Shown here in pieces: positions 1 through 62,832 of a DNA stretch of 62,832 bases. The translations under genes and the position numbers were made by a program. The stretch is from Pseudomonadota bacterium. Lineage in GTDB: Bacteria > Pseudomonadota > Alphaproteobacteria > SP197. The notes under the pieces were generated by a model. The model searched no databases, was not told the DNA's origin, and saw nothing but the letters and a program-made list of their open reading frames with translations. The DNA is taken from positions 1-62,832 of the forward strand of contig JBCCIS010000030.1 of the NCBI GenBank assembly GCA_039028155.1. Reading direction: 5' to 3'. The stretch's first letter is position 1. The number at the start of each line of letters is the position of its first letter.

Positions 1-95
1 GAAAGGATGCCGGAGAGGATCGAGGGGTACAAAAGATCAATTACTTATTGATAAAGCCATTATCCGAAATTCTAAGCGAATGAAGAAAAACCTTG
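1..95. other. AT-rich non-coding leader of the window with a short inverted repeat
   Basis: No gene is supported here. The stretch is clearly AT-richer than the rest of the window. It holds a 6-bp inverted repeat, ATCAAT (36-41) and ATTGAT (47-52), around a 5-base loop, just beyond the stop codon of the minus-strand hydrolase that ends at 96. It could be an operator of an unseen gene to the left or part of a 3' end. There is no clear T-tract, so I do not call it a terminator. Confidence 0.4.
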
Positions 96-2087
96 CTATG
101 TGTTACCCGCCTCTTCCGCCACAATGTCAGCTTCGACAAGGAAACTATCAGCGTCAGCGGTGACGGTCGTTGTCGCTTCAATGGCGACGTCCCAGTCGGC
201 GCGCCGCTGTGCGATACGCCACGACACCTCGCCTCCGCCGGATAACGGATCGCCGTCGGTGATCCACTGGCGCTCGCTGCCCTGGGCATCAACCTCCATA
301 CCGTGACCGTCGATCCGATAGGCGCCGTCATCCTTCTCCAGAATCAAGTTGACACGTCCGCTGGCAAGGTCGCGCTCGAAGCGCCGCACACGGTCGAATG
401 CGCGCAGCCATGTCAACGCAGGCGGTGGCGGGACCTCGGCGGCGGCAAACGCCGGCGGCGACGTTCCTGTTTCGTCAGACCAAACCGGCAGGTCCAGTTG
501 GCTTGCCGATAGGTCCACACTGACGGTCGCTTCGACCGGAGCCGGCCACAACAACGGCCACGATCCCGTCGATACTGCGACGCGAAGTCGGCTTCCTTTC
601 TCGAAGGTCTGGGCCATCGCGTTCAGCGTGACTGTAACGTCATAGTCTTCACCGGGGATCAGCGCTTCCGGGTCAGCGTGGCCACCACGGTGGGTCAGGT
701 TGAGCACACCCCACGAGACAAGCGTCGACGCGCCGGCCGGCGCTACCGCGCAAAGGCGCGCCACCAGCGTGGCGACCGGCTGATCGGCACGGAGCCTCAG
801 GCGAAGCACCGGCGTGCCGACGATACTGAGGTCGGCCTCAAGCGGTGAACCGTCAAAGCACACCGACAAGGCATCGTCCGGCCGCTGGTCAAGTGGCAGT
901 TCCGGGCCGATGCCATGAGGGTTCCACTCGCCCGTCATCATGCCCAGCGACAACGGCGTCTTGACGTCAATGCTGCCCTGGCCCGCCTCACCGAGCGTCC
1001 CGTTGCCAAGCGCTAAGCCGTGCCAGACGACGTCGGGCGCGGGCCAGTCGGCCTGTGTGATCCATCGGCCCGGACGTTCGGCATAGCTGGCCGCAGGCGC
1101 TGCCGCTTCCTGCAGCCACAGGCGCACCATCGGCTCATTGTCGATGCCGTTCGCCTCGTCTTTCAGCCAGCGGTCCCACCAGCGCAGTGTCTCCTGTAGA
1201 AATCCAATGGCCGGGCCTGGTGCGGCGATATGGGGATAGCCATGCGCCCACGGCCCGATCAGGCAGCGGCGCGGTACCTTGAGACCCTCGACAAGACGCA
1301 AGGCCGTGTTGGTGTAGCCATCGGCCCAACCGGTGACCGCATAGACCGGACATTGGATGGCATCCCAATCCTCGTTGACCGAACCATGCCGCCAATAGGC
1401 GTCGCGTGTCGGATGGGACATCCACTCCGCTGTCGTGAATGCCAGGTTGTCGAGGCGCTCGCGCCACATGTCGCGCCATTGGTCGCCGACGATCTCGGGG
1501 TCCGGCGGGCGCGCCGAATAGGCCAGACTTTGGCCGCCCCAAGCCAGATTGTTCCGCAGCAGACAGCCGCCCATGTAGTGGACGTCGTCGGCGTAGCGGT
1601 CGTCCGTCGAACACAGGGTGACGACGGCCCTTAGTTCCGGTGGGCGGCGCATCGCGACCTGAAGACCACTGAAGCCGCCCCAGGAAATCCCGATCATGCC
1701 GACCGCACCGGTGCACCAGGGCTGGTCGGCGATCCATGCCAGCGCCTCCAGCATGTCGTCCTGCTCCTGGGCGACATACTCGTCCATTGGCAGGCCTTCG
1801 GAGTCGCCGGAGCCGCGGATGTCGAGCCGGATCGCGGCATAACCGTGTCCGGCATACCAGGGATGGATCAGCTCATCGCGCGGCAGGGTGAAGTCGCGCT
1901 TGCGGTAGGGAATGTACTCGACGATGGCCGGCACCGGATCGGTTTCGACGTCGTCCGGCAGCCAGATGCGCGCGGCCAGCCGGATCCCGTCCGACATGGG
2001 GATCCAGACGTGCTCGATCTCGCGTACCCTACGCGGAAACGTGTCGACAACGTTGAGATCGCCACCCGCAGCAACCAGATTGACCAT
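96..2087 (-). CDS. CocE/NonD family (peptidase S15-like) alpha/beta hydrolase
   Basis: A 663-residue cytosolic serine hydrolase of the X-Pro dipeptidyl-peptidase S15/CocE family, whose members cleave acyl esters, amides or peptides. The alpha/beta-hydrolase core opens with the family's [14 protein letters not shown] strand. The nucleophile elbow G-I-S-W-G-G puts the catalytic Ser at residue 135. The acid region is W-A-D-G-Y and the His lies in G-P-W-A-H-G. The C-terminal half is the usual jelly-roll domain. Length is typical. The ATG at 2087 follows a G-rich ribosome binding site. The gene is last in a minus-strand set after the DoeB-like deacylase and a FadR-type regulator, 78 bases behind the regulator, and lies near a divergent peptide-type binding protein. 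This suggests breakdown of an imported acylated or peptidic compound. The substrate cannot be read from sequence. Confidence 0.88.
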
Positions 2088-2165
2088 GCACCCCCACCAC
2101 GCTCATGTGGCGGGTATTGCACACCAGGTTGGCGGTCAACGGCAAGCCGCCAGCGCAGGTGACGG

Positions 2166-2942
2166 TCAGTCGGTGTCGTCGGGCAAGGTATCGGCCGGGA
2201 GCATGTGACCGACAACGCGTCGTTGCGCGTTGCCGACATGGGCGCGCATCGCGACACGCGCGCGATCGGCATCACCATCTTCGATCGCCGACATGATGGC
2301 GTCATGTTCCTGGCAAACGATCACAACGCGCTCCTGCTGCTTTTTGGCGTCGAGCGACCGGGCGAGGTCCATGCCCTGACCGATATCCTCAAGCAGGCTT
2401 TCCATGGTCTCGGCAAACAGGTCGTTGCCGCTGGCGCGCGCGATGTTCAGGTGGAACTCAAGGTCGGAGGTCTTACCGATGCGACCCTGGTTCACCGCTG
2501 TATCGAAGTCCCGGTGCGATTTTCTGATCGCCCGCAACTGGCTCGCGCTGCGCCTTGTCGCCGCCAAAGCGGCTGCCTCACCTTCCAGCGCGACGCGGAA
2601 TTCGAAACAGCGCAACAATTGCGCGACGTTGGCACACGGTGCATAGCGAAGAATCTCGTTGGCGGGGCGCCGCCGCACATAGCTGCCGGAACCCTGACGT
2701 GAGTCGACGATGCCGTCAGCCCTGAGACGCGCCAGCGCCTCGCGTACGACGGGACGCGAGACCTCGAACATGCGGCAGAAATCGTGCTCTGATGGCAGGC
2801 GAGAGCCTTCGGGCAGCGAGCCGGATACAATACGCTCGACAATCTGCTCGTAGATACGGTCGCCCAGCTTGGGCGCCTTGATGGGAGATCTGACCGGCCA
2901 GGGTCCTGGCTGATCAATCGGTTTGGTTTCGTTCATGATCAA
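2166..2942 (-). CDS. FadR-type GntR family transcriptional regulator
   Basis: A 258-residue repressor-type regulator. A winged helix-turn-helix spans roughly residues 25-95 (R-I-Y-E-Q-I-V-E-R-I, L-P-S-E-H-D, then S-R-P-V-V-R-E-A-L-A-R-L). It is followed by an all-helical FCD effector domain with candidate metal ligands in D-L-E-F-H, C-Q-E-H-D and M-R-A-H. The FCD class usually senses small carboxylic acids. The first start is a TTG at 2942 overlapping the stop of the upstream deacylase gene; an ATG two codons in, at 2936, is an equally good start. Translational coupling with the DoeB-like gene suggests it controls this operon, probably from the 3953-4029 region. Effector unknown. Confidence 0.88.
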   Translation of the reverse strand: MIMNETKPIDQPGPWPVRSPIKAPKLGDRIYEQIVERIVSGSLPEGSRLPSEHDFCRMFEVSRPVVREALARLRADGIVDSRQGSGSYVRRRPANEILRYAPCANVAQLLRCFEFRVALEGEAAALAATRRSASQLRAIRKSHRDFDTAVNQGRIGKTSDLEFHLNIARASGNDLFAETMESLLEDIGQGMDLARSLDAKKQQERVVIVCQEHDAIMSAIEDGDADRARVAMRAHVGNAQRRVVGHMLPADTLPDDTD

Positions 2943-3952
2943 ATCACCGGATCGTCAATGTCGATGGCTAAATGCGCCAGGCAGTCGCCCGGCTCAACAC
3001 GGCCGATCGCCCTGAGGCAAATCAAAAGGCCGGATGCACTAAAGTAAACGGGAATAGCTGGCCGTTCGGGATGTTCGATGGCATGAACTTCGCCGGCCAA
3101 CTGACCTTGTGAAACTGTTTCGCCCAACCGACAGGCAGGCGCAAAAACACCGTAATCTGGCGCGAATGTATAGAGATCTTCACTCGCGCTTGTCATCCAT
3201 CTCATGGAGTCCTCGTTATGAACCTCAGCGCCAGGCAGAATGCCCAGATGAGCCATGAGATTTCTGACACCACGTTCAACATAGGCCGTGTGGTCGATGT
3301 CGACGACACCGCCGCCACCGAACTCACCGCCCAGCGAGATACACCGAGGCCGCGGCACCGAGCTTTCGGAGACGCCGCTCGTGCTTGGCGCCCAAGCTTG
3401 AGCATAGGGCCCGCCGAACGCCTTGGTCGCGGCCAGCGCACGTTCATCATGCTGTGCATCGCCGCACAACGTGACCGCCACGAAGGGAATGTAGTCGAGC
3501 GACGCGCCACCGGAATGCAGATCGACGAAAACATCGGCCATCGGCATCAGTACCGTTCCGATGTAATGGGCGATCTGGCGCGTCGGCGATCCTTCGGGAT
3601 CACCGGGGAACATGCGGTTCAAGTTGCCGCCATCCAGCGGCGAGACCCGAACGCCATCCCGCGCGGCCGGAAGATTGGCCGACGGCAAAACGATCACACG
3701 GCCCTGGATCGACTCCGGCTCGAGGTCGCGGATCAGTCGCCCCAGGGCGACCTGGCCCTCATACTCGTCGCCATGATTGCCGGCCATCAGGACAAGTGTC
3801 GGTCCCTCGCCGTTCGCGATGACCGCGATCGGTATCGGGATGACGCCATAGGCCGATCGCGTCACCGAATGGGGCATCTTCAGGCGGCCAACCTGCTTGC
3901 CCTGGCGATCGAAGTCCACATCCGTGTAAAGGCTGGTTTGGTAAACCGACAT
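2939..3952 (-). CDS. succinylglutamate desuccinylase/aspartoacylase family deacylase, DoeB-like
   Basis: A 337-residue zinc carboxypeptidase-fold (M14-like) deacylase. Zinc ligands are recognisable as H and E in G-N-H-G-D-E-Y-E-G and H in V-D-L-H-S-G-G. The N-terminal pattern (D-x-D-R-x-G-x-Q-x-G-x-L-K-x-P-H-S) resembles DoeB, the N-acetyl-diaminobutyrate deacetylase of ectoine breakdown. No ectoine hydrolase or transaminase lies beside it, so DoeB function is not assured; a related N-acyl amino acid is possible. The chosen ATG at 3952 gives M-S-V-Y-Q-T-S. A TTG at 3970 would add six residues. First gene of the operon with the FadR-type regulator and CocE-like hydrolase, divergent from the binding-protein gene at 4030. 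Confidence 0.82.
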   Translation of the reverse strand: MSVYQTSLYTDVDFDRQGKQVGRLKMPHSVTRSAYGVIPIPIAVIANGEGPTLVLMAGNHGDEYEGQVALGRLIRDLEPESIQGRVIVLPSANLPAARDGVRVSPLDGGNLNRMFPGDPEGSPTRQIAHYIGTVLMPMADVFVDLHSGGASLDYIPFVAVTLCGDAQHDERALAATKAFGGPYAQAWAPSTSGVSESSVPRPRCISLGGEFGGGGVVDIDHTAYVERGVRNLMAHLGILPGAEVHNEDSMRWMTSASEDLYTFAPDYGVFAPACRLGETVSQGQLAGEVHAIEHPERPAIPVYFSASGLLICLRAIGRVEPGDCLAHLAIDIDDPVI

Positions 3953-4029
3953 CCCCAAGCCACTCGGCAACGAAGGGCATGCCCGCCCGACGTGAATCCG
4001 CTGGTTCTAACCGACGGCGGAGTAGGGTA

Positions 4030-5820
4030 ATGGCCCTATTGCGCCGTTTGATGGTCTTGATTGCCGGATTCACCATGGTCGCCGGTTCGGAGTCAACGGC
4101 CGGCGAGGTGCAAACCGCTTTGGCGATGCATGGCGATCCCGCCTACCCGCCGGACATGACCCACTTCGCCTATGCCGACCTCGACGCACAGGTCGGCGGC
4201 ACGCTGCGGCTGACCGCCGTCGGCACCTTCGACAACCTGAATCCCTACATCATCCTGGGCGTGCCGGCGCAGGGTCTGGGCCTGGTCTTCGAGAGCCTCA
4301 TGGAACGCAGCCAGGACGAACCTTTCACGCTTTATCCACTGATCGCCGAATCCATCGAGCTCGCCGACGACCGATCGTGGATCACGTTCCATATCAATCC
4401 TGAGGCCCGCTTCCAGGACGGCACGCCGGTCACCGCCGACGACGTCTTGTTCACCTGGCGCACCCTGCGCGACGAAGGCCGGCCCCACACGCGCACCTAC
4501 TATAGCGAGGTCACCGAGGCCGAAGCACTGGATAGCTTGAGCGTGCGTTTCACGTTTCGAAGCGGCAACTGGGAGATGCCGTTGATCATGGGATTGATGC
4601 CGGTTCTGTCGATGAGCTATTTCGAAACCCATGAATTCGACAAGACGACCCTTCAGCCGCCACTGGGCACCGGCCCCTATCGAGTCGCCCAGGTCGAGGC
4701 CGGGCAGCGAATTGTCTACCAGCGCGACCCCGACTATTGGGGCTGGGATCTGCCGGTCAACCAAGGCCGCTATAACTTCGATCAGATCAGCTACACCTAC
4801 TTCCGCGACGCCAACGCGGCCCTACAGGCATTTCTGGCCGGGGATGTCGATGCCCGATTCGAAGACGACGAGACGCGCTGGGCGACCGGCTACGATACGC
4901 CCGCGGCACGGCGCGGTGATATCATAACGGAGGAAGTTCAGCACGGACGGCCATCCGGTATGTCGGCGCTGGTGTTCAATACCCGACGCGATCTGTTCGA
5001 CGATGTCCGTGTGCGCGAAGCGCTAGGCTTGGCCTTCGACTTCGAGTGGACCAACAGGAACCTGCTGCATGGCGCATACGAACGCACCACCAGCATGTTC
5101 GACAACGCCGATCTCGCGTCGAGTGGTCTACCGGTGGGCATGGAGCTTGCTTTGCTGGAGCCCTATCGCGACCAGTTACCGCCCGAGCTGTTCAACGAAC
5201 CATTCGCCCTATCCGTGACGGATGGCAGTGGTCAATTGCGCCAGCAGCTGCAGGCAGCCCGTGACCTGCTAAGCGACGCCGGCTGGCAGGTGATTGACGG
5301 TACATTGACCAGGTCCAGCGACGGTCGGACCTTCGACTTTGAGATCCTATTGGACGACTCCCGCTGGGAACGCATCCTGTTGCCCTATACGCGCAACCTG
5401 GCGCGCCTGGGTATCACCGCGCGTTTGAGAACCGTCGATAGCGCCCAGTACCAGTTGCGCCGTTCCGACTTCGACTATGACGCGATCGTCTATCGTTGGG
5501 GCCAATCGCTATCGCCGGGCAATGAGCAGTTCATCTACTGGTCGTCCGAAGCCGCCGAGAGTCCTGGCAGCCGCAACTATGCCGGGGTGACAGATCCCGT
5601 TGTCGATAGCCTGATCACCAAGCTGGTCGATGCGCGCGACCGTGACGAACTGGTCGCCGCCGCACGCGCCCTCGACCGCGTTCTGTTGTGGGGTCACTAC
5701 GGCATGCCGTTGTTCCACCTGGAGGTCGACAACATCGCGCGCTGGTCGTCGATCGAAAGACCGGCGATTTCGCCGCTCTACGGTCCCGACATCTCGACCT
5801 GGTGGCAGAGCCAGAATTGA
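4030..5820 (+). CDS. ABC transporter substrate-binding protein, family 5 (peptide/opine type)
   Basis: A 596-residue periplasmic binding protein. The N-terminus has a charged M-A-L-L-R-R stretch, a hydrophobic core and a likely cleavage after S-T-A-G-E. The mature protein starts with the H-G-D-P-A-Y-P-P and F-x-Y-x-D motif of the YejA/oligopeptide branch. Family 5 landmarks are present: G-G-T-L-R-L, the E-S-L-M-E strand, and F-x-I-x-P-x-A-x-F-x-D-G-x-P-V-T-A-D-D-V. Downstream come G-T-G-P-Y-R and the R-D-P-D-Y-W-G motif. The ATG at 4030 follows AGTAGGG; an upstream in-frame start at 3979 would put a charged tail before the signal peptide. No permease or ATPase genes follow, so it is an orphan binding protein. 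Peptides, opines or similar are likely ligands. Confidence 0.88.
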   Translation: MALLRRLMVLIAGFTMVAGSESTAGEVQTALAMHGDPAYPPDMTHFAYADLDAQVGGTLRLTAVGTFDNLNPYIILGVPAQGLGLVFESLMERSQDEPFTLYPLIAESIELADDRSWITFHINPEARFQDGTPVTADDVLFTWRTLRDEGRPHTRTYYSEVTEAEALDSLSVRFTFRSGNWEMPLIMGLMPVLSMSYFETHEFDKTTLQPPLGTGPYRVAQVEAGQRIVYQRDPDYWGWDLPVNQGRYNFDQISYTYFRDANAALQAFLAGDVDARFEDDETRWATGYDTPAARRGDIITEEVQHGRPSGMSALVFNTRRDLFDDVRVREALGLAFDFEWTNRNLLHGAYERTTSMFDNADLASSGLPVGMELALLEPYRDQLPPELFNEPFALSVTDGSGQLRQQLQAARDLLSDAGWQVIDGTLTRSSDGRTFDFEILLDDSRWERILLPYTRNLARLGITARLRTVDSAQYQLRRSDFDYDAIVYRWGQSLSPGNEQFIYWSSEAAESPGSRNYAGVTDPVVDSLITKLVDARDRDELVAAARALDRVLLWGHYGMPLFHLEVDNIARWSSIERPAISPLYGPDISTWWQSQN

Positions 5821-5871
5821 TCGGTGCGGTGAAGCGCGTAATGCTGCGCCATTGGTGATCGGGAGGCCGTG

Positions 5872-7032
5872 ATGAAACGACCGTGGTTGGGCGCGCTTTG
5901 GTGCCTTTTTCTTTTCCTGCTCCCGAATACCGTCAGTGCTGCGTCGACCACGCCGGTCGAGTTTGAGTCGAAAGAGACCTTCGAAGGCGCCTCGGGCATC
6001 GAGCCGGGCAGCGTCACCGGCCTGCTGACCGTGCCCGACGGCGACGGTCCATTCCCGGTCGTCATTGTTCTCCACGGCTGTGCCGGCCCCACACCATCAC
6101 ATGAAGAGTGGGCGGGCCACATGGCGTCATGGGGTTACGCAAGCCTACGCGTCGACAGCTTCGGACCGCGCGGCATCGACGAGATCTGTACGAACATCTT
6201 GCGCCCGGTGCCGCGCGTCGCCGATGTCAACGGCGCCATCGACTATCTCGCCACCGTCGATCAGATCGATACCGGCAAGATCGCTGTCGTCGGCTTCTCC
6301 CACGGCGCCAACGTTACCTTGCTGGTCGCCGGAGAACCCGGCTCCCTGGCGCCGCACCACAAGCCGTCGATCAAGGCGGCAGTCGCCGTTTACCCCTATT
6401 GCCCGATCACCCATCAGCGGTTCTCGCCACCGTTGATGATTCTGATCGGCTCGGCGGATGAGTGGACACCCGCCAGCCGTTGCGAAAGCCTGGCGGAAGG
6501 GTCGGTCGCCGCCGACAAACCCATCGATCTCGTTGTCTATGACGGCGCAACGCACTCCTATGATTGCCGAACGTGCAACGGCGAGCATTGGGGGTACCAA
6601 TTGGTTCACAACCCCGCGGCCCACGATGACTCGATCCTGCGCATGCGGGACTTTCTGCTGGCGAACCTTGGCCCCGGTGTCGGTGCGGCGCCGCCAGAAG
6701 CCGCCGAATCGGAGGCGCCTACCTATCTCGATACGGCAGCGCTGGAAGACGCGCTTGCCGGATCGACGACCATGGGCGTCAACAGCTATGGCAACCCCTA
6801 TACGGTCCACATCCTCGCGGACGGCACGACGACCGGCGTTGCCGGGCACAACGACGAGTTCATGGATTCCGGCACTTGGTGGATCGAAGACGATATGTAC
6901 TGTCGGCGCTGGAACACGTGGCTGGATAGCGCAACAGGTTGTTTCCATGTCGTGATCGAAGGCGATAAAGTCCGCTGGCTTAACGCCGATGGTAGTTTGG
7001 CGCGCGAAGAAGACTACATCGCGCCCGAGTGA
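5872..7032 (+). CDS. secreted dienelactone hydrolase family protein with extra C-terminal domain
   Basis: A 386-residue exported alpha/beta hydrolase. A signal peptide (M-K-R-P-W-L-G-A then a long Leu-rich core ending T-V-S-A-A) is followed by a dienelactone-hydrolase domain to about residue 265. The nucleophile elbow is G-F-S-H-G, the acid D is in G-S-A-D-E-W and the His in G-A-T-H-S-Y, so it has a Ser-Asp-His triad rather than the Cys of classic DLH. The last ~90 residues form a separate small domain with W-W-I-E-D-D-M-Y-C-R-R-W and a second Cys in T-G-C-F-H-V-V, likely disulphide-bonded. ATG at 5872 has GGGAGG in front; the GTG one codon earlier is less likely. 51 bases after the binding protein, probably the same transcript. 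Confidence 0.83.
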   Translation: MKRPWLGALWCLFLFLLPNTVSAASTTPVEFESKETFEGASGIEPGSVTGLLTVPDGDGPFPVVIVLHGCAGPTPSHEEWAGHMASWGYASLRVDSFGPRGIDEICTNILRPVPRVADVNGAIDYLATVDQIDTGKIAVVGFSHGANVTLLVAGEPGSLAPHHKPSIKAAVAVYPYCPITHQRFSPPLMILIGSADEWTPASRCESLAEGSVAADKPIDLVVYDGATHSYDCRTCNGEHWGYQLVHNPAAHDDSILRMRDFLLANLGPGVGAAPPEAAESEAPTYLDTAALEDALAGSTTMGVNSYGNPYTVHILADGTTTGVAGHNDEFMDSGTWWIEDDMYCRRWNTWLDSATGCFHVVIEGDKVRWLNADGSLAREEDYIAPE

Positions 7033-7088
7033 TCGATTCGGTTCCCTTAATCAGGATTTTGCCTCCGGGGCATTCTCGAGGTTAGACA

Positions 7089-8489
7089 TTGGCAGATTTA
7101 TCCTCGAACGTCCCGGGCACCGAGCCAGGCGGCCAAGGCGGCGTCACGATCCTGTATGTCATCGCCGCCATGTGCGCGATGAGTGGCCTTCTCTACGGCT
7201 ACAATCTCGGCGTCATTGCCGGTGCGATCCTGTTTGTTGTCGACCGGTTCGATCTGACCGACACCTGGGAAGATGCGACGGTCAGCGCATCGCTGCTGGG
7301 CGCCATGATTGGCGCCGTCGTCGGCGGCAAGCTGGCGGACAAGTTCGGACGCCGGCGCATCGTCATCCTGGGTGCGGCGATCGGTCTTGCCGGCGCTCTG
7401 ACATCGGCCCTGGCGCCGACCTTCGAGATCCTTTTCGCCGGCCGCCTGATCGCCGGCCTATCGATCGGCACGTTAACCTGTGTGACGCCGCTGTTCGTTG
7501 CCGAGCTCTCGCCGAGCCATCTGCGCGGGCGCCTGGGAACGTTGTTCTCGGTCGCGCTGACGGCCGGTCTGCTGACCTCCTTCTTCTCGGACTTCGCATT
7601 TCGGGCAAGCGATCATGGCTGGCGCTGGATGTTCGCCATGGGTGTCGCGCCAGCCGTGCTATTGATCGCCGCGACACTGGCCTTACCCGAAAGCCCGCGA
7701 TGGCTGGTCGTGCGCGACCGCATCGACAAGGCACGCGATGTCCTGCGCAGAATCTCCGGCACCCAGAAAGTCGATCACGACATTGCCGAGATCAAAGACG
7801 GTTTAAGCGCGCAAACCGGCCGATGGTCGGACTTGATCCTGCCAGTGTTCAGATTGGCATTGATCGCCGGCATGGGGCTTGCGGTTATCCGACATGCCAC
7901 CGGCGTTGCGATTGCCACGTTCTGGGCCCCCGAATTGTTCGGTCTTGCCGGGTTCAGTGATCGATCGGTCGAACTGATGGGTACCGTCGGCGTCGGCGCC
8001 GTCTACTTCGTCTTCGGTCTTGTCGGCCTCTCGCTGGTCGACCGTCTGGGACGCCGGCCTCTGATGTTGTGGGGGCTGACCGGCATGGGATTGATGCTCT
8101 TCACCCTGGCGGCGGTCTTTTTGTCGCCTCAACTCGGCGGTGTCGCCAGCTGGATCGCCGTCATCGCCTTCCTGCTGTTCGTCGCGACGTTCACGGCGGG
8201 GCCCGGCGTCGTCGTCTTCCTGCTGATCTCCGAACTCCTGCCGCTGCAGATCCGCGCGCTGGGCACAGGGTTGGCCAATCTGGTCCTGTGGGGCACGTAT
8301 CTTGTCTCCACGCTATCGTTTCCCATCCTCATCGACCTTGTCGGGGACCCCGGGACATTCGCGACCTATGGTCTGTTGGTCGTCGCGTCATGGATATTTG
8401 TCTATAAGCTGATCCCCGAGACCAAAGGCCGAAGCCTGGAAGACATCGAGTCCCACTGGCGGGCGCCAAAGACCCACAAGACGCCATAG
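7089..8489 (+). CDS. MFS sugar porter family transporter
   Basis: A 466-residue inner-membrane transporter with 12 predicted helices. The sugar-porter signatures are all visible: G-Y-N-L-G-V-I-A-G-A in helix 1, L-A-D-K-F-G-R-R-R after helix 2, P-E-S-P-R-W-L before the central loop, V-D-R-L-G-R-R-P after helix 8, and P-E-T-K-G-R-S-L-E at the end. The family imports monosaccharides, polyols or cyclitols with protons; the ligand is not predictable here. The start is a TTG at 7089 with GAGG about eight bases upstream; no better ATG precedes the first helix. 56 bases after the hydrolase and 37 before the MATE gene, in the same plus-strand run. Confidence 0.9.
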   Translation: MADLSSNVPGTEPGGQGGVTILYVIAAMCAMSGLLYGYNLGVIAGAILFVVDRFDLTDTWEDATVSASLLGAMIGAVVGGKLADKFGRRRIVILGAAIGLAGALTSALAPTFEILFAGRLIAGLSIGTLTCVTPLFVAELSPSHLRGRLGTLFSVALTAGLLTSFFSDFAFRASDHGWRWMFAMGVAPAVLLIAATLALPESPRWLVVRDRIDKARDVLRRISGTQKVDHDIAEIKDGLSAQTGRWSDLILPVFRLALIAGMGLAVIRHATGVAIATFWAPELFGLAGFSDRSVELMGTVGVGAVYFVFGLVGLSLVDRLGRRPLMLWGLTGMGLMLFTLAAVFLSPQLGGVASWIAVIAFLLFVATFTAGPGVVVFLLISELLPLQIRALGTGLANLVLWGTYLVSTLSFPILIDLVGDPGTFATYGLLVVASWIFVYKLIPETKGRSLEDIESHWRAPKTHKTP

Positions 8490-8526
8490 ACCTCGGGCGG
8501 CCGCCGGCTGCCCGACCGGAGTTCCC

Positions 8527-9903
8527 GTGACCGTTTTACCGCACCCGACAGCCAGCCGGCCGCCAGCCCAATCGCTTCGCGAGCACATCTCGCGGACGCT
8601 CAGGCTGGCGGGCCCGGTGATTGTCGCACGCTGCGGCATCCTGGTGATGGTCTCGACCGATACCATCATGACCGGCCGTGCCGGCGGCCAGGAACTGGCC
8701 TATCTCGCCATGGCCTATTCGATCCAGGTCGCCATGCTCGTCCTGGGCGTCGGATTGATGGGCGGCGCGGCCATCCTGGTGTCCCAGGCGGATGGCGCCG
8801 GCAACCAGAAGGGCTGTGGCAACATCCTATGGATCGCCGTCGCCAATGCGGTCACCCTGGGGTCCCTGTTCGCCGTCCTTCTGCTTTGGAGCGAGGATAT
8901 CCTGCTGCTGTTCGGGCAATCGCCGGATCTGGCAGCGGGCGGCGGCGATGCCATGGCGATGTTTGCTCCCGGCATGCCGGCCGTTTACATGTTCACCGCC
9001 GGCATCATGTTTCTGGAAGGGTTGAGCCGGCCCCGGCCAGGCATGATCGTGATGCTGGTGGCCGTTGTCTTGAACTTCGGTCTGAACTGGCTCTTCATTT
9101 ACGATCACGTGGCTTTCGTTCCCGGCGGCGCAGCCGGCGCCGTTCTGGCGACGAGCTTGACGCGTTGGTTCATGGTGTTCGCGTTGTTCATTTACATCCT
9201 GACCATGCGTGACGGCGACAGCTTCGGCGTGCGCCGACCGGTACGCGACCGCTGGCACCTGGAAAAACGTTTTCTAAAGCTCGGGGTACCGCTGGCACTG
9301 TCCTACGGATTCGAAACGACGGCCTTCATGAGCCTGACCATGATGGCCGGCTGGCTGGGCGCAAGTCAGGTCGCGGGCTTTCAGGTGACCGGCAACGTCA
9401 TCGGTCTTGCGTTCATGGTCGCCATCGGGATGTCGGCGGCGACGGCCGTGCGTGTCGGCAACGCCGTTGGGCGTCACGATATGCCAGGTCTGCGGACCGC
9501 CGGCTGGGTTGGCACTGGCCTGATCGTGGTCATCATGATCGCGGTCGGCGCACTGGTCCTGGGTTTCGCCGACGTTATCGCAGGGATCTATACCAGTGAC
9601 GCCGGCGTCCTTGTCGTTGCCATTCCTGCCTTGACCTTGGCAGCATTCCTGCTGGTGGCCGACGGCCTCCAAGGAGTCTTGATCGGCGCCCTTCGCGGCG
9701 CGGGCGATATCTGGCCGACCACCTGGATCGGCTTGGCCGCGTTCTGGCTTCTGATGGTGCCGGCCGGTTACGCGCTTGGTATCGCGCTCGACCTGAAGGT
9801 CCAGGGATTGCTCATCGCCGAGCTCATCGGCGTCGGCGCCGCATCAGTCCTGCTCGCTTGGCGATTTCGTGTGATCTCGCAACGCGACATCGCGCCCGTG
9901 TGA
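8527..9903 (+). CDS. MATE family multidrug efflux transporter
   Basis: A 458-residue inner-membrane cation-coupled exporter of the MATE/NorM family with 12 predicted helices in two homologous halves. The N-terminal part shows the R-L-A-G-P-V-I-V segment and a T-D-T-I-M-T-G-R helix typical of the family. The second half repeats the arrangement from about residue 245 (K-L-G-V-P-L-A-L-S-Y-G-F-E). Start is GTG at 8527 with CGGAG just upstream. It is the last gene of the plus-strand run that begins at 4030 and its end lies 8 bases from the convergent DNA repair gene. A second MATE gene occurs at 42931. Substrate unknown. Confidence 0.9.
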   Translation: MTVLPHPTASRPPAQSLREHISRTLRLAGPVIVARCGILVMVSTDTIMTGRAGGQELAYLAMAYSIQVAMLVLGVGLMGGAAILVSQADGAGNQKGCGNILWIAVANAVTLGSLFAVLLLWSEDILLLFGQSPDLAAGGGDAMAMFAPGMPAVYMFTAGIMFLEGLSRPRPGMIVMLVAVVLNFGLNWLFIYDHVAFVPGGAAGAVLATSLTRWFMVFALFIYILTMRDGDSFGVRRPVRDRWHLEKRFLKLGVPLALSYGFETTAFMSLTMMAGWLGASQVAGFQVTGNVIGLAFMVAIGMSAATAVRVGNAVGRHDMPGLRTAGWVGTGLIVVIMIAVGALVLGFADVIAGIYTSDAGVLVVAIPALTLAAFLLVADGLQGVLIGALRGAGDIWPTTWIGLAAFWLLMVPAGYALGIALDLKVQGLLIAELIGVGAASVLLAWRFRVISQRDIAPV

Positions 9904-9911
9904 CACCGGCA

Positions 9912-10997
9912 TCATTTCTTTAGGAGGAAATCGGTTTCGCCGCAGGTCTTGCCATTGATCGCGAGCTCAAAGACATGCCGACCTGGATGGTGCGTCCGTG
10001 TCGAGAAGTCCTTGAACGTCTGACGCTTTTCGATCGTCTGGCGCCCTCCCGCCTCCAGCACGACTTCGCAGAGCTTGAAGACCTTGCGCGATGGCCGGCC
10101 CGATGCCTTGACGTAGTGGATGGCATAGTCGACCGCGAGCTTTTGGTCGCGGCGGGCGCGTGAGACAACGTCGAAGCTGAAGGTGACGGTGTCACCGAGA
10201 TTGATGCGTTTCGGTGCAGCTTTCAGCTTCTCGACGGTTAGGCGCGGTTTCGATTCAAAGCCAAACAGGGCGAACGACCGCGGGTGCCCAGCCTTAATCA
10301 GGCTGCGCGCGCCGTGACGGACGATCCATGCGGTACGCTCGTCTTGCCGGTCCCACGCTTCGACCCAATCCAGCATGATCTCCGGATTGTCCTTTGAGAT
10401 GTCGTTCAGGTGATTGGCCACGGACTTGCGAACATAGAGCTCGGGGTCAGCCTTCAGCGTGTCCAGTATGGGAAACACCGGCGTCGGATCGTCGATGAGC
10501 GCATCCAGCCGTGATGACCAAGGAAGACGCGGCCTGCAACCTTCGCTCGTCAGACGGCGAACATGATGATTGTCGTCCTTGGCCCAACGCGTCATCACCT
10601 TGAGGGTTCCCGCCAAATCCTGCTCGATAAACGGTCTGATAGCCGACTCCGACGTGGAGAACCGGGTCAGATACTTGAGCGCCTCAAGCGATCGTTTGCG
10701 ATCGTCGAGGCCGTAGAGACCGACAAACTCTGGTGCGAACATGCCGCGAAACTGACCGTCATAGCGTGGCGCGACCTCACACAAGATATCTAGCGCCCGC
10801 CCATAATCCGGCGGCAGGTAGCGACGGCACAGCTCGGCGGTACGGAGCAGTCGTTGTTTAAGCTCAAGCGCGTCCAGGCCATCAGTGGCCGCGTCAACGA
10901 ACGCGCGTTGATCGAGCGCCGGGTGAGCCTTGCCCAGCGCCGATGCCAGGTCCTCGTAGAACGTCTTGTCAAACCAGTTCTTAAGTTCTTCAGGCAT
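9912..10997 (-). CDS. alkC: AlkC-type DNA alkylation repair glycosylase with C-terminal Ig-like domain
   Basis: A 361-residue HEAT-repeat DNA glycosylase of the AlkC/AlkD superfamily, which removes N3-alkylated bases without base flipping. The N-terminus K-N-W-F-D-K-T-F-Y and the R-R-L-T-S-E-G-C-R-P-R-L-P-W motif are typical of AlkC. Helical repeats run to about residue 255. The last ~100 residues (from P-K-R-I-N-L-G-D-T-V-T-F) are beta-rich and match the Ig-like domain seen in one AlkC subgroup. The reading frame stays open 58 codons further upstream, but that stretch is the antisense shadow of the neighbouring glycosylase, so the ATG at 10997 is chosen. It lies 16 bases after the AlkA-type gene, forming a two-gene alkylation-repair operon. 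Confidence 0.82.
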   Translation of the reverse strand: MPEELKNWFDKTFYEDLASALGKAHPALDQRAFVDAATDGLDALELKQRLLRTAELCRRYLPPDYGRALDILCEVAPRYDGQFRGMFAPEFVGLYGLDDRKRSLEALKYLTRFSTSESAIRPFIEQDLAGTLKVMTRWAKDDNHHVRRLTSEGCRPRLPWSSRLDALIDDPTPVFPILDTLKADPELYVRKSVANHLNDISKDNPEIMLDWVEAWDRQDERTAWIVRHGARSLIKAGHPRSFALFGFESKPRLTVEKLKAAPKRINLGDTVTFSFDVVSRARRDQKLAVDYAIHYVKASGRPSRKVFKLCEVVLEAGGRQTIEKRQTFKDFSTRTHHPGRHVFELAINGKTCGETDFLLKK

Positions 10998-11013
10998 CGC
11001 CTTGACCCCAATC

Positions 11014-11640
11014 CTAGACGCCGGCGTGACGGTAGTAGGACCATAAGAGGCGCGCCGCCACCGCCCGCCACGGCCGCCACGGCTCAGCCAGCACTTCCAT
11101 CGCCGCGGCGTCCGGACGCTGCGGCAACGCGAACACCTGCTGCGCTGCGCTGCGCAAGGCGACGTCGCCACCGGGCCAGGCGTCGGGTCGTCCCAGACAG
11201 GTCAGAAGGTAGAGTTCGGCCGTCCACGGCCCAATGCCCGGCAGCGCGATCAGCGCCTTGCGCGCCGGCCCGTCATCCATGGCCGTCAACGCGCCCAGAT
11301 CAAACTGGCCGTCGACAATCTGCTCGGCGATCGCCAAACAGGAACGCGCCTTGGCGAAGGTCAGGCCGGTGTCACGCAGAGCCTGCTCGTCGAGAGCCGC
11401 GATGGATGACGGCGACACGGCCCCCGTGCGTTGCTCCAGCCTGACCCAGGTCGCCCCGGCGCTGGTCAATGAAACGTGCTGGTAGACGATCATCCTGATC
11501 AGCGATGCAAAACCACCAGCCTCGCGCCTGAGCGGTGGATCGCCCGTCGCAGCATGGACGGCGGCAAAGCGCTTCTCCAACGCGCCCAGGCAAGCAATGC
11601 CGTGGCGCAGGTCATCCATGGTATCGATCGGCCTGCTCAT
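11014..11640 (-). CDS. AlkA-type DNA-3-methyladenine glycosylase (HhH-GPD)
   Basis: A 208-residue helix-hairpin-helix base-excision glycosylase that excises alkylated purines. The HhH motif is at residues ~130-145 (A-L-P-G-I-G-P-W-T-A), followed by the family's P-G-G-D-V-A-L segment with catalytic Asp at about 159. The Q-H-V-S motif near residue 54 belongs to the same fold. It is shorter than E. coli AlkA because the N-terminal TBP-like domain is absent, as in many bacterial AlkA-like proteins. Start ATG at 11640. First gene of the operon with the AlkC-type enzyme, divergent from the DUF1989 gene at 11733. Confidence 0.88.
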   Translation of the reverse strand: MSRPIDTMDDLRHGIACLGALEKRFAAVHAATGDPPLRREAGGFASLIRMIVYQHVSLTSAGATWVRLEQRTGAVSPSSIAALDEQALRDTGLTFAKARSCLAIAEQIVDGQFDLGALTAMDDGPARKALIALPGIGPWTAELYLLTCLGRPDAWPGGDVALRSAAQQVFALPQRPDAAAMEVLAEPWRPWRAVAARLLWSYYRHAGV

Positions 11641-11732
11641 GCCGGGGTTACCGTGGACACCATTGCGCCCGCCGCGCAGATGACCACAATAGCGGGCATC
11701 TCATCGTCGAATCGTTCAGGGAGGTGCACGTC

Positions 11733-12332
11733 ATGTCTGGCGAAACTGTCACAGTTCCGGCGCGCGGCGGCAAGGCCGCACATGTCAAAAAAGGCCAGCA
11801 CATCAAGATCATCAACACCCATGGCGAACAGGTCGTCGATACCTGGGCGTTCAATGCCGAGGATGTCGCGGAGTTCATGGCGATGGACGCGACCCGCGCA
11901 TACAACCAGCGCATGGTGCCAAAGGTGGGCGACCACCTGGTCACCAACCAGCGCCGCCCGATCCTGACCCTTATCGAGGACACCTCGCCCGGCGTGCATG
12001 ATACCCAAATGGCGGCCTGCGACCGCTGGCGCTATGGGCTTCTGGGGGTCAAGGACTATCACGACAACTGCGCCGACAATCTAACCGCCGGCTTGGACGA
12101 ACTTGGCCTGAAGGAAACGCACACGCCGGCACCGCTCAATCTCTTTATGAACATCCCGTGGACGCCCGATGGTGGTCTGTCCTTCGAGGCGCCGGTCACG
12201 AAACCCGGCGACTACGTCGTCTTCAAGGCTGAGATGGACTGCGTTGTCGCCATGTCCGCCTGCCCGCAGGACATGTTGCCAATCAACGGCAAGGGCGGCG
12301 AACCGACCGAGGCGCATTTCGAAGTCTACTAG
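11733..12332 (+). CDS. DUF1989 / urea carboxylase-associated family protein
   Basis: A 199-residue soluble protein of the DUF1989 family, found beside urea carboxylase and amino-acid or amine catabolic genes; its biochemical role is unsettled. Family features visible are the N-terminal P-A-R-G-G-K-A segment, H-G-E-Q-V-V-D-T-W-A-F, the M-D-A-T-R motif, the T-S-P-G-V-H-D-T strand and the H-D-N-C-A-D-N-L block with potential metal ligands. ATG at 11733 has a strong GGGAGGTG site; the upstream open frame overlaps the divergent glycosylase and is rejected. It is followed after 20 bases by a TauE/SafE exporter, suggesting export or import of the same small organic acid or sulfonate. Confidence 0.85.
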   Translation: MSGETVTVPARGGKAAHVKKGQHIKIINTHGEQVVDTWAFNAEDVAEFMAMDATRAYNQRMVPKVGDHLVTNQRRPILTLIEDTSPGVHDTQMAACDRWRYGLLGVKDYHDNCADNLTAGLDELGLKETHTPAPLNLFMNIPWTPDGGLSFEAPVTKPGDYVVFKAEMDCVVAMSACPQDMLPINGKGGEPTEAHFEVY

Positions 12333-12352
12333 TCCGACACCGGGCAAGCCCG

Positions 12353-13105
12353 TTGCCGATCGAGAGTTTCTGGTTCTACGCCGCCGCTGTACCGGCGGTG
12401 CTGATTTCGGGCGTCTCGAAAGGCGGGTTTGGCGGCGGACTTGGGATTCTTGCCGTCCCGCTGATGGCGATGAGCGTGTCGCCGATCGAGGCGGCGGCCG
12501 TCATGGCGCCCGTGCTGTGCGCCATGGACATCTTCGGTCTAAAATCGTATTGGGGCACCTGGCAGCGCCGGATGATACTGCTGATGGTGCCGGGCGCCTT
12601 TGTCGGTATGGGCCTGGCCGCCCTAACCTTCGGCACCATCGATGAGGCGAGCATCCGCCTGATCATCGGCGGTATCGCGCTGGCTTTTTCGCTTAACTAC
12701 TGGCTACAGCGCATCGCGCCGTTGACACGCCTGCCGATGCCAACCTGGCTGGGACCGGCCGCCGGCGCCGTTTCCGGCTTCACCAGCTTCATCGCGCATG
12801 CTGGTGGGCCGCCGGTCCAGGTGTTCCTGCTCGCGCAGAACCTAGACAAGACACTTTATGTCGGCACCACCGTCGTCTTCTTCACGGTCATCAACTACAT
12901 CAAGCTTGTGCCCTATGCCGGGCTGGGCCTGTTCACCGAGACCACACTCCTCACCGCGCTCGTCCTGGCGCCGCTCGCGCCCATCGGCATGTGGATCGGT
13001 TTCCGCCTGCACGGGCGCGTTCCGCAGGAGCTGTTCTATCGCCTGTGTTACGGCTTTCTTGTGATTGTCGGCATCAAGCTCGTCCTTGATGGGCTAGGTC
13101 TTTAA
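12353..13105 (+). CDS. TauE/SafE family sulfite/organic anion exporter
   Basis: A 250-residue integral membrane protein with about eight hydrophobic helices. The family's duplicated glycine-rich signatures are seen: I-S-G-V-S-K-G-G-F-G-G-G-L-G near the N-terminus and G-A-V-S-G-F-T-S-F-I-A-H-A-G-G-P-P in the middle. Family members export sulfite, sulfoacetate or related anions. TTG at 12353 is the first start compatible with the upstream stop; no ATG precedes the first helix. Probably co-transcribed with the DUF1989 gene, and followed by a strong hairpin terminator shared with the convergent cupin gene. Confidence 0.86.
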   Translation: MPIESFWFYAAAVPAVLISGVSKGGFGGGLGILAVPLMAMSVSPIEAAAVMAPVLCAMDIFGLKSYWGTWQRRMILLMVPGAFVGMGLAALTFGTIDEASIRLIIGGIALAFSLNYWLQRIAPLTRLPMPTWLGPAAGAVSGFTSFIAHAGGPPVQVFLLAQNLDKTLYVGTTVVFFTVINYIKLVPYAGLGLFTETTLLTALVLAPLAPIGMWIGFRLHGRVPQELFYRLCYGFLVIVGIKLVLDGLGL

Positions 13106-13113
13106 ACGCAAAA

Positions 13114-13142
13114 AAAGGGCCCCGGAGAGACCGGAGCCCTTT
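13114..13142. terminator. bidirectional intrinsic terminator between TauE and cupin genes
   Basis: Inverted repeat AAAGGGC...GCCCTTT extended by CCGG/CCGG with one mismatch and a short loop. Read on the minus strand it is followed by seven T residues, which suits the end of the cupin transcript. On the plus strand a shorter T run follows, enough for partial termination of the TauE transcript. Confidence 0.85.
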
Positions 13143-13166
13143 GTCTGACGTCAGTATCTTGCCGAA

Positions 13167-13952
13167 CTACTCGGCGGCGTCGGCGGCCGCGGCGGCCGCT
13201 TCTTTCGGCTGGAAAATACAGAAGATTTTCTTCACGAAACCCGTGCTGTCCCACTGATAGGTGATGCCCTTGGGCACCAGGAACGTGTCGCCGGCCTTGT
13301 AGGTCGTCTTCGCACCGTTGTCGTCGGTCAGCGTGACCTCGCCTTCCAGGATGTGCATCAGCTCGTTCCTGGGGAACGGCAACGGTTTGGTATGCATTTC
13401 CGTTGTCGTCCAGATGCCGACGGTCAATTGTTCGGTCGCGTCCTGGAAATAGACCTTCACGGTCTGCTCCGGCACATCACCGACATAGCGCGAGGTATCC
13501 TGCTCGCCGACCGGCGCCAGATCGTCAGCCGGATTGGGCAGGCGCACGTTAAGCGCGTCATCCCCCAGCACATCGCCGGACGGATCGTCGTGGATCACGT
13601 AGAACTTCAGGATGTCTTCGGTCTGCTTCCACGTGCACGGCATGCCCTTGGGGATCACGAAGCTCTCGCCCGCTCGGATGGTGTGCTCGTCGCCATTCTC
13701 GTGGATGATGGTGACCGATCCGTCCAGCACCAGCATAAACTCGTTGACGTCATAGGGACCGGGCTTCGCCGTCATCGGCGTGCAGTGCCAGACGCCAGCG
13801 GTCAAGGTGCCGGTATCGTCAGTGAAATAGTTGTGGCCGGACTGGACCGGCGTGCCCGCAGTCAGCGAGGACTGTGGAATTTCCTCCCATTCGACCATAC
13901 CGGTGTCGGCTGGCCCGCCGTTCTCGAACTTCAGGACCTTCAGATCACTCAT
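13167..13952 (-). CDS. double-cupin domain protein
   Basis: A 261-residue bicupin. Each half carries a cupin domain: the first around residues 45-125 (N-E-F-M-L-V-L-D-G-S-V and I-R-A-G-E-S-F-V-I-P-K-G), the second around 165-245 (N-E-L-M-H-I-L-E-G-E-V and Y-K-A-G-D-T-F-L-V-P-K-G). The classic metal-binding His pairs are largely replaced, as in the DUF861/EutQ-like group, so catalysis is uncertain and ligand binding is possible. The C-terminus is an Ala-rich tail. ATG at 13952 is preceded by GGAGAA. It faces the aco operon across a ~200-base divergent region, which suggests joint control, but no direct functional link is known. Confidence 0.82.
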   Translation of the reverse strand: MSDLKVLKFENGGPADTGMVEWEEIPQSSLTAGTPVQSGHNYFTDDTGTLTAGVWHCTPMTAKPGPYDVNEFMLVLDGSVTIIHENGDEHTIRAGESFVIPKGMPCTWKQTEDILKFYVIHDDPSGDVLGDDALNVRLPNPADDLAPVGEQDTSRYVGDVPEQTVKVYFQDATEQLTVGIWTTTEMHTKPLPFPRNELMHILEGEVTLTDDNGAKTTYKAGDTFLVPKGITYQWDSTGFVKKIFCIFQPKEAAAAAADAAE

Positions 13953-14155
13953 CGTCGTTTCTCCATCGTGGATTGCCCGGTGACGCGGCGACGCCACCTC
14001 CCGGCGTGCTTGGCCGGAAGTCGATCTCATACTTGCGCTTTTCGGCGGGTTTGGCGAGTCCCCGGCAGCGGATTGTCCGACGGCAACAATTCGGTCGGTG
14101 CACAGCCGATTTCTGGTTAGTCTTGGACGATTCCCAGACTGCCGGAGCAGAGCCG

Positions 14156-15142
14156 ATGACCACAGGCGCCGCCCTTCAACTTAGCCGCGACAAGCTGCTG
14201 CAAGCCTACCGCACGATGCGGACCATACGCGACTTCGAGGAGCGCGTGCACGAGGAGTTCGAGGCAGGCCATCTGCCCGGTTTTGTCCACCTTTATGCCG
14301 GCGAAGAGGCGTCCGCGGTTGGGGTCTGCCTCAACCTGGATGATGAGGACAAGATCTGCTCGACCCATCGCGGGCACGGCCACTGCATCGCCAAGGGCTG
14401 CGATGTCACGGGCATGATGAAGGAGCTTTGGGGCGCTGCCGACGGACTGTGCGCCGGTAAGGGCGGTTCCATGCATATCGCCGATCTGTCAAAGGGCATG
14501 ATGGGCGCCAACGCCATCGTCGGCGGCGGGCCACCGCTTGCCTGCGGCGCCGCGCTTGCCGCCAAGACGCTGAAGAACGGCAAGGTCGCGGTGACGTTCA
14601 CAGGCGATGGCGGTTCCAACCAGGGTACGACGTTCGAAAGCATGAACTTCGCGGCCGTGTTCGATCTGCCGGTGATCTTTGTTTTTGAGAACAACGGCTA
14701 CGCCGAATCAACCGCGTCCTCCTGGTCGGTCGCCTGTGGTGACATCGTCAATCGGGCCGAAGCGTTCGGCATGCCGGGCATGCAGGTCGACGGTTTCGAT
14801 TTCTTTGCCGTCCACGATGCTGCCGCCGAGGCGGTCGAACGCGCGCGCACCGGTGGTGGCCCCAGCCTGATCGAGGTCAAGTTCGGCCGCTTCTATGGCC
14901 ACCATGAAGGCGACAATCAGTCCTATCGCGGCAAGGACGAGGCCGCCAATCTGCGGGCCAACCATGACTGCCTGAATCTGTTCCGACAGCGAGTCACCGA
15001 AGCGAGCCTGCTGGAAAGTGCTGACCTCGACTCAATTGATACCGAGGTCGCTGCGCTGATCGACCGCGCGGTCCAAGACGCCCGTTCGGCGCCCAGACCG
15101 ACGCCGGAACAACTGACCACCGATGTTTACGTGAGCTATTGA
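14156..15142 (+). CDS. acoA: thiamine-diphosphate-dependent dehydrogenase E1 alpha (acetoin dehydrogenase type)
   Basis: A 328-residue E1-alpha subunit of a 2-oxo acid/acetoin dehydrogenase complex. The ThDP-binding motif begins F-T-G-D-G-G-S-N-Q-G and ends F-V-F-E-N-N. Other family marks are H-L-Y-A-G-E-E-A, the C-S-T-H-R-G-H-G-H segment and G-K-G-G-S-M-H. With AcoB it oxidatively cleaves acetoin to acetaldehyde and an acetyl group passed to the lipoyl protein. ATG at 14156 has GGAGCAGAG upstream; the longer open frame runs back over the divergent cupin gene and is rejected. It is followed 12 bases later by the E1 beta gene. No E3 gene is present in the window. Confidence 0.88.
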   Translation: MTTGAALQLSRDKLLQAYRTMRTIRDFEERVHEEFEAGHLPGFVHLYAGEEASAVGVCLNLDDEDKICSTHRGHGHCIAKGCDVTGMMKELWGAADGLCAGKGGSMHIADLSKGMMGANAIVGGGPPLACGAALAAKTLKNGKVAVTFTGDGGSNQGTTFESMNFAAVFDLPVIFVFENNGYAESTASSWSVACGDIVNRAEAFGMPGMQVDGFDFFAVHDAAAEAVERARTGGGPSLIEVKFGRFYGHHEGDNQSYRGKDEAANLRANHDCLNLFRQRVTEASLLESADLDSIDTEVAALIDRAVQDARSAPRPTPEQLTTDVYVSY

Positions 15143-15154
15143 GGGAGGCGGGCC

Positions 15155-16174
15155 ATGGCACGGACACTAAGTATGCGGCAGGCTCTATCGGAAGCCTTCC
15201 ATCAGGTCATGGAGGAAGACGAACGCGTTATCATGCTGGGCGAGGATATCGCCGGCGGCAAAGGCGCGCCGGGCGACCAAGACGCCTGGGGGGGCGACAT
15301 GGGCATCACCAAGGGCCTGCAGCCGCGCTTCGGCGAAGAGCGCGTGCTGGATACGCCGATCAGCGAGTCCGCGATTATCGGTTCGGCGGTCGGCGCGGCA
15401 ACGTGTGGGCTAAGACCCATCGCCGAATTGATGTTCGTCGACTTCATGGGTGTCTGTTTCGATCAGATCCTCAATCAGGCGGCCAAGTTCCGCTATATGT
15501 TCGGCGGCAAGGCCGAGACGCCTGTCGTCATCCGCACCCAGATTGGCGCGGGCTACAACGCCGCGGCTCAGCATAGCCAGTGCCTCTATCCGATCTTCGC
15601 CCACATTCCCGGTATCAAGTGCGTTGTTCCGGCGTCGGCCTATGACGCCAAGGGCTTGATGATCCAGGCGGTGCGCGACGATGACCCCGTGATCTTCTTT
15701 GAGCACAAGGTCATGTACGACGAGGTCAGAGACGAGGTGCCGGAAGAGCCCTACACCATACCGTTTGGCGAGGCGAACATCGTGCGTGACGGCGGCGACT
15801 GCACGATCGTCGCCATGGCGCGCATGGTGCACAAGGCCAAGGAGGCCGCCGATGCGCTCGCCAAGGACGGCATCGAGTGCGAGATCATCGATCCACGCAC
15901 GATCTCGCCGCTGGACGAAGACACGATCCTGGAAAGCGTCGAGAACACCGGACGCCTGGTCGTCGTCGACGAGGCCTATCCGCGCTGCAACATGGCGACG
16001 GATATCTCGGCCCTGGTCGCACAACAGGGGTTTGCCGACCTGAAGGCGCCGATCGAAATGGTGTCGCCACCGCATGTGCCCGTACCCTTCGCACCGGAGC
16101 TTGAGGAGGCGTTCATTCCGACGCCTGAAGGGATCGCCAAGGCCGTACGCAAAACCGTGGGCTACGCCGGATGA
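15155..16174 (+). CDS. acoB: thiamine-diphosphate-dependent dehydrogenase E1 beta (acetoin dehydrogenase type)
   Basis: A 339-residue E1-beta subunit forming the heterotetramer with AcoA. Transketolase pyrimidine-binding and C-terminal domains are recognisable: M-L-G-E-D-I-A-G-G-K-G-A-P near residue 30 and T-P-I-S-E-S-A-I-I-G. The D-F-M-G-V-C-F-D-Q-I-L-N-Q-A helix follows, then the D-P-R-T-I-S-P-L-D motif near residue 245. The A-G-G-K-G-A-P-G insert after the first ThDP motif is typical of acetoin or pyruvate-type E1 beta from aco clusters. ATG at 15155 with GGAGGCGGG upstream. Its stop overlaps the start of acoC by four bases. Confidence 0.9.
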   Translation: MARTLSMRQALSEAFHQVMEEDERVIMLGEDIAGGKGAPGDQDAWGGDMGITKGLQPRFGEERVLDTPISESAIIGSAVGAATCGLRPIAELMFVDFMGVCFDQILNQAAKFRYMFGGKAETPVVIRTQIGAGYNAAAQHSQCLYPIFAHIPGIKCVVPASAYDAKGLMIQAVRDDDPVIFFEHKVMYDEVRDEVPEEPYTIPFGEANIVRDGGDCTIVAMARMVHKAKEAADALAKDGIECEIIDPRTISPLDEDTILESVENTGRLVVVDEAYPRCNMATDISALVAQQGFADLKAPIEMVSPPHVPVPFAPELEEAFIPTPEGIAKAVRKTVGYAG

Positions 16175-17289
16175 GTGAGAACGGTATCGTTGCCATAACC
16201 GTGCCCAAGTGGGGCATGGCGATGGACGAAGGCACGGTCACGGCTTGGCATATCGACGAAGGCGGCACGGTCGAGGCCGGCGACGAGGTGCTGGACGTCG
16301 AGTCGACCAAGATCGCCAACGCGATCGAGGCCAAGCAAGCAGGCGTTCTGCGTCGCCAGGTCGCGGCGGTCGGTCAGACACTGCCGGTCGGCGGCCTGCT
16401 TGGCGTCATTGCGCCAGCAGATGTCGGTGACGCTGAGGTCGATACGTTCATCGACGGGTTTGTGGTCGTCGCGCCGGACGACGATGAAGCGGAAAGCGGG
16501 CCGCAACCCCAATCGATTGGGGTTCACGGCCAGACGATCCAGTACCTGGTGCATGGCGAAGGTGGCGTGCCGATCCTTCTCATTCACGGGTTCGGCGGCG
16601 ACATCAATCTATGGATGTTCAATCAACCGATCCTGGCCGATACGCGCGCGGTCTACGCGCTGGATCTCCCCGGGCACGGCGGCTCAAGCAAGGATGTCGG
16701 CGACGGCAGCATCGCGTTTCTGGCCCAGGCGACAATCGGCACCATCGATGCCCTCGGTCTCGAAACGTGCCACCTGGTCGGCCACTCCATGGGCGGCGCG
16801 GTCGCCATGCAGGTCGCCCTGGACCACCCCGAGCGCATTGCATCCATGACCTTGATCGCTCCCGCCGGTCTGGGGCCGGAGATCAACGGTGCTTACATCG
16901 CCGGGTACATCGCGGCGGAACGACGCAAGGACATGAAACCGATGGTCGCCCAGTTGTTTGCCGACCAGTCACTGGTCACCCGCCAAATGGTGGAAGATGT
17001 GCTGCGCGCCAAGCGCATCGACGGCATCAACGCCGCACTGGCGACAATTGCCGCGGCACAGTTCGACGGCGACCGCCAAAAGCTCGACCTGAGTGATCAG
17101 GCCGGTCGCCTGGACCTGCCGAAACAGGTCCTGTGGGGCGCCGACGACCACATCATTCCGGTGTCGCATGCGAACCATCTTAGCGGCGCGAACGTCACCA
17201 TCCTGGATGGCGCCGGACATATGCCGATGATGGAAAAGACGCCAGACATCAATCAGACGATCGCGGCATTCGTCGCATCACAGGTATAG
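16171..17289 (+). CDS. acoC: AcoC-type lipoyl domain/alpha-beta hydrolase fusion protein
   Basis: A 372-residue two-domain protein. Residues 1-80 are a biotinyl/lipoyl domain with the modified lysine at 47 in D-V-E-S-T-K-I-A-N. A linker leads to an alpha/beta-hydrolase domain (about 110-372) with H-G-F-G-G-D, the nucleophile elbow G-H-S-M-G-G, acid D in W-G-A-D-D-H and the final His in G-A-G-H-M-P. This is the architecture of AcoC proteins, which differ from ordinary E2 enzymes by lacking the H-x-x-x-D-G acyltransferase core and the E3-binding domain. ATGA overlap with acoB indicates coupled translation. It accepts the acetyl group from the AcoAB reaction; E3 must come from elsewhere in the genome. 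Confidence 0.88.
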   Translation: MSENGIVAITVPKWGMAMDEGTVTAWHIDEGGTVEAGDEVLDVESTKIANAIEAKQAGVLRRQVAAVGQTLPVGGLLGVIAPADVGDAEVDTFIDGFVVVAPDDDEAESGPQPQSIGVHGQTIQYLVHGEGGVPILLIHGFGGDINLWMFNQPILADTRAVYALDLPGHGGSSKDVGDGSIAFLAQATIGTIDALGLETCHLVGHSMGGAVAMQVALDHPERIASMTLIAPAGLGPEINGAYIAGYIAAERRKDMKPMVAQLFADQSLVTRQMVEDVLRAKRIDGINAALATIAAAQFDGDRQKLDLSDQAGRLDLPKQVLWGADDHIIPVSHANHLSGANVTILDGAGHMPMMEKTPDINQTIAAFVASQV

Positions 17290-17314
17290 GCCACGCGCGC
17301 CCTAGAACAAAAAA

Positions 17315-17340
17315 GAGGCCGGGCGTCGCCGCCCGGCCTC
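17315..17340. terminator. bidirectional intrinsic terminator between acoC and the first betaine-type binding protein
   Basis: An 11-bp perfect stem GAGGCCGGGCG / CGCCCGGCCTC with a four-base loop. On the minus strand it is followed by a run of six T, fitting the end of the 17366-18337 gene; on the plus strand a pyrimidine tract TCTTCC follows acoC. A near copy ends the neighbouring paralogue at 18640-18665. Confidence 0.88.
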
Positions 17341-17365
17341 TCTTCCATCTTCTATCGACAAGCGA

Positions 17366-18337
17366 CTACATGGACGCCTGATCCGTCCAAGCCTTGACCT
17401 TGTCAGGATTGTTGTCGAGCCACTCGTTGACGACCTCGATCAGGTCGCGGCCCTTGTCGTCGATCTCCGACATCATCTGAGCTTGCTCGTTGTTGTCGAT
17501 CGAATAGACCTCGATCAGGTTCCAAGCTGCGGGATGCGAATCCTGCAGGCCCTTGTTGACGACCTTCCAGATCTCGGCGCCACCCCAATCGCAGTCATAG
17601 GTCGCGTCCGGGTTCAGGCCGAGCGAAGCATCGTCGTGGCAGCCGTCGTAATACTCCGGCAGATAGACACGCTCCATGTCGACCTGGGCGTGCAGCCAAT
17701 GCGGTTCCCAGAACATGGTCAGCAACGGCGCTTCACGTTCAACGGCGGACTTGATCTCAGCGATGATCGCACCCTCGCCGCCCGACGGGATCGAGACATA
17801 GTCGAGGTCGAGCGCGGCGATACGCTGGGCATTGGTATCACCCCAGTCGGCCGGATAGTCGAGGAAACGACCAGACGGTGCCGTGTCAGCCGTCGAGAAT
17901 AAGTCAACACAGTCGTGCAGCGCTTCCCAGTCCGGCAGACCCGGGCACATGTCGATGACGTAGGAAGGAACGTACCAGGCTTCCTGAGGCCGCAGGCCGG
18001 ACTCGCCGAGCACCTGGACGTTGCCCGTATCCATCGCCGCATCGAAACCTTCGCCAATGTTGGAGCTCCAGATCTCCAAGGTCGCGTCAAGATCGCCATC
18101 GGCCAGCGCGGTGAGCTGCGGATAGTAGCCGGCGGTCACGTATTCGACGTTATAGCCCATGCGTTTCAGGACCTCGCCGGCAACCGTCGTGCTGACGTGC
18201 TGACCGGTCCATTCGTTCATGGCGAGTTTAATCGGCTCGTCCGATTCCGGAACGCTCTGCGCCTGCGCCGAGACCGCAAGGCCCAAGGCGAGAGCGCCAG
18301 CAGCAACGGCCGACGAGAGTTTTAGTACGAGATCCAT
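17366..18337 (-). CDS. glycine betaine/carnitine-type ABC substrate-binding protein (ProX/OpuAC family), copy A
   Basis: A 323-residue periplasmic binding protein. Signal peptide residues 1-26 (M-D-L-V-L-K-L then an Ala/Leu core and A-Q-A-Q cleavage). The mature part has K-L-A-M-N-E-W-T-G-Q-H-V-S and the D-G-D-L-D-A-T-L-E-I-W motif of quaternary-amine binding proteins. Aromatic candidates for a cation-pi box occur in N-E-W, L-E-I-W, M-F-W-E-P-H-W and C-D-W-G-G. The four cysteines (M-C-P-G-L, D-C-V, G-C-H, D-C-D-W) may form two disulphides. ATG at 18337 has GGGAGG upstream; the longer frame is leader DNA. No permease or ATPase is nearby. Very similar in length and sequence to the gene at 18692-19663; the two arose by tandem duplication. 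Confidence 0.87.
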   Translation of the reverse strand: MDLVLKLSSAVAAGALALGLAVSAQAQSVPESDEPIKLAMNEWTGQHVSTTVAGEVLKRMGYNVEYVTAGYYPQLTALADGDLDATLEIWSSNIGEGFDAAMDTGNVQVLGESGLRPQEAWYVPSYVIDMCPGLPDWEALHDCVDLFSTADTAPSGRFLDYPADWGDTNAQRIAALDLDYVSIPSGGEGAIIAEIKSAVEREAPLLTMFWEPHWLHAQVDMERVYLPEYYDGCHDDASLGLNPDATYDCDWGGAEIWKVVNKGLQDSHPAAWNLIEVYSIDNNEQAQMMSEIDDKGRDLIEVVNEWLDNNPDKVKAWTDQASM

Positions 18338-18367
18338 GTAGTTGCCTCCCAGTGAACGGATCATAAA

Positions 18368-18386
18368 GATACCTAATCTTGGTATC
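18368..18386 (-). promoter_or_regulatory. leader inverted repeat of binding-protein copy A
   Basis: Perfect 6-bp inverted repeat GATACC / GGTATC with a seven-base loop, 31-49 bases upstream of the ATG at 18337. It lies downstream of a putative promoter whose conserved block contains TTGCAC and TAGAAT. The other copy has an inverted repeat at the same place with different stem bases, so the paired structure is kept while the sequence is not. It may be an mRNA hairpin or a regulator site. Confidence 0.5.
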
Positions 18387-18392
18387 CTCTCA

Positions 18393-18432
18393 GTAGATTC
18401 TATGCGCCAGCACGCCAGCGAGTGCAAGTCGG
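18393..18432 (-). promoter_or_regulatory. putative promoter of binding-protein copy A, conserved with copy B
   Basis: On the minus strand the block contains TTGCAC followed 19 bases later by TAGAAT (GCGCATAGAATC). Both hexamers and much of the surrounding sequence are repeated upstream of copy B at about 19715-19755, where the spacer is also 19 bases. The spacer is longer than the optimal 17 for sigma-70, so this may be an activated or alternative-sigma promoter. Confidence 0.45.
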
Positions 18433-18639
18433 GTTCGTGCGAAACGCGACTGTCTTAGGTGTTATGCCGCGTCCTGATCGGCCCCGCGCTTCTGTGATGG
18501 ACACCGACATGCCGTTCGAGAAAGTAAGGATACCGGGGCCTCTCGCTGCAAAATCTGGCGGTGGCTGCAAAGCCATCTTGTCATCAGTCGCTCGGTCGGA
18601 ATCCGCACGCGGAGCCATGCGAGGCGGCCGACAAGAAAA

Positions 18640-18665
18640 GAGGCCGGACGTTACCGCCCGGCCTC
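18640..18665 (-). terminator. intrinsic terminator of binding-protein copy B
   Basis: Stem GAGGCCGG / CCGGCCTC extended past one mismatch, with a short loop. On the minus strand it is followed by TTTTCTTG. Its stem shares the GAGGCCGG core with the terminator at 17315-17340, so terminator and gene seem to have been duplicated together. Confidence 0.8.
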
Positions 18666-18691
18666 ATTCAACAGCCCGGTGCTTCAGGCCC

Positions 18692-19663
18692 TTACATCGT
18701 CGCTTCGTCCATCCACTCCTTGACCTTGTCGGGATTGTTGTCGAGCCACTCATTGACGACCTCGATGAGGTCGCGGCCCTTGTCATCAATCTCCGCCATC
18801 ATCTCAGCCTGCTCACCATTGGTGATCGAGTAGGCATCGATCATCGCCCAGGCACCGGGATGGGAATCCTGGAGGCCCGGATTGGCGACCTTCCAGATCT
18901 CGGCGCCAGCCCAGTCACAGTCGTGCGTTGCGTCCGGATTCATGCCGCCTGACGGATCGTCTTCACAGCCCTCGAAGTATTCCGGCAGATAGACGCGCTG
19001 CATATCGATCTGCGCGTGCAGCCAATGCGGCTCCCAGAACATGGTCAGCAACGGCGCTTCGCGTTCCACCGCCGACTTGATCTCGGCAATGATGGCGCCT
19101 TCGCCGCCCGACGGGATTGCCACATAGTCGAGGCCGAGCGCTTCAATTCGTGGCGAGTTCTTGTCGCCCCACTCCGCCGGATAGTCCAAGAAGCGGCCCG
19201 AAGGCAGCGTCTCTGGCGTCGCGAACAGCTCGGCACAGTCGTTCAAGGCTTCCCAGCTCGGCAAACCCGGGCACATGTCGACCACGTAGGCCGGCACGTA
19301 CCAGGCTTCCTGTGGTTCAAGGCCGGATAGAGAAACCACCTCGACCGAACCGGAATCAAAGTGCTCGTCCCAGCCTTCGCCGATGTTGGAGCTCCAGATC
19401 TCCAGCGTGGCGTGGATGTCGCCGTCTGCGACGGCGTTGATCTGCGGATAGTAACCGGCGGTGACGTACTCGACGTTGTAGCCCATGCGCTTCAGCATTT
19501 CGCCGGCCACGGCCGTGCTCACATGCTGGCCGGTCCACTCGTTCATGGCCAGCTTGACGGGTTCGTCAGTCTCCGGTGCGCTCTGCGCGTTCGCCCCGAA
19601 CGCCAGTCCCAGGACAAGGACGCCAGCCGCGGTAGCGGTCGCGAACTTACGTACGAAATCCAT
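18692..19663 (-). CDS. glycine betaine/carnitine-type ABC substrate-binding protein (ProX/OpuAC family), copy B
   Basis: A 323-residue periplasmic binding protein, the tandem paralogue of the gene at 17366-18337 and the same length. Signal peptide M-D-F-V-R-K-F with an Ala/Leu core and A-N-A-Q cleavage. It shares N-E-W-T-G-Q-H-V-S, M-L-K-R-M-G-Y-N-V-E-Y-V-T-A-G-Y-Y-P, L-E-I-W-S-S-N-I-G-E-G, M-F-W-E-P-H-W-L-H-A-Q and the C-terminal D-D-K-G-R-D-L-I-E-V-V-N-E-W-L. Differences cluster after the W-S-S-N-I-G-E-G motif and in the loop G-C-E-D-D-P-S-G-G-M, which may shift ligand choice. ATG at 19663 follows GGGAGG. Located next to caiD, which supports carnitine or a related betaine as ligand. Confidence 0.87.
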   Translation of the reverse strand: MDFVRKFATATAAGVLVLGLAFGANAQSAPETDEPVKLAMNEWTGQHVSTAVAGEMLKRMGYNVEYVTAGYYPQINAVADGDIHATLEIWSSNIGEGWDEHFDSGSVEVVSLSGLEPQEAWYVPAYVVDMCPGLPSWEALNDCAELFATPETLPSGRFLDYPAEWGDKNSPRIEALGLDYVAIPSGGEGAIIAEIKSAVEREAPLLTMFWEPHWLHAQIDMQRVYLPEYFEGCEDDPSGGMNPDATHDCDWAGAEIWKVANPGLQDSHPGAWAMIDAYSITNGEQAEMMAEIDDKGRDLIEVVNEWLDNNPDKVKEWMDEATM

Positions 19664-19690
19664 GTTGTGCCTCCCATTATGCGGATCGCA

Positions 19691-19711
19691 AACACCCATT
19701 TTTTAGGTGTT
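19691..19711 (-). promoter_or_regulatory. leader inverted repeat of binding-protein copy B
   Basis: Perfect 6-bp inverted repeat AACACC / GGTGTT with a nine-base T-rich loop, 28-48 bases before the ATG at 19663. It occupies the position of the GATACC/GGTATC repeat of copy A, again between the conserved promoter block and the ribosome binding site. Confidence 0.5.
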
Positions 19712-19862
19712 CTTAAGCGATTCTATGCGACAGCAGCCCGTTGAGTGCAAGTCGCGTTCTCAAGGCCCTAAGCTGACCAAGGGATTATGGCGATACCGCG
19801 AACGCGTCACGCGTGCATGATCCCCTTCTTGCTGACGTATTGCTAAGCAAAGGATCGATGTC

Positions 19863-20690
19863 ATGAACGAGTATGTCCACGCCAGCCAACGAGGACGGGT
19901 TCTGGAGATCACCATGGATCGGCCGCCCGTCAACGCCATCAACCGGCAGTTCAGCGATGAGATGTACCGATCACTGTGCCGGTTGAAAGATGATAATGAA
20001 CTGCGCGTCGGACTTGTTACGGCGACCGGTGACAGGGTTTTCAGCGCGGGCTGGGATCTGAAGGAGATTGCGGCGATCGACGACAACGCCGATGCTCTCG
20101 CCTCGGCCGACGGACTGCCCGGCGGCTTTGCCGGCATTGTCGAGTTCTGGGATCTCACGAAACCGGTGATCGGCGCCGTTAACGGCATTGCCGTGGGTGG
20201 CGGTTTCGAGATCGCGCTGGCTTGCGACGTCTTGGTTGCCGCCGACAATGCCGAGTTCTTCTTGCCCGAGATGCAGCGCGGTTTCCTGCCCGATGCCGGC
20301 GCAATCCAACGCCTGCCCCGGCGCCTGCCCTATAACGTTGCCGTGGAGCTGTTCCTGACCGGGCGGCGCATGGGGGCGGAAGAAGCCAAACACTGGGGTC
20401 TCGTCCATGACGTCGTGCCGCACGACCAGCTGATGGATCGCGCGCGTGCCCTCGCCGACGAGATTGCCGAAGGCGCGCCGCTCGCCCTACAGGCGCTGAA
20501 GGAAGCACTCGGCGCCATGATGCACCTCTCGCTCCCCGAGTCGTTCGAGGTCACCCATCGTGCCATCAAAGGCGGCGGCACCGGCAAGAGCGGCTTACCG
20601 ACCTATGAGCGGATGCTCTTCTCCGACGATTTCATGGAGGGCGCGCGGGCTTTTGCCGAGAAGCGCCAACCGGACTTCAAGGGCAGATGA
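19863..20690 (+). CDS. caiD: carnitinyl-CoA dehydratase-like enoyl-CoA hydratase
   Basis: A 275-residue crotonase-fold enzyme. It aligns closely with CaiD: F-S-A-G-W-D-L-K, the oxyanion-hole strand N-G-I-A-V-G-G-G-F-E-I-A-L-A, then L-P-E-M-Q-R-G-F-L-P-D and L-P-R-R-L-P-Y-N. The end A-F-A-E-K-R-Q-P-D-F-K-G-R is almost the CaiD C-terminus. The expected reaction is reversible hydration of crotonobetainyl-CoA to L-carnitinyl-CoA. ATG at 19863 has AAGGA upstream. A short palindrome TTGCTAAGCAA (19840-19850) sits directly before the ribosome site and could be an operator. No CaiB-type CoA transferase or CaiC ligase is in the window. Divergent from the two betaine-type binding proteins. Confidence 0.84.
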   Translation: MNEYVHASQRGRVLEITMDRPPVNAINRQFSDEMYRSLCRLKDDNELRVGLVTATGDRVFSAGWDLKEIAAIDDNADALASADGLPGGFAGIVEFWDLTKPVIGAVNGIAVGGGFEIALACDVLVAADNAEFFLPEMQRGFLPDAGAIQRLPRRLPYNVAVELFLTGRRMGAEEAKHWGLVHDVVPHDQLMDRARALADEIAEGAPLALQALKEALGAMMHLSLPESFEVTHRAIKGGGTGKSGLPTYERMLFSDDFMEGARAFAEKRQPDFKGR

Positions 20691-20715
20691 GCCGCCCATC
20701 ACGTCTCGGTGAGGC

Positions 20716-20758
20716 CTAGAGCAACGCCGTATGGTCCACCGGACCATGGACGTTCTAG
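20716..20758. repeat. palindromic intergenic element with CTAGA ends
   Basis: A 43-base imperfect palindrome beginning CTAGAGC and ending GTTCTAG, with a perfect core ATGGTCC / GGACCAT around three bases (20731-20747). It lies between caiD and the small secreted protein gene. The ends match those of another element at 52268-52335, suggesting a REP-like family dispersed in the genome. Confidence 0.55.
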
Positions 20759-20790
20759 CGGGTGGGGGTAACGAAACGAGGGAATGCGTA

Positions 20791-21162
20791 ATGGGTCACC
20801 GTCTTCGCCTGCTGCTGGCAGCCGGTCTTGCCGGCCTGCTGCTGGCACCTGCCGCCGCTTCGGCAGGCAACTTCAACTACGGCTATTCGCCGGGCTATTC
20901 CTATTTCTTCGGCTATGGCGGCCATAACAACCGCAATCATGGTTATGGTCACGGGAAGAACTACTACCACGGCAACAGCTACAATAATCATGGCTACAAC
21001 AATCACGGCTACAACAGCTACCAACGGTCCTGCCATTCGGTGCGCAAACACAGCTATGACAGCTACGGCAACCGCGTGGTGATCGGCGGGACGCAGTGTT
21101 ACGATCGCTACGGCAACCCCTATATCGTGCCGGGAAGCCGTCACATCATCGGTTACCACTGA
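20791..21162 (+). CDS. small secreted Gly/Tyr/His/Asn-rich protein of unknown function
   Basis: A 123-residue exported protein. Residues 1-27 form a signal peptide (M-G-H-R-L-R-L-L-L-A-A with A-A-S-A-G cleavage). The middle (about 28-85) is built of short repeats rich in Gly, Tyr, His and Asn, such as N-N-H-G-Y in tandem. The C-terminal part has two Cys (R-S-C-H-S-V and T-Q-C-Y-D-R) that probably pair, and ends G-S-R-H-I-I-G-Y-H. The repeats could bind metal ions or form a flexible surface layer; this is speculation. ATG at 20791 has GAGGGA upstream. It is preceded by the palindromic element at 20716 and stands alone. Confidence 0.72.
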   Translation: MGHRLRLLLAAGLAGLLLAPAAASAGNFNYGYSPGYSYFFGYGGHNNRNHGYGHGKNYYHGNSYNNHGYNNHGYNSYQRSCHSVRKHSYDSYGNRVVIGGTQCYDRYGNPYIVPGSRHIIGYH

Positions 21163-21211
21163 AGCGCCGGCCGGTAACCTAGCCACTGTCGCGCGGACGC
21201 CGAGGTCTGTA

Positions 21212-21247
21212 GGATCCCCCGGACGTTAAGGATCGTCCGGGGGGTCC
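21212..21247 (+). promoter_or_regulatory. 14-bp stem-loop abutting the start of the first enolase-superfamily gene
   Basis: Arms GGATCCCCCGGACG (21212-21225) and CGTCCGGGGGGTCC (21234-21247) pair over 14 positions with one mismatch (a possible wobble) and an eight-base loop. The 3' arm ends five bases before the TTG start at 21253 and contains the only G-rich stretch able to act as ribosome binding site. No T-tract follows, so it looks like a translation-control hairpin rather than a terminator. Confidence 0.55.
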
Positions 21248-21252
21248 ACTCT

Positions 21253-22413
21253 TTGACACGCGATCTCGATATCGTTCGCGCGCGCGTTTATGCGGTCGCG
21301 CCCAGGTCAACACCTCCGTACCGCTGGTCCGGGCAGGACGGCTTCGTTCGGGTCACGGACAACATCCTTAGACTGACGGCGCGCAATGGCCTGGAGGGCG
21401 TTGCCAGCAACACGTCGAACGTGCCGCAGGGCCAACCGGGAGAACCGACAGGCAAGGCTGATCGAAGCCTGTTCGATCGGCTGAACGACCTCGCGCCATC
21501 GGTTATGAGCGCGTCAGCTCTGGAGCGTGAAGCGGTCAACGACCGGCTGCTGCGCTATTCCCACGATCCGCGGCACCTGGCCGAATCCCTGATCGACATT
21601 GCGCTATGGGACCTTACGGCGAAGGCCGCGGGCCTACCGCTACACCGGCTGCTTGGCGGTGCCGCTGATCGCATGCCCGCTTATGCAAGCACGCCTGTCT
21701 TTGACGCGGTCGATGACTACGTCAGCTTTGTCGGCGACTTGAAGGCGCGCGGCTACCGCGCCGCCAAACTACACACCCGCTGTGATCCCGACTGGGATCT
21801 GGAGATGGTCGCGGCGGTCGATGCGGCCCACGGCCGGAACATGCGGTTCATGTTGGATGTCGAACAACGCTACGATCTCGATAGCGCCCTTCGTGTCGGC
21901 AAGGCACTCGCCGAACGCAATTATCTCTGGTTCGAGGCGCCCCTGCCCGACCGTGATCTCGACGCTTATGCGACGTTGCGTCGTGCGGTTGATGTGCCCG
22001 TATTGGCCGCGGGCAACACGCTGACCCGACTGGATGACCTTCGTGGCGGCATCGCGTCTGCTGCGTGGACCCATTTGCGCACAGGCCCGACCCATGCCGG
22101 CGGCATCGGTCCGGCGCGCAAAGCGATGGCGCTGGCTAACAGTCATGGCATGACAGTCGAACTGCAGAGTTATGGCTTTGAAGGTCGCAAGCTTGCTTGT
22201 CTGCATATGGCGCTCGGTCTCGGCAACTGTCAGTACTTCGAACAACCAGTCCCTGAGACCGACTACGAATACGAGATGAACGAGCCGCCACGCATCAATG
22301 AGGCGGGAGAGATCGCGCCCCCCGATGGGCCCGGCCTGGGACTCGACATCGACTGGACACGAGTCGAAAACGATGCGTTCGCATACTTCGATACACTGCG
22401 TGAGGCAGCATGA
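21253..22413 (+). CDS. mandelate racemase/muconate lactonizing enzyme family protein, paralogue 1
   Basis: A 386-residue enolase-superfamily enzyme: N-terminal capping domain to about residue 120, then a TIM barrel. A candidate second-strand base is K in A-A-K-L-H-T. Metal ligands appear as D in F-M-L-D-V-E-Q-R-Y-D, E in W-F-E-A-P-L and Asn in A-A-G-N-T-L. Asn as third ligand is known from glucarate dehydratases. The usual seventh-strand His is not visible; E-L-Q-S-Y-G stands there. TTG start at 21253 is supported by alignment with the N-terminus of the next gene (V-R-A-R-V-Y-A-V-A-P versus T-R-V-R-V-Y-V-V-A-P). Stop overlaps paralogue 2 by four bases. Substrate unknown; the downstream genes suggest an amide or imide compound. 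Confidence 0.83.
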   Translation: MTRDLDIVRARVYAVAPRSTPPYRWSGQDGFVRVTDNILRLTARNGLEGVASNTSNVPQGQPGEPTGKADRSLFDRLNDLAPSVMSASALEREAVNDRLLRYSHDPRHLAESLIDIALWDLTAKAAGLPLHRLLGGAADRMPAYASTPVFDAVDDYVSFVGDLKARGYRAAKLHTRCDPDWDLEMVAAVDAAHGRNMRFMLDVEQRYDLDSALRVGKALAERNYLWFEAPLPDRDLDAYATLRRAVDVPVLAAGNTLTRLDDLRGGIASAAWTHLRTGPTHAGGIGPARKAMALANSHGMTVELQSYGFEGRKLACLHMALGLGNCQYFEQPVPETDYEYEMNEPPRINEAGEIAPPDGPGLGLDIDWTRVENDAFAYFDTLREAA

Positions 22414-23549
22414 CGCGTTTGGATAAGAACGATTTGGAAATCACGCGCGTGCGCGTCTATGTCGTCGCACCCGATGTCACACCGCCGTACCGCTTCACCG
22501 GGACAGAAGACCACTACACCATGCACCACCATGTCGTCCGGCTGACGACCCGTGGCGGCATTGAAGGCGCATCCGGCGCCGATTCCGGTGATCCGGTTGA
22601 CGGGAAACACGCTTATGCCGAGGCCTTTCGCCCTATCGTCGGTGATGTCTTGGGTCGCAGCCTGCTCGAGCGCGACGCGGTTACCGCGGCATTGTTGGCC
22701 AAACGATCGGCGCCCGTTCCCGATCCCGAGTCGCTGCTGGATATCGCGATGTGGGATGCCTTCGGGCGCGCCGCCGGCATGCCGCTCTTCCGGCTCTTGG
22801 GCGGTCAACGCGAGCGGATCCCCGCTTACGCCAGCAGCCCGGTGTACGAAACCGTTGAGGAGTATCTCGACTATTGCCGGTTGGTCCAGGGGCTGGGTTT
22901 CCCGGCGGTTAAGTTCCACACCCAATGCGATCCCACATTCGATCTGGAGATGACAGCGGCGGTGTCTAAGGCATTCGATTCGAGCGGACTGCGCTTCATG
23001 GTCGATCTTGAGCAGCGCTATGACTTCGATGATGCGGTGACACTGGGCCGCGCACTGACCAACATGCCCTGCGACTGGCTGGAGGCGCCACTGACCGATA
23101 CGGACCTCGACGGTTATGCCGAACTAAGGCGCGCCGTTGGTGTCGATGTTCTCGCCGCCGGCAACACGATTGTCGAGCTCTCCGACATGGCCGAAGCGAT
23201 CGAGCGCGGCGCCTGGTCTCGCCTGCGCTGTGATCCCACGAATGTCGGCGGCATTCAGGTGACCATGAAGGTGATGGCGCTGGCCGAGGCCAACGGCATG
23301 AAAACCGAACTGCAAAGTTATGGTTACCCGCTCAGTCAGGCGGCAAACCTGCACGTCATGCTGGGCGTCGCCGGCTGCACCTATTTCGAACAGCCGGTTC
23401 CGGTCGAACACTACGAATACGCCTGCGCCAACCCGATACGAATTGAAGCCGACGGGTGCGTCAGCGCACCGGAGGGTCCAGGTCTGGGCCTCGATGTAGA
23501 CTGGGATCTGATCGAAGCCGAAGCGTCGCTCGTCATCGATACGGACTGA
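22410..23549 (+). CDS. mandelate racemase/muconate lactonizing enzyme family protein, paralogue 2
   Basis: A 379-residue enolase-superfamily enzyme, tandem paralogue of the preceding gene. It has V-K-F-H-T with a barrel Lys, metal ligand candidates D in F-M-V-D-L-E-Q-R-Y, E in W-L-E-A-P-L and Asn in A-A-G-N-T-I. The same E-L-Q-S-Y-G strand lies near the C-terminus, and Y-F-E-Q-P-V-P follows. Both copies keep the motif set but differ in the 20s loop (P-Y-R-W-S-G versus P-Y-R-F-T-G), which normally decides substrate. ATGA overlap with paralogue 1 implies coupled translation. They may act on two related substrates or as a heteromer. Confidence 0.85.
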   Translation: MTRLDKNDLEITRVRVYVVAPDVTPPYRFTGTEDHYTMHHHVVRLTTRGGIEGASGADSGDPVDGKHAYAEAFRPIVGDVLGRSLLERDAVTAALLAKRSAPVPDPESLLDIAMWDAFGRAAGMPLFRLLGGQRERIPAYASSPVYETVEEYLDYCRLVQGLGFPAVKFHTQCDPTFDLEMTAAVSKAFDSSGLRFMVDLEQRYDFDDAVTLGRALTNMPCDWLEAPLTDTDLDGYAELRRAVGVDVLAAGNTIVELSDMAEAIERGAWSRLRCDPTNVGGIQVTMKVMALAEANGMKTELQSYGYPLSQAANLHVMLGVAGCTYFEQPVPVEHYEYACANPIRIEADGCVSAPEGPGLGLDVDWDLIEAEASLVIDTD

Positions 23550-23578
23550 ACGCACCTATGCCGCCAGGGACCAACACC

Positions 23579-24736
23579 ATGCTCGACCAAGCACGCCAAC
23601 GGACAGTCGCGTTTCAGAAACGGCTCGCAGACGCCGGTATCGACGTCGCGGTCATGACCGACGAGAGCTCGATCGCCTATCTCGCCGGTTTCTGGGGCTA
23701 TCTGTCAGTGGAGTTCGGCCGTCCGACCTTTCTGCTTGTCCGACCCGACGCGCCGCCGGTCGTTGTGACGCCGCTGATGGAAAGCGAAATGGTGTCGGCC
23801 ATGACCTGGGTGGAGGCCATCGAAACCTGGGAGGATGCGGGCGCGCGCCGCTGGGAGAACGTGCTGCGCGATGCGTTGGGCGAGAGACCCGGCCGCGTCG
23901 GCATCGAGGCCGCCGCGCTGCCGGCGATCGTGCGCAACTGGTTCGACGAATGCCTGCCCGGCACAGTGCTTCATGACGTCTCCGACGAACTCGGCGCGAT
24001 GCGCATGATCAAATCGCCGGAAGAGGTCGAGGTCATGCGCCAGACCGGCACAATCGCCGGCGCCATGATGGCGGCCGCCGAAGGCGCGCTTGCCGAGGGC
24101 GCGCCGGAATACGAGGCGGCGCTCGCGGTCATCAACGCCGGGACGCGCGCGGCGGCCGGCTTTCTGACGGCGAAGGGTTGGGACGCCTTCATATCGCCCA
24201 TGATCCACAATCTTCAGATCATGCAGTCCGGCCGCGACACCTCCATGGTTCACCGGCGCGCCAGTGTGAAGCCGCTGGAGAAGGGCGATCCCGTCTACTT
24301 CTGTTTCTGCAACATGGCGCAATTCAAGCTCTACAAACTGGGCTTCGACCGCATGTTTTTCGTCAAGCAGGTGTCGGACGACGCCATCAGGGTCCAGCAA
24401 TGCGCCATCGACGCGCAACAGGCCGCCATCGGTGCCATCAAGCCTGGCGTGACGGCCGAATCGGTCGCCGATGCCGCCAACGCGGTCTACCAAGACAGGG
24501 GCTACGAGACCGGTTACCGCACCGGCCGTTCCATCGGCATGTCGTATCTGGAGGCACCGGAGCTCAAGGCAGGCGACACCACCATTCTGCAGCCCGGCAT
24601 GACCTTTGCCGTCGACGGCGGCATATCGGTTGATGGCAAGCTCGGCGGGCGCATCGGTGATTCCATTGTGGTGACGGAAACCGGCGCGGATTATCTGACC
24701 GAGTACCCGCGCGAAATCCTGGTAGTGGATCGCTAG
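23579..24736 (+). CDS. creatinase/aminopeptidase P-like M24 family protein with lost metal ligands
   Basis: A 385-residue pita-bread-fold protein: creatinase N-terminal domain (to ~130), then an M24 domain. The five metal ligands of aminopeptidases are not kept. The first Asp position reads F-C-F-C-N, and the His motif G-H-G reads G-R-S-I-G. The first Glu reads F-A-V-D-G-G and the last reads R-I-G-D-S instead of R-I-E-D-S. This resembles creatinase, which hydrolyses creatine without metal, so amidine or amide hydrolysis is plausible. ATG at 23579 is chosen because AGGGA precedes it; an ATG at 23558 has no such site. Lies between the enolase-superfamily pair and the nitrilase, three bases before the latter. 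Confidence 0.8.
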   Translation: MLDQARQRTVAFQKRLADAGIDVAVMTDESSIAYLAGFWGYLSVEFGRPTFLLVRPDAPPVVVTPLMESEMVSAMTWVEAIETWEDAGARRWENVLRDALGERPGRVGIEAAALPAIVRNWFDECLPGTVLHDVSDELGAMRMIKSPEEVEVMRQTGTIAGAMMAAAEGALAEGAPEYEAALAVINAGTRAAAGFLTAKGWDAFISPMIHNLQIMQSGRDTSMVHRRASVKPLEKGDPVYFCFCNMAQFKLYKLGFDRMFFVKQVSDDAIRVQQCAIDAQQAAIGAIKPGVTAESVADAANAVYQDRGYETGYRTGRSIGMSYLEAPELKAGDTTILQPGMTFAVDGGISVDGKLGGRIGDSIVVTETGADYLTEYPREILVVDR

Positions 24737-24739
24737 GCG

Positions 24740-25516
24740 ATGCGCGCCGGGATCTATCAGGGCGCCTGCGCCGGCTTGACGCCGCGCGAGCGCGTAGATC
24801 GGCTACGCACTGCCATCGATGGCAGTGACCTCGATCTCGTCGTCTGCCCGGAACTGTTCGCCTCCGGCTATAACGTCGGTGAGCTGCTGCACGAACGCGC
24901 CGAGCCACGCGGTGGACCGGTCATGACGGCGATGGGTGAGGTTGCCCGGGCACAAGGCACCGCAATCGTCTATGGTTATCCCGAGCGCGACGGCGACACC
25001 GTTTACAACGCGGCGGCCGTAATCGGCGCGACCGGGGAACTCGTGGCGAACCACCGCAAAACCGTCCTGCCGCCCGGCATGGAGCCCGAGCACTTTGCAC
25101 CCGGCGATACCATGACTGTGTTCTCTCTGGACGATGTCCGGTGCTGCGCCCTGATTTGCTATGAGGCCGAGTTTCCCGAGGCTGTGCGCGCCGCCGCCGA
25201 AGCAGGCGTCCATGTCATTGTCGCGCCGACCGCCTTGGCCGAACAATGGCGGTCGGTGGCGATGCAACTCATGCCGACCCGGGCATTTGAGAACGGTGTC
25301 TGGCTGCTCTATGCCAACCATGCGGGCGTCGAGAACGGCGCGCGTTATCTGGGCGCGAGCTGCATCGCCGCACCCGACGGCAGCGACGCGGCGCGTGCCG
25401 GCAGCGACGAAGAGCTCATCGTCGCGGACCTCGATATGGAACGCGTAACCGCGATGCAGGCCCGGCTGCCCTATCTGCGCGACATTGGGGCCCTGCGCGC
25501 TGCTGTTAGATCATGA
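24740..25516 (+). CDS. carbon-nitrogen hydrolase (nitrilase superfamily amidase)
   Basis: A 258-residue nitrilase-superfamily amidohydrolase with the full catalytic triad: Glu38 in C-P-E-L-F-A-S-G-Y, Lys107 in N-H-R-K-T, and nucleophile Cys140 in A-L-I-C-Y-E-A-E-F-P-E. The family cleaves amides, carbamoyl or nitrile bonds. Length and motifs fit the omega-amidase/carbamoylputrescine-like branches, but substrate cannot be assigned. ATG at 24740 lies three bases after the M24 gene stop, so it is the last gene of the four-gene operon. Its 3' end overlaps the convergent MFS gene by six bases. Confidence 0.9.
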   Translation: MRAGIYQGACAGLTPRERVDRLRTAIDGSDLDLVVCPELFASGYNVGELLHERAEPRGGPVMTAMGEVARAQGTAIVYGYPERDGDTVYNAAAVIGATGELVANHRKTVLPPGMEPEHFAPGDTMTVFSLDDVRCCALICYEAEFPEAVRAAAEAGVHVIVAPTALAEQWRSVAMQLMPTRAFENGVWLLYANHAGVENGARYLGASCIAAPDGSDAARAGSDEELIVADLDMERVTAMQARLPYLRDIGALRAAVRS

Positions 25517-26767
25517 ACCGCCCTGCTCCGGCCGCAGGACCGCTCTCACGGCCGGCGTCCGCCAGACAAGGGCAATCAAAATCAAAGACAGAAGCCCTGA
25601 TCCCATCGCGAGAAAGAATGGCGATCGAATGTCGATGGCGGTCAGTTCACCGCCGATCAGGGATGTCAGGCCCGCGCCCAGCGTCCACAGCGCCGTCTGC
25701 ACGCCCATCACCCAGCCCTGTTCGCTGGCGTCGACACTGGCCGAATAGAGGCTGAGCAGGCACGGGTATCCGATAGCGAAGCCAATCGCCAACGGCACGA
25801 TCGCGACATAGACGACAGCCGGTGACGGTGCGAATGCAATCGCGGTCGTCGCCAGCAGCATGACGGCTCCGGCGCCAACGACGATGGTCAACTTCGAGAA
25901 GCGGTCGTTGGCGATGGCGACCAGATACGAACTCGACACGATGAGCGCGGCGCCGAAGACAAGCAACGCCATGCTTGTACCCAGCGTGCCGATGGCGAAC
26001 CGGCTGGACAGCAGGTTGTCGACAAAGACGAAGCAGGTGTTCCAGACGAACATGAAGAAAAAGAAGACGAACGAAATGCGCAGCACAGCGGCCTTTTGCG
26101 TCGCCCGCCAAAGCAAACGGAACACGTCAAGCGGACCGATCTTGAGCGGCGCCCGCTCCTTTAGCTTGTCATCAAAGAAGAAGGCGATCAGGAACGCCGC
26201 GACCAGTACCAACACCATCGCAGCGTAAAACGGCAGATTAAGCGAGGCGATACCGCCAAGCAGCGCCGTGTCGGACAGGACGCCAGCCAGGATCGGGCCA
26301 GCGACCAGTCCGATGCTCAAGGCCGCGACGCTGTAGCCCATGTTGCGTGTCTTGATCGCATCGTCATCGCTGAGGTCCGCCAGCGACGCCTGGGCGATCG
26401 GTATGCTGCCGGCCGTGAAGCCAGTGATGACACGTCCCAGCACCATCAGCCACAGGCTGCCGACCATGACGGCAAGGATGGTCAGCACGTAACCGGCAAA
26501 CGCGCCGGCAAGGCAGATCAGGATACCGTTCTTGCGTCCGATGCTGTCGGAGAGCTTGGAGATGTAGACCGCGCCCAAAAACCAGGAGAGGTAGAAGACA
26601 CCGATGACCAGACCAAAGCTGAAATGGCGCTCTGATGTCGACGCACTCTGCGACAACAGACCTGTACCGGGATCCATCACCAACGTATTGATGATCGGCA
26701 GGATCAGCCCCTGACCCGCGACATCGACCATGATGACAAAGAGCAGTCCCAGTACGGACAAGTTCAT
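25511..26767 (-). CDS. MFS transporter, TetA-like 12-helix
   Basis: A 418-residue inner-membrane transporter with about 12 helices. The helix 2-3 loop motif reads K-L-S-D-S-I-G-R-K-N, and the helix 5 region has G-Y-S-V-A-A-L-S-I-G-L-V-A-G-P-I-L-A-G as in tetracycline/drug exporters. A large hydrophilic loop follows helix 6 (F-F-F-D-D-K-L-K-E-R). ATG at 26767 is preceded by a G-rich site; a GTG 19 codons earlier is possible but would add a charged tail before helix 1. Convergent with the nitrilase gene, six bases overlapping; it may export or import intermediates of that cluster. Confidence 0.87.
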   Translation of the reverse strand: MNLSVLGLLFVIMVDVAGQGLILPIINTLVMDPGTGLLSQSASTSERHFSFGLVIGVFYLSWFLGAVYISKLSDSIGRKNGILICLAGAFAGYVLTILAVMVGSLWLMVLGRVITGFTAGSIPIAQASLADLSDDDAIKTRNMGYSVAALSIGLVAGPILAGVLSDTALLGGIASLNLPFYAAMVLVLVAAFLIAFFFDDKLKERAPLKIGPLDVFRLLWRATQKAAVLRISFVFFFFMFVWNTCFVFVDNLLSSRFAIGTLGTSMALLVFGAALIVSSSYLVAIANDRFSKLTIVVGAGAVMLLATTAIAFAPSPAVVYVAIVPLAIGFAIGYPCLLSLYSASVDASEQGWVMGVQTALWTLGAGLTSLIGGELTAIDIRSPFFLAMGSGLLSLILIALVWRTPAVRAVLRPEQGGS

Positions 26768-26926
26768 CCGGCCGTCCCCCCACGGCAACCTGACTGCGCG
26801 GACCTCCGTGGTCCAAGCAGCCACATCAGCTCACGCGACACACTGACAGGATCCCGGCGGCATTGTCACGATAACAATCTAGCGGTTGCGACTACACCGC
26901 CTGAACGTTCATCGTTGAGCCGCGCC

Positions 26927-27424
26927 ATGATCATACGACCGGCCACAGAATCCGATAAAGCAGCCATCGCGACCGTTCACGCGGCAAGTTGGCGCGAAGC
27001 CTATCGCGATATCTTGCCCGCGGCCTATTTGGGCAACGACGTCGGCAATGACCTCGCCACACAGTGGCACGACAGGGTCGTTACCAAGGATGATGTCGTG
27101 TTGGTCCTTGAGGACCCGGATATCGTCGGCTTTATCGCGGTGTGGTGTGAGCCCGACCCGTTCATCGACAATCTGCATGTGCTGCCGGAACGCCGCTCAG
27201 GCGGCCTTGGTCGGCAGCTCATGGCGCACGCGGCGTCTGAGCTCATCGAACGCGACCATGCGTCCGCCCATCTCTGGGTGCTCAAGGACAACCGGCGCGC
27301 ACGGGCGTTCTACGGAAGAATTGGCGGCCAGGAAGCCGAAACCAAGACGAAGCCGATCTTTGGCCACGACCTCCCGCACGTGAAGATCGTGTGGACCGAT
27401 CTGACGAGCATCAACGCCTCCTAG
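26927..27424 (+). CDS. GNAT family N-acetyltransferase
   Basis: A 165-residue acetyl-CoA-dependent N-acetyltransferase. The fold begins I-I-R-P-A-T-E-S-D-K-A-A-I. The acetyl-CoA loop is in L-P-E-R-R-S-G-G-L-G-R-Q-L-M, after the strand D-N-L-H-V. Motif B is L-W-V-L-K-D-N-R-R-A-R-A-F-Y. ATG at 26927 is preferred to TTG at 26915; both lack a strong ribosome site. Acceptor substrate unknown. Divergent from the MFS gene and convergent with the flavoprotein gene. Confidence 0.86.
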   Translation: MIIRPATESDKAAIATVHAASWREAYRDILPAAYLGNDVGNDLATQWHDRVVTKDDVVLVLEDPDIVGFIAVWCEPDPFIDNLHVLPERRSGGLGRQLMAHAASELIERDHASAHLWVLKDNRRARAFYGRIGGQEAETKTKPIFGHDLPHVKIVWTDLTSINAS

Positions 27425-27453
27425 TCGCCACGACGAAGCGGTGCGCCTGCCGG

Positions 27454-29523
27454 TCAGAAATCCGCCGATAGCGCGGTCAACTCGCGGCGGAAGGGAATGT
27501 CGCCCATGGGTTCCGCGCCGAGTTCACGGGCATAGCGGTGCCCTTCGTAGACCGCCGCCGCGATTGTCGCCGGACCATAGCAGTCACCGATACGGCGCAC
27601 CGACGTAATCCCGGCATCGGCCAAGCCTTCTTGATTGGCCACCAGCTCCCAATAGACCTGATCGATCGGCTCTCGCGACGTTACCATCACGACGGCGGAC
27701 GCCGGCACCGAGCGTTCACGCTCGGTATAGCCGCACGCCAGCGTGACATCGCGATTGCCAATGACGCGCAGGGTGTGGCTGAGGATGATGTCGACCCCGA
27801 TCTCCATCAAGCGCGCCTGGATACGCGTCTGTTCCAGAGTCTGATCGGTCCAGGCCGAGACCTTTGCCTCAGGCGTCACGAGGACAACGTCGGCACCATC
27901 GGCACGAAGCTTCTCGGCGATCAGGCCGCCCATGTAGTAATGGTCGTCGTCGTAGACGAGGACAGGTCCCTCCGGCGTGGTACCGGCCATGATGTCGTCG
28001 GGCGTGAAAACGTTGGCGCCGTCGGTGCCGGGAATCGGAAACTGGTGGGCGCGCCCAAAGCCGTCGCGACGCCACGTCGCGCCGGTCGCCAAGGCCACGC
28101 TTGATGCGCCGAACTCCCTGATCTGCGCCGCGTCCAACGCGCTTCCCGGATACATCATGACATTGGGCATTTGCTGGAGCTGATAGGTCCGGTAGTCGCG
28201 AACTCGGGCCCACGCGCTCAATCCCGGCAATTTGCTTTCTCGGGTCACACGGCCGCCCGGCTCATCCGCGGCATCCGCCAGCGTCACGTCATAGCCGCGC
28301 TGGCCCAACGCGCGCGCGGCCTCAAGACCGGCCGGCCCGGCGCCGACGATCAACACCGTATCGTCGGTCGACTTCGGCTCGATGCGCTCGGGATGCCAAC
28401 CCTTTCGCCATTCCTCGCCCTTCGTCGGGTTCTGGGTGCAGCGCATGGGCGCGGTCGACATGTCCCAGCTGACGCAGACATTGCACCCGATGCACTCGCG
28501 AATGTCCTCGATGCGCCCTTCTTCGATCTTCTTGGGCAGGAAGGGATCGGCGATCGACGGGCGCGCCGCGCCGATCATGTCCATGATGCCTTTCTTGATG
28601 ACGGAGACCATGCGGTCGGCAGATGTGTAACGTCCGACGCCGACGACCGGTTTGGTCGTCACCTTCTTAACGAACTCGATGAACGGTTCCTGGAACCCTT
28701 CCTCGGAAAAACGGCTGGTCTGCGAATCGTTGTGCCACTCGGCAACGTTGACGTCCCACAGGTCGGGCAATTCGGCCAGCATCTCGATGATCTCGCGGCC
28801 CTCCTTGTCCCATTCCATACCGTCGGCGCCACGCAGTTCATCAACCGCGAAACGTGCGACGACACCCATGGTGTCGCCGACCGCATCCTTTGCTTCCTCG
28901 GTGATCTCACGGAACAGGCGCACGCGGTTCTCCAGGCTGCCACCGTATTCATCGGTGCGGTGGTTGTAGCGACGCAGCATGAACTGGCCGGCGAGCGACA
29001 GATTGTGTGCGGCGTAGCAGCAGACGATGTCGAAGCCCGCCTTTTTTGAACGCTTCACGGCGTCCAGGTGCCAGCGGCGGTAATCGCGTATGTCCTGCTT
29101 GTCCATGGCGCGCGCCTGCACCGGGAACGTGCCGACGACCGGCATGTGACTCGGGAAGATCGGCACCTCGCGGCTATAGGCATTGGTGACGAACTTGCCG
29201 TTGTGGGTCAGTTCGATCAGGGCCAGCGAGTCATGCTCATGGACCGCATCGCACATGCGCGCGAGGTAGGGGATGTCCTCGTCCGACCACAGGCGGCCCT
29301 CGGTTGCCGGGGTGATGTCCGCCGTCGGGTGAATATCGATCTGCTCGGTCGCAATGACCGCCCAACCGCCTTCGGCCTTGACGCCGCGCATGCGCGCCAT
29401 GCTGGAGGGAAAGGTACGGCCCATGCCATTGCAATGGGGCACCTGATAGAACCGGTTGCGTGCGGTGACAGGCCCGATCTGGACCGGCTCGAAAAGAATG
29501 TCGTAGCGGGGGTCACGTGTCAT
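27454..29523 (-). CDS. trimethylamine/histamine dehydrogenase-type iron-sulfur flavoprotein, paralogue 1
   Basis: A 689-residue enzyme with the three-part architecture of trimethylamine dehydrogenase (TMADH): FMN-binding TIM barrel (1-~345), a [4Fe-4S] site, then ADP-binding Rossmann domains. Cys31 in V-P-H-C matches the Cys that carries covalent 6-S-cysteinyl-FMN in TMADH. The cluster is C-I-G-C-N-V-C followed 11 residues later by C. The Rossmann motif is G-A-G-P-A-G. The TMADH aromatic bowl (Tyr60, Trp264, Trp355) is changed: the sites read Gln61 (T-E-Q), Trp (A-E-W-H) and Asp (C-V-S-W-D). This is the Gln/Trp/Asp pattern I recall for histamine dehydrogenase. Oxidative deamination or demethylation of a secondary or primary amine is likely. 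Starts two bases after paralogue 2. Confidence 0.85.
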   Translation of the reverse strand: MTRDPRYDILFEPVQIGPVTARNRFYQVPHCNGMGRTFPSSMARMRGVKAEGGWAVIATEQIDIHPTADITPATEGRLWSDEDIPYLARMCDAVHEHDSLALIELTHNGKFVTNAYSREVPIFPSHMPVVGTFPVQARAMDKQDIRDYRRWHLDAVKRSKKAGFDIVCCYAAHNLSLAGQFMLRRYNHRTDEYGGSLENRVRLFREITEEAKDAVGDTMGVVARFAVDELRGADGMEWDKEGREIIEMLAELPDLWDVNVAEWHNDSQTSRFSEEGFQEPFIEFVKKVTTKPVVGVGRYTSADRMVSVIKKGIMDMIGAARPSIADPFLPKKIEEGRIEDIRECIGCNVCVSWDMSTAPMRCTQNPTKGEEWRKGWHPERIEPKSTDDTVLIVGAGPAGLEAARALGQRGYDVTLADAADEPGGRVTRESKLPGLSAWARVRDYRTYQLQQMPNVMMYPGSALDAAQIREFGASSVALATGATWRRDGFGRAHQFPIPGTDGANVFTPDDIMAGTTPEGPVLVYDDDHYYMGGLIAEKLRADGADVVLVTPEAKVSAWTDQTLEQTRIQARLMEIGVDIILSHTLRVIGNRDVTLACGYTERERSVPASAVVMVTSREPIDQVYWELVANQEGLADAGITSVRRIGDCYGPATIAAAVYEGHRYARELGAEPMGDIPFRRELTALSADF

Positions 29524-29525
29524 GG

Positions 29526-31607
29526 TCAGTTCACCGGCCAGTCGTTGCTGAGTTCCACCACCTCGCGCCGGAACGGCACCTCGTCGATCAAAGGCGGCGC
29601 ATCCATCTCGCGGGCGTACTTGTGGCCACTATAGACGGCAGTCGCAATCAGGCCAGGTGCCAGGCAGTCGCCGATGCGCGTTACCGAGCGAATGCCGGCG
29701 GAGTCGAGGGCATCGGAGTCGGCCATCAGGTCGTGATAAAGACTATCTTCCGGCCGACGCATGGTTACCAGGATAGCGCTGCCACACGATACGTTCTGAC
29801 GGCGACCAGTATAGACACAGGCCAACTCCACGCCGCCATTTGCGATGGCCGCGACGCTTTGCGCTGTGTAGACGGCGACATTCAGTTCCAAGAGGCGGGC
29901 CTGGATGCGCCCCTGTTCCATGGTATTGTGGGTCCAGGTCGCGACATCGGCGGCCGGTGTCACATAGGCGACCTCGTGACCGTCGGCGCGAAGCTTCTCC
30001 GCCAGGACGCTCGCCATGAAGTAGTACTCGTCATCAAAAATCACGACAGGGCCCGTCATGGCAGCGCCGGCGATAACATCGTCTGGCGAAAAGACGTGAT
30101 TGCCGTCTGAGCCGGTTATGGCGCGTCGATGGGTTTCGCCGATACCGTCACGTGTCCACGACGACCCGGTCGCCAGGACCACATGGTCGAAACCGAACTC
30201 ACGCACGTGGTCGGCGTTCAGGCGGCTGTCCAGAAAGACCTCAACGTTCGTCATGTTCTGGATCTGGCCAATGCGATAGTCGCGCACACGTGCCCACGAC
30301 GACAGTCCCGGAAGCTGACTGACCCTGTTCAGGTGGCCGCCCAACTCCGTTTCGGCCTCGGCCAACGACACCGCGTAGCCGCGCTGGCCCAGCGCGCGGG
30401 CGCATTCAAGCCCGGCCGGGCCGGCGCCGACAATCAGGACGCTGTCGTCGCTCTCCTGCGGCGCGATGTGCTCGGGATGCCAACCGCGACGCCACTCTTC
30501 ACCCTTGGTCGGGTTCTGGGTGCAGCGCATGGGCATGAACATGTAGTCGCCGGAGACGCAGATGTTGCAGCCGATGCACTCGCGGATGTCTTCGATACGG
30601 CCTTCCTCGATCTTCTTCGGCAGGAACGGATCGGCAATCGACGGGCGCGCCGCGCCGATCATGTCCAGCACGCCTTTGTTTACCAGACCGACCATGCGGT
30701 CGGCGCTGGTATAGCGGCCGACACCGACCACCGGCTTCGACGTCTTGCTCTTGACGAAGCCGATGAATTCCTCCTGGAACCCCTCCTCGGCGAACCGCGC
30801 GGTCTGGGAGTCGTTGTCCCATTCGCTGATGTTGACGTCCCAGAGGTCGGGCAATTCGGCAAGCAGCTCGACGACGGCCGTTCCATCGTCCTTCGCCACG
30901 ATGCCCTGATCGCCAGCCAATTCATCGACGGCGAAACGCACCGCGACCGCCATGGTATCGCCGACCGCCTCCTTGGTATCCTCGATCACCTCGCGCATCA
31001 GCCGCGTGCGGTTCTCGATGCTGCCGCCGTACTCGTCGGTGCGGAAGTTGTAGCGGCGCGAAATGAAATGCTGCATCAAGCACAGGTTATGGCCCGCGTA
31101 GACATAGACGATATCGAAACCAGCGTCGCGGGCACGCAGCGCCGCTTGCTTGTGCCAGCGCCGGAAGTTCTTGATGTCGGTCTTGTCCATGGCGCGCGCT
31201 TGGCCCGGCTCGCTGCCGAAGACCGGCATGGCGGACGGCGCCATCACAATCTCGCGCGACAGCCGGTTGTGGCCGGCCGGCCCGCCATAGACCAGTTCAC
31301 AGCCTGCAAGCGCGCCATGGCGGTGCACCGCCTCGGTCATGCGTGCCATGATCGGAATGTCCTGCTCGCTCCACAACCGCGCCTCGATCGCCGGCGTGAC
31401 ATCGCCGGTGGCGTGAAAGTCGCACTCCTCGGTGCAGATGACCGCCCAGCCGCCTTCGGCCTTGATGCCGCGCATCGCCGCCATGGCGCTTGGGTACTGC
31501 ACGCCCATGCCGTTGCAGTGGGGAACTTGGTAGAAGCGGTTGCGTGCCTGGACCGGTCCGATCTGAACAGGCTCGAACAACACGTCGTAGCGCGGGTCTC
31601 GACTCAT
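29526..31607 (-). CDS. trimethylamine/histamine dehydrogenase-type iron-sulfur flavoprotein, paralogue 2
   Basis: A 693-residue paralogue of the next gene with the same domain order. It keeps V-P-H-C (probable covalent FMN), C-I-G-C-N-I-C plus a fourth Cys in P-M-R-C for the [4Fe-4S] cluster, and G-A-G-P-A-G for ADP. The aromatic-bowl sites read Glu (T-E-E), Trp (S-E-W-D) and Asp (C-V-S-G-D), so one neutral Gln of paralogue 1 is an acidic residue here. An extra carboxylate suggests a substrate with a second positive charge or none of the trimethylamine type. ATG at 31607. It stands 83 bases after the phosphatase gene, so an internal promoter is possible. Electron acceptor is probably an ETF encoded elsewhere. 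Confidence 0.85.
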   Translation of the reverse strand: MSRDPRYDVLFEPVQIGPVQARNRFYQVPHCNGMGVQYPSAMAAMRGIKAEGGWAVICTEECDFHATGDVTPAIEARLWSEQDIPIMARMTEAVHRHGALAGCELVYGGPAGHNRLSREIVMAPSAMPVFGSEPGQARAMDKTDIKNFRRWHKQAALRARDAGFDIVYVYAGHNLCLMQHFISRRYNFRTDEYGGSIENRTRLMREVIEDTKEAVGDTMAVAVRFAVDELAGDQGIVAKDDGTAVVELLAELPDLWDVNISEWDNDSQTARFAEEGFQEEFIGFVKSKTSKPVVGVGRYTSADRMVGLVNKGVLDMIGAARPSIADPFLPKKIEEGRIEDIRECIGCNICVSGDYMFMPMRCTQNPTKGEEWRRGWHPEHIAPQESDDSVLIVGAGPAGLECARALGQRGYAVSLAEAETELGGHLNRVSQLPGLSSWARVRDYRIGQIQNMTNVEVFLDSRLNADHVREFGFDHVVLATGSSWTRDGIGETHRRAITGSDGNHVFSPDDVIAGAAMTGPVVIFDDEYYFMASVLAEKLRADGHEVAYVTPAADVATWTHNTMEQGRIQARLLELNVAVYTAQSVAAIANGGVELACVYTGRRQNVSCGSAILVTMRRPEDSLYHDLMADSDALDSAGIRSVTRIGDCLAPGLIATAVYSGHKYAREMDAPPLIDEVPFRREVVELSNDWPVN

Positions 31608-31690
31608 CGATCATCCCGTAGAGGTCTGTTGTCCGCACTCTAGCCGGTCTCTTCGGCCCGTCTCAAACGATCTATGGTTGTGAAATCACC

Positions 31691-33133
31691 TCAAGGGCCA
31701 AGCCGACAGACCCCGTCCCAGCCCACCGGCAGCGAGCAGACGGCGATGACGCGACCTGTGGCGGTTCCGTCCGGCCTGAAGCTGTGCACTTCGCCCTTCA
31801 TGGTGCCATCGGCCTTCAGCGTCATATCGAGATAGCCAAAGTGGTCCGGACTGATGTTGGCCGACAGTGACAGCACGGAGGCCGGCTCGCCGTCGACATC
31901 GGTCTCGTAAGGACTGTTCAGAAGATTGATGTCCAGTGTACCACCGGAATTGCCGATAATAAGCTGCGGCGGACGGTCATCATCGAACGTGACCGCCTGA
32001 AACTCGTGTACATGGCCACTCAGCACCAGCGTGATGGACGGCGGCAACGATGACATCAGAGACTGTTTGAGTGCGCGCTGCAGCGCCGCGTTAAGCTGCA
32101 CAACCTCCGACTCGCCTTCATAGTGAACCGCTGTCCAAATGGGATGGTGCGTGATCAGCCAGACCGGCTTCTCCGAGCCACGGGCGAGCGCGGCGACCTG
32201 GTCGAATTGTTGGGCGTAGACGCGCGCCTGATACGCGAAGGACGCCTCGTCCTGGAACGCCGTTTCGTCGCAGGCATTGGCTGAATCCATGATGACGACG
32301 CGGATCGGCCCTAGGTCGAGCGCATAGGCGCCGGTCTGCACGGTCAGGGCGTCACAAACCGGCAGGGCACGATAGGGATCGAGCAACACCGAGCGGGGAT
32401 CAAGGAGATAAAACCATCCCCGCCCCGCACGGCTGCAAAGCTCATGATTACCGCGCGCGATCACCCAAGGCGCAGTCGCCATCAGCGCCGATGCGGGCTC
32501 AAAAACATCCAGCCACCATGTCTGCCATGTATCGCCGGCCGTCGTGTTGACCCACGGCCGGCCAGGTCGAGGCATGCAGCTGTCGTAGGTCGTCTGGCCG
32601 TCGACTTCCTTCTGCGGCGTACCGCGATAGTTCCAGTCGCCAACATGGATGACCAGATCGGGATTGCCCGCAGCCGCGTGCGCGGCGATGCCGGCAAACG
32701 GCCACTCCGAAGCGCAGTCCTGTGTGGCGCCCCCATCGCAACCACTGTCACCGATAACGACCAAACGTTCGGGCTCAGACGTGTAGCTGGGCAGTACCAC
32801 CCCGTCGATCGCGGCGCGGACCCCGAGTGGCATGACCGCCTCGCACACGGTTACCGGAAAAGCCTCCTCATCGGGATTGTCCCGCGTTGTCGAGTTGAGC
32901 GTTCCATCCACGTCACCATTCTGGTCAAGACGCTGGAAAGCGGGACACGCCAGACCAGTGCCCTCCAAGATCACCCTGGCGAGGGTGGTTGTTTCTTCGT
33001 TGACGGGATCATAGGTGACAATGACGTAGCGCGCCGCGATGTCACCATGATCGGCCCAAGCGGTCGGACCGGAAATCAAAGAAGCCAAGGCAATGACTAC
33101 GGCGCCGAGCCGCGTGATCGGACTAGTCTTCAA
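31691..33133 (-). CDS. secreted purple-acid-phosphatase-like metallophosphoesterase
   Basis: A 480-residue exported calcineurin-type phosphoesterase. Signal peptide in about residues 1-27 (K-T-S-P-I-T-R-L then hydrophobic core, T-A-W-A-D). The five motifs of purple acid phosphatases appear in order: G-D-S-G, G-D-W-N-Y with the Fe-binding Tyr, G-N-H-E, T-H-H and G-H-V-H. Dinuclear metal chemistry is therefore likely. Several Cys pairs suit a periplasmic disulphide protein. The TTG at 33133 is chosen because AGGAGAG lies just upstream and a signal peptide starts at once; a longer frame would add a charged tail. It overlaps the end of the selenoprotein gene by 11 bases, showing translational coupling. 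Confidence 0.85.
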   Translation of the reverse strand: MKTSPITRLGAVVIALASLISGPTAWADHGDIAARYVIVTYDPVNEETTTLARVILEGTGLACPAFQRLDQNGDVDGTLNSTTRDNPDEEAFPVTVCEAVMPLGVRAAIDGVVLPSYTSEPERLVVIGDSGCDGGATQDCASEWPFAGIAAHAAAGNPDLVIHVGDWNYRGTPQKEVDGQTTYDSCMPRPGRPWVNTTAGDTWQTWWLDVFEPASALMATAPWVIARGNHELCSRAGRGWFYLLDPRSVLLDPYRALPVCDALTVQTGAYALDLGPIRVVIMDSANACDETAFQDEASFAYQARVYAQQFDQVAALARGSEKPVWLITHHPIWTAVHYEGESEVVQLNAALQRALKQSLMSSLPPSITLVLSGHVHEFQAVTFDDDRPPQLIIGNSGGTLDINLLNSPYETDVDGEPASVLSLSANISPDHFGYLDMTLKADGTMKGEVHSFRPDGTATGRVIAVCSLPVGWDGVCRLGP

Positions 33134-33830
33134 AGGCTCTCCTGGCCGCCTCCTCGCCGAACAGATCGGCGATCGCTTGGGGTCCCGCGCGCTTGCCGAT
33201 CTCGATAAACCGCTCGTTCTCTTCGGCACGCCAAATCATGCGCTCCGAATAGGCCGGCATCAGTTGCTCCTTGCGCCGGCGCATGTAACCGCCGAGGCTT
33301 TCCTCAAGCGCCGCCTCGACATCATCCGGTCGCGTCCAGGCGGCCTTGTACAAAATCAGGCCGCCACGGCCGACGATCCACGTCATGTTCGGCAACTGGC
33401 CGTAGCCGTTGTGGCAGGCCCCGTCGAGCGTATCGATCAACACCGGACGCTGGATGTTCTGTTCCCCAACGAAGGCACGCGCGTGCTCGCGCTTCATATC
33501 CATCGAGTCATGGGGTGGCAGGAATTCACCCGGATGGGCCTCGCGCACATAGATGAAGACCGATCGCACGGACCGATCGGCGTACCGGCCGGCGATGTCT
33601 TCCATCGCCGCGGCCGCCATGGTGCAGTAGGCTCAGGAGTAGCTGCCGAACTCCATGATGACGGCGTCGCGCTTCCACAGCTCCTTTAAATGCACGGTAT
33701 CGCCGGTCGCCAGATCGTCGAGCGCGAAGTCCGGCGCGACGGTCCCGGCGTTCGGCGCCTCGTAGAAACGCGAGAACTTCTCCATGTCCTCGTCTGTCGG
33801 CGCAAAGACCGAATAGTTGTACCCGTCCAT
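33123..33830 (-). CDS. deiodinase-like/redoxin selenoprotein with in-frame UGA (Sec66)
   Basis: One 235-residue gene read through an in-frame TGA at 33633-33635. The frame before it (65 residues) and after it (166 residues) are the same. The join reads F-G-S-Y-S-U-A-Y-C. Iodothyronine deiodinases have F-G-S-C-T-U-P-P-F there, and a conserved E-A-H about 27 residues later; here the equivalent is I-Y-V-R-E-A-H-P. The fold is thioredoxin-like (V-A-P-D-F-A-L-D-D-L, then W-I-V-G-R-G-G-L-I-L-Y-K near residue 150). Sec66 and Cys69 form a U-x-x-C redox pair. ATG at 33830 has GAGGAGG upstream. A SECIS-like stem-loop lies at 33587-33615. The alternative is a nonsense mutation or sequencing error, which is less likely given the exact position. 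Substrate unknown; peroxide, thiol or reductive dehalogenation are options. Confidence 0.83.
33587..33615 (-). promoter_or_regulatory. SECIS-like stem-loop downstream of the selenocysteine codon
   Basis: In the mRNA an outer stem GGCC/GGCC and an inner stem GGCGAU/AUCGCC, separated by a two-base GC bulge on the 5' side, enclose the apical loop GGAAGAC. The loop begins 29 bases after the UGA, inside the range usual for bacterial SECIS elements, and starts with G as expected. It lacks the GU found in the E. coli fdhF loop. It lies within the coding sequence, as bacterial SECIS do. Confidence 0.62.
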
Positions 33831-33888
33831 GGCTCCTCCTCAGTCCGATAGAAGGATATCAACACGGCGGGCCGCCACGGTCCAGGCA

Positions 33889-35040
33889 TCACAGCGTGGC
33901 GGCGTTGCCCCAGATTGCCGTCACCTGGCTCGACAGATGGCCGCCATTGCCGTGACTGACGGCCGTCTCGGTGCCACCGACTTGGCGCTCGCCCGCCTCG
34001 CCACGCAGTTGCTGTATGGCTTCGATGACGGTGAAGATGCCGTACATGCCGGGATGCACGCATGACAGGCCACCGCCATTGGTGTTGACCGGCAGACTGC
34101 CGCCCGGCGCGATGGCACCGCTGGCGGCGAAGGGACCGCCTTCCCCCTTGGCGCAAAAACCGAGATCCTCCAGGAACAGAACCGTGTTGATGGTGAAGGC
34201 GTCATAAAGTTCGGCGACATCGATCTCGGCCGGTGACAAGCCTGCCATGGCGAATGCCCGGACGCCGCTTTCCGTTGCCGCCGTCACCGTCAGATCGGGC
34301 ATCTGCGAGATCTGGCGGTGCCAGTGCGCCTGACCGACACCCAACAGATAAACCGGCGGTTTCGGCTGATCGCCGGCGTGGTCGGCACGCGTCAGAACGA
34401 TCGCGCCGGCGCCGTCGGTTACCAGACAGCAATCGCGCACGCTGAGGGGATCGCAAACCAAGCGGCTGGCGAGGACATCATCGACCGTCAGGGGATCGCG
34501 CATCATGGCGTCCGAGTTGAGCGCCGCCCATTGACGCGCGGCGACCGCGACCTCGGCCAGTTGCTCACGTGTCGTGCCGAACTCATACATGTGACGCGAC
34601 GCCGCAAGCGCATAGGAACTGATCGGATAGCGCGGGCCATAAGGCGTCTCGTAAATCAACGGTTCGCCGGTCGACGGCGATACCAGGCGACCGGCAGCGC
34701 TGCGCTGGTTGCTGCCGTAGCAGATAAGCGCGACATCGCACAAACCGGCATCGAGCGCCAAGGCGGCCCACAACAGGTGCGCGACCGGCGACGACCCGCC
34801 AATCTGCGTGCCGTCGCTGACCTTGGGCCTGATGCCCAGGTATTCGCCGACATTCAGTGGCGCAAAAATGTTCTGCAGATTGGCGGTGAACAATCCGTCG
34901 ACATCGCCAAGCGTCAGGCCGGCATCGTCCAGCGCATCCTTGACCGCCATCGCGGTCAGATCGAGATGGCTGAAGCCCGGCGCCTCACCCAGGCCGGCCA
35001 GGCCGACACCAACCGCCGCGGTCTTGCCGCGCAAGCTCAT
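33889..35040 (-). CDS. thiolase-like protein without the nucleophilic cysteine (SCP-x/Ltp2-type)
   Basis: A 383-residue thiolase-fold protein. It begins A-A-V-G-V-G and has T-A-N-L-Q-N near residue 55. The normal active-site loop Cys-x-S is replaced by G-G-S-S-P-V, so no acyl-Cys can form. The C-terminal part keeps N-T-N-G-G-G, C-V-H-P-G-M-Y-G and S-H-G-N-G-G. Thiolase-like proteins lacking the Cys and encoded beside a DUF35 protein include Ltp2-type aldolases of steroid side-chain breakdown, which cleave by retro-aldol reaction. It overlaps the DUF35 gene by four bases, so the pair probably forms one complex. The role in a steroid-like or other branched acyl-CoA pathway is inference. Confidence 0.82.
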   Translation of the reverse strand: MSLRGKTAAVGVGLAGLGEAPGFSHLDLTAMAVKDALDDAGLTLGDVDGLFTANLQNIFAPLNVGEYLGIRPKVSDGTQIGGSSPVAHLLWAALALDAGLCDVALICYGSNQRSAAGRLVSPSTGEPLIYETPYGPRYPISSYALAASRHMYEFGTTREQLAEVAVAARQWAALNSDAMMRDPLTVDDVLASRLVCDPLSVRDCCLVTDGAGAIVLTRADHAGDQPKPPVYLLGVGQAHWHRQISQMPDLTVTAATESGVRAFAMAGLSPAEIDVAELYDAFTINTVLFLEDLGFCAKGEGGPFAASGAIAPGGSLPVNTNGGGLSCVHPGMYGIFTVIEAIQQLRGEAGERQVGGTETAVSHGNGGHLSSQVTAIWGNAATL

Positions 35041-35399
35041 GCCAGATCGAAGACGACGAAGGGTTCGCCGTCCTGCTTCGTGATCCTAGCCGTGACCGAC
35101 ATGCCGATCTCGACGTCCTCGGGCGCCAGCCCTTCGACGCGACTGGTCAGCCGGACGCCTTCTTCCAGGTCGACCATGCAGAGGTTGTAGGGCGGACCCT
35201 GTTCCGGTCGGCGGCGGATGACCGTTGTGGCATAGACCGTGCCCCTGCCGGACACCTGCCGCCACGTCAGGTCATCGCTGCCGCAATAGGGGCACAGGAT
35301 GCGCGGGAAGAAGACATACCGTCCGCACCCGCCGCATTGCTGGATGTGCAGGGCTCCGGCTTCCAGGTAGGCGGCGTACTGTGCGTCCGGCCCGGTCAT
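35037..35399 (-). CDS. DUF35/OB-fold zinc-ribbon protein, partner of the thiolase-like protein
   Basis: A 120-residue protein with a rubredoxin-like zinc ribbon (C-G-G-C at ~22 and C-P-Y-C at ~36) followed by an OB-fold acyl-CoA-associated domain (S-G-R-G-T-V-Y-A-T-T-V and P-Y-N-L-C-M-V-D-L-E-E-G-V). Such proteins bind thiolase-fold enzymes and are required for activity of Ltp2-type aldolases. ATG at 35399 overlaps the MaoC gene stop by four bases; the longer open frame upstream lies inside that gene. Stop overlaps the thiolase-like gene start. Strict coupling on both sides supports a stable complex. Confidence 0.88.
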   Translation of the reverse strand: MTGPDAQYAAYLEAGALHIQQCGGCGRYVFFPRILCPYCGSDDLTWRQVSGRGTVYATTVIRRRPEQGPPYNLCMVDLEEGVRLTSRVEGLAPEDVEIGMSVTARITKQDGEPFVVFDLA

Positions 35400-36262
35400 G
35401 ACGCCAGTTCCACCAAGCCGTTGTTCAAGACGACGGCATCGCGGTCGTCGACGCGCGCGCGCAGCGACACGGTCGTGCCGTCGACCCACAGCTCTGTGCG
35501 GATCGTCTCGCCGGGGAACACCGGCGCGGAAAACCGCACGTCGAACCGTTTGAGGCGCGTGGGGTCATAGTCGCACAGGGTCTTCAAGACCGCATGCCCG
35601 GCGATACCGAACGTGCAGAGCCCATGCAGGATCGGACGGTCGAAACCGGCCGCCTTGGCAACGTCGGGATCGGCATGGAGCGGGTTATCGTCACCATTGA
35701 GCCGGTAGAGCAAGGCCTGCTGCGGCAAAGTCGGGAGATCGCAGACGTGATCGGGATCGCGTTCGGGCATCGGATGGGGCTGGCGCACCGGACCGGACGG
35801 CCCGCCAAAGCCACCGTCGCCGCGCGCGAACGTCGTGCGCCGGATGGTCGCGACCGGCTGGTTCGTCGAGGCGTCGATGATGTCGCGCAGCATATAAAGC
35901 AGCGCACCACGGCCCTCGCCTTTGTCAATAATCTCCTCGACCCGGCTGCGCGTCAGGAACGTGCCTTCGGCGGGGATCGCGCGATGTAGCGTCAGGCTCT
36001 CCTCGCCGTGGACGACCTTCTTCCAATCGACACCGGTCTTGGGATCACGCAGCCAGAACCCCGGCGGTGTCAGAACCACCGCCATGGTCGGCAAGGCCTT
36101 CATCTCCTTTTCGTAAACGAAGCGGAGTTCGTTCTCGTCGACCGGATCGTGACCGACACCGACGCCCAGCGCGTAGAGCGCTGTCTGTTGCCAGGTCCAG
36201 GTCCGCGTTTCCTCGGGAAACGACCAAGCCTTCAGGGATTCGTAGTCAATGGCCACCGGCAT
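35396..36262 (-). CDS. MaoC family (R)-specific enoyl-CoA hydratase, intact active site
   Basis: A 288-residue double-hotdog protein of the hydratase-2 type. The N-terminal hotdog has lost the motif. The C-terminal hotdog holds Y-R-L-N-G-D-D-N-P-L-H-A-D-P, with the catalytic Asp and His and the Asn-Pro of the signature, followed by A-G-F-D-R-P-I-L-H-G-L. It should add water to a 2-enoyl-CoA to give the (R)-3-hydroxyacyl-CoA. It overlaps the neighbouring MaoC gene by 17 bases. The partner SDR at 37121 could then oxidise the hydroxyl group, or the thiolase-like/DUF35 pair could cleave the product by retro-aldol. Confidence 0.87.
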   Translation of the reverse strand: MPVAIDYESLKAWSFPEETRTWTWQQTALYALGVGVGHDPVDENELRFVYEKEMKALPTMAVVLTPPGFWLRDPKTGVDWKKVVHGEESLTLHRAIPAEGTFLTRSRVEEIIDKGEGRGALLYMLRDIIDASTNQPVATIRRTTFARGDGGFGGPSGPVRQPHPMPERDPDHVCDLPTLPQQALLYRLNGDDNPLHADPDVAKAAGFDRPILHGLCTFGIAGHAVLKTLCDYDPTRLKRFDVRFSAPVFPGETIRTELWVDGTTVSLRARVDDRDAVVLNNGLVELAS

Positions 36263-37124
36263 GTCCTTTCAAGTCGGCGCGACCATTGGCCAACACGACG
36301 ATGTCGCGGCCAGCCGCGCGGGTTTCAAACCAAACGGCCGAACCGTCGCGCCAGATCAGGGTGCGCAATCTGTCACCGGGATAGACCGGGGCGCTGAAAC
36401 GGCCATGGAAACGCTGAACGCGCTCGGGTTCATGGTCGCAGCAGCAGGCAACGACCGCGTGACAGGCGATGCCATAGGTCGCCAGACCGTGCAGGATAGG
36501 CCCATCGAACCCGGCATCGCGGGCGAACTTCGGCTCTACGTGCAGCGCGTAGTGATCGCCCGACAGGCGGTAGATCAATGCCGCCTGCGCCGCAACCGGC
36601 TGTTCGTGGATGGCATCCGGTTCGCGATCGGGCATCGCCGCGCGTTCCGGCACCGGTGGCGGTGGGCCGCCGAAGCCGCCAGCACCGATCAACACATCGG
36701 TCTGGCGCAACGTCGCAAGCGCCTGCCCCGAATCGGCATCGACCATCTCCTCTTCGATGACCAGAATGGCGTGGCTTCCCGAACCCCTGTCATAGAGGCC
36801 AACGACGCGGCTCTGTCCCTTGATTGTGCCTTCGGCGGGGATTGGCGCGTGCAGGGTGATCGTCTCGTCGCCGTGCACATTCGGCGCGGCCCCTAGACCT
36901 AGCGCGGGGTCGCTCAGCCAATGGTTGGAATCGCCGATGACCGTGGCGAAAGTCGGCAGCACCCGCGGTCCCCAGTCCTGGTAAACGAACGGCAGGACGT
37001 TGCGGTCGACGGGATCATGCCCGAGACCCAGGCCGAGGTGATAAAGCACGCTATCGTCAGCGGCATGACCCCTTTCGTACGGCGCGATCTCGAAGGATGC
37101 GACCTTGCCGGGATCGACGGTCAC
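36246..37124 (-). CDS. MaoC family dehydratase paralogue with altered hydratase motif
   Basis: A 292-residue double-hotdog protein, paralogue of the next gene. Its hydratase motif reads Y-R-L-S-G-D-H-Y-A-L-H-V-E-P: Asp and His are kept but Asn-Pro is Tyr-Ala, which may open the pocket or change the substrate. The GTG at 37124 overlaps the stop of the SDR gene (GTGA) and is chosen; the longer frame is a shadow of that gene. The C-terminal A-G-F-D-G-P-I-L-H-G-L-A-T-Y-G is family standard. Two MaoC subunits in one operon may form a heteromer, as known for steroid side-chain hydratases. Confidence 0.84.
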   Translation of the reverse strand: MTVDPGKVASFEIAPYERGHAADDSVLYHLGLGLGHDPVDRNVLPFVYQDWGPRVLPTFATVIGDSNHWLSDPALGLGAAPNVHGDETITLHAPIPAEGTIKGQSRVVGLYDRGSGSHAILVIEEEMVDADSGQALATLRQTDVLIGAGGFGGPPPPVPERAAMPDREPDAIHEQPVAAQAALIYRLSGDHYALHVEPKFARDAGFDGPILHGLATYGIACHAVVACCCDHEPERVQRFHGRFSAPVYPGDRLRTLIWRDGSAVWFETRAAGRDIVVLANGRADLKGHAGGH

Positions 37125-38038
37125 ACGGGATCCCACGAGAAGACGTCGCCGGAAACGTCGAGATCGTAGAGATCGGATTTGAAGGCCGGCAGCATCTGAT
37201 CGGCAAGCGCCTGAGGCGTCCAGCCGCCGTCGCGATGCAGCGAGCGCAGCGGCCGGGGCTGGCTGATCAGGAACACCTCGTCGCCACGGACGCAAAGGAT
37301 CTGGCCTGACACGTCGGACGCCGCGTCGGACGCCAAAAACACCGCCATCGGCGCGATCTTGGCCGGCGTCAGCGATTTCAGCTTATCGACCCGCGCCTTC
37401 TGGTCCTCGGTTTCCGTCGGGATCGACCCGATCATGCGCGACCAGGCGAACGGCGCGATGCAGTTCGATCGCACGCCGAAGCGCGCCATATCGAGCGCGA
37501 TGCCGCGCGACAGGCCGACGATACCCATCTTGGCCGCCGCGTAGTTGGCCTGACCGATGTTACCGATCAATCCGGATGTGGAGGTGAAGTGAACGAAGGC
37601 GCCAGAGCCCTGCTCGCGGAAATGCGCGGCGGCGGCGCGGCTGGTGTTGAAGCTGCCACGCAGGTGGACATCGATCACCGCTTCGAAATCGGCATGGCTC
37701 ATCTTGTGAAAGATGGCGTCGCGCAGAATACCGGCGTTGTTGACCACCGCGTCGATGCGGCCGAAGGCATCCAGCGCCGCCGCGATCATGCGTTCGGCGC
37801 CCTTGGCGTCGGCGACGCTATCGGCGTTCAGCACCGCCCGACCACCGGCGTCCTTGATCGCAGCGACGACCTCGGCGGCTGGCCCCTCATTGGCGCCGGC
37901 GCCATCGAGCGACGCGCCGAGGTCATTGACCACGACAGCAGCACCTTCTTGCGCCATCAACAACGCGATCTCGCGCCCGATACCGCGGCCGGCACCGGTC
38001 ACCAGGGCGACCTTGCCCGCCATCATGTCTCCGGCCAT
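37121..38038 (-). CDS. SDR family dehydrogenase, MFE-2-type (3R-hydroxyacyl-CoA dehydrogenase-like)
   Basis: A 305-residue short-chain dehydrogenase. NAD-binding motif T-G-A-G-R-G-I-G near residue 15, V-V-N-D-L-G-A-S-L-D-G typical of the multifunctional enzyme type 2 branch, N-N-A-G-I, catalytic Ser in T-S-T-S-G and Tyr/Lys in N-Y-A-A-A-K. The C-terminal ~45 residues extend beyond a plain SDR (L-A-D-Q-M-L-P-A-F-K). In MFE-2 such an SDR is fused to a MaoC hydratase; here the two are separate genes in tight order, consistent with the same chemistry: oxidation of a 3-hydroxyacyl-CoA. ATG at 38038, 13 bases after the MBL gene. Confidence 0.87.
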   Translation of the reverse strand: MAGDMMAGKVALVTGAGRGIGREIALLMAQEGAAVVVNDLGASLDGAGANEGPAAEVVAAIKDAGGRAVLNADSVADAKGAERMIAAALDAFGRIDAVVNNAGILRDAIFHKMSHADFEAVIDVHLRGSFNTSRAAAAHFREQGSGAFVHFTSTSGLIGNIGQANYAAAKMGIVGLSRGIALDMARFGVRSNCIAPFAWSRMIGSIPTETEDQKARVDKLKSLTPAKIAPMAVFLASDAASDVSGQILCVRGDEVFLISQPRPLRSLHRDGGWTPQALADQMLPAFKSDLYDLDVSGDVFSWDPV

Positions 38039-38051
38039 GAGCGTTCTCTCC

Positions 38052-38828
38052 CTAAGCCGCCGCGCGCATCTCCAGATAGCCGCGGCACAGTTCGACGAGG
38101 CGCTCGCGGCCGAAGCTGGGGTCGTGGCCGGCGTGGACCACGGTGACCGGCAGTTCCATCAGACGCTCGACCGTCTTGATGTAGGTCGGGATATCGGATT
38201 CAGGCAGCATGTCGAGCAGTGGTCCGTCATAGACGGAGTCACCGGAGAAGAGCGTGCCGGTCGCTGCTTCCCACAGACCAACGCTGCCGGGCGAGTGTCC
38301 CGGCAAATGCAGGACTTCGAACTTGCGGTTGCCGATCGAAACCTCGTCGCCTTCGTCGACCACGCGGGTCGGCTTGGCTGGTTCGACGCGATAGGCGCGC
38401 GCGTCGTAGCCCGGGTGCGGCAGCGCATCGATCAGGCAATCGGATATCTTGTAGCCGGAGTCTTCAATGCACTTGACGATCTCCGGGTCCATGTCTTCGC
38501 GATAGAGCGAGAAGCGATTATCCGCATCCTCCATGATCGCGGCCTCATGTTTGGAGACGATACGGTTCTCGAACTCGTGCAGCCCGCCGACATGATCGAA
38601 GTGGGTGTGCGTCGCAAACGCGATCACACCCTTGCCGAAGAGATCCTGGATCGCGGGTCTTAGCTCCTTGATGCCCATGCCGGTATCGACCAGTAGGTCA
38701 GTCTCAGATCCCCGCACATGCCAGATGTTGCAGCGGCCGAGCGGATCGACATGGGGCTCCCAAATCAGTGTGATGTCGTCGTCGATCTTCTTGCGCTCGA
38801 ACCAGCGCTCGGCGATCTGGAAGGTCAT
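38052..38828 (-). CDS. metallo-beta-lactamase fold hydrolase
   Basis: A 258-residue MBL-fold enzyme with the H-x-H-x-D-H motif (T-H-T-H-F-D-H-V-G-G near 76). Further ligands are H in P-G-H-S-P-G, D in F-S-G-D-S-V-Y-D and H in H-A-G-H-D. Two zinc ions are expected. Family roles include thioester hydrolysis and glyoxalase II-like reactions; beside an acyl-CoA operon a CoA-thioester hydrolase is plausible. ATG at 38828. First gene of the compact run MBL-SDR-MaoC-MaoC-DUF35-thiolase; 110 bases separate it from the hydantoinase B gene upstream. Confidence 0.87.
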   Translation of the reverse strand: MTFQIAERWFERKKIDDDITLIWEPHVDPLGRCNIWHVRGSETDLLVDTGMGIKELRPAIQDLFGKGVIAFATHTHFDHVGGLHEFENRIVSKHEAAIMEDADNRFSLYREDMDPEIVKCIEDSGYKISDCLIDALPHPGYDARAYRVEPAKPTRVVDEGDEVSIGNRKFEVLHLPGHSPGSVGLWEAATGTLFSGDSVYDGPLLDMLPESDIPTYIKTVERLMELPVTVVHAGHDPSFGRERLVELCRGYLEMRAAA

Positions 38829-38938
38829 GGTCCCGGCCCCTCGACGGTGATTGGATCAAAAATACGGCAGGCGCGGTGACGCCTACGTGGGATCGTACAG
38901 GCCAAGGCGGCCGACAACAAAGAAAGTGGTGTCAGGGT

Positions 38939-40600
38939 TCAAACGTACCCTTCGGCACGGTCGCGTTGGGCGAGCGCCGGGTCGCGCTTGGCCGGGTCGC
39001 CCCAGCCGCCGCCGCCCGCACCCCTCGTGCGCAGCACGTCGCCGCGCTTCAGGAGCAGTCCGACGATCTTGCTGCCGAGGTTCTCTTCGTTCGCCGTCTC
39101 CGGATTCTTGATCAGCATCGCCTTGCCGCCGGGACCGCCGCCGGCATAGCCCCACGGCGCGGTGTCATCGCGGGTCTCCTGGCAATAGCCGGTCAGAATG
39201 CCGCTTTCCGCCAGCACCTCGAAGTCGCGCTGGATGCCGAGTCCGCCACGGTGTTGGCCGACACCGCCGGAACCTTCGACAAGTTCCGTGCGCTGCACCC
39301 GGACCGGCGACAGCGTTTCCATGATTTCAGCCGAGAGAATGGCGCAGTTGCCGCCGTGGGTATCCACCGCGCTCAGCCCGTCGGCCTTCGGACCGCCGCC
39401 CATGCCGCCGCCCAGAATGTCCGCGATGATGTAGTAGGGCTGGCTGCCGTCATCGTTCGCCATCTCCGGTCGATCGTCGAAGCCGCCCAGGACAAAGGAC
39501 GGGAACGACGTCTGGCACGCCGCCGCGGCATTTTCACCACCGACCGGCGCCAGCGCACGCAGGACCACGTCGGCCAGGGCCTGCTGGGTGATGTGGCGCA
39601 CCGAGACGGCGGCCGGACGGATCGGATCGAAGATTGAACCCCGGCGCGTCGCGATCGTGACCGGCCGGTCGTTGCCCTGGTTCTGCGGCAGTTCCGGCGC
39701 AACGATGCACTTGACGGCGTAGTGGATCATGGAATGGGTTGAGGCCTCCGGACAGTTGAGTCCGTTGGCCCGCTGATCCTCCGATCCCGTCACGTCGACA
39801 GTCAGCGCGTCGCCGGTGACGATGACGGCGGCGTGCAGGCGGTTCGGTTGATCCGTCGTCACGTCGTCCTCGATGAAAACTTCGGCGTCATAAGTGCCGT
39901 CGGGGATCGCCTCGATAGCGCGGCGCATGAACGTCTCGTTGTAGTCGAGGCAGGCCCGACACAGGTCAGCGAAACCCCTGTTGCCGTAGCGCTCAGCCAG
40001 CTCCGACAAACGCCGTTCGCCGGTGCGGCAGCCGGCAATTTGGGCGCGGAGGTCGCCGGCGGAACCGTCGGGATCGCGAACGTTATTGGCGATGATGTCG
40101 AAGATCGCCTGGTTCGGCTTGCCCGCCTCGATCAACTTAAGCGGCGGCAAGATAATGCCCTCGGCAAACACCTCTAGATTGTCCGGGCCTTCCGAACCCG
40201 GCACCTTGCCGCCGATATCGACGTGGTGGGCGATGGTCGAGGTGATCGCGATCATCTCGCCATCGTGGAATACCGGGCTGAAAAGGCAGATATCCATGGT
40301 GTGCGTGCAGCCGTGATAGGGATCGTTGCACACGATGATGTCGCCGGGATTCCAGTCCTCACGCGGGATCGTCTTGAACATGTAGCCGATCGCCGTCGAC
40401 ATGATGCCAAGCTGAGCGGGAATGGTTTCGGCCTGACTCAGCATGTCGCCGTCGGGCGTGAAGAGGCCGCAGGCGTAATCGTACATGTCCCAGATGATTG
40501 ACGAGAACGCCGCTCGGCGTAGCGCCATCGACATCTCCTCGGCGATCCCGGCGACCTGGTGCTGGAACACATCGCGGCTGATCGGATCGATGGCGGTCAT
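38939..40600 (-). CDS. hyuB: hydantoinase B/oxoprolinase family protein
   Basis: A 553-residue hydantoinase-B subunit. It starts M-T-A-I-D-P-I-S-R-D-V-F. It contains C-N-D-P-Y-H-G-C-T-H and H-V-D-I-G-G-K-V-P-G, and the C-terminal glycine-rich G-A-G-G-G-G-W-G-D-P. With HyuA it forms an ATP-dependent hydrolase of cyclic amides or, in relatives, an acetone/acetophenone carboxylase. ATG at 40600 has GGGGAGAA upstream. An ATG at 40633 that overlaps the hyuA stop is possible but has a weaker site. Substrate cannot be set by sequence alone. Confidence 0.87.
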   Translation of the reverse strand: MTAIDPISRDVFQHQVAGIAEEMSMALRRAAFSSIIWDMYDYACGLFTPDGDMLSQAETIPAQLGIMSTAIGYMFKTIPREDWNPGDIIVCNDPYHGCTHTMDICLFSPVFHDGEMIAITSTIAHHVDIGGKVPGSEGPDNLEVFAEGIILPPLKLIEAGKPNQAIFDIIANNVRDPDGSAGDLRAQIAGCRTGERRLSELAERYGNRGFADLCRACLDYNETFMRRAIEAIPDGTYDAEVFIEDDVTTDQPNRLHAAVIVTGDALTVDVTGSEDQRANGLNCPEASTHSMIHYAVKCIVAPELPQNQGNDRPVTIATRRGSIFDPIRPAAVSVRHITQQALADVVLRALAPVGGENAAAACQTSFPSFVLGGFDDRPEMANDDGSQPYYIIADILGGGMGGGPKADGLSAVDTHGGNCAILSAEIMETLSPVRVQRTELVEGSGGVGQHRGGLGIQRDFEVLAESGILTGYCQETRDDTAPWGYAGGGPGGKAMLIKNPETANEENLGSKIVGLLLKRGDVLRTRGAGGGGWGDPAKRDPALAQRDRAEGYV

Positions 40601-40629
40601 GGTCGTTCTCCCCTCAGCGGCGTGGTCTG

Positions 40630-42675
40630 TCATGACGCCACCTTGATGCGGATGACACCGGTCGGCGCGACCGTCGCGCTCTGACCGTGTAGCAGCACGG
40701 TCGTGGTATCGCGCTGGATGATAACGGCGGGCCCGTCGATCTCGTGGCCTGGACATACGTCCTCACGACGGTAGACCGGCATGTTTTCGAACCCCTTGGC
40801 TGCGTCCAAGCATACCGGACGATGCCCGGCCGGTTTCGGAGAACCCGACGTCATGCCGTCCGCCTTGGCTAACGCCGCCTTGGGCGTGCGGCCGAAGGCA
40901 TCGACACGCAGGTTGACGAACTCGACCGGCACCGTCTCGTCGGTGTGGCCATAGGCGCGCTCGTGCTGGCGGTGAAACGCGGCCGCGATATCGTCGGCCC
41001 GCCACCAGCCGACCGCGCCCGGCTCGGGCAGTGTCACCAAAAGTTCGTGGAACTGACCGACGCAGCGCATATCGGCGGCGAAACGAAAGTAGCGGTCGCC
41101 TTCCGATAAACCGTCGCGGGCCAGCGCGCCGTCGAGTTCCGCCTTCAGCGCCAGCAACCGTTCCGTCAACTCGCCTTCGTCGACCTTGGCGAAGCGCCGC
41201 TGCCAGGCAGCTTGGCGGGCGTGGCGAATGTCGGACATCAATAGGCCCTGGGCGGCGTAAACACCGGGTGATGTCGGCACCAACACCTCGGCCATGCCGA
41301 GATCGCGCGCCATGAAGGGCGCGTAGATCGGCCCCGCGCCGCCGAAAGCCAGCAACGCGAAGTCGCGGACATCGAGGCCGCGCTCGACGGAGAGCTTGCG
41401 GATCGCCTGGATCATGCCGGCATTGGCAACACGCACAATGCCCAGCGCCGCCTCCTCCAGAGACAGCCCCAGCGGTTCGGCGATCGTCTCCTGCACCGCG
41501 CGGCGGGCGAGATCGGCATCGAGCGCCATCTCACCGCCGAGGAACTCATCAGGGTCGAGAATGCCCAGCACAACGGCAGCATCGGTCACCGTCGCGTCGC
41601 TGCCACCCTGGCCGTAACAGGCAGGACCCGGATCGGCGCCCGCCGACTGCGGCCCAACCCGCAAGCCGCCACCCAGATCGACATGCGCGATCGAGCCGCC
41701 ACCAGCGGAGATGGTCTCGATGTCGAGCGTCGGCAGGCGCAGCGGCTGGCCGTCAATCTCGCGTCCCATGACCATACGGGGCTCGCCATCGGCGACGACG
41801 GAGAAGTCGGCCGACGTGCCGCCCATGTCGAAGGTGACGAGATTGGCGACACCAAGCTCACCAGCCATGGCGGCGCCTGCAATGACGCCGCCCGCAGGCC
41901 CGGAAAGCAACATCGCCGCCGGGTTTTGACGCGCCGCCTCCGGCGTCGCGACACCACCGTCGCTGCGCATCAGCCGCAGCGGCGCGGCGACACCGTCGCC
42001 GGCAAGCGCCTGATCAAGGGTCGCGACGTAGCGATCGACCACCGGTCCGACATAACCGGCGACGGCCGTGGTGTTGGCCCGCGGGTACTCCTCGATCTGC
42101 GGGTTGACGCGGCTGGAGAGATAGATCGGCACGCCGGGCAACAGCTCGGCCAGATGCCGCTCGATCATCTCCTCCGGCCCGGCATCGAGATACGAAAAAG
42201 CGAGGCAAACGGCGACCGCTTCCGGGTCCAGTGCGGCGGTCTCCTCAGCGACCCGGCGCGCCTCGTCCTCGCCGAGCGCGGTCACCGGTTTGCCGAAGGC
42301 GTCCAGACGCTCCACGGCCTCAACCACGCGCGAACGCGGCACGACTGGCAGCGGTTTGGTCTGGGTCATCCGGTAGAGATGCGGCCGCAACTGATCGCCG
42401 ATCTCCAAGACATCGCGAAAGCCGTCGGACACCACCATCGCGACCTTCGCGCCATTGCGCGTCAGGAACGCGTTGGTGCCGACCGTGAAACCGTGCACGA
42501 AAAGATCGACATCGGAAGGTTTGAGACCGGCGCTGTCGGTGACACGTCGAATCCCCTCCAGCACGGCATCGGCACTACCCGGGGTCGACGCGACCTTGTC
42601 CAGATGGACGCGATCGGAATCGATCAGGACGAGATCGGTAAACGTGCCGCCGACATCTGCCGAAAGATAGCGCAT
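40630..42675 (-). CDS. hyuA: hydantoinase A/oxoprolinase family protein
   Basis: A 681-residue ATP-dependent hydantoinase A subunit. The actin-like ATPase N-terminus begins D-V-G-G-T-F-T-D-L-V. Other landmarks are N-A-F-L-T-R-N-G-A, S-G-P-A-G-G-V-I-A-G and F-D-M-G-G-T-S-A-D. The C-terminal domain is the hydantoinase/oxoprolinase type. Length is usual for free-standing HyuA. ATG at 42675 is chosen; the longer frame enters non-coding leader. It precedes hyuB by 29 bases. Cyclic imides, 5-oxoproline analogues or ketone carboxylation are possible. Confidence 0.88.
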   Translation of the reverse strand: MRYLSADVGGTFTDLVLIDSDRVHLDKVASTPGSADAVLEGIRRVTDSAGLKPSDVDLFVHGFTVGTNAFLTRNGAKVAMVVSDGFRDVLEIGDQLRPHLYRMTQTKPLPVVPRSRVVEAVERLDAFGKPVTALGEDEARRVAEETAALDPEAVAVCLAFSYLDAGPEEMIERHLAELLPGVPIYLSSRVNPQIEEYPRANTTAVAGYVGPVVDRYVATLDQALAGDGVAAPLRLMRSDGGVATPEAARQNPAAMLLSGPAGGVIAGAAMAGELGVANLVTFDMGGTSADFSVVADGEPRMVMGREIDGQPLRLPTLDIETISAGGGSIAHVDLGGGLRVGPQSAGADPGPACYGQGGSDATVTDAAVVLGILDPDEFLGGEMALDADLARRAVQETIAEPLGLSLEEAALGIVRVANAGMIQAIRKLSVERGLDVRDFALLAFGGAGPIYAPFMARDLGMAEVLVPTSPGVYAAQGLLMSDIRHARQAAWQRRFAKVDEGELTERLLALKAELDGALARDGLSEGDRYFRFAADMRCVGQFHELLVTLPEPGAVGWWRADDIAAAFHRQHERAYGHTDETVPVEFVNLRVDAFGRTPKAALAKADGMTSGSPKPAGHRPVCLDAAKGFENMPVYRREDVCPGHEIDGPAVIIQRDTTTVLLHGQSATVAPTGVIRIKVAS

Positions 42676-42930
42676 AGCCGGCAGGGTAGTGCATGGGTTG
42701 GCGGGCATCCACCGGCATAAACACGCGCATCGGCTGTTGACCGCAACGGGCAAACGCCCGTAAAAGCAAACCCATGTTCAAGCCACCGTTCCATCCCATG
42801 TCGAGACCGGCCGGCATCGCCGGCTGATGACGGGTCTCGTCCGTCACTGACCGGCCGACGCCTTAAGGGCGTCACTTTGGCTGGACTTGGGCCGCTTCGA
42901 TAGGCCCCGAACGACGGAACGGAACCCCAC

Positions 42931-44331
42931 GTGACACATTCAACGACTTTGGCCGGCATGCCGGCTCGATACTGGCGCAGCGAAGCCGTTGCGCTCATCG
43001 CGCTCGCCGCGCCGCTGTCGCTTGCCTTCCTGGCGCAGATGGCGATCACCGTGACCGATGTGGTCATGATGGGCTGGCTCGGCCCCGACGATCTGGCGGC
43101 GGGCTCGCTCGCCAGTAACTACAACGCCCTGTTCTTCTTCTTCGGCACTGGCCTGGGCACGGCGGTCGCGCCGATGATCGCCCACGCGCTGGGCGCCAGG
43201 CGGCTCAGCGAGGTGCGGCCGATCACCCAATGCGGCATCATCCTGGTGCTGGCGCTGTCGCTGCCGTTCGGCGTCGGCATATGGTGGGGTGCCGACGTGT
43301 TGGTCCTGATCGGCCAGGACCCGGAGAACGCGCGGCGCGCCGAAGGTTACCTGCGCACCGTCATCTGGGCGCTGCCGACCGCGATGATCTTCGTCGTGCT
43401 GCGCAACTTCGTCGCTGCCCACAGCCGGCCACGCAGCGCGCTGGTCGTCGTCGTGCTGGCGATTGGCGTCAACGCCGTCGCCAACTATGCGCTGATGTTC
43501 GGCAACTGGGGTGCGCCCCGCCTGGAACTGGCCGGCGCCGGTCTCGCAACATCGATCGCGGACGCGTTCATGGCGTTCGCCCTGCTCGGCTACATTCTGA
43601 CCGACCGCCGCTTTCGCCGCTATCACCTGTGGGCACGGATCACGACGATCGACCCCACGATCATGCGCGAGATGCTGCGCATCGGCGTGCCTATCGGTTT
43701 CACGATCCTGGCGGAGATGGGTCTTTTCATGGTCACGACCTTCATGGCCGGCCTGATCGACACGATGACGCTGGCCGCACATGCGATCGCCATGCAGACG
43801 GCTGGCGTCGCCTTCATGATCCCGTTCGGACTGGCGCAGGCGGCAAGCGTCCGGATCGGCCTCGCCGCCGGCAGCGGTCGCCATGACGATGTCAGACGCG
43901 CAGGATGGGTGGCGCTTTACCTGGGTTTCGCGACTTCGCTGACCGCCGCCATCCTTATCTGGTTCGGCGCGCCATTGATCGTCGACGGTTTTCTCGACCT
44001 GGAGGACGCGGCGACCGCCCCGCTGGTACCAATCGCGCTATCGTTCCTGGCCGTCATCGCTTTCATGCAGATCTTCGACACGACCCAGGCCGTCGCCGCC
44101 GGCGTGCTGCGCGGCTTGAAGGACACGCGCGTTCCGATGGTCTACGCGGTGATCGGTTACTGGGGCATCGGCCTAGCGGCGTCGATCCTGCTCGGCTTTG
44201 GCGCTGGCTGGGGCGGTGTCGGCATTTGGATAGGCACCGGCATTGGGCTTGCCGTCGTCTCGCTTCTGTTGATCGCGCGCTTCCGGCGCATGGATCTTCA
44301 GCGCGCCGCCGCGGCGGCGCCGGCCATTTGA
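42931..44331 (+). CDS. MATE family efflux transporter (NorM-like)
   Basis: A 466-residue inner-membrane multidrug exporter of the NorM branch with 12 helices. The N-terminal half has P-L-S-L-A-F-L-A-Q-M-A-I-T-V-T-D-V-V-M-M-G, as in NorM, and the second half begins near residue 245 with R-I-G-V-P-I-G-F-T-I. GTG at 42931 has GGAAC nearby; an ATG nine codons in is possible. Its 3' end overlaps the convergent ABC exporter gene by 34 bases, so a tail-to-tail transcript interaction is likely. Confidence 0.9.
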   Translation: MTHSTTLAGMPARYWRSEAVALIALAAPLSLAFLAQMAITVTDVVMMGWLGPDDLAAGSLASNYNALFFFFGTGLGTAVAPMIAHALGARRLSEVRPITQCGIILVLALSLPFGVGIWWGADVLVLIGQDPENARRAEGYLRTVIWALPTAMIFVVLRNFVAAHSRPRSALVVVVLAIGVNAVANYALMFGNWGAPRLELAGAGLATSIADAFMAFALLGYILTDRRFRRYHLWARITTIDPTIMREMLRIGVPIGFTILAEMGLFMVTTFMAGLIDTMTLAAHAIAMQTAGVAFMIPFGLAQAASVRIGLAAGSGRHDDVRRAGWVALYLGFATSLTAAILIWFGAPLIVDGFLDLEDAATAPLVPIALSFLAVIAFMQIFDTTQAVAAGVLRGLKDTRVPMVYAVIGYWGIGLAASILLGFGAGWGGVGIWIGTGIGLAVVSLLLIARFRRMDLQRAAAAAPAI

Positions 44332-47300
44332 CGGGACACCAGGCGGGCATAGAGACCAGACTTGCCGACCAGGTCGTCATGCTGGCCCTGCTCGACAATG
44401 CGGCCGTCTTGCATGACGACGATCTGATCGGCATGGCGCACGGTCGACAAGCGATGGGCAATGACGACGGTGGTGCGGTCCTGCATGAGTTCGTCGAGGG
44501 CATGGCGCACCGCGCGTTCGTTGGCGGCATCGAGATGGCTGGTCGCCTCATCGAGCACCAGGACGGGCGAGTCCTTCAGGAACGCGCGCGCGATCGCGAC
44601 ACGCTGACGTTGGCCGCCGGAAAGGCGCATGCCGCGCTCGCCGACCGGCGTGTCGAGACCGCGCGGCAGACCGCCGATGACTTCGTCGAGCGACGCACGC
44701 GCGACCGCCGCCTCAAGTTCCTCGCCGCTCGCCTCAGGGCGCGCGATCAGGATGTTCTCGCGCAGAGTCTGATTGAACAGGTAAGTGTCCTGGGCGACCA
44801 GGGCGACGCGCTGGCGCAGGTCATCAAGCTGGTAGTCCTTGAGGTCGTGGCCGTCCATGGCGACGGCGCCCTGCTGCGGATCCCAGAAACGCACCAAGAG
44901 GTGCGCCAGCGTGGTCTTGCCCGCACCGGATGGTCCGACCAGCGCCACCGTCGTGCCGGCGGCCATCTGAAGCGAGACATCGTCGAGCGCCGGTTCGCGC
45001 CGGCCGTCATAGGTGTAGGTCGCGCGGTCCAGGGTCAGCGCCGCGCCGCCGCTGTCGGCTCGCGCCGGTACGCCCGGACCATCGGTGACCGCCACGGCTT
45101 CGTGTTCAACCGCGAAGATCCGGCGCGTCGCACCCAGGGTATCGGCAAGCTGGCGACCGATATGGGCGATCTCGGAGACCGGCAGGAAGGCCGCCATGGC
45201 AAGCAGGGTAAGGAGCGGCAGGAGACTGGCGTCGAGATTGCCGCCACGCACCAAAACCGCGCCGGTCACGATGATGGCAAGGCCGCCAAGGCCGGTCGCG
45301 ACCTCCAGCAGCGCCGCCTGCACGGTGAGGTCGCGGTAGAACGACAGGCGCAGGTTCTGCACCCGGTGGATCAGACCGACGAAGATGTCGCCACGCCGCC
45401 TTGCCTGTTGGAAGGCGATGATCTCAGCCAGGCCCTGGATTGAATCGACGGCGAAAGCGTTGAGTTCGCCGAGCGACTCGCGCGCTCGCGAGCCCAGCTT
45501 GTCGAGACGCTTGCGCATCAGGAACGGGCTCAAGACGACAATCGCGAGGAACGGCACCAGCGAGAGCGCGAGCTCCCAGCCGAACGCGATCAACGTGACC
45601 AGCACCGCCGTCGGCACCAGGACTGCGACGAAGGCTGGCGCCACCGTGTGCGCATAGAAGTACTCGACCGTCTCGACATCCTGCGTCGCCATGGCGGCGA
45701 GATCGCCGGTGCGCCGCCTCAGAAGATAGGCGGGCGCGAGTTTCTCCAGCTTGTCGAACAGGCGGATGCGCATTTCCGCCAGCAGCTTGAACGCCATATC
45801 ATGGGCGAACCACGACTCCAGCCAATGCAGAATGCCCGCCAACGGCGCGGCGATGGCGAGCCAGACCAGCAGATCGTCGAATGGCTGTTCAGCCCGCACA
45901 CGAGCGACGATCAGTGCCGACAGTACGCCGACACCGATAAAGGCAAGCACCCGGGTGACACCGAAGATAAAGGTGAAGGCGAGCTTCAGCCGCTCGACCG
46001 TAACGAAGCGCAACAGCTCCCGCGCCGCGCCGGCCCAACCCAGGCCCTGGGCGCGCAGGATGGCGTCGGTCGGCTCGACTTGGGCCATGTGGGTGTCCAG
46101 ATCGCGCGTGTCGGCGGCTGACAATGCGGCGACCTCCGGCTCCGGCGGACGATCGAAGGTGTCGTCGCCGCGCTCGGCGGCCTGCTCGCCCATCAGCCGG
46201 ACATAGGCGCCACCGCGCGCCATCAGGTCGTCGTGGCGGCCCTCCTCGACAATCCGGCCCTCGTCCAGCACCAGGATACGGTCGGCATCGATGATGCTGG
46301 ACAGGCGATGGGCGAAGATCAGGGTGGTGCGACCCTGCATCAAACGATCCAGCGCCTGCTGGATGACCGCCTCGTTCTCCGCGTCGACGGCCGAGAGCGC
46401 TTCGTCGAGAACCAGAATCGGCGCGTCGCGCAACAGAGCACGCGCAATGGCGATGCGCTGGCGCTGACCGCCGGAAAGCTTGATGCCGCGTTCGCCGACC
46501 ACGGTCTCGTAACCCTGTGGCAGGCGTTCGATGAAACCGTGGGCGTTCGCGGCGCGCGCGGCCGCGACCAGCTCGTCGTGGGTCGCGTCCGGCTTGCCGA
46601 AACGCAAGTTGTCCTCGACCGTGCCGTGGAACAGATAGGTGTCCTGATTGACCACCGCGAACTGCGAACGCAGATCGTTGAAGGAAAGATCACGGATGTC
46701 CGTGCCGCCGATGGTGATGCGGCCGGACTGTGGATCGTAGAAGCGCAACAGCAGACGCACGATCGACGATTTACCGGCACCGCTGGGGCCGACAATGCCG
46801 ACGCGCTCGCCCGGCGCGACCGTAAAGTCGAGATCCGCGTGCGCCGCCGCGTCGTTGCCGGGATAGGTGAAGGTGACGTGGTCAAATGCGACCACCGGCT
46901 CAAGATTGTCCGCCGATGCGTGGCCGGTGTCCTTGACCACGGGATCGGCCTCCAGCACGCGGAAGATCGACTGGGCTGCCGCCTGTCCCAGCATGCCGGT
47001 ATGCAGCTGGGCCCTGAGGTCGCGCAAGGGGCGGAACAGCTCGACACCCATCATCAGGATGATCAGCAGCGCCTCCAGGCTCATCGAGCCATCGACCACG
47101 CGGTAGGCGCCAAGACCAAGGGCCAACGCCGCGGCGATGGCGATGCCGGCATCGGTGATACCGCGACCAAGCGCATTGGTCGCGTTGACCCAAAGCGTGC
47201 CACGCGCCAAGACGTGTGCGCGCTCGGCCAACCTGCGCCCGCGCGCTCCGGCCTGGCCGAAAGCCTTGAGAGTCGCAAGACCCTGAACCGAGTCGAGGAA

Positions 47301-47891
47301 CTCCGCGCCAAAGTCGCTATAGGCCTTGGCGCGCCGCAGACTGGCCTTGTAGTCCAGCTGGTGGAAAATTGTCGGCGCGATCAGTGTGACAAGCGCACCG
47401 GCGACCAGCACGGCGGCAACCGGCAGGTCAAGGTAGGCGACAAAACAGAAAATGATGATCGGCGTCAGCAGCGCGATCAGAACCTGAGGCAGGAACTCGC
47501 CAAAATAGGTCTGAAGCTGTTCGACACCGTCAACGACGGAGAGGATGACGTCGCCGGTGCGCTCCAGGCCGAACCACGCCGGTCCAAGCGAAATGGCCTT
47601 GTCGTAGAGCGCCTTTCTGATACGCGCCTGGGCCAATGCGGCGGTCTTGTGCGCGACCATGGTGCGCACGTATTCGAGCACGCCGCGCAGCACCATGACG
47701 ACCGCGACCAAGACGATCGGCAAAATGAGCTCATCAAGGCCGGCACCCTGGAAAACCAGGGCGATCAACCATCCAAGCAACGCCAGGCGTCCGACGCCCA
47801 CCGCCGCGGCAAGCAGACCGACCACCACGGAAAGCCCGATGCGCCAGCGCATTCCCGAGGTGAAGGCCCACAATCTTTTGTCGAAGTACAT
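44298..47891 (-). CDS. fused CydD-CydC-type ABC exporter (two half-transporters in one chain)
   Basis: A 1197-residue protein containing two full half-transporters: membrane domain 1, nucleotide-binding domain 1, membrane domain 2, nucleotide-binding domain 2. Walker A lies near residues 365 and 985 (G-P-S-G-A-G-K). Signatures L-S-G-G-Q-R-Q-R lie near 470 and 1087. The first half has the Y-F-G-E-F-L-P-Q motif of CydD-like subunits and the second half has W-L-E-S-W-F-A-H-D-M-A, Y-L-L-R-R-R-T-G-D-L and T-Q-D-V-E-T-V-E-Y-F-Y-A-H-T as in CydC. Such exporters move cysteine, glutathione or heme-linked cargo for cytochrome bd assembly, although no cytochrome bd genes are near. The fusion in a single chain is unusual in proteobacteria. 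Confidence 0.88.
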   Translation of the reverse strand: MYFDKRLWAFTSGMRWRIGLSVVVGLLAAAVGVGRLALLGWLIALVFQGAGLDELILPIVLVAVVMVLRGVLEYVRTMVAHKTAALAQARIRKALYDKAISLGPAWFGLERTGDVILSVVDGVEQLQTYFGEFLPQVLIALLTPIIIFCFVAYLDLPVAAVLVAGALVTLIAPTIFHQLDYKASLRRAKAYSDFGAEFLDSVQGLATLKAFGQAGARGRRLAERAHVLARGTLWVNATNALGRGITDAGIAIAAALALGLGAYRVVDGSMSLEALLIILMMGVELFRPLRDLRAQLHTGMLGQAAAQSIFRVLEADPVVKDTGHASADNLEPVVAFDHVTFTYPGNDAAAHADLDFTVAPGERVGIVGPSGAGKSSIVRLLLRFYDPQSGRITIGGTDIRDLSFNDLRSQFAVVNQDTYLFHGTVEDNLRFGKPDATHDELVAAARAANAHGFIERLPQGYETVVGERGIKLSGGQRQRIAIARALLRDAPILVLDEALSAVDAENEAVIQQALDRLMQGRTTLIFAHRLSSIIDADRILVLDEGRIVEEGRHDDLMARGGAYVRLMGEQAAERGDDTFDRPPEPEVAALSAADTRDLDTHMAQVEPTDAILRAQGLGWAGAARELLRFVTVERLKLAFTFIFGVTRVLAFIGVGVLSALIVARVRAEQPFDDLLVWLAIAAPLAGILHWLESWFAHDMAFKLLAEMRIRLFDKLEKLAPAYLLRRRTGDLAAMATQDVETVEYFYAHTVAPAFVAVLVPTAVLVTLIAFGWELALSLVPFLAIVVLSPFLMRKRLDKLGSRARESLGELNAFAVDSIQGLAEIIAFQQARRRGDIFVGLIHRVQNLRLSFYRDLTVQAALLEVATGLGGLAIIVTGAVLVRGGNLDASLLPLLTLLAMAAFLPVSEIAHIGRQLADTLGATRRIFAVEHEAVAVTDGPGVPARADSGGAALTLDRATYTYDGRREPALDDVSLQMAAGTTVALVGPSGAGKTTLAHLLVRFWDPQQGAVAMDGHDLKDYQLDDLRQRVALVAQDTYLFNQTLRENILIARPEASGEELEAAVARASLDEVIGGLPRGLDTPVGERGMRLSGGQRQRVAIARAFLKDSPVLVLDEATSHLDAANERAVRHALDELMQDRTTVVIAHRLSTVRHADQIVVMQDGRIVEQGQHDDLVGKSGLYARLVSRQMAGAAAAAR

Positions 47892-48033
47892 GCCGGGAGA
47901 CTAACCCCATAGTCGCCGCGTTTCGCCATACAATCCTGCATATCGGGTCAACGCTGGTGAACGGGCCACGAGGGTCCTGACGTGACCCCTCATCTCGGTC
48001 ACAATGCGCCAAGAACTGAACGAGGGAGGACTT

Positions 48034-48789
48034 ATGGGACGGTTGGACGGCAAGGTCGCCTTGATCACGGGCGGGGCGTCGGGCATCGGCAAGAGTACGG
48101 CCGAACGCTTTTCCGAGGAAGGCGCGACCGTCGCGCTCAGCGACCTTGATCTTGCCGGCGCCGAGCGCGTTGCCAACGGTCTTGCCGCAGAGAGTATGGC
48201 ACTTACCCATGACGTCACCGACGAAGACGCCTGGATCAGTGTCACCAGGGCCGTGACCGATCGATTCGGCCGATTGGACATTCTGCTCAACAGCGCCGGC
48301 ATCGGCGACTCGACAACCGTTGAGGAGACAACCTACGAGGACTGGAAGCGAGTCATGGCGATCAATGCCGACGGCACCTTCCTGGGCTGCAAGCATGGCG
48401 TCATCGCCATGAAACCCAAAGGCGGTTCGATCATCAACATGTCGTCGGTGTCAGGGCTTATCGGCGGGCACAACATGTGCGCCTACAACGCCAGCAAGGG
48501 CGCCGTTCGTCTGCTTACGAAATCGGTCGCGCTTCATTGCGCCAACGAGGGCTACGGCATTCGCTGTAACTCCGTGCATCCGGCCTTCATCATGACGCCC
48601 ATGGTCGAAGGGCTGGTCAGCCGGCACAAGTCTCCAGATGTTGTGATGGGCAAGCTGGCACGGCAGATTCCGGTTGGTCGCATTGGCGAGGCCCACGAGG
48701 TCGCCGACATGATCGTCTATCTGGCTAGCGACGAATCCCGGTTCGTCACCGGTGCGGAGTTTGTTATCGATGGTGGTCTGACGGCCTAG
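48034..48789 (+). CDS. SDR family oxidoreductase
   Basis: A 251-residue classical short-chain dehydrogenase. Motifs: T-G-G-A-S-G-I-G near 12, N-S-A-G-I near 85, catalytic Ser in M-S-S-V-S-G and Tyr-x-x-x-Lys in Y-N-A-S-K. The end D-E-S-R-F-V-T-G-A-E-F-V-I-D-G-G is standard. The first Asp of D-L-D-L-A suggests NAD rather than NADP. Resembles cyclohexanol/glucose dehydrogenase-type SDRs; the substrate is open. ATG at 48034 has GAGGGAGGA upstream. A GNAT gene follows 17 bases later. Confidence 0.88.
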   Translation: MGRLDGKVALITGGASGIGKSTAERFSEEGATVALSDLDLAGAERVANGLAAESMALTHDVTDEDAWISVTRAVTDRFGRLDILLNSAGIGDSTTVEETTYEDWKRVMAINADGTFLGCKHGVIAMKPKGGSIINMSSVSGLIGGHNMCAYNASKGAVRLLTKSVALHCANEGYGIRCNSVHPAFIMTPMVEGLVSRHKSPDVVMGKLARQIPVGRIGEAHEVADMIVYLASDESRFVTGAEFVIDGGLTA

Positions 48790-48806
48790 TGCGCCGTAGC
48801 TAACCC

Positions 48807-49247
48807 ATGGACATCAGAACCGCCACGACCGACGACCTACCGGCGTTGCTCGCCCTCTATCGTAAGCTCCATCCAACCGATAGCGCCGTTTCACTCGAGG
48901 ATGCCGCCGACATCCTCGATCGCTACCGCTGTTACGCCGGCAGCGACATCTTCCTTGGTATCGTCGAGGGAACGTTTGTCGCGAGCTGCGCGCTGGTTAT
49001 CATCCCCAACCTGACACGCGGCGGCTTGCCCTATGGTCTTATCGAAAACGTCGTGACCGATCCCGATCACCGCAAGCGCGGCTATGGCAAAGCGATGTTG
49101 CAGGCGGCCACGGCCGCCGCCTGGCGTCACGGCTGCTACAAGGTCATGCTGCTGACAGGCTCGACCAATCCGGCGACGATCCGTTTCTATGGCGATGCCG
49201 GTTTCGAACAGACCAAGACCGGTTTTCAGATACGCCGGCCCGCGTAG
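48807..49247 (+). CDS. GNAT family N-acetyltransferase
   Basis: A 146-residue acetyltransferase. It begins D-I-R-T-A-T-T-D-D-L-P-A-L-L-A-L. The acetyl-CoA loop is in D-P-D-H-R-K-R-G-Y-G-K-A-M-L, after the strand L-I-E-N-V-V-T. The C-terminal F-Y-G-D-A-G-F motif is present. It follows the SDR by 17 bases, so is likely on the same transcript, and its end faces the arginase-fold gene. Acceptor not predictable. Confidence 0.86.
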   Translation: MDIRTATTDDLPALLALYRKLHPTDSAVSLEDAADILDRYRCYAGSDIFLGIVEGTFVASCALVIIPNLTRGGLPYGLIENVVTDPDHRKRGYGKAMLQAATAAAWRHGCYKVMLLTGSTNPATIRFYGDAGFEQTKTGFQIRRPA

Positions 49248-49299
49248 GCCGCAAACCTAGACTGGCGCGCAACGCACCCAGCGCCGATTTCGACACTGG

Positions 49300-50361
49300 T
49301 CAGACATTGCGTCGCACGGACATCGCCTTACCGGCCAGCAGGTACATGATGATATAGACGATGACGCGGTACATCACCGGCGAGCCCGGCGGAATGCAGA
49401 TGAAAGAGAATCCGTCAACGCCGCGCAGACCGAGTTCATGCGCAATGCGGATGCACTCGTAGTCGGTCAGGCCGATGGGTTCGGCGAGTTCGCCGAGGAT
49501 GTCGCCGGGCGCCGGGCCGGCGCCGCCCAGAACGTCCATGTCGAAGTGACCGTATACCGCCTGGGTGCCGTTGTAGGCGTGATCCAATCCCTTGCAGACC
49601 GCCTCGACACCTTGCTGGCGCACATCCCAGCCGGAATAGAAGGCGGCGCCGCGATCAATCAGCTCCTCGACCACGTCGGAGGCTTCCAGCATGCCACGCG
49701 GACCGATCTCGACCAGATTACGAGCATGGATATTGTCGTGGAACTCCAGCGTCTTGTAGAGCCAGCAGAAGCCGCCGGCGATACGCGGGTCCTTGGTCTG
49801 TGGACACAAACGGAAGATATCCCAGTGGGTATCCAGGCTGACGACACCGACATTGCCGGTCGTGTGTTCGGCCACACATTTGGCGATAGCGTAGGAACCG
49901 CAGGGCGAGTTTTGGCCGATGACAACCGGCAGAGCGCCGACATCCAGCGCGTCGTTCACCTTGCTCTCGACGGCGGCCTGGGCCTTGAGGATAAGTTCGG
50001 GGTCGAGCTTGCCGACATTGGCCTCAGGCGGAATATCGGCGTCGCCGTAGTCGACGACATTCAGATGATCGAACACGTTAAGGCGAAAGTCCTGCACGTA
50101 GCCCGACTGATAGCGAATTGATTGCTGGCGCACCCGCTGCGGCGCGGCGAGCCAGTGCTCCTTGCCAATGCCGGCCCACTCATCCGACGAACTCGAAACA
50201 TAGGGGCTGCCGATAACAACGACATCGGCGCCTTCAAGATCATCCTTCGTCGTAGCGATCGGCCGCGCCATGAAGCTCGGTGTCTCGTCGTCGAACATCG
50301 GGAAGTTCAGATGCGCGGCCCACATGCCCTCGCGGGTCTCTTTCCAGTCAGGATAGTCCAT
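49300..50361 (-). CDS. arginase/agmatinase-fold (ureohydrolase family) protein with altered metal site
   Basis: A 353-residue ureohydrolase-fold protein. The pattern R-V-R-Q-Q-S after a variable loop, S-L-D-T-H-W-D and F-D-M-D-V-L-G-G corresponds to the arginase metal motifs D-x-H-x-D and D-x-D. The first motif G-G-D-H-S is replaced by G-Q-N-S-P-C-G-S, so one His ligand is missing, and the D-P after D-x-D is also changed to G-G. A single metal ion or a non-hydrolytic role is possible. A hydrophobic stretch near the C-terminus (Y-R-V-I-V-Y-I-I-M-Y-L-L-A) is unusual for the family. ATG at 50361 has GGGGAGG in front. It lies 32 bases after the TetR gene, probably co-transcribed. Confidence 0.72.
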   Translation of the reverse strand: MDYPDWKETREGMWAAHLNFPMFDDETPSFMARPIATTKDDLEGADVVVIGSPYVSSSSDEWAGIGKEHWLAAPQRVRQQSIRYQSGYVQDFRLNVFDHLNVVDYGDADIPPEANVGKLDPELILKAQAAVESKVNDALDVGALPVVIGQNSPCGSYAIAKCVAEHTTGNVGVVSLDTHWDIFRLCPQTKDPRIAGGFCWLYKTLEFHDNIHARNLVEIGPRGMLEASDVVEELIDRGAAFYSGWDVRQQGVEAVCKGLDHAYNGTQAVYGHFDMDVLGGAGPAPGDILGELAEPIGLTDYECIRIAHELGLRGVDGFSFICIPPGSPVMYRVIVYIIMYLLAGKAMSVRRNV

Positions 50362-50393
50362 GCGCCGCCTCCCCGTTCTCGGTAGCGGCCATC

Positions 50394-51023
50394 CTAACCG
50401 CGGATCAGCGATGGGGTCTCGCCCCAATCGCCGCCGTCATTGGCGACGAAGATCTGTCGCGCGAGAGTTTTGAGCGTGCTGACATAGCGCCCCTGCGTCC
50501 ATCCGCAGGTGATCGTCAATTGCTCCCAGTTGCGCACGGACAGCATGGTCCAAAGGATATCGGTTGCGCCGTCCGGATCGTGTTCTGGCGACAACATCCG
50601 ATCGCGTTCGAGTGCCTTGATCGCGGCCTCGCAGCCTTCCCGCATGTCCCCCATACGTTTGTCCCAGGCTGCGGCGGCAGCCTCGTCGGTATCGCGCATG
50701 GCAAGCAGCGCCCGTGCGACGCCGTAGACCTCGGGAATGTAGGCGGACCAAGCCTCGATGAAGGCGTCCAGCCGTTCGGCGCCCGTTTCGGCGGTGCGAC
50801 TCGGCGCCAGGCGCGCATCCATGTCCTTCATGTCGTCGACATAGTGCGTCACGGCGATCAGCAACTCGGCCCTGGTCGCGAAGTGGAGATAGAGCGCCTG
50901 ACGGCTGATGCCCGCCTGTTTCGCGATATCACCGACCCGAACGCCCTTGCCGCCGCTCGACTCCAGGAGTTCCAAAGCGGCCTGAAGGATTTTTGTGCGT
51001 GTGTCCGTTTGCTCTCTTGACAT
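50394..51023 (-). CDS. TetR/AcrR family transcriptional regulator
   Basis: A 209-residue TetR-family repressor. The N-terminal helix-turn-helix spans about residues 10-50 (T-R-T-K-I-L-Q-A-A-L, D-I-A-K-Q-A-G-I-S-R-Q-A-L-Y-L-H-F). The remaining helices form the ligand-binding and dimer domain. ATG at 51023 lies inside the first of three matching palindromic sites (51016-51072), which supports autoregulation and repression of the divergent SDR gene. Inducer unknown. Confidence 0.88.
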   Translation of the reverse strand: MSREQTDTRTKILQAALELLESSGGKGVRVGDIAKQAGISRQALYLHFATRAELLIAVTHYVDDMKDMDARLAPSRTAETGAERLDAFIEAWSAYIPEVYGVARALLAMRDTDEAAAAAWDKRMGDMREGCEAAIKALERDRMLSPEHDPDGATDILWTMLSVRNWEQLTITCGWTQGRYVSTLKTLARQIFVANDGGDWGETPSLIRG

Positions 51024-51072
51024 GGTGTCAAGTAGCACCTACTTGTCATCGTGTCAATTGACACAGTGTCAA
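51016..51072. promoter_or_regulatory. three tandem TTGACA-N3-TGTCAA operators in the TetR/SDR divergent region
   Basis: Three 15-bp dyads: 51017-51031 (perfect, extended to 51016-51032), 51043-51057 (one base off in the first half-site) and 51058-51072 (perfect, TTGACAC-A-GTGTCAA). They fill the 65-base divergent gap and the first includes the TetR start codon. The TTGACA half-sites also offer good -35 boxes, so TetR binding would directly block RNA polymerase in both directions. Confidence 0.8.
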
Positions 51073-51087
51073 GCAGGAGGAAGTCCT

Positions 51088-51711
51088 ATGAAACTCATCA
51101 TTTTTGGCGCAACTGGTACGGTTGGACGGCATCTGGTGGAACAGGCGCTTGACCAGGGCCACGATGTGACGGCGTTCGCGCGCCACCCCGAAGCGCTCAC
51201 ACATGATCACCCGCATCTGACCCGTCTGGCGGGCGACGTTCTAGATCCCGACGACGTCAGGGCGGGGGTGCGCGGTCATGACGCCGCGTTGATCGCGCTT
51301 GGCGCCGGACGCAAGGGGACGGTGCGCGCGGCGGGAACGCGGAACATTGTCGACGCGATGCGTGAAGAAGGTCCGCGGCGACTCGTCTGCGAGACGACGC
51401 TTGGCGTCGGCGACAGCCGTCCGCTGCTCACCTTCTTCTGGAAACGCATCATGTTCGGCCTGCTGCTGCGGCCGGCCTATGCCGACCACGTCGCGCAGGA
51501 AGCCGTGATCCAAGAAAGCGACCTCGACTGGGTCATCGTGCGCCCCGGCGCATTCATCGATGGGCCGATGACCGGCACGTACAAGCACGGTTTTCCGGCA
51601 ACAGAGAAAAATCTGAAGCTGAAGATCGCGCGCGCCGACGTCGCCGATTTCATGCTGCGGCAGCTCACCGACAACACCTATCTGCATCGCACGCCGGCGC
51701 TGTCCTACTGA
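51088..51711 (+). CDS. NAD(P)-binding SDR-like protein (NmrA/BVR-B type)
   Basis: A 207-residue atypical short-chain dehydrogenase with N-terminal Rossmann motif I-F-G-A-T-G-T-V-G-R and F-A-R-H-P-E. The D-V-L-D-P-D-D-V strand marks the NmrA or biliverdin-reductase-B-like branch. Later motifs are R-P-G-A-F-I-D-G and A-R-A-D-V-A-D-F-M. It may reduce a quinone or flavin-like compound or act as a redox sensor. ATG at 51088 has AGGAGGAAG upstream. Under control of the divergent TetR operators; followed 43 bases later by the DUF1772 gene. Confidence 0.85.
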   Translation: MKLIIFGATGTVGRHLVEQALDQGHDVTAFARHPEALTHDHPHLTRLAGDVLDPDDVRAGVRGHDAALIALGAGRKGTVRAAGTRNIVDAMREEGPRRLVCETTLGVGDSRPLLTFFWKRIMFGLLLRPAYADHVAQEAVIQESDLDWVIVRPGAFIDGPMTGTYKHGFPATEKNLKLKIARADVADFMLRQLTDNTYLHRTPALSY

Positions 51712-51754
51712 CACGGCGGTTCGGCGGTGCATCACCCTAACCTGGAGAAAGCTC

Positions 51755-52255
51755 ATGTTTTCGGATTGGTTTCTCATCGTCTGCGCGGTCTCGGCAATCG
51801 CGTGCGGGCTTGTGTCAGGCGTCTTTCTGACGTTTTCCGACTTCGTCATGCGATCCCTCAACGGGGCACACACGCCCGCCGGGGTCGAGGTGATGCAGAT
51901 CATCAACCGGGAAGTCTATCGATCGGTTTTCATGGTTCTGCTGATCGGCATGGCGGTGTTGTCACCGTTGCTGATCGTCCTCGCCTATATCGGCGCGAAC
52001 GGACCGGCCCTGACCTGGATGACTTTGGGCGGCGCGATCTATCTGATCGGCGTGTTCATGGTGACGATCGTCTTCAATGTCCCAATGAACAAGCGGCTCG
52101 ACAAAGAACTCTACGCGGCGGCAGAGGCAGCGCGATACTGGACGTCAACCTATTGGCCGCGCTGGACATCTTGGAACCACGTGCGCACGGCAGGCGCCGC
52201 GTTGGCCGCGGCCTGCTATCTAATCGCCTGTGTCTACCTGGTTCAGCCGGTCTGA
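51755..52255 (+). CDS. DUF1772 family membrane protein
   Basis: A 166-residue membrane protein with four hydrophobic helices, matching DUF1772 (also called anthrone-oxygenase-like). Marks: G-V-F-L-T-F-S-D-F-V in helix 1, N-R-E-V-Y-R-S-V-F near 52, N-V-P-M-N-K-R-L near 109 and W-N-H-V-R-T near 147. Function in bacteria is unknown; the fungal relatives oxidise polyketide anthrones. ATG at 51755 has GGAGAAAG. Second gene of the TetR-controlled pair, together with the NmrA-like protein. Confidence 0.86.
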   Translation: MFSDWFLIVCAVSAIACGLVSGVFLTFSDFVMRSLNGAHTPAGVEVMQIINREVYRSVFMVLLIGMAVLSPLLIVLAYIGANGPALTWMTLGGAIYLIGVFMVTIVFNVPMNKRLDKELYAAAEAARYWTSTYWPRWTSWNHVRTAGAALAAACYLIACVYLVQPV

Positions 52256-52267
52256 AGTACCGGCGGT

Positions 52268-52335
52268 GCTAGAACGGATTCACCTGTTTTGACGCATACG
52301 CGAAGCGATTCCATCAAAACAGGATCTGCTCTAGC
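52268..52335. repeat. palindromic intergenic element with CTAGA ends, overlapping the aldolase stop codon
   Basis: A 68-base imperfect palindrome. Its arms begin CTAGAAC and (on the other strand) CTAGAGC and share the perfect 10-bp block CCTGTTTTGA / TCAAAACAGG (52283-52292, 52314-52323), with a ~21-base middle. The CTA at 52331-52333 is the reverse complement of the TAG stop of the minus-strand aldolase gene, so the element supplies that stop. The ends match the element at 20716-20758. Confidence 0.6.
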
Positions 52336-53113
52336 TCCGGTAACCCGTGCCGCGCTCGCGTTCGAGCTGGGCGATCAATGACGGCCACTCCATGCCAACA
52401 CGGGCGTGACCGTTCGGCGCGAAGATCTTGAGCCCCTGCTCGATCGTCTTCTGCCGCACGGCCTCACTGGGATAGTGCAATGGCGCGCCGCCGGCCATAC
52501 CGTCGATCTGATAACGGCAGGCGGCCTCGATGCGGTGCATCCAGACAAAGGCGCTGCCGACACTCTCGCCGCAAGTGAGCAGGCCATGGTTCCGCAAGAT
52601 CAGGATCATCTTGTCACCCAGGCTGGCGACAAGGCGCGTCTGTTCGTCGGCATCCAGCACCACGCCTTCATAGTCGTGATAGGCCGTCCAACCCGTGATG
52701 ATGAGCGCTTTCTGCGACAACGGCAGCAGGCCGTCTTCCTGCATCGCCACCGCGTTGCCGGCGCGCGTGTGGGTGTGCAGCACACAGCTCACATCGGGCC
52801 GCGCACGGTGAATGCAGCTGTGGATCAAGAAACCGGCCGGGTTGATCGGATAGTCGCTGTCGCCGACGACACGGCCTTCATGATCGACCTTGACCAGCGA
52901 CGACGCGGTGATCTGGTCGAACAACAGGCCATAGGGATTGATCAGAAAATGCTCGGTGCCGGGGATGCGTGCCGAGATATGTGTGCCCGACAGGTCCGAC
53001 CAACCATAGAAATCGACAAGCTGATAACATGCGGCTAGATCGCAGCGCGCGCCCCATTCGGCCTCTGACATTCCGTGACGGGCTTGATCGAGACGTTCAA
53101 TCAGCTCACTCAT
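52331..53113 (-). CDS. class II aldolase/adducin family protein
   Basis: A 260-residue zinc aldolase-fold protein. Metal-binding motifs H-T-H-T-R-A-G near 119 and N-H-G near 179 are those of L-fuculose-phosphate aldolase relatives; N-I-D/S-x-G region reads S-D-L-S-G-T-H-I-S-A-R. Members cleave or decarboxylate sugar-acid derivatives or 3-oxo acids. ATG at 53113 has AAGGAGG upstream. It is downstream of the galactonate-dehydratase-like and Ldh genes, so a sugar-acid or hydroxy-acid pathway is likely. The stop codon is inside a palindromic repeat. Confidence 0.86.
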   Translation of the reverse strand: MSELIERLDQARHGMSEAEWGARCDLAACYQLVDFYGWSDLSGTHISARIPGTEHFLINPYGLLFDQITASSLVKVDHEGRVVGDSDYPINPAGFLIHSCIHRARPDVSCVLHTHTRAGNAVAMQEDGLLPLSQKALIITGWTAYHDYEGVVLDADEQTRLVASLGDKMILILRNHGLLTCGESVGSAFVWMHRIEAACRYQIDGMAGGAPLHYPSEAVRQKTIEQGLKIFAPNGHARVGMEWPSLIAQLERERGTGYRS

Positions 53114-53208
53114 AGGCTGCCTCCTTCGACTACCAAACGATGACGCCAACCGAAGGCCCCGCCAAGAAAAAACGGCACAAGACGTGAGCGCGAGGGCGTG
53201 ATGCGACG

Positions 53209-54351
53209 CTACAGCACGATCTCGCGTGCCGGTGTGAAGTGATCGAGATCCCGAGGCTGGTAGACGTACTGATCGAACACATCCTTGTTCAGCTCGACGC
53301 CGAGCCCCGGCTTGGTCGGCAGGGCAAAGGCGCCGTCCTTCATGATCAGCGGTTCGATCAGCACGTCCTCGCGCTCCGGCACGGCGATGTACTCAAGGAT
53401 CCGGAAGTTGGGCATGCACGCAGCCGCGTGAATCGAGGCAGCGGTGCACACCGGTCCATTGCAGTTATGCGGCACCACCGGGCAGTAATATGTCTCAGCC
53501 ATCATCGCGATCTTGCGTAACTCGTTCATCCCACCGGTATAGATCGCGTCCGGTTGAATGTAGTCGCACGCGTACTTTTCCAACACTTCGCGAAACTGAT
53601 GGCGCGCGACATAGCGCTCGCCGGTTGCGATCGGCGTGGTCGTCGTGCGTTTGAGCTCGACAAAGGCGTCGAGGTTTTCCGGTGGCAGCGGTTCCTCGAA
53701 GAAATAGAGATCGTGCTCTTCGAAGCGCTTTGCCAGACGTCGCGCCTGGGGCAAGTCGAACCGGCCGTGCGCGTCGACCATCAGCCAGACATCCGGGCCC
53801 ACGGCTTCGCGAACCTGGCGAACACACTCGACGGTGATGTGTTCCTGTTCCGGCGTCATGGAATGGGCGGCGTAGCCGAATGGACTCCACTTCAAGGCGC
53901 GAAACCCGTTCTCCACCGCGCGCGCCGCGCTTTCGGCGTACTCGCCGACGCTGGTCTTGCCCATTCTGGTCTTCATGAACCAGTAGTTGCCATAGGCCGG
54001 CACCGTGTCGCGTACTGGCCCGCCGAAAAGCTCGTAGCAGGGCACGCCGAGAGCCTTGCCCTTGATGTCCCAGCACGCGATCTCGATAGCACTGAGCGCG
54101 ACATTGACCAACAGGTCCGAGCGGAGGAACTGGCCGCGATACCGGTTCTCCCACAAGTACTCGATCGCACGGGGATCCTTGCCGATGACCGTTCGTTTGT
54201 AGTCTTCGACGAGCGTGACCATTGTGCGCTCAAAGGGCTCGATGGTCGCCTCACCGACGCCGGTGATGCCCTCATCCGTTTCAACCTCGATAAAGACCCA
54301 GTTCCGTCGGTGAGCCTCAACCAGATAGGTTTTGATGTCGGTGATCTTCAT
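53209..54351 (-). CDS. galactonate dehydratase-like enolase superfamily enzyme
   Basis: A 380-residue acid-sugar dehydratase of the mandelate racemase subgroup. The N-terminus M-K-I-T-D-I-K-T-Y-L-V is as in DgoD. Metal ligands: D in M-V-D-A-H-G-R-F, E in F-F-E-E-P-L and E in T-G-E-R-Y; a His in V-V-P-H-N-C-N-G-P-V is the second base. Unlike the pair at 21253-23549, all standard residues are present. ATG at 54351 is six bases after the Ldh-type gene, hence one transcript. D-Galactonate or a similar aldonic acid is the best guess. Confidence 0.87.
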   Translation of the reverse strand: MKITDIKTYLVEAHRRNWVFIEVETDEGITGVGEATIEPFERTMVTLVEDYKRTVIGKDPRAIEYLWENRYRGQFLRSDLLVNVALSAIEIACWDIKGKALGVPCYELFGGPVRDTVPAYGNYWFMKTRMGKTSVGEYAESAARAVENGFRALKWSPFGYAAHSMTPEQEHITVECVRQVREAVGPDVWLMVDAHGRFDLPQARRLAKRFEEHDLYFFEEPLPPENLDAFVELKRTTTTPIATGERYVARHQFREVLEKYACDYIQPDAIYTGGMNELRKIAMMAETYYCPVVPHNCNGPVCTAASIHAAACMPNFRILEYIAVPEREDVLIEPLIMKDGAFALPTKPGLGVELNKDVFDQYVYQPRDLDHFTPAREIVL

Positions 54352-54357
54352 CCGTGC

Positions 54358-55401
54358 CTACCCCTGTATCAGTTCCTCGGAAAGCGCGAGGACCTGTCGC
54401 CAGGTTTCCTCCGGAACGGCGATAACGCCATTGCTCCGGCGCCGCTGTTCGCGCTCCCGTTCGCCGGGTATCTCCACCCTATCGAAGCCCGGCGCCGGCG
54501 GGCAGGTCCGCAGGTCGGCAAGGACTTCCTCCGCGGCGGCCTGAAGCGCGTCCGGCTGCCTGAACTTGCGTGTGTCGATGGCGAGCAGGAACCAGTTACA
54601 CTCCGGCGAGGACGGACCCAACATGGCCTCGCCGATCAGCTCGGCCATCAACGACAGCGCATAACCCTTGTGCCCGCCCATGGGCAGGATCGCGCCGCCA
54701 TTGAAGTAGTCTTCCGGATCGCGCGTCGGGTTACCGTCGCGGTCGATGACGCAGTCCTCGGGCAGCAAGGCGCCGGCGGATCGCGCCGCATAGATCCAGC
54801 CACCGGCGATCCTTCCGGTCGCAAAGTCCATCACGACCGGCCCCTGATCACCGCCCGGAATGCCGATGCACCAGGGATTGGTCGGCAGCATGCCGCGCGC
54901 GCCGCCGTGGGGCGCGACCATGCCGTGGACCCGGTGGTTGCCACCGCCCGTGCAAATGGTGAGGAAACCCTTGGTGGCGGCGTCGTCTGCAAAGGCGCCA
55001 TGACGCCCCGTGTGGCCGGTGTTGAGCACCGACACCGCAGCCATGCCACTCTCCTCGGCCAGCGCGGTGGCCGTCTCGTAAGCAAGGCCCATGGCCGGAA
55101 TGCCGCTCCCCATGCCGCCGTCCACCACCGTCACGCCGGTCTGCGTCGTGCGCACCTCAGGCCGGACGTTGATCTTCATGGTGCCATCCCGCATGCGCTC
55201 GGCGTATTGCATGACCCGCATAACACCATGGCTTTCCATGCCGCAGAGGTTGGCATCCACCAGGTGCTCCGCAATGGCTTGGCTGGTGTCAGGCGAACAG
55301 CCCAGGCGGTCGAAGATATCGACGATGACGGCTGTTGCCTCCCGGGCGTCCACATCCACACGCCCACCGCGCAGCTCCAGTTTGGTGGGGATGTCGTTCA
55401 T
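54358..55401 (-). CDS. malate/L-lactate (YlbC/ComC-type) Ldh family dehydrogenase
   Basis: A 347-residue NAD(P)-dependent 2-hydroxyacid or imine reductase of the Ldh_2 family. It has an N-terminal helical part (A-I-A-E-H-L-V-D-A-N-L-C-G-M-E-S-H-G-V), a glycine-rich centre (M-G-S-G-I-P-A-M-G-L-A) and P-T-N-P-W-C-I-G-I-P-G near 180. The family covers malate/sulfolactate dehydrogenases and delta-1-piperideine-2-carboxylate reductases. ATG at 55401 with GGGAG upstream. First gene of the operon with DgoD-like and aldolase genes. Co-factor choice not visible. Confidence 0.86.
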   Translation of the reverse strand: MNDIPTKLELRGGRVDVDAREATAVIVDIFDRLGCSPDTSQAIAEHLVDANLCGMESHGVMRVMQYAERMRDGTMKINVRPEVRTTQTGVTVVDGGMGSGIPAMGLAYETATALAEESGMAAVSVLNTGHTGRHGAFADDAATKGFLTICTGGGNHRVHGMVAPHGGARGMLPTNPWCIGIPGGDQGPVVMDFATGRIAGGWIYAARSAGALLPEDCVIDRDGNPTRDPEDYFNGGAILPMGGHKGYALSLMAELIGEAMLGPSSPECNWFLLAIDTRKFRQPDALQAAAEEVLADLRTCPPAPGFDRVEIPGEREREQRRRSNGVIAVPEETWRQVLALSEELIQG

Positions 55402-55662
55402 TCAGCGTGCTCCCGGAGTTGGCTGGGCGACGTCGACCAAGATCGCTTGGCGGCCCAGTTACACAGTTAGCTCACGATCGGGTTTTTACGGCAAGGGGAT
55501 AAGCGCTTTGGACCGCTAGACCGACCGGTGCCGGGTCCGCGACCTATCTAGTAACGGCTGCGCCGAGCCAAGCCATCCCGATCAACCCGGACTTTCGGGG
55601 CATTTACACGGCAACTCAAACGCTTCACTCTTCCCATTCCCGAAGGCGGAGGAAGTTCGGTC

Positions 55663-56859
55663 ATGGGTAAGATTGACAGTCACCCCCGTACAACGATTGC
55701 CAACGCCTGTGTAGCCGACGACCGGTTGGTCGTTGCCTGGGCCGATGGGCACGAGAGCCGGTTTCACGGCATTTGGCTGCGCCATAACTGCACATGTCCA
55801 ATCTGCGGCACCTCGGAGACAGCGATGCGGGCACTGCGCATCGACGCGATTCCCGATGACATCATGCCCCAGACGGTTGAGATCGACGACGGCGGCGGCC
55901 TTCACATCGTCTGGCCAGGCGACGGACATATCAGCCGCTATGACGCCCCATGGCTGCGCGACAACTGCTATTCCGAGACCGAACGGTCGCGGCGGCGCTG
56001 GCGGCCGACCTATTGGGGCTCAGAGATCGCGACAGATCGGCCGCAGGTCGACTTCAAGACCGCGCGGGACGACGACGTCGCGCGTCTCGCATTCCTTGAG
56101 AATCTCCGCGACTATGGCTTTGCCTTGGTCAACGACGTGCCGGCCGATCCGGAAGCGACCGCAGACATCGCGGCGCTGGCCGGCCCGCTCCGGGTGACAA
56201 ACTACGGCAGCGTCTATGACTTCCGCTACACGCCGACTCCGCTGGTCTATGGTGATTCAGAAGTCGGCCTTAATCCGCACACCGACGAACCCTATCGCCA
56301 GGCGCCGCCATCGATCACACTGTTCCATTTCGTGAAGGCAGCCGCGCGCGGTGGTGAATCGATCCTGGTCGACACCTTCCGCGTCGGTCAGGCGCTGCGT
56401 GACCAGGACCCCGAGGCGTTCGATCTGCTGGCGCATCAGCGCGTGACATTCCATCGCCGTCTCGAAAAACAGGATCGAGACTTCCGCATGCAGGCGCCGG
56501 TGTACAGCCTGGACGACCAGGGCGAGATCGCCGGTTTCCGCTTGCTCGACCGCGCGGTCGGCCCGCTCCACATCGACGACGCGTTGATGGTGCCCTACTA
56601 CCGCGCGCTCAAGAAACTTCTGGTCATGCTGTTCGATGAAGCCAACCAGCTACGCATTCCCGTCGCGACCGGCCAGGCGCTCTTCTTCAACAATCAGCGC
56701 GTCCAGCATGGCCGCACCGCGTTTGACGTCGGCAGCGACCGTTACATGCGCACCTGTCACGTCGAGCTCGACGAATTCTATTCGTCACTGCGCACCCTCA
56801 GCGCCCGCTTAGGCACCGACGGCGTCAACATGGTTCTGCCGGCCGGCGCCCTGGTTTGA
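55663..56859 (+). CDS. gamma-butyrobetaine dioxygenase-like (TauD/TfdA superfamily)
   Basis: A 398-residue Fe(II)/2-oxoglutarate oxygenase. Residues 1-100 form the N-terminal DUF971-like zinc domain with C-x-C-x-x-C at Cys43, Cys45, Cys48 and a His near 81-89, as in human BBOX1. The oxygenase domain has the metal triad His206, Asp208 (P-H-T-D-E-P-Y-R) and His349 (V-Q-H-G-R). It should hydroxylate gamma-butyrobetaine to L-carnitine. The related trimethyllysine hydroxylase is an alternative. ATG at 55663 has GGAGGAAG. With the carnitine-type genes at 17366-20690 it makes carnitine metabolism a theme of this window. Confidence 0.88.
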   Translation: MGKIDSHPRTTIANACVADDRLVVAWADGHESRFHGIWLRHNCTCPICGTSETAMRALRIDAIPDDIMPQTVEIDDGGGLHIVWPGDGHISRYDAPWLRDNCYSETERSRRRWRPTYWGSEIATDRPQVDFKTARDDDVARLAFLENLRDYGFALVNDVPADPEATADIAALAGPLRVTNYGSVYDFRYTPTPLVYGDSEVGLNPHTDEPYRQAPPSITLFHFVKAAARGGESILVDTFRVGQALRDQDPEAFDLLAHQRVTFHRRLEKQDRDFRMQAPVYSLDDQGEIAGFRLLDRAVGPLHIDDALMVPYYRALKKLLVMLFDEANQLRIPVATGQALFFNNQRVQHGRTAFDVGSDRYMRTCHVELDEFYSSLRTLSARLGTDGVNMVLPAGALV

Positions 56860-56873
56860 TGCCGACTGCGCCA

Positions 56874-56902
56874 TTGACATAAAGAAAGAAAAAACTTTAT
56901 AA
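56874..56902 (+). promoter_or_regulatory. near-consensus sigma-70 promoter upstream of the MFS gene
   Basis: TTGACA at 56874-56879, a 17-base A-rich spacer, then TTATAA at 56897-56902. It is the best sigma-70-like promoter found by eye in the window and predicts initiation near 56909, about 35 bases before the MFS ATG. Confidence 0.75.
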
Positions 56903-56944
56903 ATAGCCTGCGGGATCCGGGCCAACTTGGCCGGGGGAGGATCG

Positions 56945-58348
56945 ATGGCGCAGGCGGCGCAAGCTTCCATAGGCTGGATCGAGATTTTTCGCGGCGGTCG
57001 CGGACCCCGCGTTATCGCGTTCTGTCTGGCGGTCTGGTTGCACGCCGCCGACAGCCTGATGGTCGCAACGACCCTGCCCACCACCGTCGCTGAGATCGGC
57101 GGTGCGGCCTTCGTCGGCTGGGCCTATACCCTCTACTTGTTGGGCTCGATCATGGTCGGCACAGCGACCGGCCTGATGGCCATCCGCTTCGGCTTGAAGA
57201 ACTCGTTCCTGGCCGCCGGCGGCTTGTTCGCGGTTGGTTGCGCGATCTCGGCCGTGGCGCCGGACATGGCCGTGCTCTTGGTGGGCCGGTTTGTTCAAGG
57301 GGTCGGCGGCGGCTGGCAAGTCGCACTGGTCTATGTGGCGCTGGACCGTTTGTTCCCCAACCATCTGATGCCGAAGCTGATCGCGCTGACATCGGTCGTG
57401 TGGAGTGTGTCGGCATTCTGCGGCCCGCTTGTCGGCGGGGTCTTCGCCAACATGGGCGAATGGCGTTTGGCCTATTGGGCCTTTGCCGGCCAGGCGATCC
57501 TGTTCGTCATTCTGGTGCTGTTCACCATACCCCGCGCCGAGACGACGAACGCGGAGGCCGACTCCAAGGTGCCGGGCCTGCGGCTGCTGTTGGTCGCCGC
57601 AGGCGTCCTGCTGATTGCCATCGCCGGCGCCCATCCCGATCCGGTCTCGGGGCCGCTTCTGGTCGCGGGTGCGGCCGTGCTGCTTGGCGGCTTCCTAGTC
57701 ATCGACGGGCGGCGGCGTTCGAACGGCATGCTGCCGCCCCATCCTTTTTCGATCAGGACACCCTATGGCGCGGGTCTTCTGATGGTCTTGCTGCTGGGCT
57801 GCGGCACCATGTCGCTGATTGCCTACGGCACGTTCTTTCTCGAACGGATCTACGGAATCTCACCGCTTGCCGCCGGTTTTATCATCGCGATTGAATCGAT
57901 CGCCTGGGGTGTTGCCGCTATCGTCTTCGCGAACGCGAGTTTGAAGGCGGAAGGTTGGCTGATTCGTGGCGGCGCGATCGTCGTCGCGACCGGCATCGCC
58001 GGGCTCGCCGTCGCCATGCCGTCGGGATCGCTGATCGCGTTGCTGCCGTTCGTCGCCTTTCAGGGCATGGGCTTTGGCATGATGTGGGGATTCATCATCC
58101 GTCGCGTTGTCGCCGCCGCGGCCGAAGGCGAGCGCGAACGAACATCGGCCGCCTTGGCCACGGTGCAGCACTTCGCGTTTGCCGTTGGCGCGGCGACCGC
58201 CGGCATTGTCGCCAACGCAACGGGCTTCGCAGAAGACGCCAGCCTGGAGACGATTCGCTCCGTCGCATTTTGGGTTTTCGCGGCATTCCTGCCGCTCGCG
58301 TTCGGCGGCATATGGGCCGCCTGGCGCCTGTGCCGTGACGGTACCTAG
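56945..58348 (+). CDS. MFS transporter, drug:H+ antiporter-like
   Basis: A 467-residue transporter with about 14 hydrophobic segments of the DHA2-like group. Helix 1 reads W-L-H-A-A-D-S-L-M-V-A-T-T-L-P-T, the D-x-x-x-x-x-x-L-P marker of that group. The loop 2-3 has A-T-G-L-M-A-I-R-F-G-L-K, and helix 4/5 G-R-F-V-Q-G-V-G-G-G. The E-R-E-R-T-S-A-A-L-A-T-V-Q-H motif lies near the C-terminus. ATG at 56945 follows GGGGGAGG. Own promoter at 56874. Adjacent to the carnitine oxygenase but without evidence of shared function. Confidence 0.87.
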   Translation: MAQAAQASIGWIEIFRGGRGPRVIAFCLAVWLHAADSLMVATTLPTTVAEIGGAAFVGWAYTLYLLGSIMVGTATGLMAIRFGLKNSFLAAGGLFAVGCAISAVAPDMAVLLVGRFVQGVGGGWQVALVYVALDRLFPNHLMPKLIALTSVVWSVSAFCGPLVGGVFANMGEWRLAYWAFAGQAILFVILVLFTIPRAETTNAEADSKVPGLRLLLVAAGVLLIAIAGAHPDPVSGPLLVAGAAVLLGGFLVIDGRRRSNGMLPPHPFSIRTPYGAGLLMVLLLGCGTMSLIAYGTFFLERIYGISPLAAGFIIAIESIAWGVAAIVFANASLKAEGWLIRGGAIVVATGIAGLAVAMPSGSLIALLPFVAFQGMGFGMMWGFIIRRVVAAAAEGERERTSAALATVQHFAFAVGAATAGIVANATGFAEDASLETIRSVAFWVFAAFLPLAFGGIWAAWRLCRDGT

Positions 58349-58388
58349 GTCATGGACTCAGATATGAGGCACGGAAAGGTCAGTATGC

Positions 58389-59210
58389 ATGGATGACCAG
58401 CAGTTCGACACAAACGCCTATCTGAAACGCATCGGCTACGCTGGGACAATCGAACCCACATTCGACGTTCTTAAAGCCATTCACCGTGCACAGCATTTCG
58501 CCATCCCATTCGAGAACTTTGACATTGCGTTGGGAAAAGCAATTGACCTCCGCGCCGAGAACCTGTTCCACAAACTCGTTCACAACAGGCGGGGTGGTTA
58601 CTGCTTCGAACTGAACGGCTTGCTATTGAGGGCTCTTCAAGTCTTTGGGTTCGACGCGCGTGCCTTGCTAGGCCGGGTTCATTTGACAGGCGTCCCTTCG
58701 GGTCGCGGTCATCAGATTTCCCTTGTCACCATAGAAGGGCGCCAATGGATCGTTGACGTGGGGTTCGGCAGCGGTACGCCACGCGCTCCAGTTCCGTTTG
58801 TCTTTGACCAGGAGGTTTCGGCCCACGGGCAAACCGTCCGTCTTATCGAATCGGAGTCCTTTGGAACAATGCTCCAAATGAAGAACGGTGAAGATTGGGA
58901 TGATCTCTACAGTTTCGACCTGGAGCACGTTTGTGCTGGCGACATTGCTTACGGCAATCACTATACGTCGACATCGCCTAACTCGTTCTTCGCCAGGGAT
59001 CGCGTCGCGGCAATTCCGGTGAAAGGTGGTGGCATCACGCTTCTCAACGACAGGCTGACAAAAAGTGTCGATGGAAAGCTGACGACAACGCAACTGGAAA
59101 CAGGTCACCCCTATATCGATGCGTTGAAAACCCACTTTGGGATCGAGTTGGACGCTTGCTACGACGACCTAAAGCCAATCGGAGACGATCCTCACGCCTC
59201 GAACCCCTGA
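58389..59210 (+). CDS. nat: arylamine N-acetyltransferase
   Basis: A 273-residue arylamine N-acetyltransferase transferring acetyl from acetyl-CoA to aromatic amines or hydrazines. The catalytic triad is Cys72 (R-R-G-G-Y-C-F-E-L-N), His108 (G-R-G-H-Q) and Asp123 (V-D-V-G-F-G). The N-terminal P-F-E-N-F-D and length fit the family. ATG at 58389 follows AAGG. The gene is clearly less GC-rich than its neighbours, with more A/T in third positions, which hints at recent transfer. It stands alone. Confidence 0.9.
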   Translation: MDDQQFDTNAYLKRIGYAGTIEPTFDVLKAIHRAQHFAIPFENFDIALGKAIDLRAENLFHKLVHNRRGGYCFELNGLLLRALQVFGFDARALLGRVHLTGVPSGRGHQISLVTIEGRQWIVDVGFGSGTPRAPVPFVFDQEVSAHGQTVRLIESESFGTMLQMKNGEDWDDLYSFDLEHVCAGDIAYGNHYTSTSPNSFFARDRVAAIPVKGGGITLLNDRLTKSVDGKLTTTQLETGHPYIDALKTHFGIELDACYDDLKPIGDDPHASNP

Positions 59211-59340
59211 CGTCACGGATCGCCAAGTCGCGCTCCATAGCCAAATCTTCTGTGACGTTGCCCGGGTCTCAGACATCGCGTCGACTCTGCCCTGTGCCCT
59301 TACCGGTGTTGGGGGCGTGGCAGCTGAGCAGGAATACCAG

Positions 59341-60114
59341 CTAGAACTTGATATCGACGGCCGCGAACGGCCCCTTGAACTCGGCATCCAGAAGAAGCGG
59401 GTTCTCGTCAAAGTCGACCCTTAGGTAGCGGTAACCAACGGCGACGGCGATATAGTCGTTGAACGCGTAACCGCCACGGCCAATCACCTCCCACTGAAAT
59501 TCCGAGCCGACGCCGAAGCCGCCGATATCGGTGACACCGTCGACAAAAAAACCGTCGCCAATCTCCGCCGAGCCGCGCAGACCGATGATGGGATCGTTCC
59601 ACGTCTTGTCGACGGAGCGCGTCTGCAGGCGTCGGAACTTCACGGTCGTGTCGATCCACCAGGACCGTACACCGGCGAATGCATGGACCGTGCTGGCGCC
59701 GGTATCGACAAGCTGGTAGCCGGCCGACAGAGACGTCATGATGCCTTCGACCTCGACATCGACGCCAAAGAAACCGCCGGCAGCGCTCGCCGACTGATCG
59801 AGATCGATATAGTTGAATTCGCCGAACAGGGCATAAGGCCCCTTGCTCACCTCGCCCTCGATCATGAAGGCGCCGTCCAGGTCTTCGAACAGCGTGCTGC
59901 TGGCGTCCACGCCGTTGAGCTCCTGAACCGTAAAGTCGCCGTCTATGTTGAGGTACCAGGCATAGGGCGAGACCCGGAACGCCCAGTCGTCCTCGGCCGC
60001 CGCCGTTGCCGACACGACGAACACCAAGCCGATGGCGAGGGCCAGTTGCCGCAATCCGCGCGACGCGGCGCGGCAACAACGCTCCAAACGTGATGGTTGG
60101 GTCAATCTCTTCAC
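59341..60114 (-). CDS. outer-membrane beta-barrel-like protein of unknown function
   Basis: A 257-residue exported protein. The N-terminus (K-R-L-T-Q-P-S-R-L-E-R-C-C-R-A-A then a hydrophobic core, S-A-T-A-A-A-E-D-D-W) is a signal peptide with a long n-region. The mature part shows alternating polar and aromatic residues (Y-A-W-Y-L-N-I-D-G-D-F-T, Y-A-L-F-G-E-F-N-Y-I-D) and ends in A-A-V-D-I-K-F with terminal Phe, typical of outer-membrane barrels. About eight to ten strands fit the length. GTG at 60114 has GGGGGAAG upstream. Function unknown. Confidence 0.78.
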   Translation of the reverse strand: MKRLTQPSRLERCCRAASRGLRQLALAIGLVFVVSATAAAEDDWAFRVSPYAWYLNIDGDFTVQELNGVDASSTLFEDLDGAFMIEGEVSKGPYALFGEFNYIDLDQSASAAGGFFGVDVEVEGIMTSLSAGYQLVDTGASTVHAFAGVRSWWIDTTVKFRRLQTRSVDKTWNDPIIGLRGSAEIGDGFFVDGVTDIGGFGVGSEFQWEVIGRGGYAFNDYIAVAVGYRYLRVDFDENPLLLDAEFKGPFAAVDIKF

Positions 60115-60238
60115 ACTGCTTCCCCCGTACCCCGAGAACGTGCAGGTCCGGCCTGCGACCACGCGACTGTAACACAGAATAGGCGCTCAATCGCCGCGGA
60201 TCCCGGTCTTGTTACCGCCGTACGACGCGTCCGAGCGG

Positions 60239-61351
<1,113 letters not shown>

Positions 61352-61371
61352 GTCTTCACCTCTCGGAAGGT

Positions 61372-62832
61372 CTATTCCGCCGCCAGCGCGTGACCGCTTT
61401 CGAAGGCGTCACGGTGTTCGCCGGCCAGGGCCAGCACGTCTTCGGGACTGACGGCCTCGCCACGGTCAAGCCTGGCGGATATCTCGTCAAGCAAACGGGC
61501 ATGCATGAACTGCATGAGTTGGACCGGAAGATCGGCGACCGCGACGGTCAGCGCGTCCTCCAGTGCGCTCGGCCATCGCGCCAAATGGTCGCGCCGGGCC
61601 ACGTCGAAACCGTGCAAGGGCGGCTCGGTCCAGCCGCGCGCTTTCCGCATCGACTCGCGTGCGGCGTCGGTCGCTGCAGGGTCGGACGCACCGTCTTCGC
61701 CGATCACAACGCCATAAGCGTCACGCGCCGTGGCGGCCGTCACGAAACCGTTGGCGACATCGTCGGCGACAGCGTCGGTCGGCCTCTCCAGGGGATCGCC
61801 GTAACCGCCGCCGCCTTGCGTGCCGATCTTCAGACGGTCGCCGGGATCCATGTTGAGCACATCGATCTTGCCGATGTCCTGTTGGTCACCGCCGCGCGGC
61901 TTGAAGAGTGTGTAGCCGGTCGCGCCGGCCTCCCCGCCTTTGAGGCCCGGCGGCCCGAAGAGGTAACGTTCCATGCAGCGCGACGTGATGCTGGTGTAGG
62001 GGCTCGACGTCTCGAACTCGATCTCGATGCCGGTGCCGCCTCGGTAACGGCCGGCGCCTCCTGAGTCGTCACGAAGACCGTAGTGGTGGATCAGGATCTC
62101 CGGCATCTCGTTCTCGAAGATCTCGGTCGGGATGTTCTTCAGAAAGTTCAGGATCACCATGGTGCCGTCGACACCGTCATCCATCGGTCGCCCGCCCGAC
62201 CCACCGACGATCGGCTGGATGACGGAGACCTTGTCGCCGCCGGTTTGGAAGTCCGGCACCGAGACGAGCAGGATCGACCCCTGGCCGGAGTCCGTCGCCG
62301 GCAATTCGTCCGGCACGGCTTGCGCCAGCGCGCCGACGGTGACGTCGCAGACCTTGTGCGATGTCGCGTAGCGCGCGCCATAGGCCGCGCCCGGTTCCGG
62401 GTTTAAGATCGTGCCACGCGGAATCTGCACCTTCATCGGCCGCACCAGACCGGCGTTATAGGCGATGTTCGGTTCCTGGGTGCAGACCCAGTTGACCAGG
62501 CCGGTGATCAGCATCCAGTGGCCGTCATGGCTGTAGGTCGGGATGTTGAGGGCCGCGCGCACCTGCGGCGCGGTGCCGGTGAAGTCGAGCAGCATCTCGC
62601 CGCCGTCTATCGTCATCGCGACCTTGATGCGCACCAAGCCAAGCCCGACCATGTCGGCCTCGATGTAGTCGGCATAGTGATAGGTGCCGTCGGGCACATG
62701 CTCGATAACCCGCCGCGCCTGCGTCTCCGCATAGTCGAGCACCTGGTCGATGGTGCGGTCGATGGTGTCGTAGCCGTACTGGCGCGCGAGGTCACGAACA
62801 CGGTTCTCCGCCGTCGCCAGGCCGGCCAGACA
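61372..62832 (-). CDS. hyuB: hydantoinase B/oxoprolinase family protein (partial, cut by the window edge)
   Basis: At least 486 residues of a HyuB subunit. The frame is open to the window end: upstream of the GTG at 62742 the translation continues as R-V-R-D-L-A-R-Q-Y-G-Y-D, family sequence, so the true start lies beyond 62832. Seen motifs: S-G-G-A-G-R-Y-R-G-G-T-G, the C-terminal G-T-Q-G-G-G-G-Y-G-D-P-L-E-R and then an extra ~130 residues beyond it (from A-D-D-V-A-N-G-F-V) that shorter HyuB lack. Its HyuA partner should lie to the right. It precedes the LeuB-like gene by 20 bases. Confidence 0.87.
   Translation of the reverse strand, partial: CLAGLATAENRVRDLARQYGYDTIDRTIDQVLDYAETQARRVIEHVPDGTYHYADYIEADMVGLGLVRIKVAMTIDGGEMLLDFTGTAPQVRAALNIPTYSHDGHWMLITGLVNWVCTQEPNIAYNAGLVRPMKVQIPRGTILNPEPGAAYGARYATSHKVCDVTVGALAQAVPDELPATDSGQGSILLVSVPDFQTGGDKVSVIQPIVGGSGGRPMDDGVDGTMVILNFLKNIPTEIFENEMPEILIHHYGLRDDSGGAGRYRGGTGIEIEFETSSPYTSITSRCMERYLFGPPGLKGGEAGATGYTLFKPRGGDQQDIGKIDVLNMDPGDRLKIGTQGGGGYGDPLERPTDAVADDVANGFVTAATARDAYGVVIGEDGASDPAATDAARESMRKARGWTEPPLHGFDVARRDHLARWPSALEDALTVAVADLPVQLMQFMHARLLDEISARLDRGEAVSPEDVLALAGEHRDAFESGHALAAE

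Follow-up and report, generated by a model that had tools for sequence, protein, structure and literature searches.

The locus analyzed here raises the question of whether a reading frame interrupted by a single TGA encodes a selenoprotein and, if so, what such a protein may do. It lies on the minus strand of a 62,832-nucleotide stretch (the window) of contig JBCCIS010000030.1, from an alphaproteobacterium of the SP197 lineage, and had been singled out from the sequence by a first-pass annotation as a bacterial deiodinase-like selenoprotein gene.

The interrupted gene and its relatives

Read from 33830 to 33123 on the minus strand, a strand that the first-pass annotation had left unnamed, the gene comprises 65 codons from its ATG, the TGA, a further 169 codons and a TAG, with the TGA as the sole interruption (Table 1). 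The first-pass annotation had described open stretches of 65 and 166 residues parted by one TGA; the first stretch and the TGA stood, but the second is 169 residues long, or 165 if counted from the ATG within it. The strong GAGGAGG that it had placed before the ATG is present, and a purine-rich stretch precedes the start in all five other full-length orthologues. Its placement of the TGA at the deiodinase Sec position (F-G-S-x-[ST]-U) agrees with the active site, F-G-S-Y-S-U-A-Y-C, while the E-A-H motif expected about 27 residues after Sec exists but starts 31 residues after it. With these corrections, the feature claimed is confirmed as real. The length of the frame alone is weak evidence because chance long ORFs are frequent in the DNA of the window; a 198-aa ORF on the opposite strand overlaps the selenoprotein gene.

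Table 1. Features of the selenoprotein locus and its surroundings (window coordinates)
Feature	Position	Strand	Remarks
Deiodinase-like selenoprotein gene, 235 residues, complete	33123..33830	-	ATG 33828-33830, TAG 33123-33125; orthologues
In-frame TGA, codon 66, read as Sec	33633..33635	-	TGA in 8/8 subfamily genomes; TGA or Cys in 29/29 aligned relatives
Shine-Dalgarno GAGGAGG	33835..33841	-	4 nt upstream of ATG
Cys69 codon, second residue of U-x-x-C	33624..33626	-	invariant in 6/6 full-length subfamily members, own included
E97-A98-H99, counterpart of deiodinase loop-D E-A-H	33534..33542	-	invariant 29/29; aligned to Dio3 E-A-H
bSECIS-like stem-loop, 7-8 bp stem, GAAGA loop 33598-33602	33590..33610	-	UGA-to-loop distance 30 nt
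Codons 71-84, lowest synonymous divergence in gene	33579..33620	-	low divergence continues to about codon 90
SCP2-type thiolase / acetyl-CoA acetyltransferase	33889..35040	-	ends 58 nt upstream of selenoprotein gene
DUF35 (ChsH2-like OB fold), two MaoC/MFE-2 hydratases, SDR	35037..38038	-	upstream, same strand
Calcineurin-like phosphoesterase	31691..33103	-	downstream; start codon approximate
Two OYE/FMN-NAD(P)H oxidoreductases	27454..31607	-	downstream; near full-length, sub-cut-off BaiCD / mycofactocin OYE matches

The same codon is TGA in all eight genomes found to carry the window's subfamily, its own included, across three genera and down to 52% identity. Six of these genomes (the window's own, G000, with G001, G009, G012, G013 and G015) belong to one family and two (G207 and G299) to another. 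Identity to the window protein ranges from 52 to 90% across the five other full-length copies, and for six pairs dN/dS was 0.06–0.26 after the TGA and 0.05–0.29 before it, that is, purifying selection on both sides. Because the TGA is held at one codon in every carrier and the sequence after it is so constrained, the interrupted gene goes beyond chance, and the recurrence of the TGA in seven further genomes makes a base-call error very unlikely. Two copies (G009:C9:50986-51686 and G015:C13:172987-173683) keep the TGA and have frames broken further 3′, where conserved protein sequence continues in other frames; these breaks may reflect decay or assembly error.

Matches to the gene were found in 8 of 143 related genomes and in 20 of 385 genomes of the class, the latter comprising 12 with an in-frame TGA, six without a stop and two weak partial matches (G162 and G368). 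A search of 398 genomes of the phylum with the subfamily alignment also matched 20, most of them partially and none, besides the window's own gene, with an in-frame stop; the three genome sets overlap. The window's subclade looks rare in the sampled genomes. No relatives were found among viral contigs and phage records, the gene matched none of the PADLOC defence models, and a plasmid search yielded one distant match (31.9% identity over 60% of the query) in Mycolicibacterium vanbaalenii, annotated as deiodinase-like.

Homologues were expected to carry Sec or Cys at residue 66, and this was observed throughout an alignment of 29 relatives, 19 of which have TGA and 10 Cys at the active-site position. 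Left out of this alignment are the frame-broken copies of G009 and G015, the G127 gene, and the hits in G162 and G368, which are weak, partial and not of the UGA type. A count of 3 TGA had been obtained for G200, but a multi-Sec active site was rejected there, as one TGA lies at the active site and another, near the end of the frame, was taken as the stop.

The SECIS-like element and the Sec-decoding machinery

The rules given for bacterial SECIS elements in PMC13188914 are a loop of 3–9 nt, a stem of 4–16 bp, a G in the first two loop positions, a distance of 16–37 nt from the UGA and an MFE of −7.5 or lower. Judged by eye, the stem-loops of the window gene and five others agree with these rules as folded, and those of G207 and G299 agree with the loop-G rule only with their innermost GG/CC pairs open. 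Over the stem-loop, the eight subfamily genomes align with no gaps, and the folding energies of the 54 nt counted from the UGA lie between −13.7 and −23.8 kcal/mol.

Synonymous constraint is better evidence for a SECIS here than either folding energy or covariation. In a scan of 189 segments of 13 codons, which drew on five pairs of only four genomes, synonymous changes are scarcest in the two segments beginning at codons 72 and 71 (2 of 46 and 2 of 44 comparisons), and the hairpin, spanning codons 74–81, lies inside this low-synonymous stretch. The segment immediately after the UGA ranks 34th, and the low stretch outruns the hairpin (Table 1); for codons 71–84, a region picked after the scan, single-pair Fisher tests gave p values from 0.003 to 0.18 over six pairs. 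A 91-nt stretch has an unremarkable folding energy (z −0.70), and covariation in the hairpin is weak, with one of eight pairs changing on both sides, 57 of 500 shuffles reaching the score and a slide of +3 scoring equally.

Analysis of the window's own genome revealed the genes needed to check the selenoprotein reading (selA, selB, selC and selD) in one cluster. A single stretch of contig C6 carries selA (E 3.8e-160), selB, tRNA-Sec with anticodon TCA (UCA in the RNA) and selD (E 2.5e-86), selB being recognized by its wing domain (E 7.7e-8) within a 663-aa frame. The SelD match (L029:7773-9998, on G000:C6) sits within a long frame of 741 aa from its first start codon and 757 aa open, so that SelD seems to be fused to another domain. 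The sel cluster of this genome is on a different contig from the window gene, and in G207 (C147) and G299 (C12) the gene of the window subtype lies about 11–12 kb from selA.

Of the 33 genomes examined for the machinery, 17 have a UGA-type gene (either subtype), and every one of these has full-length SelA and a tRNA-Sec match above the gathering score. Six genomes have only Cys-type genes, of which G265 and G306 lack both SelA and tRNA-Sec and four have both. In G004 and G005 there is no tRNA-Sec, SelA-superfamily matches are weak only, and no deiodinase-like gene was found. The association of gene and machinery is one-way, because seven further members of the family (G002, G003, G006, G007, G008, G010 and G011) have SelA and tRNA-Sec yet no match to the gene. 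Two of the models require care: SelB-wing (PF09106), a short model with 57 positions, matched no more than 11 of these 17 genomes with a UGA-type gene, and the tRNA-Sec model at E ≤ 1e-9 also matches the control Thermus composti, where the SelA model does not.

Three other readings of the TGA were weighed against these data. The TGA could be a plain nonsense mutation dividing a redoxin gene that is dead or was misread, and the frame breaks of G009 and G015 after the TGA do allow that some copies are decaying or mis-assembled; the retention of the TGA at one codon by eight genomes from three genera, at identities as low as 52%, and the low post-TGA dN/dS in all six pairs nevertheless render a pseudogene or sequencing error highly improbable. 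Termination at the TGA followed by restart at the ATG of codon 71, yielding two separate short proteins, would exploit an ATG that lies five codons past the TGA. That ATG has no Shine-Dalgarno-like sequence upstream, the split would break a thioredoxin-type active site at its catalytic residue, and the stem-loop is positioned where a SECIS is expected, leaving this reading with very little probability as well. A code change in which UGA means Trp, so that residue 66 would not be Sec, appears next to negligible: it is consistent with the open frame, but the 10 stop-free aligned relatives have Cys and never Trp at the site, the gene itself uses TGG codons for Trp, and tRNA-Sec(UCA) and the sel genes are present. 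In sum, because the TGA is conserved, the gene is under purifying selection, the stem-loop falls in a low-synonymous stretch and the genome has the sel genes, the window gene is very probably a selenoprotein gene.

Family, predicted fold and subtypes

Comparison of the joined protein with deiodinase and redoxin families, proposed by the first-pass annotation as a check, bore out the family assignment. Similarity to PF00837 (T4_deiodinase) is recognizable but below the cut-off (E 1.7e-4, 21.4 bits versus 27), the match to PF00578 (AhpC/TSA) is above it (E 3.6e-7, 30.6 bits versus 26), and all 29 aligned relatives match both families at E ≤ 0.01. The NCBIfam model NF038285 (deiodinase_rel) matches partially and below its cut-off (E 2.4e-18, 66.7 versus 250 bits, profile positions 173–325 of 347), and none of the curated NCBIfam models attains its cut-off on the window protein. 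Because its score is under the T4_deiodinase cut-off, the word deiodinase is not to be taken as an activity. Ten positions are invariant in all 29 relatives: G29, S63, Sec/Cys66, Y94, E97, A98, H99, D133, P147 and G157.

The nearest solved relative by sequence is Dio3 (E 0.00076). The AlphaFold model has a pLDDT of 83.3 and a pTM of 0.85, with residues 182–202 at low confidence. In the list of structural matches, which carries no information on families missing from it, the best are Dio2 (Z 19.7, rmsd 2.4, 159 residues aligned) and Dio3 (Z 18.5, rmsd 3.2, 161 aligned), followed by thiol-disulfide oxidoreductases at Z 16.5 and less; ordered by Foldseek E-value, ResA comes first and Dio3 tenth. 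ResA and DsbE (1su9, 3gl3) share with the window protein the thioredoxin fold and the two-residue spacing of the redox pair, which in them is Cys-x-x-Cys, but they match the model at Z 16.4 or less, compared with 19.7 for Dio2, and they are not known to have an E-A-H relay.

The window protein resembles mouse Dio2 and Dio3 (9h48, 4tr3) in predicted fold, Sec position, S-x-[ST]-U, Y-x-x-E-A-H and a counterpart of the second relay His. Aligned to Dio3, residues S63, S65, Y94, E97, H99 and H107 fall on deiodinase proton-relay positions, the last relay His of Dio3 being presumably number 219, in agreement with the sequence count; H107 is Leu in G013. In Dio2, the relay consists of Ser127, Thr129, Tyr157, Glu160, His162 and His182 (PMC11592359). 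In contrast to both mouse enzymes, the window protein has U-A-Y-C for U-P-P and a loop-D that is 9 residues shorter in the alignment to Dio3, and it has about 50 residues, partly of low confidence, beyond the core aligned with them. In G207 and G299 the site reads U-P-Y-C, likewise not U-P-P. Given its sub-cut-off PF00837 score, U-x-x-C in place of U-P-P and shortened loop-D, the window protein is not an iodothyronine deiodinase proper.

The family matches of the 29 relatives and the predicted fold place the window protein, as predicted from its sequence, in the bacterial deiodinase-like class. Sec-containing bacterial members of this class with a bacterial SECIS, together with Cys homologues, were described with a suggested redox role (Zhang et al. 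2005, PMC1088965), deiodinase-like selenoproteins are present in the GOS set (PMC2398784), and later sources tabulate the class with PF00837 and the motif UxxC, while describing the functions of such predicted selenoproteins as largely uncharacterized (PMC9312934, PMC13188914). The first-pass description, deiodinase-like with U-x-x-C, is therefore correct for an already described class, but the U-x-x-C pair is not distinctive, as that motif is the one tabulated. The published proteins (PMC1088965, PMC9312934, PMC13188914) share with the window gene a Sec-UGA with a bacterial SECIS, PF00837 similarity, UxxC and a bacterial host, a likeness drawn from described features.

A tree of the aligned relatives, rooted at its midpoint only and with some long branches, separates 14 proteins (13 with U-P-P, plus the C-P-I protein of G306) from the remaining 15 with a support of 100/99. 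The window falls in a six-row Sec clade reading U-A-Y-C or U-P-Y-C (support 93/97), beside which stand nine Cys proteins reading C-[SP]-[ML]-[YF]. Since these nine lack a Cys at position 69, C69 goes with the Sec clade. Alphaproteobacterial genes of the U-P-P type (13 alignment rows and G127) are like the window gene in their NF038285/PF00837 similarity and in-frame TGA but differ in having the T-U-P-P-F site of the vertebrate enzymes and in lying across the main split of the tree.

In four of the nine genomes with the U-P-P type, this gene has tRNA-Sec, selB and selA no more than about 5 kb away (G312:C1:3246515-3250558, G389:C22:37779-41821, G223:C15:113821-117863 and G127:C7:381614-386129), and the remaining five have their selA and tRNA-Sec matches on contigs different from that of the gene; the adjacency may point to a function connected with selenium metabolism. 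One of these genomes, G389, has four separate UGA-type deiodinase-like genes (contigs C15, C18 and C22), and its copy at C15:222150 has an extra C-terminal part that is probably the source of a single Alkyl_sulf_C match.

Gene neighborhood and proposed function

Each of the six carriers in the window's family has a set of thiolase, DUF35 and MaoC genes close to the selenoprotein gene. The thiolase directly adjoins it in four (G000, G001, G013 and G015), and an opposite-strand gene stands between the two in G012 and G009. This neighborhood was not found in the 17–18 kb examined around G207 and G299. Where conserved, it suggests a link to acyl-CoA catabolism. On the downstream side of the window gene, the tandem OYE-type flavoenzymes (689 and 693 aa) score far under the cut-offs of the BaiCD and mycofactocin-system OYE models.

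We regard as probable, and as the best explanation of the data as a whole, a selenoprotein of the bacterial deiodinase-like class in which UGA66 is decoded through SelB and Sec66 and Cys69 form a redox pair. Sec-tRNA-Sec(UCA) would be made by SelA and SelD and carried by SelB, which the stem-loop 30 nt downstream would recruit, allowing UGA66 to be decoded as Sec. The predicted thioredoxin/peroxiredoxin-type fold would put the selenolate of Sec66 where a helix begins; it would most likely attack a substrate that is oxidized or electrophilic, yielding a selenenyl intermediate, possibly aided by the deiodinase-like proton relay (S63, S65, Y94, E97, H99 and H107). Cys69 would then most likely resolve this intermediate by forming an Se–S bond, to be reduced by a cellular thiol system. 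In our view, a role as thiol-dependent reductase or peroxidase, perhaps tied to the neighboring acyl-CoA catabolic genes, is more likely than the removal of iodine.

The principal alternative in terms of chemistry is that the protein acts as an iodothyronine-type deiodinase or reductively dehalogenates halogenated aromatics, in which case Sec66 would take the halogen as X+ and a thiol would regenerate the selenolate. Dio2 and Dio3 are the closest solved folds to the predicted model, and the relay residues and E-A-H are retained. Marine settings are rich in organohalogens, and a same-genus relative probably comes from the skeleton of the coral Porites lutea, to judge from its isolate name, PL23b, which matches a sample in PMC9868349. 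Nevertheless, the shorter loop-D, the U-x-x-C for U-P-P, the score under the T4_deiodinase cut-off and the fact that no dehalogenation gene was recognized among the nine neighbors scanned make this alternative unlikely. A bolder proposal, to which we give slightly less credence still, combines the two lines: a U-x-x-C subclade with the relay and a trimmed loop-D, beside a CoA-dependent β-oxidation-like cluster, may represent a self-resolving seleno-dehalogenase or seleno-reductase acting on a halogenated or peroxidized catabolic substrate. If true, this would be the first defined role for a bacterial homologue of the deiodinases.

The deiodinase-like class has been known since 2005; new here are a rare subclade and the location of the window gene close to a thiolase/MaoC/DUF35/SDR cluster, on neither of which our literature search retrieved a paper. 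The selenoprotein gene is easily mis-annotated, since an ordinary gene caller is expected to report it as two pieces and its product scores below the cut-off of every curated NCBIfam model. The conserved neighborhood and the Sec- and Cys-containing relatives provide a concrete starting point for a substrate search, and they bear on the origin of the vertebrate thyroid-hormone enzymes.
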